From an uncultured Alphaproteobacteria bacterium (GTDB lineage: Bacteria > Pseudomonadota > Alphaproteobacteria > Rs-D84): DNA of 36,128 nt. Under the pieces are notes generated by a model. The model ran no database searches. It saw only the letters and a list, made by a program, of their open reading frames with translations, and had not been told where the DNA came from. The position numbers were made by a program, and so were the translations under genes. The stretch covers positions 1 through 36,128 of the forward strand of contig CALXMZ010000018.1 of the NCBI GenBank assembly GCA_944389645.1. The letters are read 5' to 3'. Below are positions 1 to 36,128 of the stretch, piece by piece; the first letter of the stretch is position 1; every line of letters starts with the position of its first letter.

Positions 1-197
1 GTAGTAAGAAGATACTTCATATTAGCTGCAAGTCTTGGGTTTTTAAGTTCTGGATTATAAGGAATATTAATATTCCACTTTTGTTTAATTACGGCATGAA
101 CGTATTCTACATTAGCAATCTGTGCAGATTGTACCGGTGTTAAAAATATAAAAAATATTCCTAGACAAAAGCAGAAAATATTAAAAAAACGTTTCAT
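1..197 (-). CDS. Secreted protein of unknown function, C-terminus cut off by window edge
   Basis: The reading frame starts at an ATG (complement of 195-197) and stays open to the left edge, so only about 65 residues are visible. They begin MKRFFNIFCFCLGIFF, a basic start and long hydrophobic core, and a signal-peptidase site is likely after VQSA. The mature part begins QIANVEYVHAVIKQKW and contains no family I can name. It begins 4 nt after the stop of the next secreted gene upstream on the same strand, so the two are almost certainly one transcript. Function unknown; the secreted nature is the only firm statement. Confidence 0.65.
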   Translation of the reverse strand, partial: MKRFFNIFCFCLGIFFIFLTPVQSAQIANVEYVHAVIKQKWNINIPYNPELKNPRLAANMKYLLT

Positions 198-201
198 ATT
201 A

Positions 202-408
202 TTAAATAGTTGCTTCTGGTAATGGTTGGGTAGGAACCTCAAGCGAGCCGGTTAGTGTATATGTCCCCTCCATTGTTTGTGTTGCAGCTTGAGAAATATC
301 AAGTTTTGTATCTGCAATATTATCTACGTATTTTTTAGACACAACTTCCGCTGCGTTTGCAGATGCAAACGTAAAAAAAGTTACCATAAAAATAGAAAAT
401 TTTCTCAT
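202..408 (-). CDS. Small secreted protein with YVDN module
   Basis: A 68-residue protein with a clear signal peptide (MRKFSIFMVTFFTFASANA, cleavage after ANA). The mature region starts EVVSKKYVDNIADTK. This lysine/tyrosine YVDN block also opens the mature part of the fibre-like protein at the right end of the window (VKIASQQYVDNKET). The remainder is a short polar tail ending in VPTQPLPEATI. It may be a minimal or shortened member of the same surface-protein family, since only the head module is left. It leads a two-gene transcript with the truncated secreted gene 4 nt downstream and has an extended -10 promoter 26 nt before its start. No catalytic motif is seen. Confidence 0.65.
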   Translation of the reverse strand: MRKFSIFMVTFFTFASANAAEVVSKKYVDNIADTKLDISQAATQTMEGTYTLTGSLEVPTQPLPEATI

Positions 409-433
409 ATTTTATGTTCTCTTTATCTTTGAC

Positions 434-442
434 ATTATATCA
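434..442 (-). promoter_or_regulatory. Extended -10 promoter for the two small secreted genes
   Basis: On the minus strand the sequence reads TGATATAAT, a perfect -10 hexamer preceded by the TGn extension, 26 nt upstream of the ATG. The position expected for a -35 is only a T run, so the extended -10 probably carries recognition. Confidence 0.55.
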
Positions 443-484
443 GTATTATTTTATTAAAAAAAGAAAATAATTATTTATTTTTTA

Positions 485-1825
485 TTATGACGATAAAGCC
501 ATTTTTATAAGTTGTTTAGATTCTACTAAAAATTCCATAGGCAGTCTTGAAATAATCGGGGTCGCGATTGAACCTATTATTAATGCTGTAGCTTCATCTT
601 CTGTAATCCCGGAACTCATTAAGAAAAATAATTGTTCCGCATCAATCGTGCCCGTCGTTGCTTCGTGACTTTGTTTGTTCTTACAGTTAGAGTAAATTAT
701 AGTTGGAAGAGTGTTCGCTTTTGCTTGATTCCCTATTATACGGGTGTCACATTTAGAAGTGTTTATACATTTCTTACCAGTAAAACTTACTAAACTTCTA
801 AACGTTTGTCTTGATTGCTCTAACGCTATACCATATGAAACAATGTTTGATATGCTGTTGTCCCCAATATGTAGCATTTTTGTACCTGTGTCAGACTGTT
901 GCATACCGCGCGTTATCGTTAAAGAATAAAAATCACTTTTAGAGTTTTTACCCATTAAAATTGTCGATGGATATTTCCACGTCATCGCGGAACCTATTTC
1001 TACTTGGGTCCAATTAATCTGTGCGCTGTCAAAACATTTCCCGCGCTTAGTAACAAAATTTAATATACCTCCATTCATTTTACATGAAGTTTTTTTTGTA
1101 GGAGTATATTTACCAGCATACCAATTCTGGACAGTCGAATAATTTACTTTTGAGCCTTTGTTAGCAATAATCTCTACCACACCACTATGTAATTGATGAT
1201 TCGGTCTTCTTGGGGCACTACAACCTTCCATGTAATTTAATTCAGAACCTGCATCTGCAATTATTAATGTACGTTCAAATTGACCGATCTTAGCGGTTTC
1301 AATTCGAAAATAGCTCGCTAAATCTATGGGGCATTTTACGTTCTTCGGAACGTATACAAATGTACCATCAGAAAATACTGCAGCATTTAAAGCCGCAAAA
1401 AAATTGTCTGTAGCAGGAACTACCGTACCAAGATATTTCCTTACTAAAGTAGGATACTTTTTTACCGCTTCAGAAAACGGTAAAAATATTATACCTAATT
1501 TCTCTAATTCTTCCGTATATGATGTATGAACTGATTTACTATCAATTACTGTGTCCGTTGCCATACCAAGAAGAGCTTTTTGTTCGTTCTCTGGTATTCC
1601 CATCTTTTTATACGTTTCTATTAATTCCGTGTTATCTATGGGGCGCAATTCGTTATAGTAATTTAATAGGTTATAATCTATCGGACTATATGTTATTTCT
1701 GCCCAATGAGGTTCTTGCATTTTCTCCCAGAAATGAAATGCGGATAGTCGCCATTCTAATAACCAATCTGGTTCATCTCGATTTTCTGATATTCGACAAA
1801 TAAGTTTTTCTGATAGCTTTGACAT
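485..1825 (-). CDS. sufB: SufB, Fe-S cluster assembly scaffold
   Basis: SufB is the scaffold of the SufBCD complex, on which [Fe-S] clusters are built in the cytosol. The 446-residue protein has the family core, including NFVTKRGKC (Cys264), SKCDTR (Cys359) and SHEATTG (His387, Glu388). These correspond to E. coli Cys254, Cys405, His433 and Glu434, so the assembly site looks intact. I start it at MSKLSEKL because this ATG lies 1 nt after the stop of the upstream gene; an in-frame ATG 14 codons earlier would overlap that gene. It is somewhat shorter than E. coli SufB (495). Oddly, sufC, sufD and sufS are not next to it: the upstream neighbour is a membrane protein of unknown function and downstream lie unrelated secreted genes. 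Confidence 0.95.
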   Translation of the reverse strand: MSKLSEKLICRISENRDEPDWLLEWRLSAFHFWEKMQEPHWAEITYSPIDYNLLNYYNELRPIDNTELIETYKKMGIPENEQKALLGMATDTVIDSKSVHTSYTEELEKLGIIFLPFSEAVKKYPTLVRKYLGTVVPATDNFFAALNAAVFSDGTFVYVPKNVKCPIDLASYFRIETAKIGQFERTLIIADAGSELNYMEGCSAPRRPNHQLHSGVVEIIANKGSKVNYSTVQNWYAGKYTPTKKTSCKMNGGILNFVTKRGKCFDSAQINWTQVEIGSAMTWKYPSTILMGKNSKSDFYSLTITRGMQQSDTGTKMLHIGDNSISNIVSYGIALEQSRQTFRSLVSFTGKKCINTSKCDTRIIGNQAKANTLPTIIYSNCKNKQSHEATTGTIDAEQLFFLMSSGITEDEATALIIGSIATPIISRLPMEFLVESKQLIKMALSS

Positions 1826-1826
1826 T

Positions 1827-2372
1827 TTAGTCGTTCGTTTGATGCGCAAGCTGCTTTGCTTGAGCAAAAAATGTTAATGATTGACCTAATAAACCGTCCG
1901 TAAATGTAGTAGCTAAAATCCCGTCGGGGTCGGTTGTCGTAAGATGATTTAAAAAACTATCAGCCCTATTCATATAATTATCTATACTACGGGAAACTTC
2001 CGAATCAAGTTTTATACATCTTCGTAGCTTTTCTAGAATAAACGGGTTTTTTGCGTATTCGTCCATTATACCACCAATTGCACGCCAAAGTGGGTGCTCT
2101 GACGTAGCCCGTGGCATTACATCAATTGAAGCCATTATCGGTATCAAATTTTGTAACAAATCTTGGTATATCATTTCCGCATTTTCTGAAACTGCATTAG
2201 TCGCAGTTTTGTTCTTTAACGTAGATTGTATCTTTACTATTAAATTGTATTGATGAGTTAACATCTTATTCAAACTTTTCGTTTTTATTTTTAATGTTAG
2301 AATTATAAATAAAGATATCATGTTGATTAATGTAGACGCTATTATCATGATAAAAATGAAGATGTTATCCAT
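1827..2372 (-). CDS. Membrane-anchored protein of unknown function upstream of sufB
   Basis: A 181-residue protein with one N-terminal transmembrane segment (about residues 3-27, IFIFIMIIASTLINMISLFI) followed by a soluble, mostly helical domain. I do not recognise the family. The order, one helix followed by a helical body, resembles small membrane-tethered accessory proteins, but no motif supports a function. The start is backed by an AGGAG ribosome-binding site about 7 nt upstream and an extended -10 promoter 47 nt upstream. Its stop is separated from the sufB start by a single base, so the two are translationally coupled and may share a role or simply a promoter. Confidence 0.7.
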   Translation of the reverse strand: MDNIFIFIMIIASTLINMISLFIILTLKIKTKSLNKMLTHQYNLIVKIQSTLKNKTATNAVSENAEMIYQDLLQNLIPIMASIDVMPRATSEHPLWRAIGGIMDEYAKNPFILEKLRRCIKLDSEVSRSIDNYMNRADSFLNHLTTTDPDGILATTFTDGLLGQSLTFFAQAKQLAHQTND

Positions 2373-2418
2373 ATAACTACTCCTAGTGATATTAAAGGGT
2401 CGTTTAAATTTTTATCTT

Positions 2419-2427
2419 AGTATAGCA
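2419..2427 (-). promoter_or_regulatory. Extended -10 promoter for the sufB operon
   Basis: The minus strand reads TGCTATACT (TGn plus TATACT, five of six to consensus), 47 nt before the first gene of the operon. No convincing -35 is seen. A GAATCG sequence lies about 12 nt upstream of the -10 hexamer. Confidence 0.45.
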
Positions 2428-2502
2428 TCTTTTTTGCGATTCGTGTGATTTTATATATTTATTATTATACTTTACTGAGATTTATAAGATTGCGTTTTGG
2501 TC

Positions 2503-2531
2503 TTGCACAGATTCGGTCAAGTTGATATAAT
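2503..2531 (+). promoter_or_regulatory. Sigma-70 promoter for the TcpQ-secretin operon
   Basis: TTGCAC and TATAAT are separated by exactly 17 nt, and the -10 carries a TGA extension. The start codon follows 42 nt later, after an AAGGAAAGG ribosome-binding site. The spacer begins with A-GATTCGG, a string nearly repeated in the dnaN promoter. Confidence 0.75.
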
Positions 2532-2572
2532 ATGAAAAAATATATGTAAATTTTTTAAGGAAAGGAAAATTT

Positions 2573-3508
2573 ATGTTCCGAAAAATTTTGATTGTAGCTA
2601 TGTTTGCAACAGCTGCTGGTTATTGTTTCGCAGCAGAAAGTTTACCTCAGGTTGTAACTTCAGAAGTCTTTTACGTTCAAGAAAATGACAATAATTTTTC
2701 TCAGCAGACCGAAGAATATAATGAAGAAAATTCACAAATACAACAATCTGGGCAAATCGCTCAGATCCCTGTGTGGCCCATAGCAGGTTCTGATGCTGAC
2801 GTTGAAGTCTCTTGTGAAGATAATACAGAACTGAAAAATTCTGATAATATCAGAATAGTATCAAAAATCGGGGCAGATTTAGTTGTTGAAAATAATATTA
2901 ATTTGGGAACTTCGGAAAATGATTTTGCCGGTTGGTCTGGTGGTGCAAATATGTTGCATGGGACTCAGATTCCTGTAGGGTTTGATGATGAGTGCAATAC
3001 TGGTGCAGAAATGCCGTTGCTACATCGCGAGATGTTAGAAGATGACGGTGGTACAATTCTGACAGTTTCTAGAAGTTCTAATAATAACTGCAATAGTTAT
3101 TATAAAGATGAATATACAGCATTCGCTAAAAAGATGGGGATGACCGATAAAGACTTAGAAGAGCTAAATCAGACGGAAAATGCTGATTTAGAAAGTTTAG
3201 ATATTGCCGTCGATATATCTGCAGACGCTGAACCACCTATGATAATGACGGATCAGGTGCGATCATGGGTCGTTGCTAGCGGTCAGACTTTACGAGAAGT
3301 TCTTCAAGATTGGTGTAATAAAGAGGGGTGGGATTTAGTATGGGCTACTTCCAGAGAATACCCAATTGAAGCAAGCGCTGTTTTTAAAGGGCGTTTCGTA
3401 GACGTTGCTTCCGCGTTGGTTAGAAATTTTTCTAGAGCTACACCGATACCATATGCCAAATTTTATAAGGGTAATAGAGTTTTAGTTGTTTCTACGTCCG
3501 GAGAATAA
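2573..3508 (+). CDS. TcpQ-domain type IVb pilus assembly protein
   Basis: A 311-residue exported protein (signal peptide MFRKILIVAMFATAAGYCFA). The long middle is acidic, Asn/Gln-rich and likely disordered. The last 80 residues, from about Trp232, fit the TcpQ/PilL C-terminal domain: WVVASGQTLREVLQDW, then GWDLVWATSREYPI, a hydrophobic FKGRFVDVASALV strand-helix and a final VLVVS strand. In type IVb pilus systems such as TCP, TcpQ binds the secretin and helps place it in the outer membrane. The next gene, 27 nt downstream, is a lipoprotein secretin, which strongly supports this role. The divergent middle region matches nothing I know. Confidence 0.75.
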   Translation: MFRKILIVAMFATAAGYCFAAESLPQVVTSEVFYVQENDNNFSQQTEEYNEENSQIQQSGQIAQIPVWPIAGSDADVEVSCEDNTELKNSDNIRIVSKIGADLVVENNINLGTSENDFAGWSGGANMLHGTQIPVGFDDECNTGAEMPLLHREMLEDDGGTILTVSRSSNNNCNSYYKDEYTAFAKKMGMTDKDLEELNQTENADLESLDIAVDISADAEPPMIMTDQVRSWVVASGQTLREVLQDWCNKEGWDLVWATSREYPIEASAVFKGRFVDVASALVRNFSRATPIPYAKFYKGNRVLVVSTSGE

Positions 3509-3535
3509 ACTGGTCTTTACCAGAGGAGAAGATAT

Positions 3536-5164
3536 ATGATGAAAACTTTTAAACTGTTGTTTCTTGGTGGGCTTTTGGCTATCTTTTTTACGGGGTGTGC
3601 AAAAGAAGAATCTGCTAAGGTTGCTGCTTCTGTAGATCAAGATTTTATCAATGCTTATGATGCTTTTGAAATGGCAAAAAATCCTCGTGCAAAAGTAGAA
3701 TCAGGTGATACCGTTTCTATGTCTGAAGGTGTCTGGTTAGGCGATTCTTCTACCATTCTTGAACATAGAAATAATCTACCATCTCAATTTGAAACAGATT
3801 CAAGTATAACCATTTTATTAGATGAACCTGTTACGTTACAAGTCCTTGCTAATAATATTCATTCTATTACTGGTATACCCGTTAAAATAGATAGTCAAGT
3901 TGCGTCTGATAAGCTAAAAAAGACTATAAATATTGCTTATACAGGTAAATTATCTGGGTTGCTGTCTCAGGTCGCAACAGATTTGGATATATTATGGTAT
4001 TATGATAAATCTGCGATTGTTTTTTATGAAACGGAAACAAAAACGTTTACTTTATATGCATTAGGAACTGACGTTTCTTATCAGACCGCCGTTCAGACTG
4101 ATGACGGAAATCAAGTCTCTTTGGAATCAACTTTAAAAGAATGGGATGAGGTTGAAAACGCGATCGCTTCAATTGTAGGTAATAATGAAAATACGAATTT
4201 TACTGTGTCTCGTAGTCTGGGAACAATTACTGTTACTGCGCCCCCATCTGTTTTAAGTAGAGTAGGTGAATATATTGCTCGTCAAAACAAAAGATTGTCT
4301 CAATTAGTCACAATTGATGTTAAAGTATTGCAGGTTTCTATATCAAACGATTCTGCTTTTGGTTTAAACCTTGCGGCAGCTATTAATTCTGCTTCTGGTT
4401 TAAATATTGTTGCTAACCCTAAAAATAATCTCGCCACAACAGAAGCTAGTTCTATGAATATTGCCGTTTTATCTAATACAGTTTCTGCACTTACAGGGGC
4501 TACTCATATTGAAAATGGTGACGTTGTTTCAGGTGCTTATACCCAAGATCAAATTCAAAATGGTTCTTTGTCGGGTATCGCTGGTAGTGATGCTCTGATC
4601 CAAGCATTAGCAAAACAAGGGAAAGTTTCTTTGGTTACTAATGTCGGTGTAACTACGCGTAGTAACAGAGTTGCTCCGGTTAACAATACGAAAACTACAG
4701 GGTATATCAAAAGATTTGAGTCTCGTAATTTTACGACAGTTGAATCTAGTACTGTTGATCAGGATGACTTAGAAACTGGTTTTTCTATGCAGTTATTACC
4801 GAACGTTTTAGAAAATGGAAAGATACTTCTGCTTTTCAGAATGTCTGTTAGAGAATTATTGAAAATGTCAACTCAGACAATAGGTGAGGTTACTTTGCAA
4901 TTACCAGAAGTGGAAGAACGTAGTTTTATGCAAGAAGTAATTATGGAATCAGGGCAAATGTTAGTAGTGTCTGGTTTCGAAAAACAAACGAATAATGATA
5001 CGCGTTATGGTTTAGGAGATCCTGATTTTATGGCTTTGTCTGGTTCTCGTGAAACTGCCGCAACTCGTGATGTTTTGGTCGTGATATTAACACCACAAGT
5101 CTTAATTAGCCCAATGGATGTGGAAAGAAATATTCAGCAACATTGGGGCGCGCCATTGAATTAA
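3536..5164 (+). CDS. PilN-type lipoprotein secretin of a type IVb pilus
   Basis: Secretins form the large outer-membrane ring through which a pilus or substrate passes. This 542-residue protein begins with a lipoprotein signal (lipobox FTGC, Cys21), as in PilN/BfpB/TcpC. A periplasmic STN-like N-domain follows at about residues 90-160 (VTLQVLANNIHSITGIPVKI), then a second N-domain around 200-260 and the secretin channel domain at about 260-530. The C-terminal part has the typical MLVVSGFEKQ and RDVLVVILTPQVL strands. Two adjacent ATGs can serve as start; the first has GAGGAGA about 7 nt upstream. The TcpQ-domain gene precedes it in the same operon. No pilus ATPase, platform protein or prepilin peptidase follows, so the machine must be completed from elsewhere in the genome. 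Confidence 0.85.
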   Translation: MMKTFKLLFLGGLLAIFFTGCAKEESAKVAASVDQDFINAYDAFEMAKNPRAKVESGDTVSMSEGVWLGDSSTILEHRNNLPSQFETDSSITILLDEPVTLQVLANNIHSITGIPVKIDSQVASDKLKKTINIAYTGKLSGLLSQVATDLDILWYYDKSAIVFYETETKTFTLYALGTDVSYQTAVQTDDGNQVSLESTLKEWDEVENAIASIVGNNENTNFTVSRSLGTITVTAPPSVLSRVGEYIARQNKRLSQLVTIDVKVLQVSISNDSAFGLNLAAAINSASGLNIVANPKNNLATTEASSMNIAVLSNTVSALTGATHIENGDVVSGAYTQDQIQNGSLSGIAGSDALIQALAKQGKVSLVTNVGVTTRSNRVAPVNNTKTTGYIKRFESRNFTTVESSTVDQDDLETGFSMQLLPNVLENGKILLLFRMSVRELLKMSTQTIGEVTLQLPEVEERSFMQEVIMESGQMLVVSGFEKQTNNDTRYGLGDPDFMALSGSRETAATRDVLVVILTPQVLISPMDVERNIQQHWGAPLN

Positions 5165-5221
5165 GTTTTGCTGATATAAAAATTGGGTTAAATATAATAC
5201 CCTTAAAAAAGTTTAAATATA

Positions 5222-5260
5222 ATATAAAACTGACGCCTTAAAAAAGCGTCAGTTTTATAT
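5222..5260. terminator. Bidirectional terminator between secretin and rpsT
   Basis: A perfect 15-bp stem (5222-5236 with 5246-5260) contains ACTGACGC/GCGTCAGT and closes on a 9-nt loop. A/T runs on both flanks suit termination of both convergent transcripts. Confidence 0.8.
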
Positions 5261-5270
5261 CTAAATAAAT

Positions 5271-5531
5271 TTATGCTAATTTTGATGCTTTCTTTGTTAA
5301 ACGAGAGACTTTCCTTGTAGCACGTTTTTTCGGCATTACTTTACCTGCAGATTTCATAATTTTACTTTCTGCTATACGCGTTGCTTCTATTGCTATTGCT
5401 TTATCACCAGATTCAATAGCTTTTATCGCTTTTTTCGTTGCTGTCTTTACAACACTGCGACGGGATGTGTTAATAGAATTTTTTTTAGCTGTTACCAAAA
5501 TTCTTTTTTTAGATGACTTATGATTTGCCAC
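5271..5531 (-). CDS. rpsT: Ribosomal protein S20
   Basis: S20 binds the 5' domain of 16S rRNA in the small subunit. The 86-residue protein shows the family start MANHKSSKKR, the helix-forming middle with many Lys/Arg, and a basic tail (VMPKKRATRKVSRLTKKASKLA), all at the expected length. The start codon is GTG, preceded by AGGA about 8 nt upstream. It is transcribed alone, convergent with the secretin gene and divergent from plsY, from a promoter that overlaps the plsY promoter. Confidence 0.97.
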   Translation of the reverse strand: MANHKSSKKRILVTAKKNSINTSRRSVVKTATKKAIKAIESGDKAIAIEATRIAESKIMKSAGKVMPKKRATRKVSRLTKKASKLA

Positions 5532-5560
5532 TTTATTTTCCTTTTATTTTTTCACGTTTT

Positions 5561-5593
5561 TTGATATTTTATAAAAAACAAATATAAAATCAA
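5561..5593. promoter_or_regulatory. Overlapping divergent promoters of rpsT and plsY
   Basis: On minus, TTGATT (5588-5593) and TAAAAT (5566-5571) are 16 nt apart and point to rpsT. On plus, TTGATA (5561-5566) and TATAAA (5583-5588) are 16 nt apart and point to plsY. The -35 of one touches the -10 of the other at both ends, so the two polymerases should compete. Confidence 0.5.
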
Positions 5594-5603
5594 GGAAAAT
5601 AAA

Positions 5604-6191
5604 ATGTTATATGCTTTGGGAATAATTGTTTCTTATTTGTTGGGATCTATACCTATGGGATTGCTGTTGACTCGGGTTGCCGGAAAAGGGGATCTGCGTA
5701 AAGTTGGTAGCGGTAATATCGGGGCAACTAATGTTATGCGTGTGGGTGGATTAAAATTAGCCGGTATTACGTGGTTGCTTGATATGTTGAAATCTATTAT
5801 TGCGGTGTTTATTGGTTACTTTATTGCTGGATGGGACTTTGGAGCTTGGTGTGGTTTCGTTTCTATTATAGGTCATTGTTATCCTATATGGTTAAAATTT
5901 CGGGGAGGAAAGGGTATTTCTTCTTTGTTCGGCGTTTTGCTCGCAATTAGTCCTTTGACTTTTATTGTGTGTGGAATTGAATGGCTTATAGTCGCTTTAT
6001 CTTCTGGTTATTCTTCTTTGGGCGCGATCGTAGTTTTTTGCTTGTTACCGATTTTTGGATTCTTTATGTCTTGGCATATCGGTTTGCCTTTCCTTGCTAT
6101 ATCGCTTCTTTGTTTATGGAGGCATCGTGAGAATATCTATAGATTGGTCGCAGGAACAGAATCTAAAATACAATGGAAATGGAAGAAATAG
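5604..6191 (+). CDS. plsY: PlsY, acyl-phosphate:glycerol-3-phosphate acyltransferase
   Basis: PlsY transfers an acyl group from acyl-phosphate to glycerol-3-phosphate, the first step of phospholipid synthesis, in the inner membrane. The 195-residue protein has the three family motifs: LLGSIPMG near the start, KVGSGNIGATNVMR around residues 33-46, and GHCYPIWLKFRGGKG around 96-110. Between them are five or so membrane helices. Length is normal. AGGA precedes the ATG by 7-8 nt. With plsC and pgsA elsewhere in the window, much of the phosphatidate and phosphatidylglycerol route is represented. PlsX, which supplies the substrate, is not in view. Confidence 0.95.
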   Translation: MLYALGIIVSYLLGSIPMGLLLTRVAGKGDLRKVGSGNIGATNVMRVGGLKLAGITWLLDMLKSIIAVFIGYFIAGWDFGAWCGFVSIIGHCYPIWLKFRGGKGISSLFGVLLAISPLTFIVCGIEWLIVALSSGYSSLGAIVVFCLLPIFGFFMSWHIGLPFLAISLLCLWRHRENIYRLVAGTESKIQWKWKK

Positions 6192-6233
6192 GGAGTTTGT
6201 TTTTATCTTTTGCTTTCTTTGTGTGCCTTTTTG

Positions 6234-6242
6234 TGGTATAAT
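6234..6242 (+). promoter_or_regulatory. Extended -10 promoter for the glycine-zipper secreted protein
   Basis: TGGTATAAT lies 29 nt before the ATG at 6272, with a GGGGAAG ribosome-binding site between. The -35 region is poor, so recognition would rest on the extended -10. Confidence 0.5.
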
Positions 6243-6271
6243 ATATTATATACAATAGTAGGGGAAGTTTG

Positions 6272-7132
6272 ATGTTCAAAAATATTTTATCTATTTTTGT
6301 TTTAAGTTTGTTTTTAGAACCAAGTTTTGCCGCAACGCAAAATAATCAATCTCGTAGGTCTATGAATTCTCAGATGGTAATGTCTGCACCTAGGGTTACT
6401 ACTGCTTCTACGAGCCAGATAAGTAATATGGCTGTTTCGGTTTCAACCCAACAATCTGAGGTTGATAAGTCTAGTGTTCGTGTTGAACCTATAACGACTC
6501 CATCTGTTCCTGTTGTTGATAATAGAGAGAAAGAAAAAGCTGCCTGCATAAATAATAATATTGGTTTTGGTAATACTTTTGTTTGGGCTTCTAGATACAG
6601 TAATTCAGGTAGTTATTCTTCTATGGTGGAAGATATTGAAGAACCAGAAAATAATATTTGTTTCGTAAAAGTAGAATTAAAATCAAATGATTCTAATATA
6701 AATGTTGCTGATATCCCAAGTCGTTATTTCCAAATGGGAAGCAATATTGTTTGTGGTGAATGGGCAGATCAAGAGCTTTTGCGTCAACGTATATTAGATG
6801 CAAAGAAAAAAACTCGTGTTTGGGCTAGTGTGGGTGGTGCTGTAGGTGGTGCTGGTATAGGTGTAGGTGCTATGGAATTATTCGGTAACCGTGTAATCGG
6901 TGGAAAGGTAGAAGGTCAGAAAGGTTTATCTGAAAATGAAAAGTTATTATCTCATTTGTTAGTGTTGAAACGTGATAAAGATCCTCAATATAATTCATTT
7001 ATCGATGCGCTTACTGTATTAAAAGAGGAATGTAAAAAAATTGAAAATAATGGTGGTATATTACCAAAAGAATGTAAAAAGGGTAGTAAATATGATTATG
7101 ATTATTTGTTAAATGCTAAAAATATAAATTAA
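6272..7132 (+). CDS. Secreted protein with glycine-zipper segment, function unknown
   Basis: A 286-residue exported protein; the signal peptide MFKNILSIFVLSLFLEPSFA ends before ATQNNQ. The first 70 mature residues are Ser/Thr/Val-rich and low-complexity. A middle domain has two Cys. A glycine-zipper stretch (VWASVGGAVGGAGIGVGAME, about residue 188) could insert in or lie on a membrane, and a charged Lys-rich C-terminus follows. The ATG at 6272 is chosen over a TTG just before it because GGGGAAG sits 4-5 nt upstream. Glycine-zipper exported proteins of this kind occur in gut alphaproteobacteria without assigned function. The Cys-rich secreted protein after dnaA has a comparable glycine-rich hydrophobic stretch near its C-terminus. 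Confidence 0.7.
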   Translation: MFKNILSIFVLSLFLEPSFAATQNNQSRRSMNSQMVMSAPRVTTASTSQISNMAVSVSTQQSEVDKSSVRVEPITTPSVPVVDNREKEKAACINNNIGFGNTFVWASRYSNSGSYSSMVEDIEEPENNICFVKVELKSNDSNINVADIPSRYFQMGSNIVCGEWADQELLRQRILDAKKKTRVWASVGGAVGGAGIGVGAMELFGNRVIGGKVEGQKGLSENEKLLSHLLVLKRDKDPQYNSFIDALTVLKEECKKIENNGGILPKECKKGSKYDYDYLLNAKNIN

Positions 7133-7156
7133 AAAAGCTCTGAAAAGAGCTTTTTT
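7131..7156 (+). terminator. Intrinsic terminator with GAAA tetraloop
   Basis: An 11-bp stem (AAAAAAGCTCT with AGAGCTTTTTT) closes on a GAAA loop and ends in six T. It starts at the stop codon of the secreted gene. Confidence 0.85.
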
Positions 7157-7219
7157 AATAAAATATGTTGTGTGTAAATATTCCTTTCTTTATTAAACAT
7201 ATATTTTTATAGTGTTGTT

Positions 7220-8239
7220 ATGTCAGATTTATTTTATAAATTGTTAATTCTTCGTACACCTGGTATCGGACCAGCTAAGTATTCTTCTTTAATAAGAAAG
7301 TTTGGAACGCCAGAAGAAGTTGTTAAGTTTTTAAATTGTGATGCTATTAAAGAAAGAGTCAGTTATGAAATGGAATTTGCAGCTAAAAATGATATTAGTT
7401 ATATTTGTGAAGAAGATGAGTTTTATCCTTTAAAATTGAAAGAAATGAGGAATCATCCGCCTGTTATATCTGTTCGCGGAAATTTGAATACGTTAAGGAA
7501 ACCAATTATAAGTATTGTTGGAACTCGTCATGCGACAGTTGCGGGAATGTCGTTGGTATCAGAAATTGCTACTGCTTTCGCAGAAAATGGTTATGCAGTT
7601 GCATCTGGAATGGCAATAGGAACAGATACTGCTGCTCATTATGGAGCATTAAAATCGACTGGCGATTCGCAAACTATAGCTGTTGTCGCGGGGGGGGTAG
7701 ATTATATTTGGCCGTATGAAAACGAATCGTTGTATTGGAAGATCATAAATAATGGGGCCGTCATAAGTGAAATGCCAGTTGGTTTTAAACCGGTCGCAAT
7801 GAATTTCGTTCAAAGAAATAAATTAGTTGCGGCTTTGTGTGAAAATTTAATATTGGGTGAAGCTGATCTGAAATCTGGAAGTATGGTAACTGCTCGATTC
7901 GCAATAGAGTATGGACGTAATGTTTTTGCGATACCTTCTCATCCTTCTGATCCAAGATCAGAAGGACCTAATTCTTTAATAAAAGAAGGTTATGCCAAAT
8001 TATGTTCTGGAGTTAACGATTTTTTTAAGAATGAAAAATATTTACCCAATAATAAAATTTCTTTATTAAAAAATGAAAAGGAAAATTATTTATTAGATGT
8101 CTTAGGAACGAATCCTGTATCAGAATCTGTATTGGCAGACGTTGTCCAAAAAGATATTTCGGAAATTAAACAAGATTTGGTGATCTTGGAATTGCAGGGT
8201 TTAGTAAAAAAAGTAGATGGTGGTTATATAAGAGTTTAG
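7220..8239 (+). CDS. dprA: DprA, DNA-processing protein for transformation
   Basis: DprA loads RecA onto incoming single-stranded DNA in natural transformation. The 339-residue protein has an N-terminal HhH-like region (TPGIGPAKYSSLI), the DprA Rossmann fold (VGTRHATVAGMSLV, ASGMAIGTDTAAHYGAL, VVAGGVDYIWPYEN, FVQRNKLVAALCENLILGEA, SGSMVTARFAIEYGRNVFAIP) and a C-terminal winged helix (about 285-339, PVSESVLADVV). Length and order are standard for the alphaproteobacterial type. It lies alone before dnaA. A type IVb-like pilin and a secretin pair lie elsewhere in the window, but no ComEC or ComM is seen, so competence cannot be claimed from this window. Confidence 0.93.
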   Translation: MSDLFYKLLILRTPGIGPAKYSSLIRKFGTPEEVVKFLNCDAIKERVSYEMEFAAKNDISYICEEDEFYPLKLKEMRNHPPVISVRGNLNTLRKPIISIVGTRHATVAGMSLVSEIATAFAENGYAVASGMAIGTDTAAHYGALKSTGDSQTIAVVAGGVDYIWPYENESLYWKIINNGAVISEMPVGFKPVAMNFVQRNKLVAALCENLILGEADLKSGSMVTARFAIEYGRNVFAIPSHPSDPRSEGPNSLIKEGYAKLCSGVNDFFKNEKYLPNNKISLLKNEKENYLLDVLGTNPVSESVLADVVQKDISEIKQDLVILELQGLVKKVDGGYIRV

Positions 8240-8553
8240 AAAAAAATATGTCTATACAGTGTATATACAAGGCGCAGAAATTTGGGAAAAAAACGAATCG
8301 TTGTCAAAAAATAAATGTTGAAAAATTTGTTAACAATTAGTTGCAAACGAAAATTAATTTTATAACTTATTGGACGTATTCAAAACGATTGGGAGTGACC
8401 TCAATCATTAAAGCGAGAGAGTGGTAGAAAAGTAAGCGAATAAAAAATTAAATTATTATTTGGATAAGTAATAATTTGATTTTTATGGCAGGGTGTTTTT
8501 TATACTCTTTAGCAGGCAGGAAACTCTTTTAAGGAAGGAAAAGGAGAAACGAC
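8240..8553 (+). other. 314-nt non-coding leader upstream of dnaA
   Basis: This gene-free stretch holds a perfect hyphenated palindrome TATACAGTGTATA (8253-8265), a perfect TTGTTAACAA palindrome (8327-8336), one GANTC site (8295-8299) and an AT-rich inverted repeat with a DnaA-box-like loop. A GGAAGGAAAAGGAGA purine tract immediately before the ATG is the ribosome-binding site. I find no convincing -35/-10 pair, so the dnaA promoter is not placed. It could be a regulatory region or part of an origin; the single DnaA-box-like sequence is too little to call oriC. Confidence 0.55.
8442..8485. repeat. AT-rich inverted repeat with a DnaA-box-like loop
   Basis: The arms 8442-8458 and 8469-8485 pair at 15 of 16 positions inward of the outermost base, and the one exception would be a G-U pair in RNA. 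The 10-nt loop and the adjoining bases include TTTGGATAA (8459-8467). Its complement TTATCCAAA matches the DnaA box TTATCCACA at eight of nine positions. There is no G/C in the stem core, so it is a poor terminator. Confidence 0.6.
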
Positions 8554-9840
8554 ATGCAAGTAGCGGCGAAAAAAATGATGACTGACTTGGAACAAATCAA
8601 GGGGGCCATAGCCGCAAAAATGGATGTCGCAAGTTATTCTTCTTGGATAGCACCTTTACAATTTGAAATTTGTAATGATAATCTTTTACTTGTTGCTCCA
8701 AATCAGTTTTCTGCAGATTTTATAGGTAGTGTGCACATAAACGTTTTAACTTCTGTTGCGCAAGATTTTGGATTAAATGTAAAAATTTGTGTTCGGAGTG
8801 CAAATGCTTCTGCGTCTGTAGCTAATGATAATAATTTTCAAACTTATACTCCTGTAAATGTAGATAAAGTAGAAAATCTTATGAAAAATGAAGCGTTTGA
8901 TAATTTTATTTCATGTGAAGAAAATTCTTTTGTATTATCTGCATGTAAAAAATTAGCTGCAGGAAAAGTTTCTTTTTCTCCGTTATTTATTTATGGGGCT
9001 GCTGGTTGTGGAAAATCATTATTAGTAAATTGTATCGAAAATTCTTCGAATGGGCGCACAATAAAAATGTCTGGTGGTCAATTTGTATCAGAATTTGCAC
9101 GTAGTTTACATAATAAATCAATATTTGCTTTTAAAGATTTCTGTCGTAATTGTGATACTTTTATTTTGGATGATGTTCAAATGTTGGTTGGTAAACATGC
9201 AACGTGTGAAGAGTTCATTCAATTATTAATAGATTTAAAATCTGAAGGTAAAAATATAGTTATTACAGCAAATGTGGCCCCCAATAATTTGTCTGGGTTC
9301 GATCGTCGCATGCAGTCTTTGTTAGCATCTGGTTTGGTTGCTGATATGGTATCTCCTAATTTGAATGTAAAACGTTTAATGTTAACTCGTGCAGGGGTTT
9401 CTTCTGATGTTGCTTCTGTAATCGCAACGCGTGTCGTGGGTGACGGTCATTTAATATGTGGTATAGCAACAAAAATCAAAACATATTCTGAACTGATGGG
9501 TGAAACAGTTACATTAGAAATCGCGCAACGTTTGTTGGCAGATACTTTGCAGAAATCAAAAACGCCGGTTTCAATGGTAAAATCAATGTGTGAAAAGTTA
9601 GGGGTATCATATGATGCCGTTAGTGGTAAAGGGCGTAGTCGTGCGGTTGTTTTGGCGCGTCAGATTATTATGGTTGTTTTGAAAAATGTGACGAATATGT
9701 CTTTGTCAGAAATAGGCTGTGTATGTGGTGATCGTGATCATGCGACGGTATTATATGCAATATCTCAGATTGAAAAATTAAAAGAAACAGATTTAGTTCT
9801 GGCAGCACAAATAAACCAACTGATAGAAGAATATAAATAA
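8554..9840 (+). CDS. dnaA: DnaA, replication initiator, with divergent AAA+ switch motifs
   Basis: DnaA binds oriC and opens it in an ATP-dependent way. The 428-residue protein keeps the domain order: domain I (SYSSWIAPLQFEI, about residues 27-90), a linker, AAA+ domain III, and DNA-binding domain IV. Walker A is GAAGCGKS (148-155) and Walker B has Asp206-Asp207. Domain IV has the signature CGDRDHATVL (391-400), the counterpart of GGRDHTTVL. In contrast, the box VII arginine finger (E. coli Arg285 in SRFGWGL) aligns with Leu256 in SLLASGL. Sensor II Arg334 aligns with His299 (GDGHLICG). Both residues are key to the ATP-DnaA switch, so regulation may differ. It is far from dnaN, unlike the classic dnaA-dnaN order. 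Confidence 0.9.
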   Translation: MQVAAKKMMTDLEQIKGAIAAKMDVASYSSWIAPLQFEICNDNLLLVAPNQFSADFIGSVHINVLTSVAQDFGLNVKICVRSANASASVANDNNFQTYTPVNVDKVENLMKNEAFDNFISCEENSFVLSACKKLAAGKVSFSPLFIYGAAGCGKSLLVNCIENSSNGRTIKMSGGQFVSEFARSLHNKSIFAFKDFCRNCDTFILDDVQMLVGKHATCEEFIQLLIDLKSEGKNIVITANVAPNNLSGFDRRMQSLLASGLVADMVSPNLNVKRLMLTRAGVSSDVASVIATRVVGDGHLICGIATKIKTYSELMGETVTLEIAQRLLADTLQKSKTPVSMVKSMCEKLGVSYDAVSGKGRSRAVVLARQIIMVVLKNVTNMSLSEIGCVCGDRDHATVLYAISQIEKLKETDLVLAAQINQLIEEYK

Positions 9841-9860
9841 TCAAATTTGTTAAATTGTTA

Positions 9861-9889
9861 TTGGCTTATTAAACGTATTATGATATAAT
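9861..9889 (+). promoter_or_regulatory. Promoter of the Cys-rich secreted protein
   Basis: TTGGCT and TATAAT are 17 nt apart, and the -10 has a TGA extension. The ATG follows 45 nt later behind a GGGGGAG ribosome-binding site. Confidence 0.7.
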
Positions 9890-9933
9890 TTATAAAAAAT
9901 ATTTCTAAGTTAATTTTACCAGATGGGGGAGAA

Positions 9934-11292
9934 ATGAAAAAATTAGTAGTATTCGGCGGTTTTATTTTAAATGTTTTTTTGGCGTTGACACCTAATTCTG
10001 GTTGGGCAGGTTGTAATTCTCCTGTAACATTAGGATTTGATGGGAATCAAGAACCTACAGATGATGAGTTTTTATATGAAAATGAAAAAGAATTCGCTCT
10101 TACTCAAAGTGGGTTTATAAACAGTGGAAAACAGAATTCTGGTGATGGTAGAGGTTATGAGTGCGATGAGTTTAATAGTCCGAGTTGTGCTATTGACGAT
10201 GAGATAGAAATGCCTATAGGTCATGTTTTTAAAGGTGAAGTGATACAAAAAAAACGTAGGTATAAGTGTGTAGTTGGACTTTTCGGTGATGATAAATGGG
10301 AAATCGTAGATGATGGCTTTTGTTCAACAAAAGCTTTTGGAGATATAGCTGTAGGATCTTGTGTTGAAGAAGGAAGTAATTGTAAAAATCTTACAGACAT
10401 TGATTGCAGTGGTTATAACAAGACAGATAGTAATGGTACTATTTTTTATGGTATTTGTTTAGATGGTCCTAAGTTTATTTGTAAAGCGGTTGAATGTAAA
10501 GACGGTTTTTTTGCAAATGATGATGGTATTTGTGTCCCCAAACAACAAAATAATGATAATGAAAAAGATGATAACGATGATGGTAACGGGGATGATGACG
10601 GAAATTCTAATTATTCATGCCTTCAGCGTTGCATAAATTTAACAGGCAGTCAGAAAGCTGAATGTGCTGCTTGTTGTGTCGTGCCCGCTTCGTTGGCAAA
10701 ATGGGAAAATGGGGTATGTAAGTGTCAACAAAATCCAAATCAGAAATTTAATATCTCAGAATTAAAGTGTGAGGATGTTGTTGCGCAACCTGAGATAAAT
10801 GATCCGAATGCATGCGATCCTGAACAATTGGCTCAAATAATGCAATGGAAAATAAAATATTCTTCTAATGCAGAAATTTCTACTTTAATTGACGTTGTAA
10901 TTCAATATTGTAACGGAAACTCAAAAAATAAAGAAGTATTTAATGCTTATTTCTTGAATATTCAGATCACAATAAATGAGCTTGAAGAAGGTAAAAAGGT
11001 TTCTTCGGAAATGAATGCATCTAAAACCAAAATAAGTGCTGCTGTTGAAGAAATGGATACTATTTCTGCTGGTTTTGATGATAGCGTCTGGAAAAATGAG
11101 GAAGGAAAATTTAATACTTCTAGACTTATATCTGATTCTGTAGCAGGAGTCGTTTTAGGTACTGCAGGAGGACTAATCACAAGTAGCGTATTAAAGAAAA
11201 ATCAAGTAGAAGATGGTTTCGAGAATATTCAATGCACAATCGGGGGGCAAGTTGTTGCAGGTTGGGGAGATCAGTTCGTGGTTGGAAGATAA
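9934..11292 (+). CDS. Cys-rich secreted protein with Asp/Asn linker, function unknown
   Basis: A 452-residue exported protein (signal peptide ending NSGWA before GCNSP). The N-terminal two thirds contain many Cys in small repeats such as CKAVECKDGFFANDDGIC and CAACCVVP, which suggests disulfide-stabilised domains in the periplasm or outside. They are split by an acidic low-complexity linker (DDNDDGNGDDDGNSN, about residue 213). A helical segment follows, then a C-terminal module with a glycine-rich hydrophobic stretch (SVAGVVLGTAGGLITSSVL, about residues 395-413) and a closing IQCTIGGQVVAGWGDQFVVG. I do not recognise a named family; similar tails occur in surface proteins of gut alphaproteobacteria. 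It is a single-gene transcript with its own promoter and terminator. Confidence 0.7.
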   Translation: MKKLVVFGGFILNVFLALTPNSGWAGCNSPVTLGFDGNQEPTDDEFLYENEKEFALTQSGFINSGKQNSGDGRGYECDEFNSPSCAIDDEIEMPIGHVFKGEVIQKKRRYKCVVGLFGDDKWEIVDDGFCSTKAFGDIAVGSCVEEGSNCKNLTDIDCSGYNKTDSNGTIFYGICLDGPKFICKAVECKDGFFANDDGICVPKQQNNDNEKDDNDDGNGDDDGNSNYSCLQRCINLTGSQKAECAACCVVPASLAKWENGVCKCQQNPNQKFNISELKCEDVVAQPEINDPNACDPEQLAQIMQWKIKYSSNAEISTLIDVVIQYCNGNSKNKEVFNAYFLNIQITINELEEGKKVSSEMNASKTKISAAVEEMDTISAGFDDSVWKNEEGKFNTSRLISDSVAGVVLGTAGGLITSSVLKKNQVEDGFENIQCTIGGQVVAGWGDQFVVGR

Positions 11293-11302
11293 TGTTAAGA
11301 AT

Positions 11303-11329
11303 AAAAAACTGGGTAAAACCCAGTTTTTT
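11303..11329 (+). terminator. Intrinsic terminator after the Cys-rich secreted gene
   Basis: A 12-bp stem (AAAAAACTGGGT with ACCCAGTTTTTT) closes on AAA and ends in six T. The A run on the left arm lets it also serve the convergent minus-strand gene, whose stop it touches. Confidence 0.85.
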
Positions 11330-11765
11330 AATGCTCTTTTTCTAGGATTTTACGTATATATTTTTCTCTTATCCTCATCTGACGATGATAATCTTGACGC
11401 GTCTGATGATTTAAGCGTTTTATACAATCGTTTAAGTCGCCACAACACATAACCTCATTTGTGGGAAATACTAGTATAATAGGTTCGTTAGTCGTTTTAT
11501 CCAAATATGCAATGATTGTGCTTGCTAGCCTTTCTCCCATAATAGGTTTTAATGTCTTGAAATTTTTTGCCATATTTGCCGCAGCAGGATTCGGAAAATT
11601 TTTGCTACGTAACCAACCTGTTCCCTGTTCTAATGTTTTGCCATTTATTTCTACAATTGCAAGCGGAGTGTTTCGGCATAACTCGAATACAGAATAACCG
11701 CCCAAAACAGATTGTTGAACTATATATGTGTTTTTCTTTTTTTTGTCGGTTTCATATTTTACCAT
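11328..11765 (-). CDS. Hypothetical cytoplasmic protein next to parE
   Basis: A protein of about 145 residues (MVKYETDKKKKNTYIV...) with a mixed alpha/beta pattern and a very basic C-terminal helix (RQDYHRQMRIREKYIRKILEKEH). No family is recognised. Two starts are possible. An ATG at 11861 would add 32 residues, but a promoter-like TTGACG-N16-TATATT sits inside that extension. I therefore prefer the ATG at 11765, about 20 nt after the expected transcript start. Neither start has a clear ribosome-binding site, so the choice is uncertain. It lies downstream of parE on the same strand, with an 84-180 nt gap depending on the start. Confidence 0.55.
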   Translation of the reverse strand: MVKYETDKKKKNTYIVQQSVLGGYSVFELCRNTPLAIVEINGKTLEQGTGWLRSKNFPNPAAANMAKNFKTLKPIMGERLASTIIAYLDKTTNEPIILVFPTNEVMCCGDLNDCIKRLNHQTRQDYHRQMRIREKYIRKILEKEH

Positions 11766-11791
11766 CCATTTATTAATAAATTTACATAAAT

Positions 11792-11819
11792 AATATATAC
11801 CAAAAACAAATTTCGTCAA
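11792..11819 (-). promoter_or_regulatory. Promoter-like sequence for the hypothetical gene below parE
   Basis: The minus strand reads TTGACG (11814-11819), a 16-nt spacer, then TATATT (11792-11797). The preferred start codon is 27 nt beyond the -10. Confidence 0.45.
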
Positions 11820-11944
11820 GAATATTTGCCTTTGGAAAGTTAGGGGTAAAGATTTTGCCATGTTTTTAGCGGTTTGTACAGACAGAATAATTTCCGTGTG
11901 TTTTTTGCTGATTTCTTTACCGTAGTGTTTGAAAGAATATTCTG

Positions 11945-13924
11945 TTATACGAATAAATCTTTTACAAATTGGGCATGTTCTGTTATAAATTTAAATCTAA
12001 ATTCCGGTTTCTTTCCCATCAATTCAGAAACTATCGTTCTCGTTTTTTCTGTATCTTCTGAACCTTCATCTGTTTTGGGTGGTAATTCTATACGTATTAA
12101 CCGGCGAGTTTTTGGTGACATTGTCGTTTCTTTTAATTGATTCGGCATCATCTCTCCAAGACCTTTGAAGCGCGATATTTCTATTTTTTTATTTTTATAT
12201 TTATTGGATTTTAATTCTTCAAGTTCTTCATCTGTATCAACATAAATTGATTCTGTACCGCACGTCAATTTATAAAGCGGTGGACATGATAAATACAGGT
12301 GACCGCCATAAATTAACTGTGGCATGTGTTGATAAAAGAACGCCATTAATAGAGATGCTATATGACTTCCATCAACATCCGCATCAGTCATTACTATTAT
12401 TTTTTCATATCTTAGTTTATTTTCATCCCAATCTTTTGCTGTTCCTGCACCGATTATGTCAATTAATTCATTTAATTCTTTATTCGCACCAAAACGTTCA
12501 TCAGAATTAGATATAACATTTAATACTTTACCACGAAGTGGCATAATTGCTTGAGTTGCACGATCTCGTGCTTGTTTGGCGGTTCCACCTGCAGATTCTC
12601 CCTCTACAATAAATAATTCTGTCCCTTCAATACCGTGTTTTGAACAATCTGCTAATTTCGAAGGCATCCTGATGCGTTTAGTAGGCGTTTTCCTAGCAAT
12701 ATCTTTTACTTGTTTTGTTTTTATCCTTGCGTTCGCAAGATTTATAACGAATTCCAATAATGCGTTTGCCGTTTTGGGATCTGCTGCTAAAAATATATCC
12801 CATGGATCTCGTAACGCGTTTTCTGTATATCTTGCTATTTCTGGATTAGATAATTTTTCTTTGGTCTGACCTAAGAATTGAGGCGTTTTATAAAATACAG
12901 AAACTATCGCTGCAACAGAGTCAAATACATCTTCGCCTATTATTGTTGAAGCTGCTTTATTATTTACTTTTTCTCCGTATGATTTTATGCCCTTGGTTAT
13001 CGCCGATTTAAATCCTGCTTCATGCGTTCCACCATCTATTGTTGCAATTGTATTACAGTACGAAGAAAAGAAACCGTCATCAGATGCTGCACCATTTTCA
13101 TCTGTTAAGAATGTTAACGCCCATTCAACGCGACCGATATCATCTGGAAAGTCTACGCTACCACTAAATATTTTCGGTAAAATACGTGGTTTGTCTTTCG
13201 TTTTTTCTTCTAAGAAGTCGGCAACACCGTTCGGATAATAAAATATGGTATCTGACGGTATATTCATATCTTCCGTTAACAAACTTGGATTACAGTGCCA
13301 TTCAATACGTACACCTTTGGATAAAAATGATTTAGCGCGAGCCATACGATAAATCTTTACCGGTTTAAATACCGCGTTAGTACCGAATATTTCATCATCT
13401 AATGTAAACCTAATTTTTGTACCATGGTTTTTTGTTGGTTCACCACGCGTCATTGAACTTGTCGGTTTCCCACGTGAAAATGATTGATTCCATTCATAAC
13501 CATCCCGATATATCGTGACATGCATTTCTGACGTTAGTGCATTTACAACAGCACTACCAACACCATGTAAGCCACCGCTTGTTTTATATACATTATTATT
13601 AAATTTGCCACCAGAATGAAGCGTCGTTAATATTACTTCAAGTGCAGATTTCCCTGGATACTTTGGATGTTCGTCAACAGGTATGCCACGACCGTCATCT
13701 GTAATTTCAATTGTCTTTGCGTCTATTAAATTAACTATGATTTTTTTTGCAAAACCTGCAACTGCTTCGTCAATCGAATTATCCATAATTTCAATGGGAA
13801 GGTGATGCCATGCCTTTTCGTCTGTACCACCAATATACATACCTGGTCTTAAACGAACAGGTTCTAAACCTTCTAATACTTGAATGTCCGATGCATCGTA
13901 AGAATGTATATTTTTTTCCGTCAT
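11945..13924 (-). CDS. parE: ParE, topoisomerase IV subunit B
   Basis: ParE is the ATPase subunit of topoisomerase IV, which decatenates daughter chromosomes. The 659-residue protein has the GHKL ATPase (EIMDNSIDEA, DDGRGIPV, GGLHGVGSAVVNAL), the transducer domain, and the TOPRIM domain (EGESAGGTAKQARDR, MTDADVDGSHI). The C-terminal block ISRFKGLGEMMPNQL is present. Its length, the LEPVRLRPGMYIGGTDEKAWHHL start and the PTKRIRMPSKLADCS junction favour ParE over GyrB, which is usually about 800 residues in alphaproteobacteria. parC is not in the window. No clear ribosome-binding site precedes the ATG. Confidence 0.93.
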   Translation of the reverse strand: MTEKNIHSYDASDIQVLEGLEPVRLRPGMYIGGTDEKAWHHLPIEIMDNSIDEAVAGFAKKIIVNLIDAKTIEITDDGRGIPVDEHPKYPGKSALEVILTTLHSGGKFNNNVYKTSGGLHGVGSAVVNALTSEMHVTIYRDGYEWNQSFSRGKPTSSMTRGEPTKNHGTKIRFTLDDEIFGTNAVFKPVKIYRMARAKSFLSKGVRIEWHCNPSLLTEDMNIPSDTIFYYPNGVADFLEEKTKDKPRILPKIFSGSVDFPDDIGRVEWALTFLTDENGAASDDGFFSSYCNTIATIDGGTHEAGFKSAITKGIKSYGEKVNNKAASTIIGEDVFDSVAAIVSVFYKTPQFLGQTKEKLSNPEIARYTENALRDPWDIFLAADPKTANALLEFVINLANARIKTKQVKDIARKTPTKRIRMPSKLADCSKHGIEGTELFIVEGESAGGTAKQARDRATQAIMPLRGKVLNVISNSDERFGANKELNELIDIIGAGTAKDWDENKLRYEKIIVMTDADVDGSHIASLLMAFFYQHMPQLIYGGHLYLSCPPLYKLTCGTESIYVDTDEELEELKSNKYKNKKIEISRFKGLGEMMPNQLKETTMSPKTRRLIRIELPPKTDEGSEDTEKTRTIVSELMGKKPEFRFKFITEHAQFVKDLFV

Positions 13925-14020
13925 AATGTACTTATTATTATAACATTATTTAATTTCTTGCAAGTGAAAGAATTCTTTTCGCGTTAGTTTATATTTATTC
14001 GTTAAAAGTTTTTAATGGGC

Positions 14021-14048
14021 TTGATTTTTTTTATAAAGAACTTATATA
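14021..14048 (+). promoter_or_regulatory. Probable dnaJ promoter
   Basis: TTGATT and TATATA are 16 nt apart, with the start codon 31 nt downstream. I see no heat-shock (sigma-32) -10 of the CCCCAT type. Confidence 0.4.
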
Positions 14049-14078
14049 TTTAACAAATAACTATGCAGGCATAATAAA

Positions 14079-15209
14079 ATGAATAAAAATCCATATGAAG
14101 TTCTCGGTGTTGCGCGTGACGCATCTGACGCAGATATAAAAAAAGCGTATCATAAATTAGTTTTAAAATATCATCCGGATAAAAATCCAGGAAATAAGGA
14201 AGCCGAGGAAAAATTTAAAGAAGTAAACAATGCTTTTGACATTTTGAAAGACCCACAGAAACGTGCTGCTTATGATAGGTTTGGTGATGCGGCTTTTGCA
14301 GGTGGAAACGCGTCTGGTGCAAATCCTTTCGGTGCAGGCGGGAACCCCTTTGGTAATGGGGCTTTTCATTTTAATATGGGGGGCGGTGCCGGTATGGAAG
14401 ATATTCTGCGTGAGGCTATGCGCGGTTTTGGTTTTGACGGTTTCGGTAGTGCTTCTCGTACAGAAAATAGACGTGCAGGGAGAGACCTGTTAGATGAGGT
14501 CGTTATAGATTTAAAAGATGCCTTTTTCGGTAAGACTCATACAGTAAAGTTTTCTAGCGATGTTCAATGTGATAAGTGTCATGGTTTCGGAACGGCTGAT
14601 GGGAAACAAGCTCCTATTTGTTCAAGGTGCGGTGGGACAGGTTATGTTCAAAGTAGTCGCGGTTTTTTTGCTATGGAAACACCTTGCCCAGAATGTAACG
14701 GTTTAGGGCATAAAATAGAGAAAAAGTGTTCTCAGTGTGACGGTGCAGGAACAGTTAGGAAAAGTCGTACTTTAGAAGTTAATATACCAGCAGGTATAGA
14801 AGATGGTACAAGATTACGTTTGGCCGGACAGGGAGAGGCAGGACAGAATGGTGCTCCTGCAGGAGATTTTTATATAGATGTTCATATTAAACCTGATAAA
14901 AAATTTGAGCGTGATGGTAATGATTTAATTATGAAATGTGATGTACCTTTTTCTACGCTCGTTTTGGGTGGTGAAATCGAGATAGAAACTATTGACGATA
15001 AAAAATTATCTGTGAAGGTTCCTGCAGGGACTCAAATCGGTGAAAAATTAAGAGTTCGTGGTCACGGTATGCCAGGAAGACGTATAGGATCTTTCGGGGA
15101 TTTGTATGTTGTTATAACCATGACGGTTCCTACTAAACTAACAGAAAAGCAAAAAAAGCTATTAAACGAATTTGCTGGTACAAAATCAGAGAAAAAGGGT
15201 TGGTTTTAA
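14079..15209 (+). CDS. dnaJ: DnaJ, Hsp40 co-chaperone
   Basis: DnaJ delivers unfolded proteins to DnaK and stimulates its ATPase. The 376-residue protein has the J domain with the HPD triad (His32-Asp34), a Gly/Phe-rich linker (about 72-120, [19 protein letters not shown]), and the four CxxCxGxG zinc repeats from Cys164 to about residue 224 ([32 protein letters not shown]). Two C-terminal substrate-binding domains follow. The length is typical of a full type I DnaJ. dnaK and grpE are not adjacent: upstream is divergent parE and downstream, convergent, is pgsA. Confidence 0.97.
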
Positions 15210-15217
15210 AAATAATA

Positions 15218-15243
15218 AAAAAACCGGCATATGCCGGTTTTTT
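15218..15243. terminator. Terminator between dnaJ and pgsA
   Basis: A perfect palindrome, six A then CCGGCAT/ATGCCGG then six T, makes an 11-bp stem on an ATAT loop. Its symmetry allows use by dnaJ and by the convergent pgsA, whose stop codon it reaches. Confidence 0.85.
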
Positions 15244-15844
15244 ATTTTTTTATTTGTTTTAATTTTTTTGCAAATGTGAATGTATATTGGGTCGCAGACC
15301 ACATAGATGCTATTAATGATAACCACATACCCCATATACCAATTTGTGGTAAAACATAAATTAAGAACATCATTGTTTGACCATTTGTGTCGGAAGTAAT
15401 CATTGTGCCTATGGCAAATAATAAAAAGAAAGCACCTATTGTTATCATTTGTAATGTCGTTTTTATTTTCCCCATTGAAAAACGAGCTTTTGGAACTGGC
15501 ATTTCAATTTTCTGCGTACCCAAGAATTCACGTAAACCGCTTATATACAGTTCTCTGGCTATCATTAATATGACAGGAATAACTATAAACCAAACGGGCA
15601 TCATGATTATTAGCATTAAAAAACTGTTTACAACTAATAATTTATCACCGATGTGATCCATAACCCCACCGATCTTCGTGCATACATTATATTTTTTTGC
15701 TAGGTAACCGTCAAACCAGTCTGATAATGCCGCTAATACATATAATATAAAAGTCGTCCAATACAAACCAAACATTAAGGTTGGTATTATCGCAAACGCC
15801 GAAACGATTCTGAAAGCTGATAAAAAGTTTACAAAAAATTTCAT
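15242..15844 (-). CDS. pgsA: PgsA, phosphatidylglycerophosphate synthase
   Basis: PgsA joins CDP-diacylglycerol and glycerol-3-phosphate in the inner membrane, leading to phosphatidylglycerol. The 200-residue protein has the CDP-alcohol phosphotransferase signature as DWFDGYLAKKYNVCTKIGG followed by MDHIGDK. The metal-binding aspartates are all present. The usual DGxxAR reads DGYLAK, a conservative Arg-to-Lys change. Four to six membrane helices and the length match the family. AGGAG precedes the ATG by about 6 nt. uvrC, on the same strand, ends 43 nt upstream. A homologue using another alcohol, such as cardiolipin or phosphatidylserine synthase, is less likely. Confidence 0.87.
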   Translation of the reverse strand: MKFFVNFLSAFRIVSAFAIIPTLMFGLYWTTFILYVLAALSDWFDGYLAKKYNVCTKIGGVMDHIGDKLLVVNSFLMLIIMMPVWFIVIPVILMIARELYISGLREFLGTQKIEMPVPKARFSMGKIKTTLQMITIGAFFLLFAIGTMITSDTNGQTMMFLIYVLPQIGIWGMWLSLIASMWSATQYTFTFAKKLKQIKK

Positions 15845-15887
15845 ATTAATTCTCCTTGTTTTTCTGTAATATTTAACATTATATCAT

Positions 15888-17306
15888 TTATGAATGGAAA
15901 TATGCATATATTTTTTCTGCTGCAGCTTTACCAAGACCGGGTACTTTTAATAAAGCCTTTAAATCTGCGTCAGATATTTCACGAACAGAACCAAAATGTG
16001 TTAAAAGAGATTTTTTTCTTGTAGGGCCTATGCCTTCTATTTCATCTAGTACGGAAGATGTCATTTTTTTTGCGCGTACAGTTCTATGAAAAGTTATAAC
16101 AAAACGGTGTGCTTCATCTCGTACTGTACGTAAAAATAAAAATAATTTGGAATCTTTTGCTAGATCTTTGCAGACATTACCTGTCGGCATTATGAAATGT
16201 TCATCACCATTGCGAACTTCGCCTTTCGTTACACCAAGAATTGGTATGTCCGGTGCAGTTTTATGTGCGATATTCCATTGAGCATGTCCTCCATCTACTA
16301 TTATTAAGTCTAATTTTGGTTCTCGTTTAATTGCCCTGGAAATAAATTCTTCCATCATGGCGATATCATTACCAGAACGTGATAGGTCTTGTAATTTAAA
16401 ATGTCTATAACCAGATTTTATAAAACCATTGTGACCAAATGTTATCATCGCACCAACAGAGCTTTGACCAAATAGATGTGAGTTATCAAAAACACCGACA
16501 TAATTTAATTTTATCCCTAACCAATTTTCTAATAATTTAACATTTTCATCCCAATTTAAATCTGTGCTATATACACGTTTCTGCTGTATACCACGATTTG
16601 ATGTGTGTGTTAATTCAGCAATTTTATCTCTACATATTGCAGCGGATTCAAAATCCATATTGTTAGAATATTTTTTCATTTCTTCGGTTAAATCTGCAAT
16701 TATGGGTTCACTATTGCCAGTCAAAATCTTGCGCGCGAGTTGAACGTTTTTATCGTAATCTACTTGTGAATTTATCGTACATGGAGCACTGCATCTTCCT
16801 ATTTGATACAATAAACACGGACGGGTCCTGTTACGCATAAATGTATCCGTGCATGTTCTTATTTTACAAACTTTCTGAATCGTTTTTATCGTTTCGTTTA
16901 ACGCTGATACAGATGGATATGGACCATATACATCTTTACGTTGAGATATTTTCCCGCGAAATTTCAATAACCTTGGATATTTGTGGCTTGTTAGTGCTAT
17001 CATCGGGTACATTTTACCGTCTGTTAGCATAATATTATATTTAGGTTTCTGACTTTTTATTAATTTTTCTTCTAGTATTAATGCATCTGATTCGGTAGCA
17101 GTAATGTCCCATTCTACGCGAGTAACTAAAGAACGCATAATTTGTTTATGGGGTTCAAGTTTTGATACATCTAAGTATTGACGTAGTCTTTTTGAAAGAT
17201 TTTTAGCTTTTCCAACGTATAAAAGTATACCATCTGCGTCATACATTTTGTATACGCCAGGAGCGTTAGGGCTATTGTCTATTAAATCAGAAAATTGAAT
17301 ATTCAT
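15888..17306 (-). CDS. uvrC: UvrC, compact nucleotide excision repair nuclease subunit
   Basis: UvrC makes both incisions around a DNA lesion in UvrABC repair. This version has 472 residues instead of about 600. It keeps the GIY-YIG nuclease (GVYKMY, YVGKAKNLSKRLRQY, Glu79-Glu80), four Cys at 152, 164, 172 and 176 with the same 12-8-4 spacing as the E. coli [4Fe-4S] ligands, and the UVR motif at about 205-236. The RNase H-like catalytic residues (Asp274, Asp338, His400) and the C-terminal double HhH (EGIGPTRKKSLL, VPGLGKAAAEKI) are also present. Missing are about 120 residues between the UVR motif and Asp274. All active-site motifs are kept, so it is probably functional. Its start is 49 nt from the divergent pilin gene. 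Confidence 0.9.
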   Translation of the reverse strand: MNIQFSDLIDNSPNAPGVYKMYDADGILLYVGKAKNLSKRLRQYLDVSKLEPHKQIMRSLVTRVEWDITATESDALILEEKLIKSQKPKYNIMLTDGKMYPMIALTSHKYPRLLKFRGKISQRKDVYGPYPSVSALNETIKTIQKVCKIRTCTDTFMRNRTRPCLLYQIGRCSAPCTINSQVDYDKNVQLARKILTGNSEPIIADLTEEMKKYSNNMDFESAAICRDKIAELTHTSNRGIQQKRVYSTDLNWDENVKLLENWLGIKLNYVGVFDNSHLFGQSSVGAMITFGHNGFIKSGYRHFKLQDLSRSGNDIAMMEEFISRAIKREPKLDLIIVDGGHAQWNIAHKTAPDIPILGVTKGEVRNGDEHFIMPTGNVCKDLAKDSKLFLFLRTVRDEAHRFVITFHRTVRAKKMTSSVLDEIEGIGPTRKKSLLTHFGSVREISDADLKALLKVPGLGKAAAEKIYAYFHS

Positions 17307-17323
17307 GCTAATTATGGTAGAAT
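17295..17323 (+). promoter_or_regulatory. Pilin promoter
   Basis: TTGAAT and TAGAAT are exactly 17 nt apart, and the -10 has a TGG extension. The -35 lies inside the start of the divergent uvrC gene. The pilin ATG is 33 nt beyond the -10, behind an AGGGG site. Confidence 0.65.
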
Positions 17324-17355
17324 ATTATAAACTAAATAGCAAATAGGGGTTTATA

Positions 17356-17820
17356 ATGATACAAGAATCTGGACGTTCGATGATAGAAATGATGGGGGTT
17401 TTAGCCATTATGGGCGTAATTACTGTAGGAGCTATTGCCGCCATTTCTAGTGCAATGAAACTTCAAAAACAAAATACAGTTAACGATGAAGTTTTACAGA
17501 TGGTCACACAAGTTCGACAATTGTTTAGCGAATATGATGATTATTCAAGTATTAATAATTCTACGATTTTCGGTGCTATCGGTATGTCAAATAAAAATCC
17601 ATATGGGGGAAATTATGAGCTGTCCGTAAATCCGTCTAATTCACGGCAGTTTATTGTATCTATAACCGGCTTAAATAAGTCTGATTGTGAAGCTTTGGTT
17701 ATTAGAGGTTGGAACGGTTCCGTCGGTTATGAAATGTCTGGGCGTACTGCCAGCGGTGCATCCAGTAGCTGTGATAGCCCAAATGGACAGAATATCGTTC
17801 AAATAACTTATGGTGAATGA
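17356..17820 (+). CDS. Type IVb-like pilin (PilS-type)
   Basis: A 154-residue prepilin. The very short leader ends in Gly, and cleavage there gives RSMIEMMGVLAIMGVITVGA: Glu at +5 and the long hydrophobic helix of type IV pilins. The +1 residue is Arg rather than Phe or Met. The globular part has a KNPYGG turn and two Cys near the C-terminus (NKSDCEALV and SSSCDSPNG) that can form the disulfide loop typical of PilS-type pilins. A secretin and TcpQ-domain protein of the same type of system lie 12 kb upstream. The pilus ATPase, platform and prepilin peptidase are not here. The pseudouridine synthase gene starts 10 nt after it, probably on the same transcript. Confidence 0.8.
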   Translation: MIQESGRSMIEMMGVLAIMGVITVGAIAAISSAMKLQKQNTVNDEVLQMVTQVRQLFSEYDDYSSINNSTIFGAIGMSNKNPYGGNYELSVNPSNSRQFIVSITGLNKSDCEALVIRGWNGSVGYEMSGRTASGASSSCDSPNGQNIVQITYGE

Positions 17821-17829
17821 TTCTTTGTT

Positions 17830-18801
17830 ATGACTAGTTTTGTGAAAGTTTCTAAGGTTGAAGAAGGAACACGTTTGTTTCGGTGGTTTATGCGTCATTA
17901 TCCGGTAATGCCACAGCGTGAATTTCATAGACTTTGTCATGGTGGACAGATAAGACTAAATTCTTCAAGAGTTAGCGGTAAAGAATTTCTGCGAGAAGGA
18001 GATGTCATAAGAATACCACCAACTATACAAAGTTATGCAAAACAGCCAGAGAAAAAAAGTGGAACGGGAAATAATTTTTCTTTATCTGATTTAGATGTAT
18101 TGCGTAAATCAATCGTTCATAATGATTCTGATATAGTTGTTTTTAATAAACCTGCTGGTTTGGCAGTTCAGGGTGGTGCGGGAATAAGAATGTCTATTGA
18201 TAAAATGGCGGCGGCTCTTTTCCCTTATGATAAGATATCTTTGGTTCATAGGCTTGATAAAGAAACAAGTGGTTTATTAGTTGTAGCGAAAAATCAGAAA
18301 GCAGCTCAGGTGCTATCAGAATCGTTCAAAAAAAAGACAGCTCATAAAGAATATCTTGCATTATTAAATGGTACCGTTAAACAAAAAAGCGGAGTAATAG
18401 ATAACTTCATTGTAAAAGGACAGATGTTTGATAGTGCAATGCGTCTAAATGGGGGAACAGGGCAAAAACCACAAAGAGCAATAACTGAGTATAAAGTTCT
18501 AGCTCAAACTGGGGGAAACTTGTCTTGGGTTATGTTTTTACCGAAAACAGGAAGAACTCATCAACTACGTCTGCATAGCGCGTTTTGTTTAAATGCTCCG
18601 ATTGTCGGTGATGATTTATATGGTACTGAAAAGCAGTTAGATAATTCTGTAAAAGATATTTTTGTTACAAAGAATTTATTTTTATTTGCTTATAAAATAA
18701 CTTTTCAGCACCCAAGTACAGGTAAAATGATTACTTTGAAGGCAGAGCTACCGAGTTTTATGAAGACCGTTACAGATTTTATGGAGTTGCCTTTACCATA
18801 A
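17830..18801 (+). CDS. rluC: RluC/RluD-family 23S rRNA pseudouridine synthase
   Basis: These enzymes convert uridines of 23S rRNA to pseudouridine. The 323-residue protein has an N-terminal S4 RNA-binding domain (about 18-60, PQREFHRLCHGGQIRLNSSR) and a catalytic domain with HRLDKETSGLLVVAK, in which Asp143 is the nucleophile. The closing motifs include KTGRTHQLRLH and IVGDDLYG. Length and domain order fit RluC; RluD cannot be excluded from sequence alone. It follows the pilin gene by 10 nt, without a visible Shine-Dalgarno sequence, so it may depend on pilin translation. The asmA-like gene follows within about 20 nt. Confidence 0.85.
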   Translation: MTSFVKVSKVEEGTRLFRWFMRHYPVMPQREFHRLCHGGQIRLNSSRVSGKEFLREGDVIRIPPTIQSYAKQPEKKSGTGNNFSLSDLDVLRKSIVHNDSDIVVFNKPAGLAVQGGAGIRMSIDKMAAALFPYDKISLVHRLDKETSGLLVVAKNQKAAQVLSESFKKKTAHKEYLALLNGTVKQKSGVIDNFIVKGQMFDSAMRLNGGTGQKPQRAITEYKVLAQTGGNLSWVMFLPKTGRTHQLRLHSAFCLNAPIVGDDLYGTEKQLDNSVKDIFVTKNLFLFAYKITFQHPSTGKMITLKAELPSFMKTVTDFMELPLP

Positions 18802-18822
18802 AACGTATTAAATTGATATATC

Positions 18823-20877
18823 ATGTATAAGAAGAAAAACGTTTTTTTTATAATTGCACGTATAGTCGTCCTATTTATAATGGGGTTAATTGTTGCTGCA
18901 ATAATTGCTTTGTCTCAAATTAATTTAGATACTTTACGTGGTGATATTATAAATATTTTAAAAGATGCTACTGGGCTACCGGTTCAAATAGATGGTGGGG
19001 TTTCTTGGAAATTTTCTTTAAGACCACAAATAGAATTAAATGAAGTTCGGGTTGCTAATGCAGAATGGGCAAAACATAAAGATGCGTTTAGCGCAGAAAA
19101 AATAGACGTAACATTAAACCTGATATCTTTGTTTAGAGATAGACCAACAATACAGAATATCAAAATTTATAATGCAAGTTTATGTATCGAAAAAAATGAA
19201 AAAGGTATGTATTCCTTGCAACCAGAAAATAAACAAGTTAAAGAAACAAAAGAATTAATGAAATACCCCTTTGAAGATTTCGGATTCGGTGGGGTAGAAG
19301 TAAAAAATTTGGAATTGGATTTTCTTGGAAATGTATATCATTTAAATGGTTTCCAAGTAAGATATTTCCCTCGTAATGAATCGCGTGAGTATTCTGGTTG
19401 GGTAAAATCAAATAAATCTGTTTTCCCATTTATATTTTCTTTTTCAGAATATAATGCCGAAAGAAAAGTTTACCCTTTGAAAATTGCTTTCTCTACAGGT
19501 AGTGATGCTTTGATTGCAAATGTTGCTCTGGAAGGTACAAGCAAAATGCCTATTGATTTTATAATTAAGGGTGATATACCAAATATTGCTTCTGTAGGAG
19601 AAATATTCAATTTAAAAATACCTAAAATGCCCCTGATAAAAGTATATGTAGCAGGTGGGTTTGATAGAAAAAAATTAACTTTACGAAGTTCTTCAATAAA
19701 AGTTCAAAATAGCAATTTAAATTTATCAGGTGATATCGATTGGGCTAAAAATAAACCTTTGATAAATTTGAATCTAGATTCTACTTTTATAGAGTTATCA
19801 GAATTATTCCCAAATTTATATTCTAAAGAGTTTATAAAACCTAATAGAGAATTGAACGTATTTAAAGATATACCTTTGTTTGGTAACGTATTTCTACAGT
19901 TTGATTTAAATTTGCATACCATGTTGGATAAATTGGTTGTTTTTAGAGACTTTAGTATAGATGATATTGATCTTTATGTTAATTTAAAAGACGGGCAAGC
20001 TAGGGTTGATGGTACAACTGTTATAGGTAATGGTGATATTAAAGTTGGTGGAAATGTTTATATAGAATCTGATGGTAATATGTTTGTTAAACTAGGAGGC
20101 ATCGGACGTAATATTTTTGTCGGTAATATTTTAAGCCAATTGCGATTAGAAGATATTATATCTGATCTACCAGTTAACTTTGAAACGTATTTAGAGGCAA
20201 GCGGAAAAGATTTATCTGAATGGATGAAATCTATTTCTGGACCGGTTAAAATTTATTCTGCAGATTCTGGTTATGCTCATTCAGCATTAGTTGCAAAAAT
20301 GTATGGAACAGACTTTTTAACTACTTTAAGGCATAGTATTCAAGATTTATTCAGAACAGAAAAAAAGTATAACCAAATTAAAATATCTTGTGTCGCATTA
20401 AATACAAAATTAAGAAATGGAGCTTTTGAAACTCAAAATGGGGTCGCGGTTGAAACTAATGCAATAAATATACGGTTTGCAGGGAATTTAGATTTAGGAA
20501 ATGAAAACCTAAAATTATCTTTAGCAACAGTTCCAGTTAGGGGGTTGAAATTATCCTTAACAGGTAATTTAGTCAATTCAATGGAATTTACTGGTAGTTT
20601 AGCTGAACCTGATATTAAAATTAGTGGAACGGCTGTTGCCGGTAAAGTTGCTTCTGCAACTGGTTTGGGTTTATTGTTGGCACCTTTTACAGGAGGAATA
20701 GGTTTGGTTGCAGGGGCCGGTGTGGGATTGTTGGCTGGTGATTTAATAGAAAATTGGTTGGCAGATGATCATCCATGTGAAACTGCTTTAGAAAAAGGAA
20801 GCGTAGATTATGTAAATGATCCGGAGTGGTTAAGAACCCCATTAGAAGATTTGGTCAATGAAATTTTAAATAATTAA
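18823..20877 (+). CDS. AsmA-family inner-membrane protein
   Basis: AsmA-like proteins are anchored in the inner membrane and reach through the periplasm as long beta-rich bridges; relatives such as TamB and YhdP carry phospholipids to the outer membrane. The 684-residue protein has a single N-terminal helix (about 8-28) followed by the AsmA start (TLRGDIINILKDATGLPVQI, then GGVSWKFSLRPQIELNEV). The repeating amphipathic strand pattern and the C-terminal AsmA_2-like part (VRGLKLSLTGNLV) are present. A hydrophobic glycine-rich segment near the end (GLGLLLAPFTGGIGLVAGAG) is a common tail of this family. It precedes the c-di-AMP synthase gene by 14 nt, so the two are probably co-transcribed. Confidence 0.8.
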   Translation: MYKKKNVFFIIARIVVLFIMGLIVAAIIALSQINLDTLRGDIINILKDATGLPVQIDGGVSWKFSLRPQIELNEVRVANAEWAKHKDAFSAEKIDVTLNLISLFRDRPTIQNIKIYNASLCIEKNEKGMYSLQPENKQVKETKELMKYPFEDFGFGGVEVKNLELDFLGNVYHLNGFQVRYFPRNESREYSGWVKSNKSVFPFIFSFSEYNAERKVYPLKIAFSTGSDALIANVALEGTSKMPIDFIIKGDIPNIASVGEIFNLKIPKMPLIKVYVAGGFDRKKLTLRSSSIKVQNSNLNLSGDIDWAKNKPLINLNLDSTFIELSELFPNLYSKEFIKPNRELNVFKDIPLFGNVFLQFDLNLHTMLDKLVVFRDFSIDDIDLYVNLKDGQARVDGTTVIGNGDIKVGGNVYIESDGNMFVKLGGIGRNIFVGNILSQLRLEDIISDLPVNFETYLEASGKDLSEWMKSISGPVKIYSADSGYAHSALVAKMYGTDFLTTLRHSIQDLFRTEKKYNQIKISCVALNTKLRNGAFETQNGVAVETNAINIRFAGNLDLGNENLKLSLATVPVRGLKLSLTGNLVNSMEFTGSLAEPDIKISGTAVAGKVASATGLGLLLAPFTGGIGLVAGAGVGLLAGDLIENWLADDHPCETALEKGSVDYVNDPEWLRTPLEDLVNEILNN

Positions 20878-20891
20878 AAAAAGAGAAAAAA

Positions 20892-21650
20892 ATGATTAAT
20901 TGGATCGGACTTTTTCAAATTATAATAATTGCTTTTATAATATGGTTATTTTATAAAAGTTTTATACAAAATACTTCTTCTGAAAAATTGGTTCGCGGTT
21001 TGTTCGGGCTTGCTATTTTATGGTTGTTAAGTTTTCTATTAAGTTGGTTGCATTTAGATTTGTTGGGGGCTTTTCTTCATTGGACAGCATTGTTCTTATC
21101 AATTAGTGTAATAGTGGTTTTTCAACCGGAATTAAGAAAATTTATGGCTTTGATGGGAAATATAAATGGGTGGAGAAGATTATTTAATGCAAGTAAAAAT
21201 CTCCCTAAAAAATCTCCTTCTTTAGACGCAATTGTAACAGCAGTTGAATATATGTCTTTAAAGCATACCGGAGCGTTAATCGTTTTTTTAAATAGCTTGG
21301 ATGAAAGTGTAATTGAAAAAAAAGGTGTAAATATAGATGCTTGCATAACAAGCGAGCTTTTGTTGACGATATTTTTTAATAAAACCCCATTACATGATGG
21401 AGCCGTTATAATAGAGCAAAATAGAATTGCTTATGCTGGTGCAATATTACCTTTATCACAAAATAATTTGAATTGGAAGTATGGTACAAGGCACAGAGCC
21501 GCTTTAGGTCTGTCGGAAGTTTCTAGCGCAATAGTTTTGGTTGTTTCTGAAGAAAGCGGTGATATATCGATAGCAGAAAAGGGCAAGTTTATAAAATATG
21601 ATGATATTAAAAAACTTCGAGCAAAATTAGAGAAATTTTTAATTAAATGA
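20892..21650 (+). CDS. cdaA: CdaA-type diadenylate cyclase (c-di-AMP synthase)
   Basis: CdaA makes the second messenger cyclic di-AMP from two ATP. The 252-residue protein has three N-terminal membrane helices (about 5-25, 35-53 and 58-78) and the family linker VVFQPELRKFMALMG. The cytosolic DAC domain follows with LHDGAVII (Asp169-Ala171), GTRHRAALGLSE (Arg200-Arg202) and VSEESG (Glu220-221), the metal and nucleotide residues of the family. It is CdaA rather than DisA because it has membrane helices and no DisA linker or HhH domain. The usual partners cdaR and glmM are absent; upstream is asmA-like and downstream is dnaN. Cyclic di-AMP synthases are best known from Firmicutes and Actinobacteria and are uncommon in alphaproteobacteria. 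Confidence 0.92.
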   Translation: MINWIGLFQIIIIAFIIWLFYKSFIQNTSSEKLVRGLFGLAILWLLSFLLSWLHLDLLGAFLHWTALFLSISVIVVFQPELRKFMALMGNINGWRRLFNASKNLPKKSPSLDAIVTAVEYMSLKHTGALIVFLNSLDESVIEKKGVNIDACITSELLLTIFFNKTPLHDGAVIIEQNRIAYAGAILPLSQNNLNWKYGTRHRAALGLSEVSSAIVLVVSEESGDISIAEKGKFIKYDDIKKLRAKLEKFLIK

Positions 21651-21724
21651 TCTTGCCTTTTCGTAATTTATAAAAACTTATGCGTAGTTTATATAAACTA
21701 GTAAATGAAAGTTTCCTTTTGCTC

Positions 21725-21754
21725 TTGCACCGAATCGGCTTTTTTTGATAAGCT
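21725..21754 (+). promoter_or_regulatory. Probable dnaN promoter
   Basis: TTGCAC is followed after 18 nt by a weak TAAGCT -10 with a TGA extension. The start of the spacer, C-GAATCGG, nearly repeats the corresponding bases of the TcpQ-secretin promoter. Confidence 0.45.
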
Positions 21755-21808
21755 TTAATGAAAGAATGTAGGAAGTAAGTTATTTTTAATAAACAGGAGC
21801 ACTTAGTT

Positions 21809-22927
21809 ATGGAATTTTCAGTATTTCGTCAGGTTTTGATACGTGCGCTGGGACATATGCAGTCCATAGTCGAAAAGCGTGCCACTTTGCCGATATTGAT
21901 GAATGTAAAGTTAGAAGTTGCGGAAGATCTTATATTATCTGCAACAAACGTTGACCTGGAATTGGTAGAGCATGTCGCTGCAGATATAACTTTGGGTGGT
22001 AAAACAACTGTACCTGTACAGATGTTATATGACATTGTACGTAAGTTACCAGATGATTCAGAAATTTCTTTTAAACAGTCTGGTGATCAGTTGGTCGTTT
22101 CTAGTGGTAGGGCTGTATTTCGTTTGCCGACGTTACCTGCAGAAAATTTTCCTGCAATGGCGGGAAGTAACTTGACAACTAAGTTTCAAATGACTACGGG
22201 TGATCTGGCTCATTTAATAAATCAGACGAAGTTTGCTATACCAACGGATGATGTTCGCTATCATTTAGGTGGAATTTTTTTCCATATATCAGATGAAAGT
22301 AAAGAAAAAATGTTAACTGCCGTTGCAACGGATGCTCAGCGTATGGCGTTGTGTGCTATGCCGGCACCGACGGGAAGTCTTGAAATGCCGTCAGTTATCT
22401 TACCAAGAAGAGTTATAGGTGAATTGTCTAAATTGTTAGAAGATGCAAACGTTGATGATGTTATGGTGGAGCTTTCTGATACGAAAGCAAGATTTACTGT
22501 CGGGTCTGCCACTCTTACAAGTAAGTTAGTTGATGCTCAATACCCGAATTATAAAGTCGTTATACCAAAAGGTAACGATAAAATTGCAATTATGGATAGA
22601 AAGCAGTTTTTAAATGCTGTTGATCTTGTTTCTGTGGCAAGCGTTGATAAGACTAAATCTGTACAGTTAACTTTCTCGCTGAATAAATTAGTCGTTAATG
22701 CTTCTAGTCCAGATGCGGGAACCGCAACGCAGGAATTAGATATCGAATATAATAGTGATGCTTCGTTTACAGTTACTTTTAACGTAAAGTTTTTGATGGA
22801 TGTTGCTGGTCAGGTTGAAGGTGATACCTTCCAAATGGAGATGCAGGATCCTTTGTCGCCGACGATTATAAAGTCAACCGACAAAAAGACTGATTCATTG
22901 TTCATATTAATGCCGATGAGAATGTAA
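21809..22927 (+). CDS. dnaN: DnaN, DNA polymerase III beta sliding clamp
   Basis: The beta clamp encircles DNA and tethers polymerase III and other repair proteins. The 372-residue protein fits the family length and three-domain layout. It begins EFSVFRQVLIRALGHMQSIVEKRATLPILMNV. The middle has RYHLGGIFFHIS and VATDAQRMALCAMP, and the end is MQDPLSPTIIKSTD...LFILMPMRM, the standard C-terminus that builds the partner-binding pocket. AGGAG lies about 9 nt before the ATG. A terminator follows directly, so dnaN is a single-gene transcript from its own promoter or a read-through partner of cdaA. Confidence 0.97.
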   Translation: MEFSVFRQVLIRALGHMQSIVEKRATLPILMNVKLEVAEDLILSATNVDLELVEHVAADITLGGKTTVPVQMLYDIVRKLPDDSEISFKQSGDQLVVSSGRAVFRLPTLPAENFPAMAGSNLTTKFQMTTGDLAHLINQTKFAIPTDDVRYHLGGIFFHISDESKEKMLTAVATDAQRMALCAMPAPTGSLEMPSVILPRRVIGELSKLLEDANVDDVMVELSDTKARFTVGSATLTSKLVDAQYPNYKVVIPKGNDKIAIMDRKQFLNAVDLVSVASVDKTKSVQLTFSLNKLVVNASSPDAGTATQELDIEYNSDASFTVTFNVKFLMDVAGQVEGDTFQMEMQDPLSPTIIKSTDKKTDSLFILMPMRM

Positions 22928-22931
22928 ACAT

Positions 22932-22960
22932 AAACCGCCTTTTAAAAAAAAGGCGGTTTT
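22932..22960 (+). terminator. dnaN terminator
   Basis: A 12-bp stem (AAACCGCCTTTT with AAAAGGCGGTTT) on an AAAA loop, ending in T residues, starts 4 nt after the stop codon. Confidence 0.8.
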
Positions 22961-22981
22961 CATTTTTTTTGTAAAACAAAA

Positions 22982-23009
22982 TTGCTTTTTGATCTTTTTG
23001 TGTTAAAAT
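22982..23009 (+). promoter_or_regulatory. ppa promoter
   Basis: TTGCTT and TAAAAT are 16 nt apart, and the -10 carries a TGT extension. The start codon is 26 nt beyond the -10. Confidence 0.5.
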
Positions 23010-23034
23010 CTTCACGCAAAAAAGGTAAAATGTT

Positions 23035-23577
23035 ATGAAAATAGAAGAAATACCTGCGGGTAAAATGCCACCCAAAAAAATGAATGCAATAATAGAAGTA
23101 CCAGAAAATGGGCACGTAAAATACGAAATTGATAAAGAAACTGGTTTGCCACGTGTTGATCGAATATTGCATACGCCGATGGCGTATCCAGCAAATTACG
23201 GTTATTTCCCTGGTACATTAGGTGATGACGGAGACCCTTTGGATTGTGTGGTGGTTTGTAATGCACCTTTGCGACCGGGAGTTCTTATTGAGGTTAGACC
23301 TATTGGGGCTTTGTTGATGGAGGATCAAGCAGGGGGTGACGAAAAAATAATTTGCGTTCCGCGTGATAAAATAGACCCTTTTTATACTAATACAGAATAT
23401 GTTGATCAATTACCGGCAATACTTAGATCGAAAATTGAATATTTCTTTCAGCATTATAAAGACTTACAGCCAAATTCTTGGTCTAAAGTTACGGGTTGGG
23501 CAGATAGGGAAACTGCTGATAAGTTAATAATGGAAAGTATTGATAGGTATTGGATTCATAAACGAGAAATGCAATAA
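23035..23577 (+). CDS. ppa: Inorganic pyrophosphatase
   Basis: Ppa hydrolyses pyrophosphate released by biosynthetic reactions and so drives them forward. The 180-residue protein is a family I enzyme. It has the KYEIDKETG strand, YPANYGYFPGT, and the metal-binding signature DDGDPLDCVV, followed by GGDEKIICVP and the closing HYKDLQPNSW region. Length is typical for bacteria. AAGG lies about 10 nt before the ATG. efp follows 49 nt later on the same strand. Confidence 0.97.
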   Translation: MKIEEIPAGKMPPKKMNAIIEVPENGHVKYEIDKETGLPRVDRILHTPMAYPANYGYFPGTLGDDGDPLDCVVVCNAPLRPGVLIEVRPIGALLMEDQAGGDEKIICVPRDKIDPFYTNTEYVDQLPAILRSKIEYFFQHYKDLQPNSWSKVTGWADRETADKLIMESIDRYWIHKREMQ

Positions 23578-23626
23578 TTTCTAAATATTTTTTATAATCA
23601 GAAAATTTAAATAAAGAGGTATATAA

Positions 23627-24196
23627 ATGGCTTCATATATTGCGAATGATATGCGTGTTGGATGGGTTATAGCACATAATGGTAAGCGTTATTCAGTAAT
23701 GTCAATTACAAAAGTAAAACCAGGTAAGGGGGGGGCTTTTGTTCAGGCAGATTTGCGAGATATTGATTCTGGGAATAAAGGCGGTGATCGCTGGCGTGCA
23801 GAAGATAAAGTTGAAAAATTAATGGTTGAGGATTTTGATTGTCAGTATTTGTATTCTGACGCAAATGATGCTTTCTTTATGAATTTGTCAGATTACGAAC
23901 AGTTTACAATGCCAGTCGAGTCTTTAGGAGAACAAATGAAATTTTTGGCTCCTGAAATGCAGGTAAAAGCAAATTTTGTTGAAGGACAGCCAGTATCTAT
24001 TTCTTTACCTAAAACGGTTGTGGCGGTTGTCGCGGAAACAGAACCAGCTCTTAAAGGTCAGACGGTTTCTAGTAGTGGAGGAAAACCAGCTATTTTAGAT
24101 AATGGCGTTCGCGTACAGGTGCCTTTGTTTATTGAACAGGGTGAAAAAATAGTTGTTAATACAGAAACTTTAGAATATGTGGAGCGCGCAAAATAA
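23627..24196 (+). CDS. efp: Elongation factor P
   Basis: EF-P rescues ribosomes stalled on proline stretches. The 189-residue protein has the three beta-barrel domains. The KPGKGGAF loop places a lysine at position 34, the residue that EpmA/EpmB modify in E. coli. No epmA or epmB is in the window, so its modification state here is unknown. A TATAAT (23593-23598) and an AGAGG ribosome-binding site precede it. A bidirectional terminator separates it from the convergent fba. Confidence 0.95.
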   Translation: MASYIANDMRVGWVIAHNGKRYSVMSITKVKPGKGGAFVQADLRDIDSGNKGGDRWRAEDKVEKLMVEDFDCQYLYSDANDAFFMNLSDYEQFTMPVESLGEQMKFLAPEMQVKANFVEGQPVSISLPKTVVAVVAETEPALKGQTVSSSGGKPAILDNGVRVQVPLFIEQGEKIVVNTETLEYVERAK

Positions 24197-24217
24197 ATTA
24201 GTTTTTCCAGTTAAAAT

Positions 24218-24246
24218 AAAAAATTCCACGTTATGTGGAATTTTTT
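24218..24246. terminator. Terminator between efp and fba
   Basis: A 12-bp perfect stem (AAAAAATTCCAC with GTGGAATTTTTT) on a 5-nt loop is flanked by A and T runs. It can stop efp and the convergent fba. Confidence 0.8.
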
Positions 24247-25189
24247 AAATTTTATTTGCTGAATTCATTATGTTTTTTATTTCTTCTAAACAATTGTTGT
24301 AGATATTTTTCATACCAGAACCAAGAAATTCACGTGGGTTGAAATTATCCGTTTTTTCAAATAAAGATTTTCTTACACCTGCAGTAAAAGCTAATCTAGA
24401 ATCGCTATCTACATTTATCTTGCATACATTCATTTTTACGGCTTTCTGTAATTGTTGGATTGGGATTCCTCTTGCATTATAAATATTACCACCGTTTTCA
24501 TTAATTGTTGTTACAAAGTTTTGTGGAATACTAGATGCACCGTGCAAAACAAGTGGAAAGTTAGGTAATTCTTTTGCTATTTGGTCTAATATGTCAAAAC
24601 GTAGTTCTTCTTTTTCTGATTTCCTTTTATATGCTCCATGGCTTGTTCCAATTGCAATTGCAAGAGAGTCTATATTTGTGGACGTTACAAAATTTACTAC
24701 GTCTTTTGGGTTCGTGTAACTAGATTCTGTACTTTGGGTGATTTCATCTTCTATTCCTGATAGGGTACCCAGCTCTGCTTCTACGCTTACGTCGAATTTA
24801 TGAGCAAAGTCAACGACTCTTTTGGTTAGTTCAACGTTTTCATTAAATGACAACTTAGAACCGTCTATCATTATACTTGAAAAACCGAGTTTTACTGCAT
24901 CTACGCAAGATTTAAGACTTGAACCGTGGTCTAAGTGTAAACTTATTTTTTCTTTCGGGGTTATATTTAAACCCCATATCATTCCCATCAATAAATTTGA
25001 AGACATATATTTTAATGCCGATTCTGATACGGCAAGAATTACAGGGCTTTTCATTTCTCGGGCGGCGGAAATAATTGCTGATAACGTTTCCATATTATAA
25101 AAGTTGAATGCTGGTACTGCGTAGTTTTTTGTCAGAGCGTCAGAAAAAATATTTTTTGTATTTACTAATCCGAAATCTTTATAATCCAT
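24245..25189 (-). CDS. fba: Class II fructose-bisphosphate aldolase
   Basis: The enzyme cleaves fructose-1,6-bisphosphate in glycolysis or forms it in gluconeogenesis, using a zinc ion. The 314-residue protein has the class II motifs: VPAFNFYN at the start, SLHLDHGSS with the first zinc ligands, EAELGTLSG, AIGTSHGAYK, and PLVLHGASS with the last zinc histidine. NVDSDSRLAFT binds the substrate phosphate. Its length fits the shorter GatY/KbaY-like branch; a tagatose-bisphosphate aldolase is possible but no tagatose genes are near. It is transcribed alone. Confidence 0.9.
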   Translation of the reverse strand: MDYKDFGLVNTKNIFSDALTKNYAVPAFNFYNMETLSAIISAAREMKSPVILAVSESALKYMSSNLLMGMIWGLNITPKEKISLHLDHGSSLKSCVDAVKLGFSSIMIDGSKLSFNENVELTKRVVDFAHKFDVSVEAELGTLSGIEDEITQSTESSYTNPKDVVNFVTSTNIDSLAIAIGTSHGAYKRKSEKEELRFDILDQIAKELPNFPLVLHGASSIPQNFVTTINENGGNIYNARGIPIQQLQKAVKMNVCKINVDSDSRLAFTAGVRKSLFEKTDNFNPREFLGSGMKNIYNNCLEEIKNIMNSANKI

Positions 25190-25257
25190 AAGTTTTATCC
25201 TTTTTTTATATTATAACATAAAAAATACTATTAATAACATATCAAACATTAGAACTC

Positions 25258-25285
25258 TTGACAATTATTTCGTTTGTGGAACAAT
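25258..25285 (+). promoter_or_regulatory. Promoter of the small Cys-rich lipoprotein
   Basis: A perfect TTGACA is followed after 16 nt by AACAAT. This places transcription about 50 nt before the ATG at 25342 and argues against any start further upstream. Confidence 0.5.
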
Positions 25286-25341
25286 TAAATATGAATCGGG
25301 AGATGGTTAGAGGTTGGCAGAATTTAAAAAGGGTCTGTATT

Positions 25342-25719
25342 ATGAAAAAGGTATTTGTTTCTGCAATCACTTTGGCTACTTTGGTTGGTTGTGGTGGTTC
25401 TTATGATTATTATGAAGGTGGGGTAAGATATACTCAGGACGGTCAAGATTGTGTTTATTATGCTGGTGAGCATGGTAGCAATTTTTCTCGTTATGTAGAC
25501 GGTTTGGATAATGATAAAAAAATAGTTTATCGTAATACTCGCTGTGAAGATTTGTATGCTCGTGATATGTTTGGTCAAGATATTCATCAGGAACATAAAA
25601 TTTTGGTACCAACAACGCAAGAATCTTGTAATTACAAACTAGAAAATCCTTCTTGTGGTTGTAAGAATTCTAGTCAAGCCGTTTTAAAACGTAGGTATGT
25701 AATAGTTTCTGGAATGTAA
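25342..25719 (+). CDS. Small Cys-rich lipoprotein, function unknown
   Basis: A 125-residue protein with a lipoprotein signal, MKKVFVSAITLATLVGC, in which Cys17 would be lipidated. The mature part is rich in Tyr, Asp and Cys: QDCVYYAGEHGSNFSRYVDG, IVYRNTRCEDLYARD, then a CGCKNS pair and a final hydrophobic strand. The even spread of Cys suggests disulfides in the periplasm. I do not recognise a family. I start at this ATG because the lipobox is then correctly placed and the promoter lies just upstream; longer in-frame extensions are translated promoter sequence. It has its own promoter and terminator. Confidence 0.7.
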   Translation: MKKVFVSAITLATLVGCGGSYDYYEGGVRYTQDGQDCVYYAGEHGSNFSRYVDGLDNDKKIVYRNTRCEDLYARDMFGQDIHQEHKILVPTTQESCNYKLENPSCGCKNSSQAVLKRRYVIVSGM

Positions 25720-25732
25720 ATAATTTCTAAAG

Positions 25733-25757
25733 AAAGCTCCATAAAAATGGGGCTTTT
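25733..25757 (+). terminator. Terminator after the lipoprotein gene
   Basis: A 10-bp stem (AAAGCTCCAT with ATGGGGCTTT, one G-U pair) on an AAAA loop, with a short T run. It is weaker than the other terminators here. Confidence 0.6.
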
Positions 25758-25764
25758 ATCTTGC

Positions 25765-25793
25765 TTGAAAGATTATATTTTTTATGATAAAAT
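25765..25793 (+). promoter_or_regulatory. Promoter of the VirB2/TrbC-like gene
   Basis: TTGAAA and TAAAAT are exactly 17 nt apart, with a TGA extension. The ATG follows 30 nt later behind AAAAGGGAG. Confidence 0.7.
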
Positions 25794-25822
25794 TAATTAA
25801 AAGGAAAAGGGAGTTATAAAAA

Positions 25823-26188
25823 ATGAAAGCTTTTTTAAAGAAGGTATTTTTGGCTGGGTTGGTTGTTTTTGCTGGTGGAACAGCAGCTCTTGCAGCAGGT
25901 CCTGGGGCAGTGGGTGCTAATTCTGGATTATGTGTTTTAATAGGAAAAATGTATGGGGTTTTTAATATTCTTCGTACGCTTGCCTTTGTTGGTGCCGCAT
26001 TTATTATTGCAAACTGGGCTTGGGGATTCATAACGGCTGGTGACGTAAAAATGGACGATTTAAAAAAGAAAGGAATGGGTTTGTTAGTGGGTTTTGTCTT
26101 GTTGTTTGGTATTGGTGTTGTTTTAAGTTTCTTGCTTAGTTCATCTGGAGCGTCAATGCTTGGGTGTCCAGAGATCCTATCTTGGTAA
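25823..26188 (+). CDS. VirB2/TrbC-like small membrane protein
   Basis: A 121-residue protein with a signal peptide (cleavage after ALA) and two hydrophobic helices (about 47-70, NILRTLAFVGAAFIIANWAW, and 86-106, GLLVGFVLLFGIGVVLSFL). They are separated by a short charged loop (DVKMDDLKKK). This size and layout is that of VirB2/TrbC major pilins of type IV secretion systems, but the sequence is too divergent for a firm call. Two Cys flank the helices. No other virB or trb gene is near, so it is an orphan here and could be a membrane protein of another kind. It has its own promoter and terminator. Confidence 0.45.
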   Translation: MKAFLKKVFLAGLVVFAGGTAALAAGPGAVGANSGLCVLIGKMYGVFNILRTLAFVGAAFIIANWAWGFITAGDVKMDDLKKKGMGLLVGFVLLFGIGVVLSFLLSSSGASMLGCPEILSW

Positions 26189-26203
26189 TTTATTTGTTTA
26201 TAG

Positions 26204-26229
26204 AAAAAGCGGTTTAAAACCGCTTTTTT
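26204..26229 (+). terminator. Terminator after the VirB2/TrbC-like gene
   Basis: A 10-bp stem (AAAAAGCGGT with ACCGCTTTTT) on a 5-nt loop, with six T at the end. It also covers the stop of the convergent gene. Confidence 0.8.
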
Positions 26230-27169
26230 ATTTCGTTTTTATCATAGCATAAGTTTCTATAAATCTTCGTTCCATTTGTTTTAATTGAGAGTTTATTTTT
26301 TTTACCGGTGTTTGCATTATTTCTTTTTCTGGGTATATGCATTTTTCTTGTATAAGTTTTTCGCGCTGGAAGGATATTTCATAAGTTAGTATATTATAAA
26401 ATGTTGCTAAAGACATATTGCGTGATTGGTCTTTCTTTTCAATTGAAGAACTCAAAGCCGTTTGAAGTGCAAGTATAGAATAAGCTCCTAAATAATTAGT
26501 TATGGGATCATTTTGTTTCTGCAAAATATCATATTTTGCTTTTATGTCTTTTATAGGTATGTCATTAAAGAAAATGGTATTCATTTCATGAAAGATTTTT
26601 TTTAAGTTGGTTTTATATCTGTACAGAATACTCGCTACAATTTTTTCTGCGTTTGCCAAATTTTTTCGTAAATATATCCTAGAAAAATTATAAGATTGTT
26701 TTTTTAGTTCGTCTAAACTTGCGTTTGGGGTCATAAAATATAATTGTGAAAAAATCATATTAGGAAATTGCTTCATTAACATCCAACTTGCGTATCTGCT
26801 TAATTTTGCGTTTGTCTTTGTTGGTCCTGTATTGTCCTTTGAATTTCTTATATAATATTTATTTAAAAAGGAAGTAACATGATAATTGTAAAAGTCTGCA
26901 AAGCTTGTTGGGTTTAAGTAACCTTTTTGTTTTTTGTGGGGTAAACTTTCAAAAACATCATAATTTATAATTGAAAGCATTCTTTTTTCTATGTTGGTTT
27001 CTTTCCCTAGGATTTCCGAACCGAATAAATCATATAAATCTGAAAATAACCAGCTTAAAGAGGGTTCGTATTCTTGAGCTTCTTGTGATGGAAATGTTAT
27101 AGTTTGTTGCGGATATATAATGTGCTTGTTTAAGTAATCGAAAACAAAATCTGGTTTTGGAAGTTTCAT
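26228..27169 (-). CDS. Protein of unknown function co-transcribed with an RHH regulator
   Basis: A 313-residue, largely helical and basic protein with no signal peptide or membrane segment. I recognise no family. Features are aromatic-rich patches (SFADFYNYHVTSFLNKYY, residues 88-105) and a C-terminal helix ending EMNT...RRFIETYAMIK. It starts 2 nt after the stop of the ribbon-helix-helix gene, so the two are coupled. The RHH gene lies behind a palindromic operator, which makes this protein the likely regulated product. A toxin is possible from the arrangement but the size is large for one, and no nuclease or transferase motif is visible. Confidence 0.6.
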   Translation of the reverse strand: MKLPKPDFVFDYLNKHIIYPQQTITFPSQEAQEYEPSLSWLFSDLYDLFGSEILGKETNIEKRMLSIINYDVFESLPHKKQKGYLNPTSFADFYNYHVTSFLNKYYIRNSKDNTGPTKTNAKLSRYASWMLMKQFPNMIFSQLYFMTPNASLDELKKQSYNFSRIYLRKNLANAEKIVASILYRYKTNLKKIFHEMNTIFFNDIPIKDIKAKYDILQKQNDPITNYLGAYSILALQTALSSSIEKKDQSRNMSLATFYNILTYEISFQREKLIQEKCIYPEKEIMQTPVKKINSQLKQMERRFIETYAMIKTK

Positions 27170-27171
27170 GT

Positions 27172-27399
27172 CTAACCTTTTTGTTCTTCTATGTTAGCTA
27201 AAGAAAATAAAACTGATGAAATTAATGACTGATATGGTACGTGTTGTTTTTCTGCAAGTTGCTTAATACTTTCTAAAATAGGTCTTGGAATTCGCATGTT
27301 GATAACGCAGTCTGATTTATTAAAAGTACGATAGGCTGCATATTCTTTTAGTAAAGATTCTATGTTCATTATGAACAATTGTTGCATAACGTTCGGCAT
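27172..27399 (-). CDS. Ribbon-helix-helix DNA-binding protein
   Basis: A 75-residue protein whose second half fits a ribbon-helix-helix fold: an INMRIPRPILESIKQLAEK strand-helix followed by HVPYQSLISSVLFSL, the PYQSLI helix start common in CopG/BrnA-like antitoxins. These bind DNA as dimers and often repress their own operon. An in-frame ATG six codons upstream exists, but GGAGG lies inside that extension, 5 nt before the ATG at 27399, so I choose the shorter start. A 22-bp palindrome overlapping its promoter is a suitable self-regulation site. The next gene, the 313-residue unknown, follows at 2 nt. Confidence 0.7.
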   Translation of the reverse strand: MPNVMQQLFIMNIESLLKEYAAYRTFNKSDCVINMRIPRPILESIKQLAEKQHVPYQSLISSVLFSLANIEEQKG

Positions 27400-27444
27400 A
27401 CACACCTCCATATACAAATCTCAATACTTACGTCTTTACAAGGT

Positions 27445-27476
27445 ACTATATCATTGTATTGGCAATTGTCAATACA
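27445..27476 (-). promoter_or_regulatory. Promoter with palindromic operator for the RHH pair
   Basis: The minus strand reads a perfect TTGACA (27467-27472), 16 nt, then TATAGT (27445-27450) with a TGA extension. A near-perfect palindrome (27455-27476) has outer half-sites GTATTG and CAATAC around a central CAATTG, and covers the -35. A repressor bound there would block polymerase. Confidence 0.65.
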
Positions 27477-27641
27477 TTTGTAATCATGTTTGTGAGTACT
27501 TTGGTGTTTGCTTCTGTGTTGATTTTTGTATTGTGCGTTTTCGTGGGGGAAAAATTGGTTTGGGGTTACGGATCGCATGTCTTGCTTTTTTTTTTATATA
27601 ATATAAAATGACAGCAGGTTATTTTTTGAAAGGAAGAGAAA

Positions 27642-28961
27642 TTGAAAAAAAAATTATTAAGTATATTTTTGTTGTTCTGTTTAATTTTTAAACCTGCTTG
27701 TGCGGAATTAAAAGTGGATATTATTGCAGGAGTGACAGAACCTATATCTATTGCTGTACAGAAATTTGAAACTGTTGGTAACGTTTCTTCTGAAGATGCT
27801 AAAATGATAAGAGATGTTGTAGAAAAGGATTTACAATCTACAGGTTTATTTAGAATTGTTTCTCGAGATGCTCTGCCAGAGTTTGTGGAAATGGGAAGTT
27901 TACCGGATTTTGCTTTATGGAATGCAGTTAAAGCAAAAGTTTTAGTACAGGCTAAATTATCTGTCGGTTCAGAAGGTGCTTATGAGTTAGAATTTTATGT
28001 TTGGGATGTTAACGGGAAAGAGCAGATAGAAGCACAAAGTTTGGTTGCTTCTAAAAAATCTGTGCGTCGTTTAGCTCATATTATGGCCGATGCCATTTAT
28101 GAACGTTTAACCGGTGAAATAGGTTATTTTGATACTCAGATAGTTTTTATTGCTGAAACAGGACCTATTTATAAAAGAGTTAAGCGTATGGCAATAATGG
28201 ATCAAGATGGTTATGGAATGAGGTATTTATCGGATAAAAATACTTTCGTAATGTCGCCTCATTTTTCACCGAATATGCAGACAATAGTTTTTTTATCCTT
28301 TCGTAATGATGATCCTATGATTTGGACTTTAGATCTAGACACTGGTGAACAGAGAAGACTTGGGCAATTTGGGGGTATGAATTTTGCACCTCGTTTTTCA
28401 CCAGATGGTACAAAAGTAGCGTTATCGTTAGTTAAAAATGGTATTACACATATATATGAATACGATATAGAATCAAAAACTTTAAAGCAGTTGACTTTTG
28501 GTAATTCTTTAAATACAAGCCCTTCATATTCACCAGACGGTAAAAAAATGGCTTTCAATTCTGATCGTAGTGGAAATCAGCAGATTTATATTTTAGATTT
28601 AGAAACAGGTAAGGTTGAACGTATAACTTACGGAGCAGGGCGATATGCAACGCCGGCGTGGTCTCCTGATGGTAAATTCATCGCGTTTACAAAAATTGCT
28701 GATGATACTTTTTATATAGGTATTATGGATCCAAAAGGTAGAAATGAGAAAATTCTAGCAGGAGGATGGTATATGGAAGCTCCTTCTTGGGCGCCTGGTT
28801 CTCGTCGATTGGTATATTATGAAACGGAAAAAGCTTTGGATGATATTGAAAGAATTAGTCATATAAGAAGTGTTGATATTACAGGTAGAAATATTTATGA
28901 TATTGAATTACCTGAAAATATAAATGGCGTTGAACCAACTTGGTCACCCAGACTACCGTGA
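27642..28961 (+). CDS. tolB: TolB, periplasmic protein of the Tol-Pal system
   Basis: TolB is the periplasmic partner of Pal and TolA, needed for outer-membrane constriction during division. The 439-residue protein has a signal peptide (MKKKLLSIFLLFCLIFKPACA), an N-terminal domain of about 130 residues and a six-bladed beta-propeller with PD40 repeats (RFSPDGTKVALS, SYSPDGKKMAFNSDRSGNQQIY, AWSPDGKFIAFTK, SWAPGSRRLVYYE). The start is a TTG, supported by AGGAAGAG just upstream and by the signal peptide. A TATAAT at 27596-27601 is the likely -10. Pal is encoded 3.7 kb away on the other strand, and TolQ, TolR and TolA are not in the window. A small secreted nuclease gene follows at 3 nt. Confidence 0.95.
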   Translation: MKKKLLSIFLLFCLIFKPACAELKVDIIAGVTEPISIAVQKFETVGNVSSEDAKMIRDVVEKDLQSTGLFRIVSRDALPEFVEMGSLPDFALWNAVKAKVLVQAKLSVGSEGAYELEFYVWDVNGKEQIEAQSLVASKKSVRRLAHIMADAIYERLTGEIGYFDTQIVFIAETGPIYKRVKRMAIMDQDGYGMRYLSDKNTFVMSPHFSPNMQTIVFLSFRNDDPMIWTLDLDTGEQRRLGQFGGMNFAPRFSPDGTKVALSLVKNGITHIYEYDIESKTLKQLTFGNSLNTSPSYSPDGKKMAFNSDRSGNQQIYILDLETGKVERITYGAGRYATPAWSPDGKFIAFTKIADDTFYIGIMDPKGRNEKILAGGWYMEAPSWAPGSRRLVYYETEKALDDIERISHIRSVDITGRNIYDIELPENINGVEPTWSPRLP

Positions 28962-28964
28962 TAA

Positions 28965-29372
28965 ATGAAAAAATTTTTCTTTCTTTTGTTTGGCTTGTTT
29001 TTTACTACGTCAGTAAGCGCGCTTCCAGCGTCGGTAGATTATATATTTGATGGAGATACTTTCGCAGCTACTTTATACCTTGATGATAATGTAAAAGTTA
29101 AAGCCCGTGTTAGAATTATAAATGTTGATACACCAGAATTAAAGGGTAAATGCGAAGAAGAAATAACGAAAGCGTTAATTGCAAAGCATAGATTAGAGGA
29201 GCTTTTGCCAATAGGTGTAAAAATTGATTTAAAAAATATAAAAGATGATAAGTATCTCGGAAGAATTGACGCAAATGTTTTTGTTAATGGTAAGGATATA
29301 GGTAAAATTTTAATAGATGAAAATCTGGGAAGTGCTTATAGCGGTGGTAAGCGAAATTCCTGGTGTGATTAG
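28965..29372 (+). CDS. Secreted thermonuclease-like (SNase) protein
   Basis: Members of the staphylococcal nuclease family cut DNA and RNA. The 135-residue protein has a signal peptide (MKKFFFLLFGLFFTTSVSA) and the family pattern: VDYIFDGDTFAATL, VRIINVDTPELKGKC, and DKYLGRIDANVFVNGKDIG. The catalytic Arg (VRI), Glu (TPE) and Arg (LGRID) positions are all filled, and the protein ends with the SGGKRNSWC block. It starts 3 nt after tolB and is probably translated from the same transcript. It would act in the periplasm or outside; whether it has a nutritional or other role is unknown. Confidence 0.8.
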   Translation: MKKFFFLLFGLFFTTSVSALPASVDYIFDGDTFAATLYLDDNVKVKARVRIINVDTPELKGKCEEEITKALIAKHRLEELLPIGVKIDLKNIKDDKYLGRIDANVFVNGKDIGKILIDENLGSAYSGGKRNSWCD

Positions 29373-29481
29373 GAATATTTACTTATAAATATTAATTGAA
29401 TAATCTCTTAAATTCTATTACTTTTAGAATGATATATAGTTTTTATATGCGTTGTATCGTTTTTATAAGATAGAGATTATT

Positions 29482-29727
29482 ATGATGACACATAAAGGGG
29501 TTTGGCTAGCTATAGATAAGCTTGCTCGTAAAAATAAGATATCGTGTTCTAAACTTGCGGTTTCTAGTGGTTTAGATTCTACGACTTTTAATAAAAGTAA
29601 GCGATATTCAGTTTTTGGTAAACCGCGTTGGCCATCCATGCAAAGCATTTCAAAAATACTTGAAGCTACTTCTACAACCCCTACAGAATTTGCAAGTTTT
29701 ATAGAAAGTGAAGATGAAAAACAGTAG
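29482..29727 (+). CDS. HTH protein resembling S24-repressor DNA-binding domain
   Basis: An 81-residue protein starting at tandem ATGs. The sequence HKGVWLAIDKLARKNKISCS, then KLAVSSGLDSTTFNKSKRYS and KPRWPSMQSISKILEAT, matches the Cro/C1-type HTH that forms the N-terminus of alphaproteobacterial S24/LexA-like repressors. The peptidase S24 domain that normally follows is absent: the frame closes 9 residues after the HTH. It could be a stand-alone DNA-binding protein or the remains of a longer repressor. A longer in-frame start at 29452 would read through the upstream leader and is not supported. It converges with plsC, 12 nt away, without a terminator. Confidence 0.65.
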   Translation: MMTHKGVWLAIDKLARKNKISCSKLAVSSGLDSTTFNKSKRYSVFGKPRWPSMQSISKILEATSTTPTEFASFIESEDEKQ

Positions 29728-29739
29728 TGATTTAGTTCG

Positions 29740-30447
29740 TTAAGCACTATGGCGATTTATTGCTTCACTAATTTCTTCTAGCGAAGCGTTACATGGTAAT
29801 AGCGGTTCAAACCATATGTTTGCCGTTCCGCTTTTTATTTTTCCTCGTTTAGGCCAATACAGACCTGCATCTGTACCTACTGGTAATATCGGTAATTTTA
29901 ATTGATGAGCTAAAAATAATAAACCACGTTTTAATTTTATATGTTGTCCTGGTTTAGCTCTTGTTCCTTCTGGGAATATTATTAATATTCTACCTGACAT
30001 AATTTTTGCAGCAACTGCATTAGTCAATTTTTGCATGTTCGTTGCACCGCGCGTTCTATTTACTGGTTGTAAACCCATTCGCCAAAAAGCCCAACCATAT
30101 ATAGGTATCCATAACAATTCTCTTTTTATTATGAAAAATGACTTTGGTATGAATGTCGATAAAATTGCGATTTCTAGAATTGACATATGTTTCGCTGCGA
30201 TTATTGCTTTTCCGTCAAAGCGCAAATTTTCATCAGGCGTGTTGGGAATACCATTTTCTTCTGTAGAAGAATAATTTATTTTATATCTTATACCTCCTAT
30301 ATATCTAGCAACAATAAGTACCCCGGATGCGCATTTTAAAACTAAATATGTATTTAATTTTTTTGATATTAAACCCAATAATAAAATCGGTGACCATAAA
30401 ATAAAATAAATTCCTAAGAGAATTTTAAAGCTAATCGTTCTTAACAT
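29740..30447 (-). CDS. plsC: PlsC, 1-acyl-glycerol-3-phosphate acyltransferase
   Basis: PlsC adds the second acyl chain to give phosphatidic acid, the step after PlsY. The 235-residue protein has an N-terminal membrane helix pair and the acyltransferase motifs KHMSILE (His87, with Glu92 where HX4D is usual, a variation seen in this branch) and FPEGTRAKPG. Its start is 1 nt after the stop of the DUF218 gene, the last step of a tightly packed ftsE-ftsX-DUF218-plsC operon. This order is a recurring alphaproteobacterial arrangement. Confidence 0.9.
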   Translation of the reverse strand: MLRTISFKILLGIYFILWSPILLLGLISKKLNTYLVLKCASGVLIVARYIGGIRYKINYSSTEENGIPNTPDENLRFDGKAIIAAKHMSILEIAILSTFIPKSFFIIKRELLWIPIYGWAFWRMGLQPVNRTRGATNMQKLTNAVAAKIMSGRILIIFPEGTRAKPGQHIKLKRGLLFLAHQLKLPILPVGTDAGLYWPKRGKIKSGTANIWFEPLLPCNASLEEISEAINRHSA

Positions 30448-30448
30448 T

Positions 30449-30958
30449 TTAACCTTCTTTTATTCCTATCATAGTAACAATGTATTTTACATATTCTATT
30501 GCCCATCTTTCAAGTCTTTTTGCAGCCGTCATACCAGTTAATGGAACAGGGCAGGTTACTATCTCTGTATTAGGCAATTCTGTTTTTATTAAATATTTTG
30601 CTCTGTTTATGTGATCCTCTGTTGTTATTAATACTATTCTATGTAAGTTTTTTTCGTTTACTATTTTTTTTATCGCAAGCGCATTTTCGTAAGTAGATTT
30701 TGATTCCGATTCGATTTCTATTTTTTTTGACGGAGAATAGTAACCTTGTGTTCCTGCACCGATTATATATAATTGTAAACTAGGATGTTCTCTTAACTGG
30801 CGCATAGCAAATGGTATGCGGCGGACGTCTCCTGTTAACACAAAAATGTTATCGTTAGGGTATATCGTTTCACAGTTTTTGGGACTAGTCGCTTTAAAAA
30901 TTACACCGCCAAATACTAGAAAACAGATTATTAATAAAGATGGTGATAAAATTTTCAT
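30449..30958 (-). CDS. DUF218 (ElyC/SanA/YdcF-like) envelope protein
   Basis: DUF218 proteins such as ElyC and SanA are membrane-anchored envelope factors of unsettled biochemistry, linked to peptidoglycan precursor supply. The 169-residue protein has one N-terminal helix and the DUF218 pattern: FVLTGDVRRIPFAM, YIIGAGTQGYYS, ESESKSTYENALAIKKIV and VLITTEDHINRAKYLI. The active-site-like STYENA and TTEDHINRA blocks are intact. It overlaps ftsX by 1 nt and plsC follows at 1 nt, so it is translated with both. Confidence 0.85.
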   Translation of the reverse strand: MKILSPSLLIICFLVFGGVIFKATSPKNCETIYPNDNIFVLTGDVRRIPFAMRQLREHPSLQLYIIGAGTQGYYSPSKKIEIESESKSTYENALAIKKIVNEKNLHRIVLITTEDHINRAKYLIKTELPNTEIVTCPVPLTGMTAAKRLERWAIEYVKYIVTMIGIKEG

Positions 30959-31800
30959 TAGTTATTTTGTAAAATTTTTAATGTAGTACGTTTAGTCATC
31001 CATACAGAAAAAATTATTATTAATATCGGCGTTAATATCAATGTTAACCAACCTGTGTAAGAAATATTCAAAACTGCTAATAAACCGACTCTTGCACTAT
31101 GCGCTGCTGATAATATAAGAAGTAAAACAGGCACTGCAATTAAAAAACCAGTTAATGATGCAATTGTACTTATTTTACCAATTATAATTTGCATTTGGTT
31201 AGCAACAAACTTGTCTCGTGCACCAATCTGATTTAGAATTTCTAATTCCCTGCGATGTAACAGTGCAATGTTTTTTGCTATGTAAGATATACATATACTT
31301 ATTGCGCCTAGCGTTAAAAGTAATACAAAACACGATATCAAAATCATTTTCCAACCAGCAGAAGTAGAAGTTTTTAATGCTTCTGAATGAGTTAAAAAAC
31401 GGGCGTGTTTAGAAAGTTGATTCCCGGTTTCTTCTAAATCTTTTTTCGTCTTAAATTTTATCTCGTACATTTTAGGTAAATAATTTTCTAGTGTCTTTTT
31501 GTTACCAGAAAGCCATGGCTCCATTAATTTTTTCATCTGATCTTTTGTAATCTCTTCTTTTTCTATAATATTACTTTTATTAGATTCTATTATTTTTTCT
31601 ACTTCTTTTGTATTGTCTGGATTTATTATTTGAACAGTTGCATATAAATCCCATTGGTTATTCCAGCGAATTACACCTGTTCCAATGGATATTGATATAC
31701 CTAGTGCTAATACTGCCAGAAACGTTAATAATGACATTATTGCAGTCATAAATATTGACTGTTCGTGAATGATAGAAAATACTGTTGCTTTCTTTTTCAT
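30958..31800 (-). CDS. ftsX: FtsX, membrane subunit of the FtsEX complex
   Basis: FtsEX controls cell-wall hydrolases at the division site. The 280-residue protein has the FtsX layout: one helix near the start (about 17-40), a periplasmic domain (about 45-145) and three helices in the C-terminal half. Between them is the cytosolic ELEILNQIGARDKFVA segment typical of the family. Length is normal. Its ATG overlaps the ftsE stop (ATGA), so the subunits are translated in coupling, as in other bacteria. It is followed by DUF218 and plsC. Confidence 0.9.
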   Translation of the reverse strand: MKKKATVFSIIHEQSIFMTAIMSLLTFLAVLALGISISIGTGVIRWNNQWDLYATVQIINPDNTKEVEKIIESNKSNIIEKEEITKDQMKKLMEPWLSGNKKTLENYLPKMYEIKFKTKKDLEETGNQLSKHARFLTHSEALKTSTSAGWKMILISCFVLLLTLGAISICISYIAKNIALLHRRELEILNQIGARDKFVANQMQIIIGKISTIASLTGFLIAVPVLLLILSAAHSARVGLLAVLNISYTGWLTLILTPILIIIFSVWMTKRTTLKILQNN

Positions 31801-32585
31801 GCGTTGCCGATGTCTTCAAATTGTTTGGATAATTCTGTAAAGTAATTCTGTGGTTTAGGACCTTTCCATATTTTTTTTGGTTCTTGAACTGATGATGAGT
31901 CTGAACTCTTACCGATAAACGTTACTTTATGATTTTCAACACGTATTACTGGAAATCTATAAGTTTCCATTAGTTTTGTACTATGTGTTGCTAGTATTAT
32001 TGTAGTTCCAAATGTTTTATTCATCTGTATAAAAAGTTCCATCAATCTAGAGGCGTTTTCATCATCTAAATTGCCCGTCGGTTCGTCTGCTAATAGTATT
32101 GATGGTTGCGTTATAATTGCTCTTGCAACAGAAACTCTTTGTTGTTGGCCACCAGATAGCGTCTTCGGATTTGTGTCGGCATATTTTCCTAAACCTACCC
32201 ACTCTAATGTTTTCGTTACCAATTTTTTTATTTTGGTTTCAGGTATACCTCTTACCCGAAGAGGCAAGGCTATATTATCAAATACAGACATATGGGACAA
32301 TAATGAATATTCTTGAAATACTATTGCCATTTTATGTCTTAACGTTGCTATATCGTCACGAGATATGTCGTTAGTATTTTGGCCGAATAGTTTTATCTGA
32401 CCACGACATGGTTTGTGTAGTTGGTATATTAAACGTAATAGCGTTGTTTTACCGGCACCAGATGCACCTGATAAAAAATAAAAAGAACCATTGCTAACGT
32501 TGAAAGAAACGTCAGATAAAACTTCTTTTGTGTTATCATACTTTGCGCCAACGTTAATAAAAGAAATAACTGTATTATCTTCCAT
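31797..32585 (-). CDS. ftsE: FtsE, ATPase of the FtsEX complex
   Basis: FtsE is the ATP-hydrolysing half of FtsEX. The 262-residue protein has Walker A GASGAGKTT (40-48), the LSGGQQQR signature, and Walker B ILLADEPTGNLD. FtsE is usually about 220 residues; here a tail of roughly 35 polar residues (SSDSSSVQEPKKIWKGPKPQ...) follows the ATPase, as in some alphaproteobacteria. A promoter with its -35 inside the upstream pal terminator would start transcription almost at the ATG. No Shine-Dalgarno sequence is visible. Confidence 0.92.
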   Translation of the reverse strand: MEDNTVISFINVGAKYDNTKEVLSDVSFNVSNGSFYFLSGASGAGKTTLLRLIYQLHKPCRGQIKLFGQNTNDISRDDIATLRHKMAIVFQEYSLLSHMSVFDNIALPLRVRGIPETKIKKLVTKTLEWVGLGKYADTNPKTLSGGQQQRVSVARAIITQPSILLADEPTGNLDDENASRLMELFIQMNKTFGTTIILATHSTKLMETYRFPVIRVENHKVTFIGKSSDSSSVQEPKKIWKGPKPQNYFTELSKQFEDIGNA

Positions 32586-32592
32586 GCTTGAA

Positions 32593-32621
32593 ATCGTAAT
32601 AAAAAAAACTTATGCGGTCAA
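32593..32621 (-). promoter_or_regulatory. Probable ftsE promoter, -35 in the pal terminator loop
   Basis: The minus strand reads TTGACC (32616-32621), 17 nt, TACGAT (32593-32598). The -10 is only 7 nt from the ATG, so the transcript would have almost no leader. The -35 lies in the loop region of the pal terminator hairpin. Confidence 0.4.
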
Positions 32622-32638
32622 GCCTCATAAGTTTTTTT
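32602..32638 (-). terminator. pal terminator
   Basis: A 13-bp stem (seven A then CTTATG, with CATAAG and seven T) extends past one mismatch by two G-C pairs. It sits 12 nt after the pal stop codon. Confidence 0.8.
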
Positions 32639-32650
32639 ACTCTGACTTTT

Positions 32651-33049
32651 TTACTCATCAACTTTTGTCGTAACGTTTCTGTTTTTTGCCCATACTTCTT
32701 CACCTGTACCAAGGTATTGCGGTTTTTCTTTACCATAAGAAATCGTTTTTAAACGTTCTGGCTCTATACCTTCTTTTATAAGTGTCTGTGCTGCATTGCC
32801 GGCCCTTAGTGCACCAAGAGCTAAATTATATTCTACAGACCCCCTTTCATCGCAGTGACCTTCTAATGTAATGTTCTTTTCTGGGTTCTTTTTCATATAT
32901 AAAGATTGTTCTGTTAAATTTTCTGCTGAAGCTTCTGATATTTCTGCCGAATCAAAAGCAAAGAATATTTTGTCATCATTTATATTACTTGGAATACTGC
33001 TACAACCTACTAATATCATTAATGAAAATATTAATAAAATGTTCCTCAT
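32651..33049 (-). CDS. pal: Pal, peptidoglycan-associated lipoprotein
   Basis: Pal anchors the outer membrane to peptidoglycan and is the partner of TolB. The 132-residue protein has a lipoprotein signal (LVGC, Cys16), a short linker and an OmpA-like domain. The peptidoglycan-binding motif reads LEGHCDERGSVEYNLALG and is followed by RAGNAAQTLI; the closing KNRNVTT supplies the conserved arginine. It is slightly short because the linker is brief. AGGAG lies 6 nt before the ATG. It is separate from tolB, on the opposite strand. Confidence 0.93.
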   Translation of the reverse strand: MRNILLIFSLMILVGCSSIPSNINDDKIFFAFDSAEISEASAENLTEQSLYMKKNPEKNITLEGHCDERGSVEYNLALGALRAGNAAQTLIKEGIEPERLKTISYGKEKPQYLGTGEEVWAKNRNVTTKVDE

Positions 33050-33129
33050 TTTTTTCTCCTAAAGATTTATCAATATAATAAAAGTTAGCAATTTTTATAA
33101 AAAAAAGTCAATATTTTGTTTTTTATAGT

Positions 33130-33158
33130 TTGGAATGTAACCTTTTTTGTGATACAAT
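33130..33158 (+). promoter_or_regulatory. Promoter of the outer-membrane beta-barrel gene
   Basis: TTGGAA and TACAAT are 17 nt apart with a TGA extension. The ATG at 33187 follows 29 nt later behind AGTAGGAGT. Longer in-frame starts would begin at or before this promoter. Confidence 0.7.
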
Positions 33159-33186
33159 ATATAAAGTTAAAGTAGGAGTCTTTATA

Positions 33187-33918
33187 ATGAAAAAGTTGTT
33201 TTGTAGTTTTATTATATTAAGTGTTTTTTTTCCCTGCGTTTATGCTGAGCCTAGTCATATAACAAAAGATGGTAATGGTGGTTATATTGTTACATATAAT
33301 TATAAAGATAAGGCTAAAAAGGGTTGGTATGTAACAGGAAGAGCAGAATTAAGTTTTTTAAATTGGAAAAATAATTATAGTTCTGATTATCCGTTAATAG
33401 AAGAAGAGTTTAATAGTGATGAATATTCGTTTGAGCCCGTTTTTGGTGGGAGTCTCTCTATAGGGCGGACTTTTAATTATTTTTGGCGCGCAGAATTAGA
33501 GGCGGGTTATATCGGTCAATATACTGATAAAGATGCTGGTTTTGAATTTAGTATGTCTGTACCTTATGTGATGCTTAACGGTTATTATGATTTTATAAAT
33601 GGTATTTATGTCGGAGTCGGTGTTGGTGCCGCAATGCCAATTACTAAATTAGACGGTGAGGTTTTTATTAGTGGTGATAGAACAGAAACCGGTTTTTCGC
33701 CTATGGGGAGCGTGATGCTGGGGTATACGTATAAATTAGATGATAATTTAGTTTTGGACTTGCGCTATCGTTTGTCTGGATTTAATGGCACAGATCAAAT
33801 AAGAAACTTTCAATATGTAAATGATGGGGATACAACAATATATGAAGCTTATCTTGAAAATGATATAGGTTTTGTCTTGGATAATTCTATATCTTTAGGA
33901 ATAAGGTACGAATTTTAA
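33187..33918 (+). CDS. Outer-membrane beta-barrel protein (opacity/OmpA-barrel type)
   Basis: A 243-residue exported protein (signal peptide MKKLFCSFIILSVFFPCVYA). The mature part has alternating hydrophobic strands and turns typical of an eight-stranded barrel: GWYVTGRAELSFLNW, PVFGGSLSIGRTF, WRAELEAGYIGQ, GIYVGVGVGAAMPIT, FSPMGSVMLGYTY, LVLDLRYRLSGFNG, and the end ISLGIRYEF. The C-terminal Phe is the outer-membrane insertion signal. It resembles the opacity/porin-like surface barrels (OMP_b-brl family) used as surface antigens or adhesins. No ligand can be deduced. It precedes two fibre-like surface genes and may belong to the same surface set. Confidence 0.82.
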   Translation: MKKLFCSFIILSVFFPCVYAEPSHITKDGNGGYIVTYNYKDKAKKGWYVTGRAELSFLNWKNNYSSDYPLIEEEFNSDEYSFEPVFGGSLSIGRTFNYFWRAELEAGYIGQYTDKDAGFEFSMSVPYVMLNGYYDFINGIYVGVGVGAAMPITKLDGEVFISGDRTETGFSPMGSVMLGYTYKLDDNLVLDLRYRLSGFNGTDQIRNFQYVNDGDTTIYEAYLENDIGFVLDNSISLGIRYEF

Positions 33919-33929
33919 AAATAAAATGG

Positions 33930-33959
33930 TTGAAGCGTTTTGTTAAAATATGATATCAT
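33930..33959 (+). promoter_or_regulatory. Promoter of the collagen-like fibre gene
   Basis: TTGAAG and TATCAT are 18 nt apart, with a TGA extension. The ATG is 21 nt beyond the -10 behind AGAGAG. Confidence 0.5.
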
Positions 33960-33979
33960 TACAAAAGTAGAGAGAAAAT

Positions 33980-35518
33980 ATGAAAAATTTGTTTAGTGTT
34001 TCTTCTTTTTTTATATTTTTTGCAATTTTTTTCTTAGAAAATGCTTCTTATGCCGCCTCTTCGGTTAGATCTCTTGGTGGAAGTGGTACTTATACGAGCG
34101 CTTCAAGTGCAAGCATTGCAAATGCCAGTTCGACAAGTGCGGCTAGTCGTAGTGGTTCTGTTCGAGTAACGCCATCAACTGGTAGTACAAGTAATAGCGT
34201 AAAGGTTTCTAGTAGTAATTCTTCAACTGGACGCGTTGCTACTACGCCTCGTTTGTCTATTGGTCAATATTTAGGTGGTGGAACATCTGTTAGTGGTGGT
34301 AGTTCAATAAGACCGCAGAACCCCGGAAACTCTGGAAGTGGTTCTTCGTCTGGTGATTCTGGTGGAACTATGGATCCTGGAATTGCTGCTGATTTGCAGA
34401 AAGATATAGAACAATTACAGCAGGATGTTCTAGATTTAAATGATGCAAAGGATGATCTTGTATGGCAGGTGGAAAATAAACAAGATATATTAGTTCCGGC
34501 CGATGATTTTATATCGATTGAAGATAGTGAGATTTTTGTTAATGTTGATAATTTAACAGAAGCACTTGCAGGCGTTGTCGGTAAAGATGGAAAAGAAATA
34601 GAGTTGGATAAGATCGGTGATTATTTGGTATGGAGGTATGTTGGTGATACAAGCTGGAATGATTTGATAGCAATTGCTGATATAATGGGGCCACAAGGTC
34701 CTCAGGGTGAAAAGGGTGAAAAGGGTGAAAAGGGTGATCCCGGTGATGTCGCTGATATAGATTTATCTTTATATGCAACCATTGACAGAATGAATTCTGA
34801 AATTGCAAGTGCGGTTGAAGAAGTTGCTAATACCTATGCAACTAAGAATGAATTGTTAAATTACGTTACTATTGAAAATGCTGATAATAAATATGCAACT
34901 AAAGAAGAACTTACTACGGGTCTTTCTGGAAAATTAGATAATGGGGCGTTATCTGGTTATGCAACGTCTGTTGGTGTACAGGCTGCTATAATGGAAGCTA
35001 CAGATGGTTTGGTCAGTAAAGAAGAGTTAAATTCAAGTCTTGCAACAAAAGCTAATGTCGCGGACGTTTATAATAAGACAGAAGTTTATAATAAAGAGGA
35101 AGTAGAAAATAGAATTACGGAAGTTGCAACGGGGGGGGTATCTGAGGCTTTGAAAGATTATGCGAAAATTGTTGACGTTGAAGCTGGACTTGCAGAAAAA
35201 GCAGATAAAACGGCTCTGGAAGCAAAAGCTGAAGCAACAGAACTAAATGATTTATCTTCAAAAGTAGATGCTATTGATGTACAGCTGGCAAATAAAGTTA
35301 ACACAAGTGATTTGGGAGCTTTAGCAACAAAGTCTTTGATTGTTAATGCGGATGTTGCAGATAATGCAGGAATAGAACGTAGTAAATTAGCTGAAGATGT
35401 AAGATTGTCTTTGGAAAAAGCAGATAATTCTATAAATGTAATTTCTGCAGGTGCGAATAAAGTTTTAGGTACAGATGCTAACGGTGATAAAATATGGTAT
35501 GAAGTTGTGCTTTATTAA
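33980..35518 (+). CDS. Secreted fibre-like protein with collagen-like and tail-fibre-like segments
   Basis: A 512-residue exported protein (signal peptide ending ASYA before ASSVRS). Residues 25-130 are Ser/Gly/Thr-rich and low-complexity. A helical coiled-coil-prone region (about 135-165) and a small domain follow. Seven collagen triplets come next (GPQGPQGEKGEKGEKGDPGDV at 237-257 includes all of them). The second half is a chain of short helical repeats with Tyr-Ala-Thr or Tyr-Asn-Lys starts (YATKNEL, YATKEEL, YNKTEV, YNKEEV), as seen in phage tail fibres. The last 30 residues (GANKVLGTDANGDKIWYEVV) resemble a phage-fibre tip. Collagen and these repeats trimerise in known proteins, so a trimeric surface fibre is likely. 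No autotransporter barrel or anchor is seen. A related gene follows at 22 nt. Confidence 0.75.
   Translation: MKNLFSVSSFFIFFAIFFLENASYAASSVRSLGGSGTYTSASSASIANASSTSAASRSGSVRVTPSTGSTSNSVKVSSSNSSTGRVATTPRLSIGQYLGGGTSVSGGSSIRPQNPGNSGSGSSSGDSGGTMDPGIAADLQKDIEQLQQDVLDLNDAKDDLVWQVENKQDILVPADDFISIEDSEIFVNVDNLTEALAGVVGKDGKEIELDKIGDYLVWRYVGDTSWNDLIAIADIMGPQGPQGEKGEKGEKGDPGDVADIDLSLYATIDRMNSEIASAVEEVANTYATKNELLNYVTIENADNKYATKEELTTGLSGKLDNGALSGYATSVGVQAAIMEATDGLVSKEELNSSLATKANVADVYNKTEVYNKEEVENRITEVATGGVSEALKDYAKIVDVEAGLAEKADKTALEAKAEATELNDLSSKVDAIDVQLANKVNTSDLGALATKSLIVNADVADNAGIERSKLAEDVRLSLEKADNSINVISAGANKVLGTDANGDKIWYEVVLY
34706..34732 (+). repeat. Three perfect 9-nt repeats in the collagen-like segment
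   Basis: GGTGAAAAG occurs three times in tandem, encoding Gly-Glu-Lys each time. Because the unit is a multiple of three, slippage would lengthen or shorten the collagen-like part without breaking the frame. Confidence 0.85.
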
Positions 35519-35540
35519 TTAAGTTCGTAAGGAAGGAAAA

Positions 35541-36128
35541 ATGAAAAACAAAAAAGTGATATTTTCTAGTGCTTTGTTATCTGTTTTACTAGGTATGAAT
35601 ATACCGGAAGCAATGGCAGAAGTAAAAATTGCAAGTCAACAATATGTTGACAATAAAGAAACAAGCATATTAAAAAATATAACTACAAATTATGCGACGA
35701 ATGATTCCGTTGATACAAAATTAAATAATTATTATACGTCGACAGAAGTAGAAGAAAGAATTGGTGAAATTGTAGCCGGAGATCTTAGTGGAACTTTGTC
35801 TAATAAAGAAGACGTTGAAAATAAAGTACAAACTATAACAAGTGATTCTACAGATAAAGAGTATCCTTCTGCAGCGGCGGTTTATAATGCTTTACAAACC
35901 AAAGCAGATACAAGTACAGTGAATGCATTAGATACAAGATTGCAGACAGCTGAAACAAATGCAACGGATGCAAAAAAAGCAGCTACAAGGGCAGAGACAG
36001 TAGCAGGTGAGGCACAAACAGAAGCTGGTCAAGCAACGACAGCCGCAAATGCAGCAACAGAAGCAGCAGGATTGGCTACGACTGCAGCTCAGACTGCTAC
36101 GCAGACAGCAAATGAAGCAAAAACTGCG
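35541..36128 (+). CDS. Fibre-like secreted protein, truncated by window edge
   Basis: The first 196 codons are visible, beginning behind an AAGGAAGGAAAA site. A signal peptide (cleavage after AMA) leads to VKIASQQYVDNKETSI, the YVDN head also found in the small secreted protein at the left end of the window. A tail-fibre-like block follows (KVQTITSDSTDKEYPSAAAV, then YNALQTKADTS), as seen in phage tail fibres. From about residue 130 to the edge the sequence is a continuous Ala/Thr/Glu-rich heptad-like coiled coil (NATDAKKAATRAETVAGEAQ and onward). The protein is therefore a long rod. It is co-transcribed with the collagen-like fibre gene 22 nt upstream. Its C-terminus, where an anchor or tip would be, lies beyond the window. 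Confidence 0.7.
   Translation, partial: MKNKKVIFSSALLSVLLGMNIPEAMAEVKIASQQYVDNKETSILKNITTNYATNDSVDTKLNNYYTSTEVEERIGEIVAGDLSGTLSNKEDVENKVQTITSDSTDKEYPSAAAVYNALQTKADTSTVNALDTRLQTAETNATDAKKAATRAETVAGEAQTEAGQATTAANAATEAAGLATTAAQTATQTANEAKTA

Follow-up and report, generated by a model that had tools for sequence, protein, structure and literature searches.

The window, a stretch of 36,128 nucleotides, comes from Candidatus Enterousia (Alphaproteobacteria, order Rs-D84) and belongs to an assembly of 768 kb that is 79% complete. A 2025 study assigned Enterousia to Rs-D84, an order of reduced-genome Alphaproteobacteria of animal guts for which a partner-dependent lifestyle is presumed (PMC12306168). 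The features discussed here are listed in Table 1. The first of them encodes a genuine DnaA, as its AAA+ domain III (PF00308, Bac_DnaA; 105.9 bits, 3.1e-30) and its helix-turn-helix domain IV (PF08299, Bac_DnaA_C; 67.6 bits, 9.6e-19) score above the curated cut-offs of 23 and 31.5, respectively. The DnaA_N domain (PF11638; 33.4 bits, 3.8e-8) exceeds its cut-off of 24.6 as well. An AlphaFold2 model of the protein (mean pLDDT 82.7) returned exclusively DnaA as top matches in Foldseek, and its domain III could be superposed on the DnaA of T. maritima at 2.0 Å and on that of B. subtilis at 1.7 Å. Sequence identity to the solved DnaAs is low overall, at about 28%. A second, canonical dnaA was looked for in the genome and none was found; the sole other PF00308 match (C7) is RuvB-like and was identified as RuvB by sequence reading.

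Table 1. Features of the window that bear on the DnaA nucleotide switch
Feature	Coordinates	Strand	Remarks
dnaA	8554..9840	+	428 aa; only dnaA found in the genome; domain profiles, fold comparison
Walker A region PLFIYGAAGCGK	8980..9015	+	residues 143-154; Lys154 retained family-wide
Walker B Asp206-Asp207	9169..9174	+	second Asp replaced by Gly in three genus-g23 relatives
Box VII / finger helix DRRMQSLL	9301..9324	+	residues 250-257; basic residue gained at 251, Gln254 replaces Lys283
Leu256 codon	9319..9321	+	arginine-finger position; E. coli R285, T. maritima R251
His299 codon	9448..9450	+	sensor II position; E. coli R334, Caulobacter R357
Domain IV (Bac_DnaA_C)	9577..9771	+	DnaA-box-binding R361, R369, Q370, D395, H396, T398 retained
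dnaN, sliding clamp	21809..22927	+	not adjacent to dnaA

The initial annotation proposed that this DnaA has lost two arginines that sense ATP, while the Walker motifs and the DNA-binding signature are intact. Both parts of this proposal hold. In an alignment of 137 sequences, which included the DnaAs of E. coli and B. subtilis, the arginine finger R285 of E. coli corresponds to Leu256 and the sensor II residue R334 to His299, and the AlphaFold2 model and the solved DnaAs concur. A phmmer alignment with T. maritima DnaA (2z4r), counted by eye, places Leu256 at R251, the finger residue whose mutation revealed its need in ATP-dependent cooperative binding (PMC10316083). In the model, Leu256 ends a helix (251-257) and His299 begins another (298-315). 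Neither alignment nor fold comparison offers another arginine at the finger or the sensor II site, so that both arginines of the canonical ATP switch are absent. Further substitutions relative to E. coli are found in sensor I (D269 to N240), in the H-motif (V211 to A182) and in box VII (D280 to R251, K283 to Q254). In the alignment, Walker A, Walker B and the signature of domain IV are preserved, as are the equivalents of F46, R227 and R281; domain IV retains those of R399, R407, Q408, D433, H434 and T436 and departs at two residues (T435 to Ala, H439 to Tyr).

It was found that the two substitutions extend throughout a family, f1, which consists of the window's genus and nine neighbouring genera. 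The family count is 111 distinct DnaAs (the alignment lists 112 rows, as the window's own sequence was entered twice). The finger residue is Leu in 92, Val in 18 and Ile in one; the sensor II residue is His in 110 and Asn in one. Sequencing error or chance can thus be dismissed. His299 is encoded by CAT in 94 cases and by CAC in 16, and such silent changes behind a near-invariant residue indicate that it is held by selection. Lys154 and Asp206 are kept in all 111 proteins and Asp207 in 108; the remaining three, from genus g23 (L143, L144, L167), have Asp-Gly for Asp-Asp in Walker B, which removes one more residue of the ATPase site. A dnaA match was absent from the fourth g23 genome, G159, which is 92% complete. 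The median dN/dS of the family dnaA is 0.11 over 40 pairs, a value that marks strong purifying selection. Taken together with the conserved Walker motifs and domain IV, this shows a constrained change and not decay. A tree built on domains III-IV groups the family as one clade (support 100/100) whose stem measures 1.72 changes per site, and since this clade is fully supported, both substitutions were most simply fixed once, on the family's stem.

As a class background, one DnaA was taken from each of 50 other alphaproteobacterial families (the 30 best and 20 lower-scoring domain matches). All 50 have Arg at sensor II and 47 have it at the finger; the three exceptions (Leu in G205 and G211, His in G220; L319, L317 and L328) retain the sensor II arginine and Hda. 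Within Rs-D84, both arginines occur together with Hda in genus f4/g4 and in family f6 (two of three genomes, one Hda being cut off at a contig end). Hda was not found in four further lineages, where its absence from single MAGs of 70-96% completeness is a less secure negative than in f1: f4/g10 has both arginines, f4/g9 keeps the finger arginine with Gly, Arg or Ala at sensor II, f2/g7 has Glu at the finger and Lys at sensor II, and f5 has Phe and Arg with a broken Walker B. The f5 protein (L052, genome G038) is highly divergent, with Glu-His at Walker B. The suggestion that the altered DnaA goes along with a reduced, host-associated lifestyle can be followed only in part, because other Rs-D84 lineages with genomes just as small retain both arginines, and f4/g4 and f6 among them retain Hda as well. 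Genome reduction alone was therefore rejected as the cause.

Hda was searched for with NCBIfam TIGR03420 and with a custom profile built from seven Hda sequences. The custom profile gives true Hda 267-340 bits. In 25 f1 genomes, 24 of which are 96-100% complete, it found nothing above 34 bits, and the weak matches fall within DnaA itself. Hda was thus found neither in the window's genome nor in its 24 nearly complete relatives, and this result lends weight to a relaxed or different nucleotide switch. No Hda was found in f1 among the TIGR03420 matches listed either; the remaining weak ones are partial or lie in frames of 330-450 aa, one of them RuvB-like, and were rejected as Hda. The same model detects a separate Hda of 229-254 aa in f4/g4, which starts with a clamp-motif-like MQQLPLLLEH and carries the finger DLKTR; in most of the class members tested, the Hda measures about 210-315 aa. 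The sliding clamp, the partner that Hda needs in E. coli, is encoded in the window. In three genomes of the class with 84-97% completeness (G170, G185, G236), a DnaA match was absent, yet an Hda-like protein was present.

A sensor II residue other than Arg occurs in none of 35 lineages with Hda and in three of six without it (Fisher p 0.0019, kinship ignored); inside Rs-D84 alone the numbers are small and the association is not significant (p 0.20). The sensor II arginine is lost only where Hda was not found, while loss of the finger is compatible with Hda. This pattern is an evolutionary echo of E. coli mutant genetics. R334 is required for the intrinsic ATPase and for RIDA but is dispensable for initiation complexes; RIDA does not need R285, on which ATP-specific assembly and the intrinsic ATPase depend (PMC5742627). 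It follows that lineages with Hda should keep R334 and could lose R285 if the origin allows, and that lineages without Hda could lose both; the distribution seen agrees. The lethality of DnaA(R285A) is suppressed by an origin that is independent of DnaA-ATP and works with DnaA-ADP (PMC6727663), which indicates that a DnaA without the finger can initiate in principle.

As both arginines are lost and Hda was not found, DNA replication in the family is probably controlled by means other than the textbook ATP on/off switch. On balance, and with modest confidence, the Enterousia-family DnaA is regarded as an initiator that works without the Hda/ATP-hydrolysis cycle and without a canonical finger. 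The protein would very likely still fold as an AAA+ domain, bind nucleotide, judging from the Walker motifs, and bind DNA through domain IV. It would no longer contact the ATP of its neighbour through a canonical arginine finger, and the sensor II arginine that serves Hda-triggered ATP hydrolysis (RIDA) is gone along with, apparently, Hda itself. The predicted outcome is a loss of both hydrolysis and ATP-specific assembly. DnaA would then remain in one active state, and initiation might be limited by the amount of DnaA, by the architecture of the origin or by another regulator.

The protein is a variant of DnaA, mechanistically coherent and present across the clade, and does not represent a new kind of system. 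The DnaAs of E. coli, Caulobacter, B. subtilis and T. maritima share with it the domains, the fold, Walker A and B, R227, R281 and the domain IV residues; the Enterousia protein differs from them in L256, H299, N240 and the moved charges of box VII, and its family in the Hda partner that was not found. The engineered proteins R285A and R334A (E. coli), R251A (T. maritima) and R357A (Caulobacter) are altered at the same two positions. However, these are single changes to Ala made in the laboratory, which leave the protein defective or hyperactive, whereas in the Enterousia family both changes are natural, fixed and accompanied by others. Symbionts and cyanobacteria that have lost dnaA or their dependence on DnaA (PMC7198777) have relaxed DnaA-ATP control of initiation, as the Enterousia family may have done, but Enterousia keeps dnaA under purifying selection and its GC skew, described below, shows one origin.

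The conservation within the family also permits another explanation, in which ATP sensing is kept and the switch is remodelled. His299 would serve as the sensor II contact, and the finger would be shifted by about one helical turn to R251 and R252 in box VII, with K283 and R285 lost. This is a serious rival to the loss of the switch, although it is considered less likely. Positions of an abandoned switch should drift, so that the near-invariant His299 counts against switch loss, as does column 251 (E. coli D280), which is basic in every family member (Arg, sometimes His or Lys) and acidic (Glu or Asp) in 41 of the 50 other DnaAs. The K/R283 column has likewise become Gln in all but four family members, and nearly all members retain Walker A and B. 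On the other hand, R252 corresponds to R281, an ancestral residue of the class that plays a part of its own in E. coli (PMC5742627), sensor I varies across the family (mostly Asn, also Ser, Asp, Thr, Ala, Glu and Gln), genus g23 lacks the second Asp of Walker B, and the Hda partner was not found. The proposal of a relaxed or different nucleotide switch gains from the missing Hda and from the fit of the sensor II pattern with mutant genetics, while the sequence conservation of His299 could also suit a remodelled sensor.

The replication origin was studied in Ca. E. intestinigallinarum (G060), whose chromosome is complete (1,001,484 bp). The cumulative GC skew of this chromosome has a single minimum at 642.4 kb and a single maximum at 123.7 kb. 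The minimum sits at an rsmG-parA-parB cluster (gene names by sequence reading), and dnaA lies at about 443 kb. No cluster of DnaA boxes above chance was found on this chromosome, which is weak evidence, as exact boxes seldom form clusters in canonical outgroups either. Upstream of dnaA, 18 boxes were counted over 72 loci against 11 for a reversed-pattern control; half of them represent a single site in one subclade, and the excess is not convincing. Two parS-type palindromes, which occur nowhere else on the chromosome, lie in the rsmG-parA spacer (L239, G060 640001-660000; locus about 2960-4105). Each is followed by a conserved TAAT..TTGTTTTTAG..TTTTT T-tract pattern, which is present in most of about 15 relatives. 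The spacer is an unproven candidate for an origin or a centromere. It can be proposed, tentatively and with more doubt than conviction, that the whole family uses one origin, at which a DnaA devoid of any ATP/ADP switch starts replication with neither RIDA nor a finger-dependent oligomer, and that control operates through the amount of DnaA or the centromere-linked rsmG-parAB origin. That a canonical origin was not identified and that DnaA boxes are not clustered above chance in G060 were counted against the favoured reading of a lost switch.

The same data bear on the idea that DnaA is mainly a DNA-binding transcription regulator in this family and that replication is DnaA-independent, as in some cyanobacteria (PMC7198777), the switch having decayed afterwards. 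The lack of box clusters in G060 would fit, and three Rs-D84 genomes that are 84-97% complete (G035, G036, G159) have no dnaA match, the first two having no domain IV match as well. Nevertheless, this idea is improbable, since the two-phase skew of G060 is clear, with its one minimum at rsmG-parAB, whereas DnaA-independent cyanobacteria show an irregular skew (PMC7198777), and since the AAA+ core and the F46 equivalent are kept. That a misalignment or an assembly artefact hides another arginine at the canonical sites might be suspected from the low identity to solved DnaAs, but is hardly credible, as Walker A and B, the sensor II helix and the S-x-x-x-x-GL motif hold the alignment in place, as alignments, predicted secondary structure and fold superposition concur, and as about 110 independent sequences carry the same substitutions.

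The DnaA-ATP switch is regarded as near-universal among bacteria. The favoured reading, an initiator without this switch, concerns about a hundred species that form a natural clade without both key arginines and apparently without the inactivator. Such a clade allows a test of whether initiation itself depends on ATP sensing or just its timing does. In the literature searched, neither the DnaA of Enterousia nor a natural DnaA without the finger was found to be described. Two further regions of the window (2573-5164 and 9934-11292) were noted in passing: a TcpQ-domain protein adjoins a secretin, which points to a system for secretion or for pili, and dnaA is directly followed by a Cys-rich protein that is putatively secreted.
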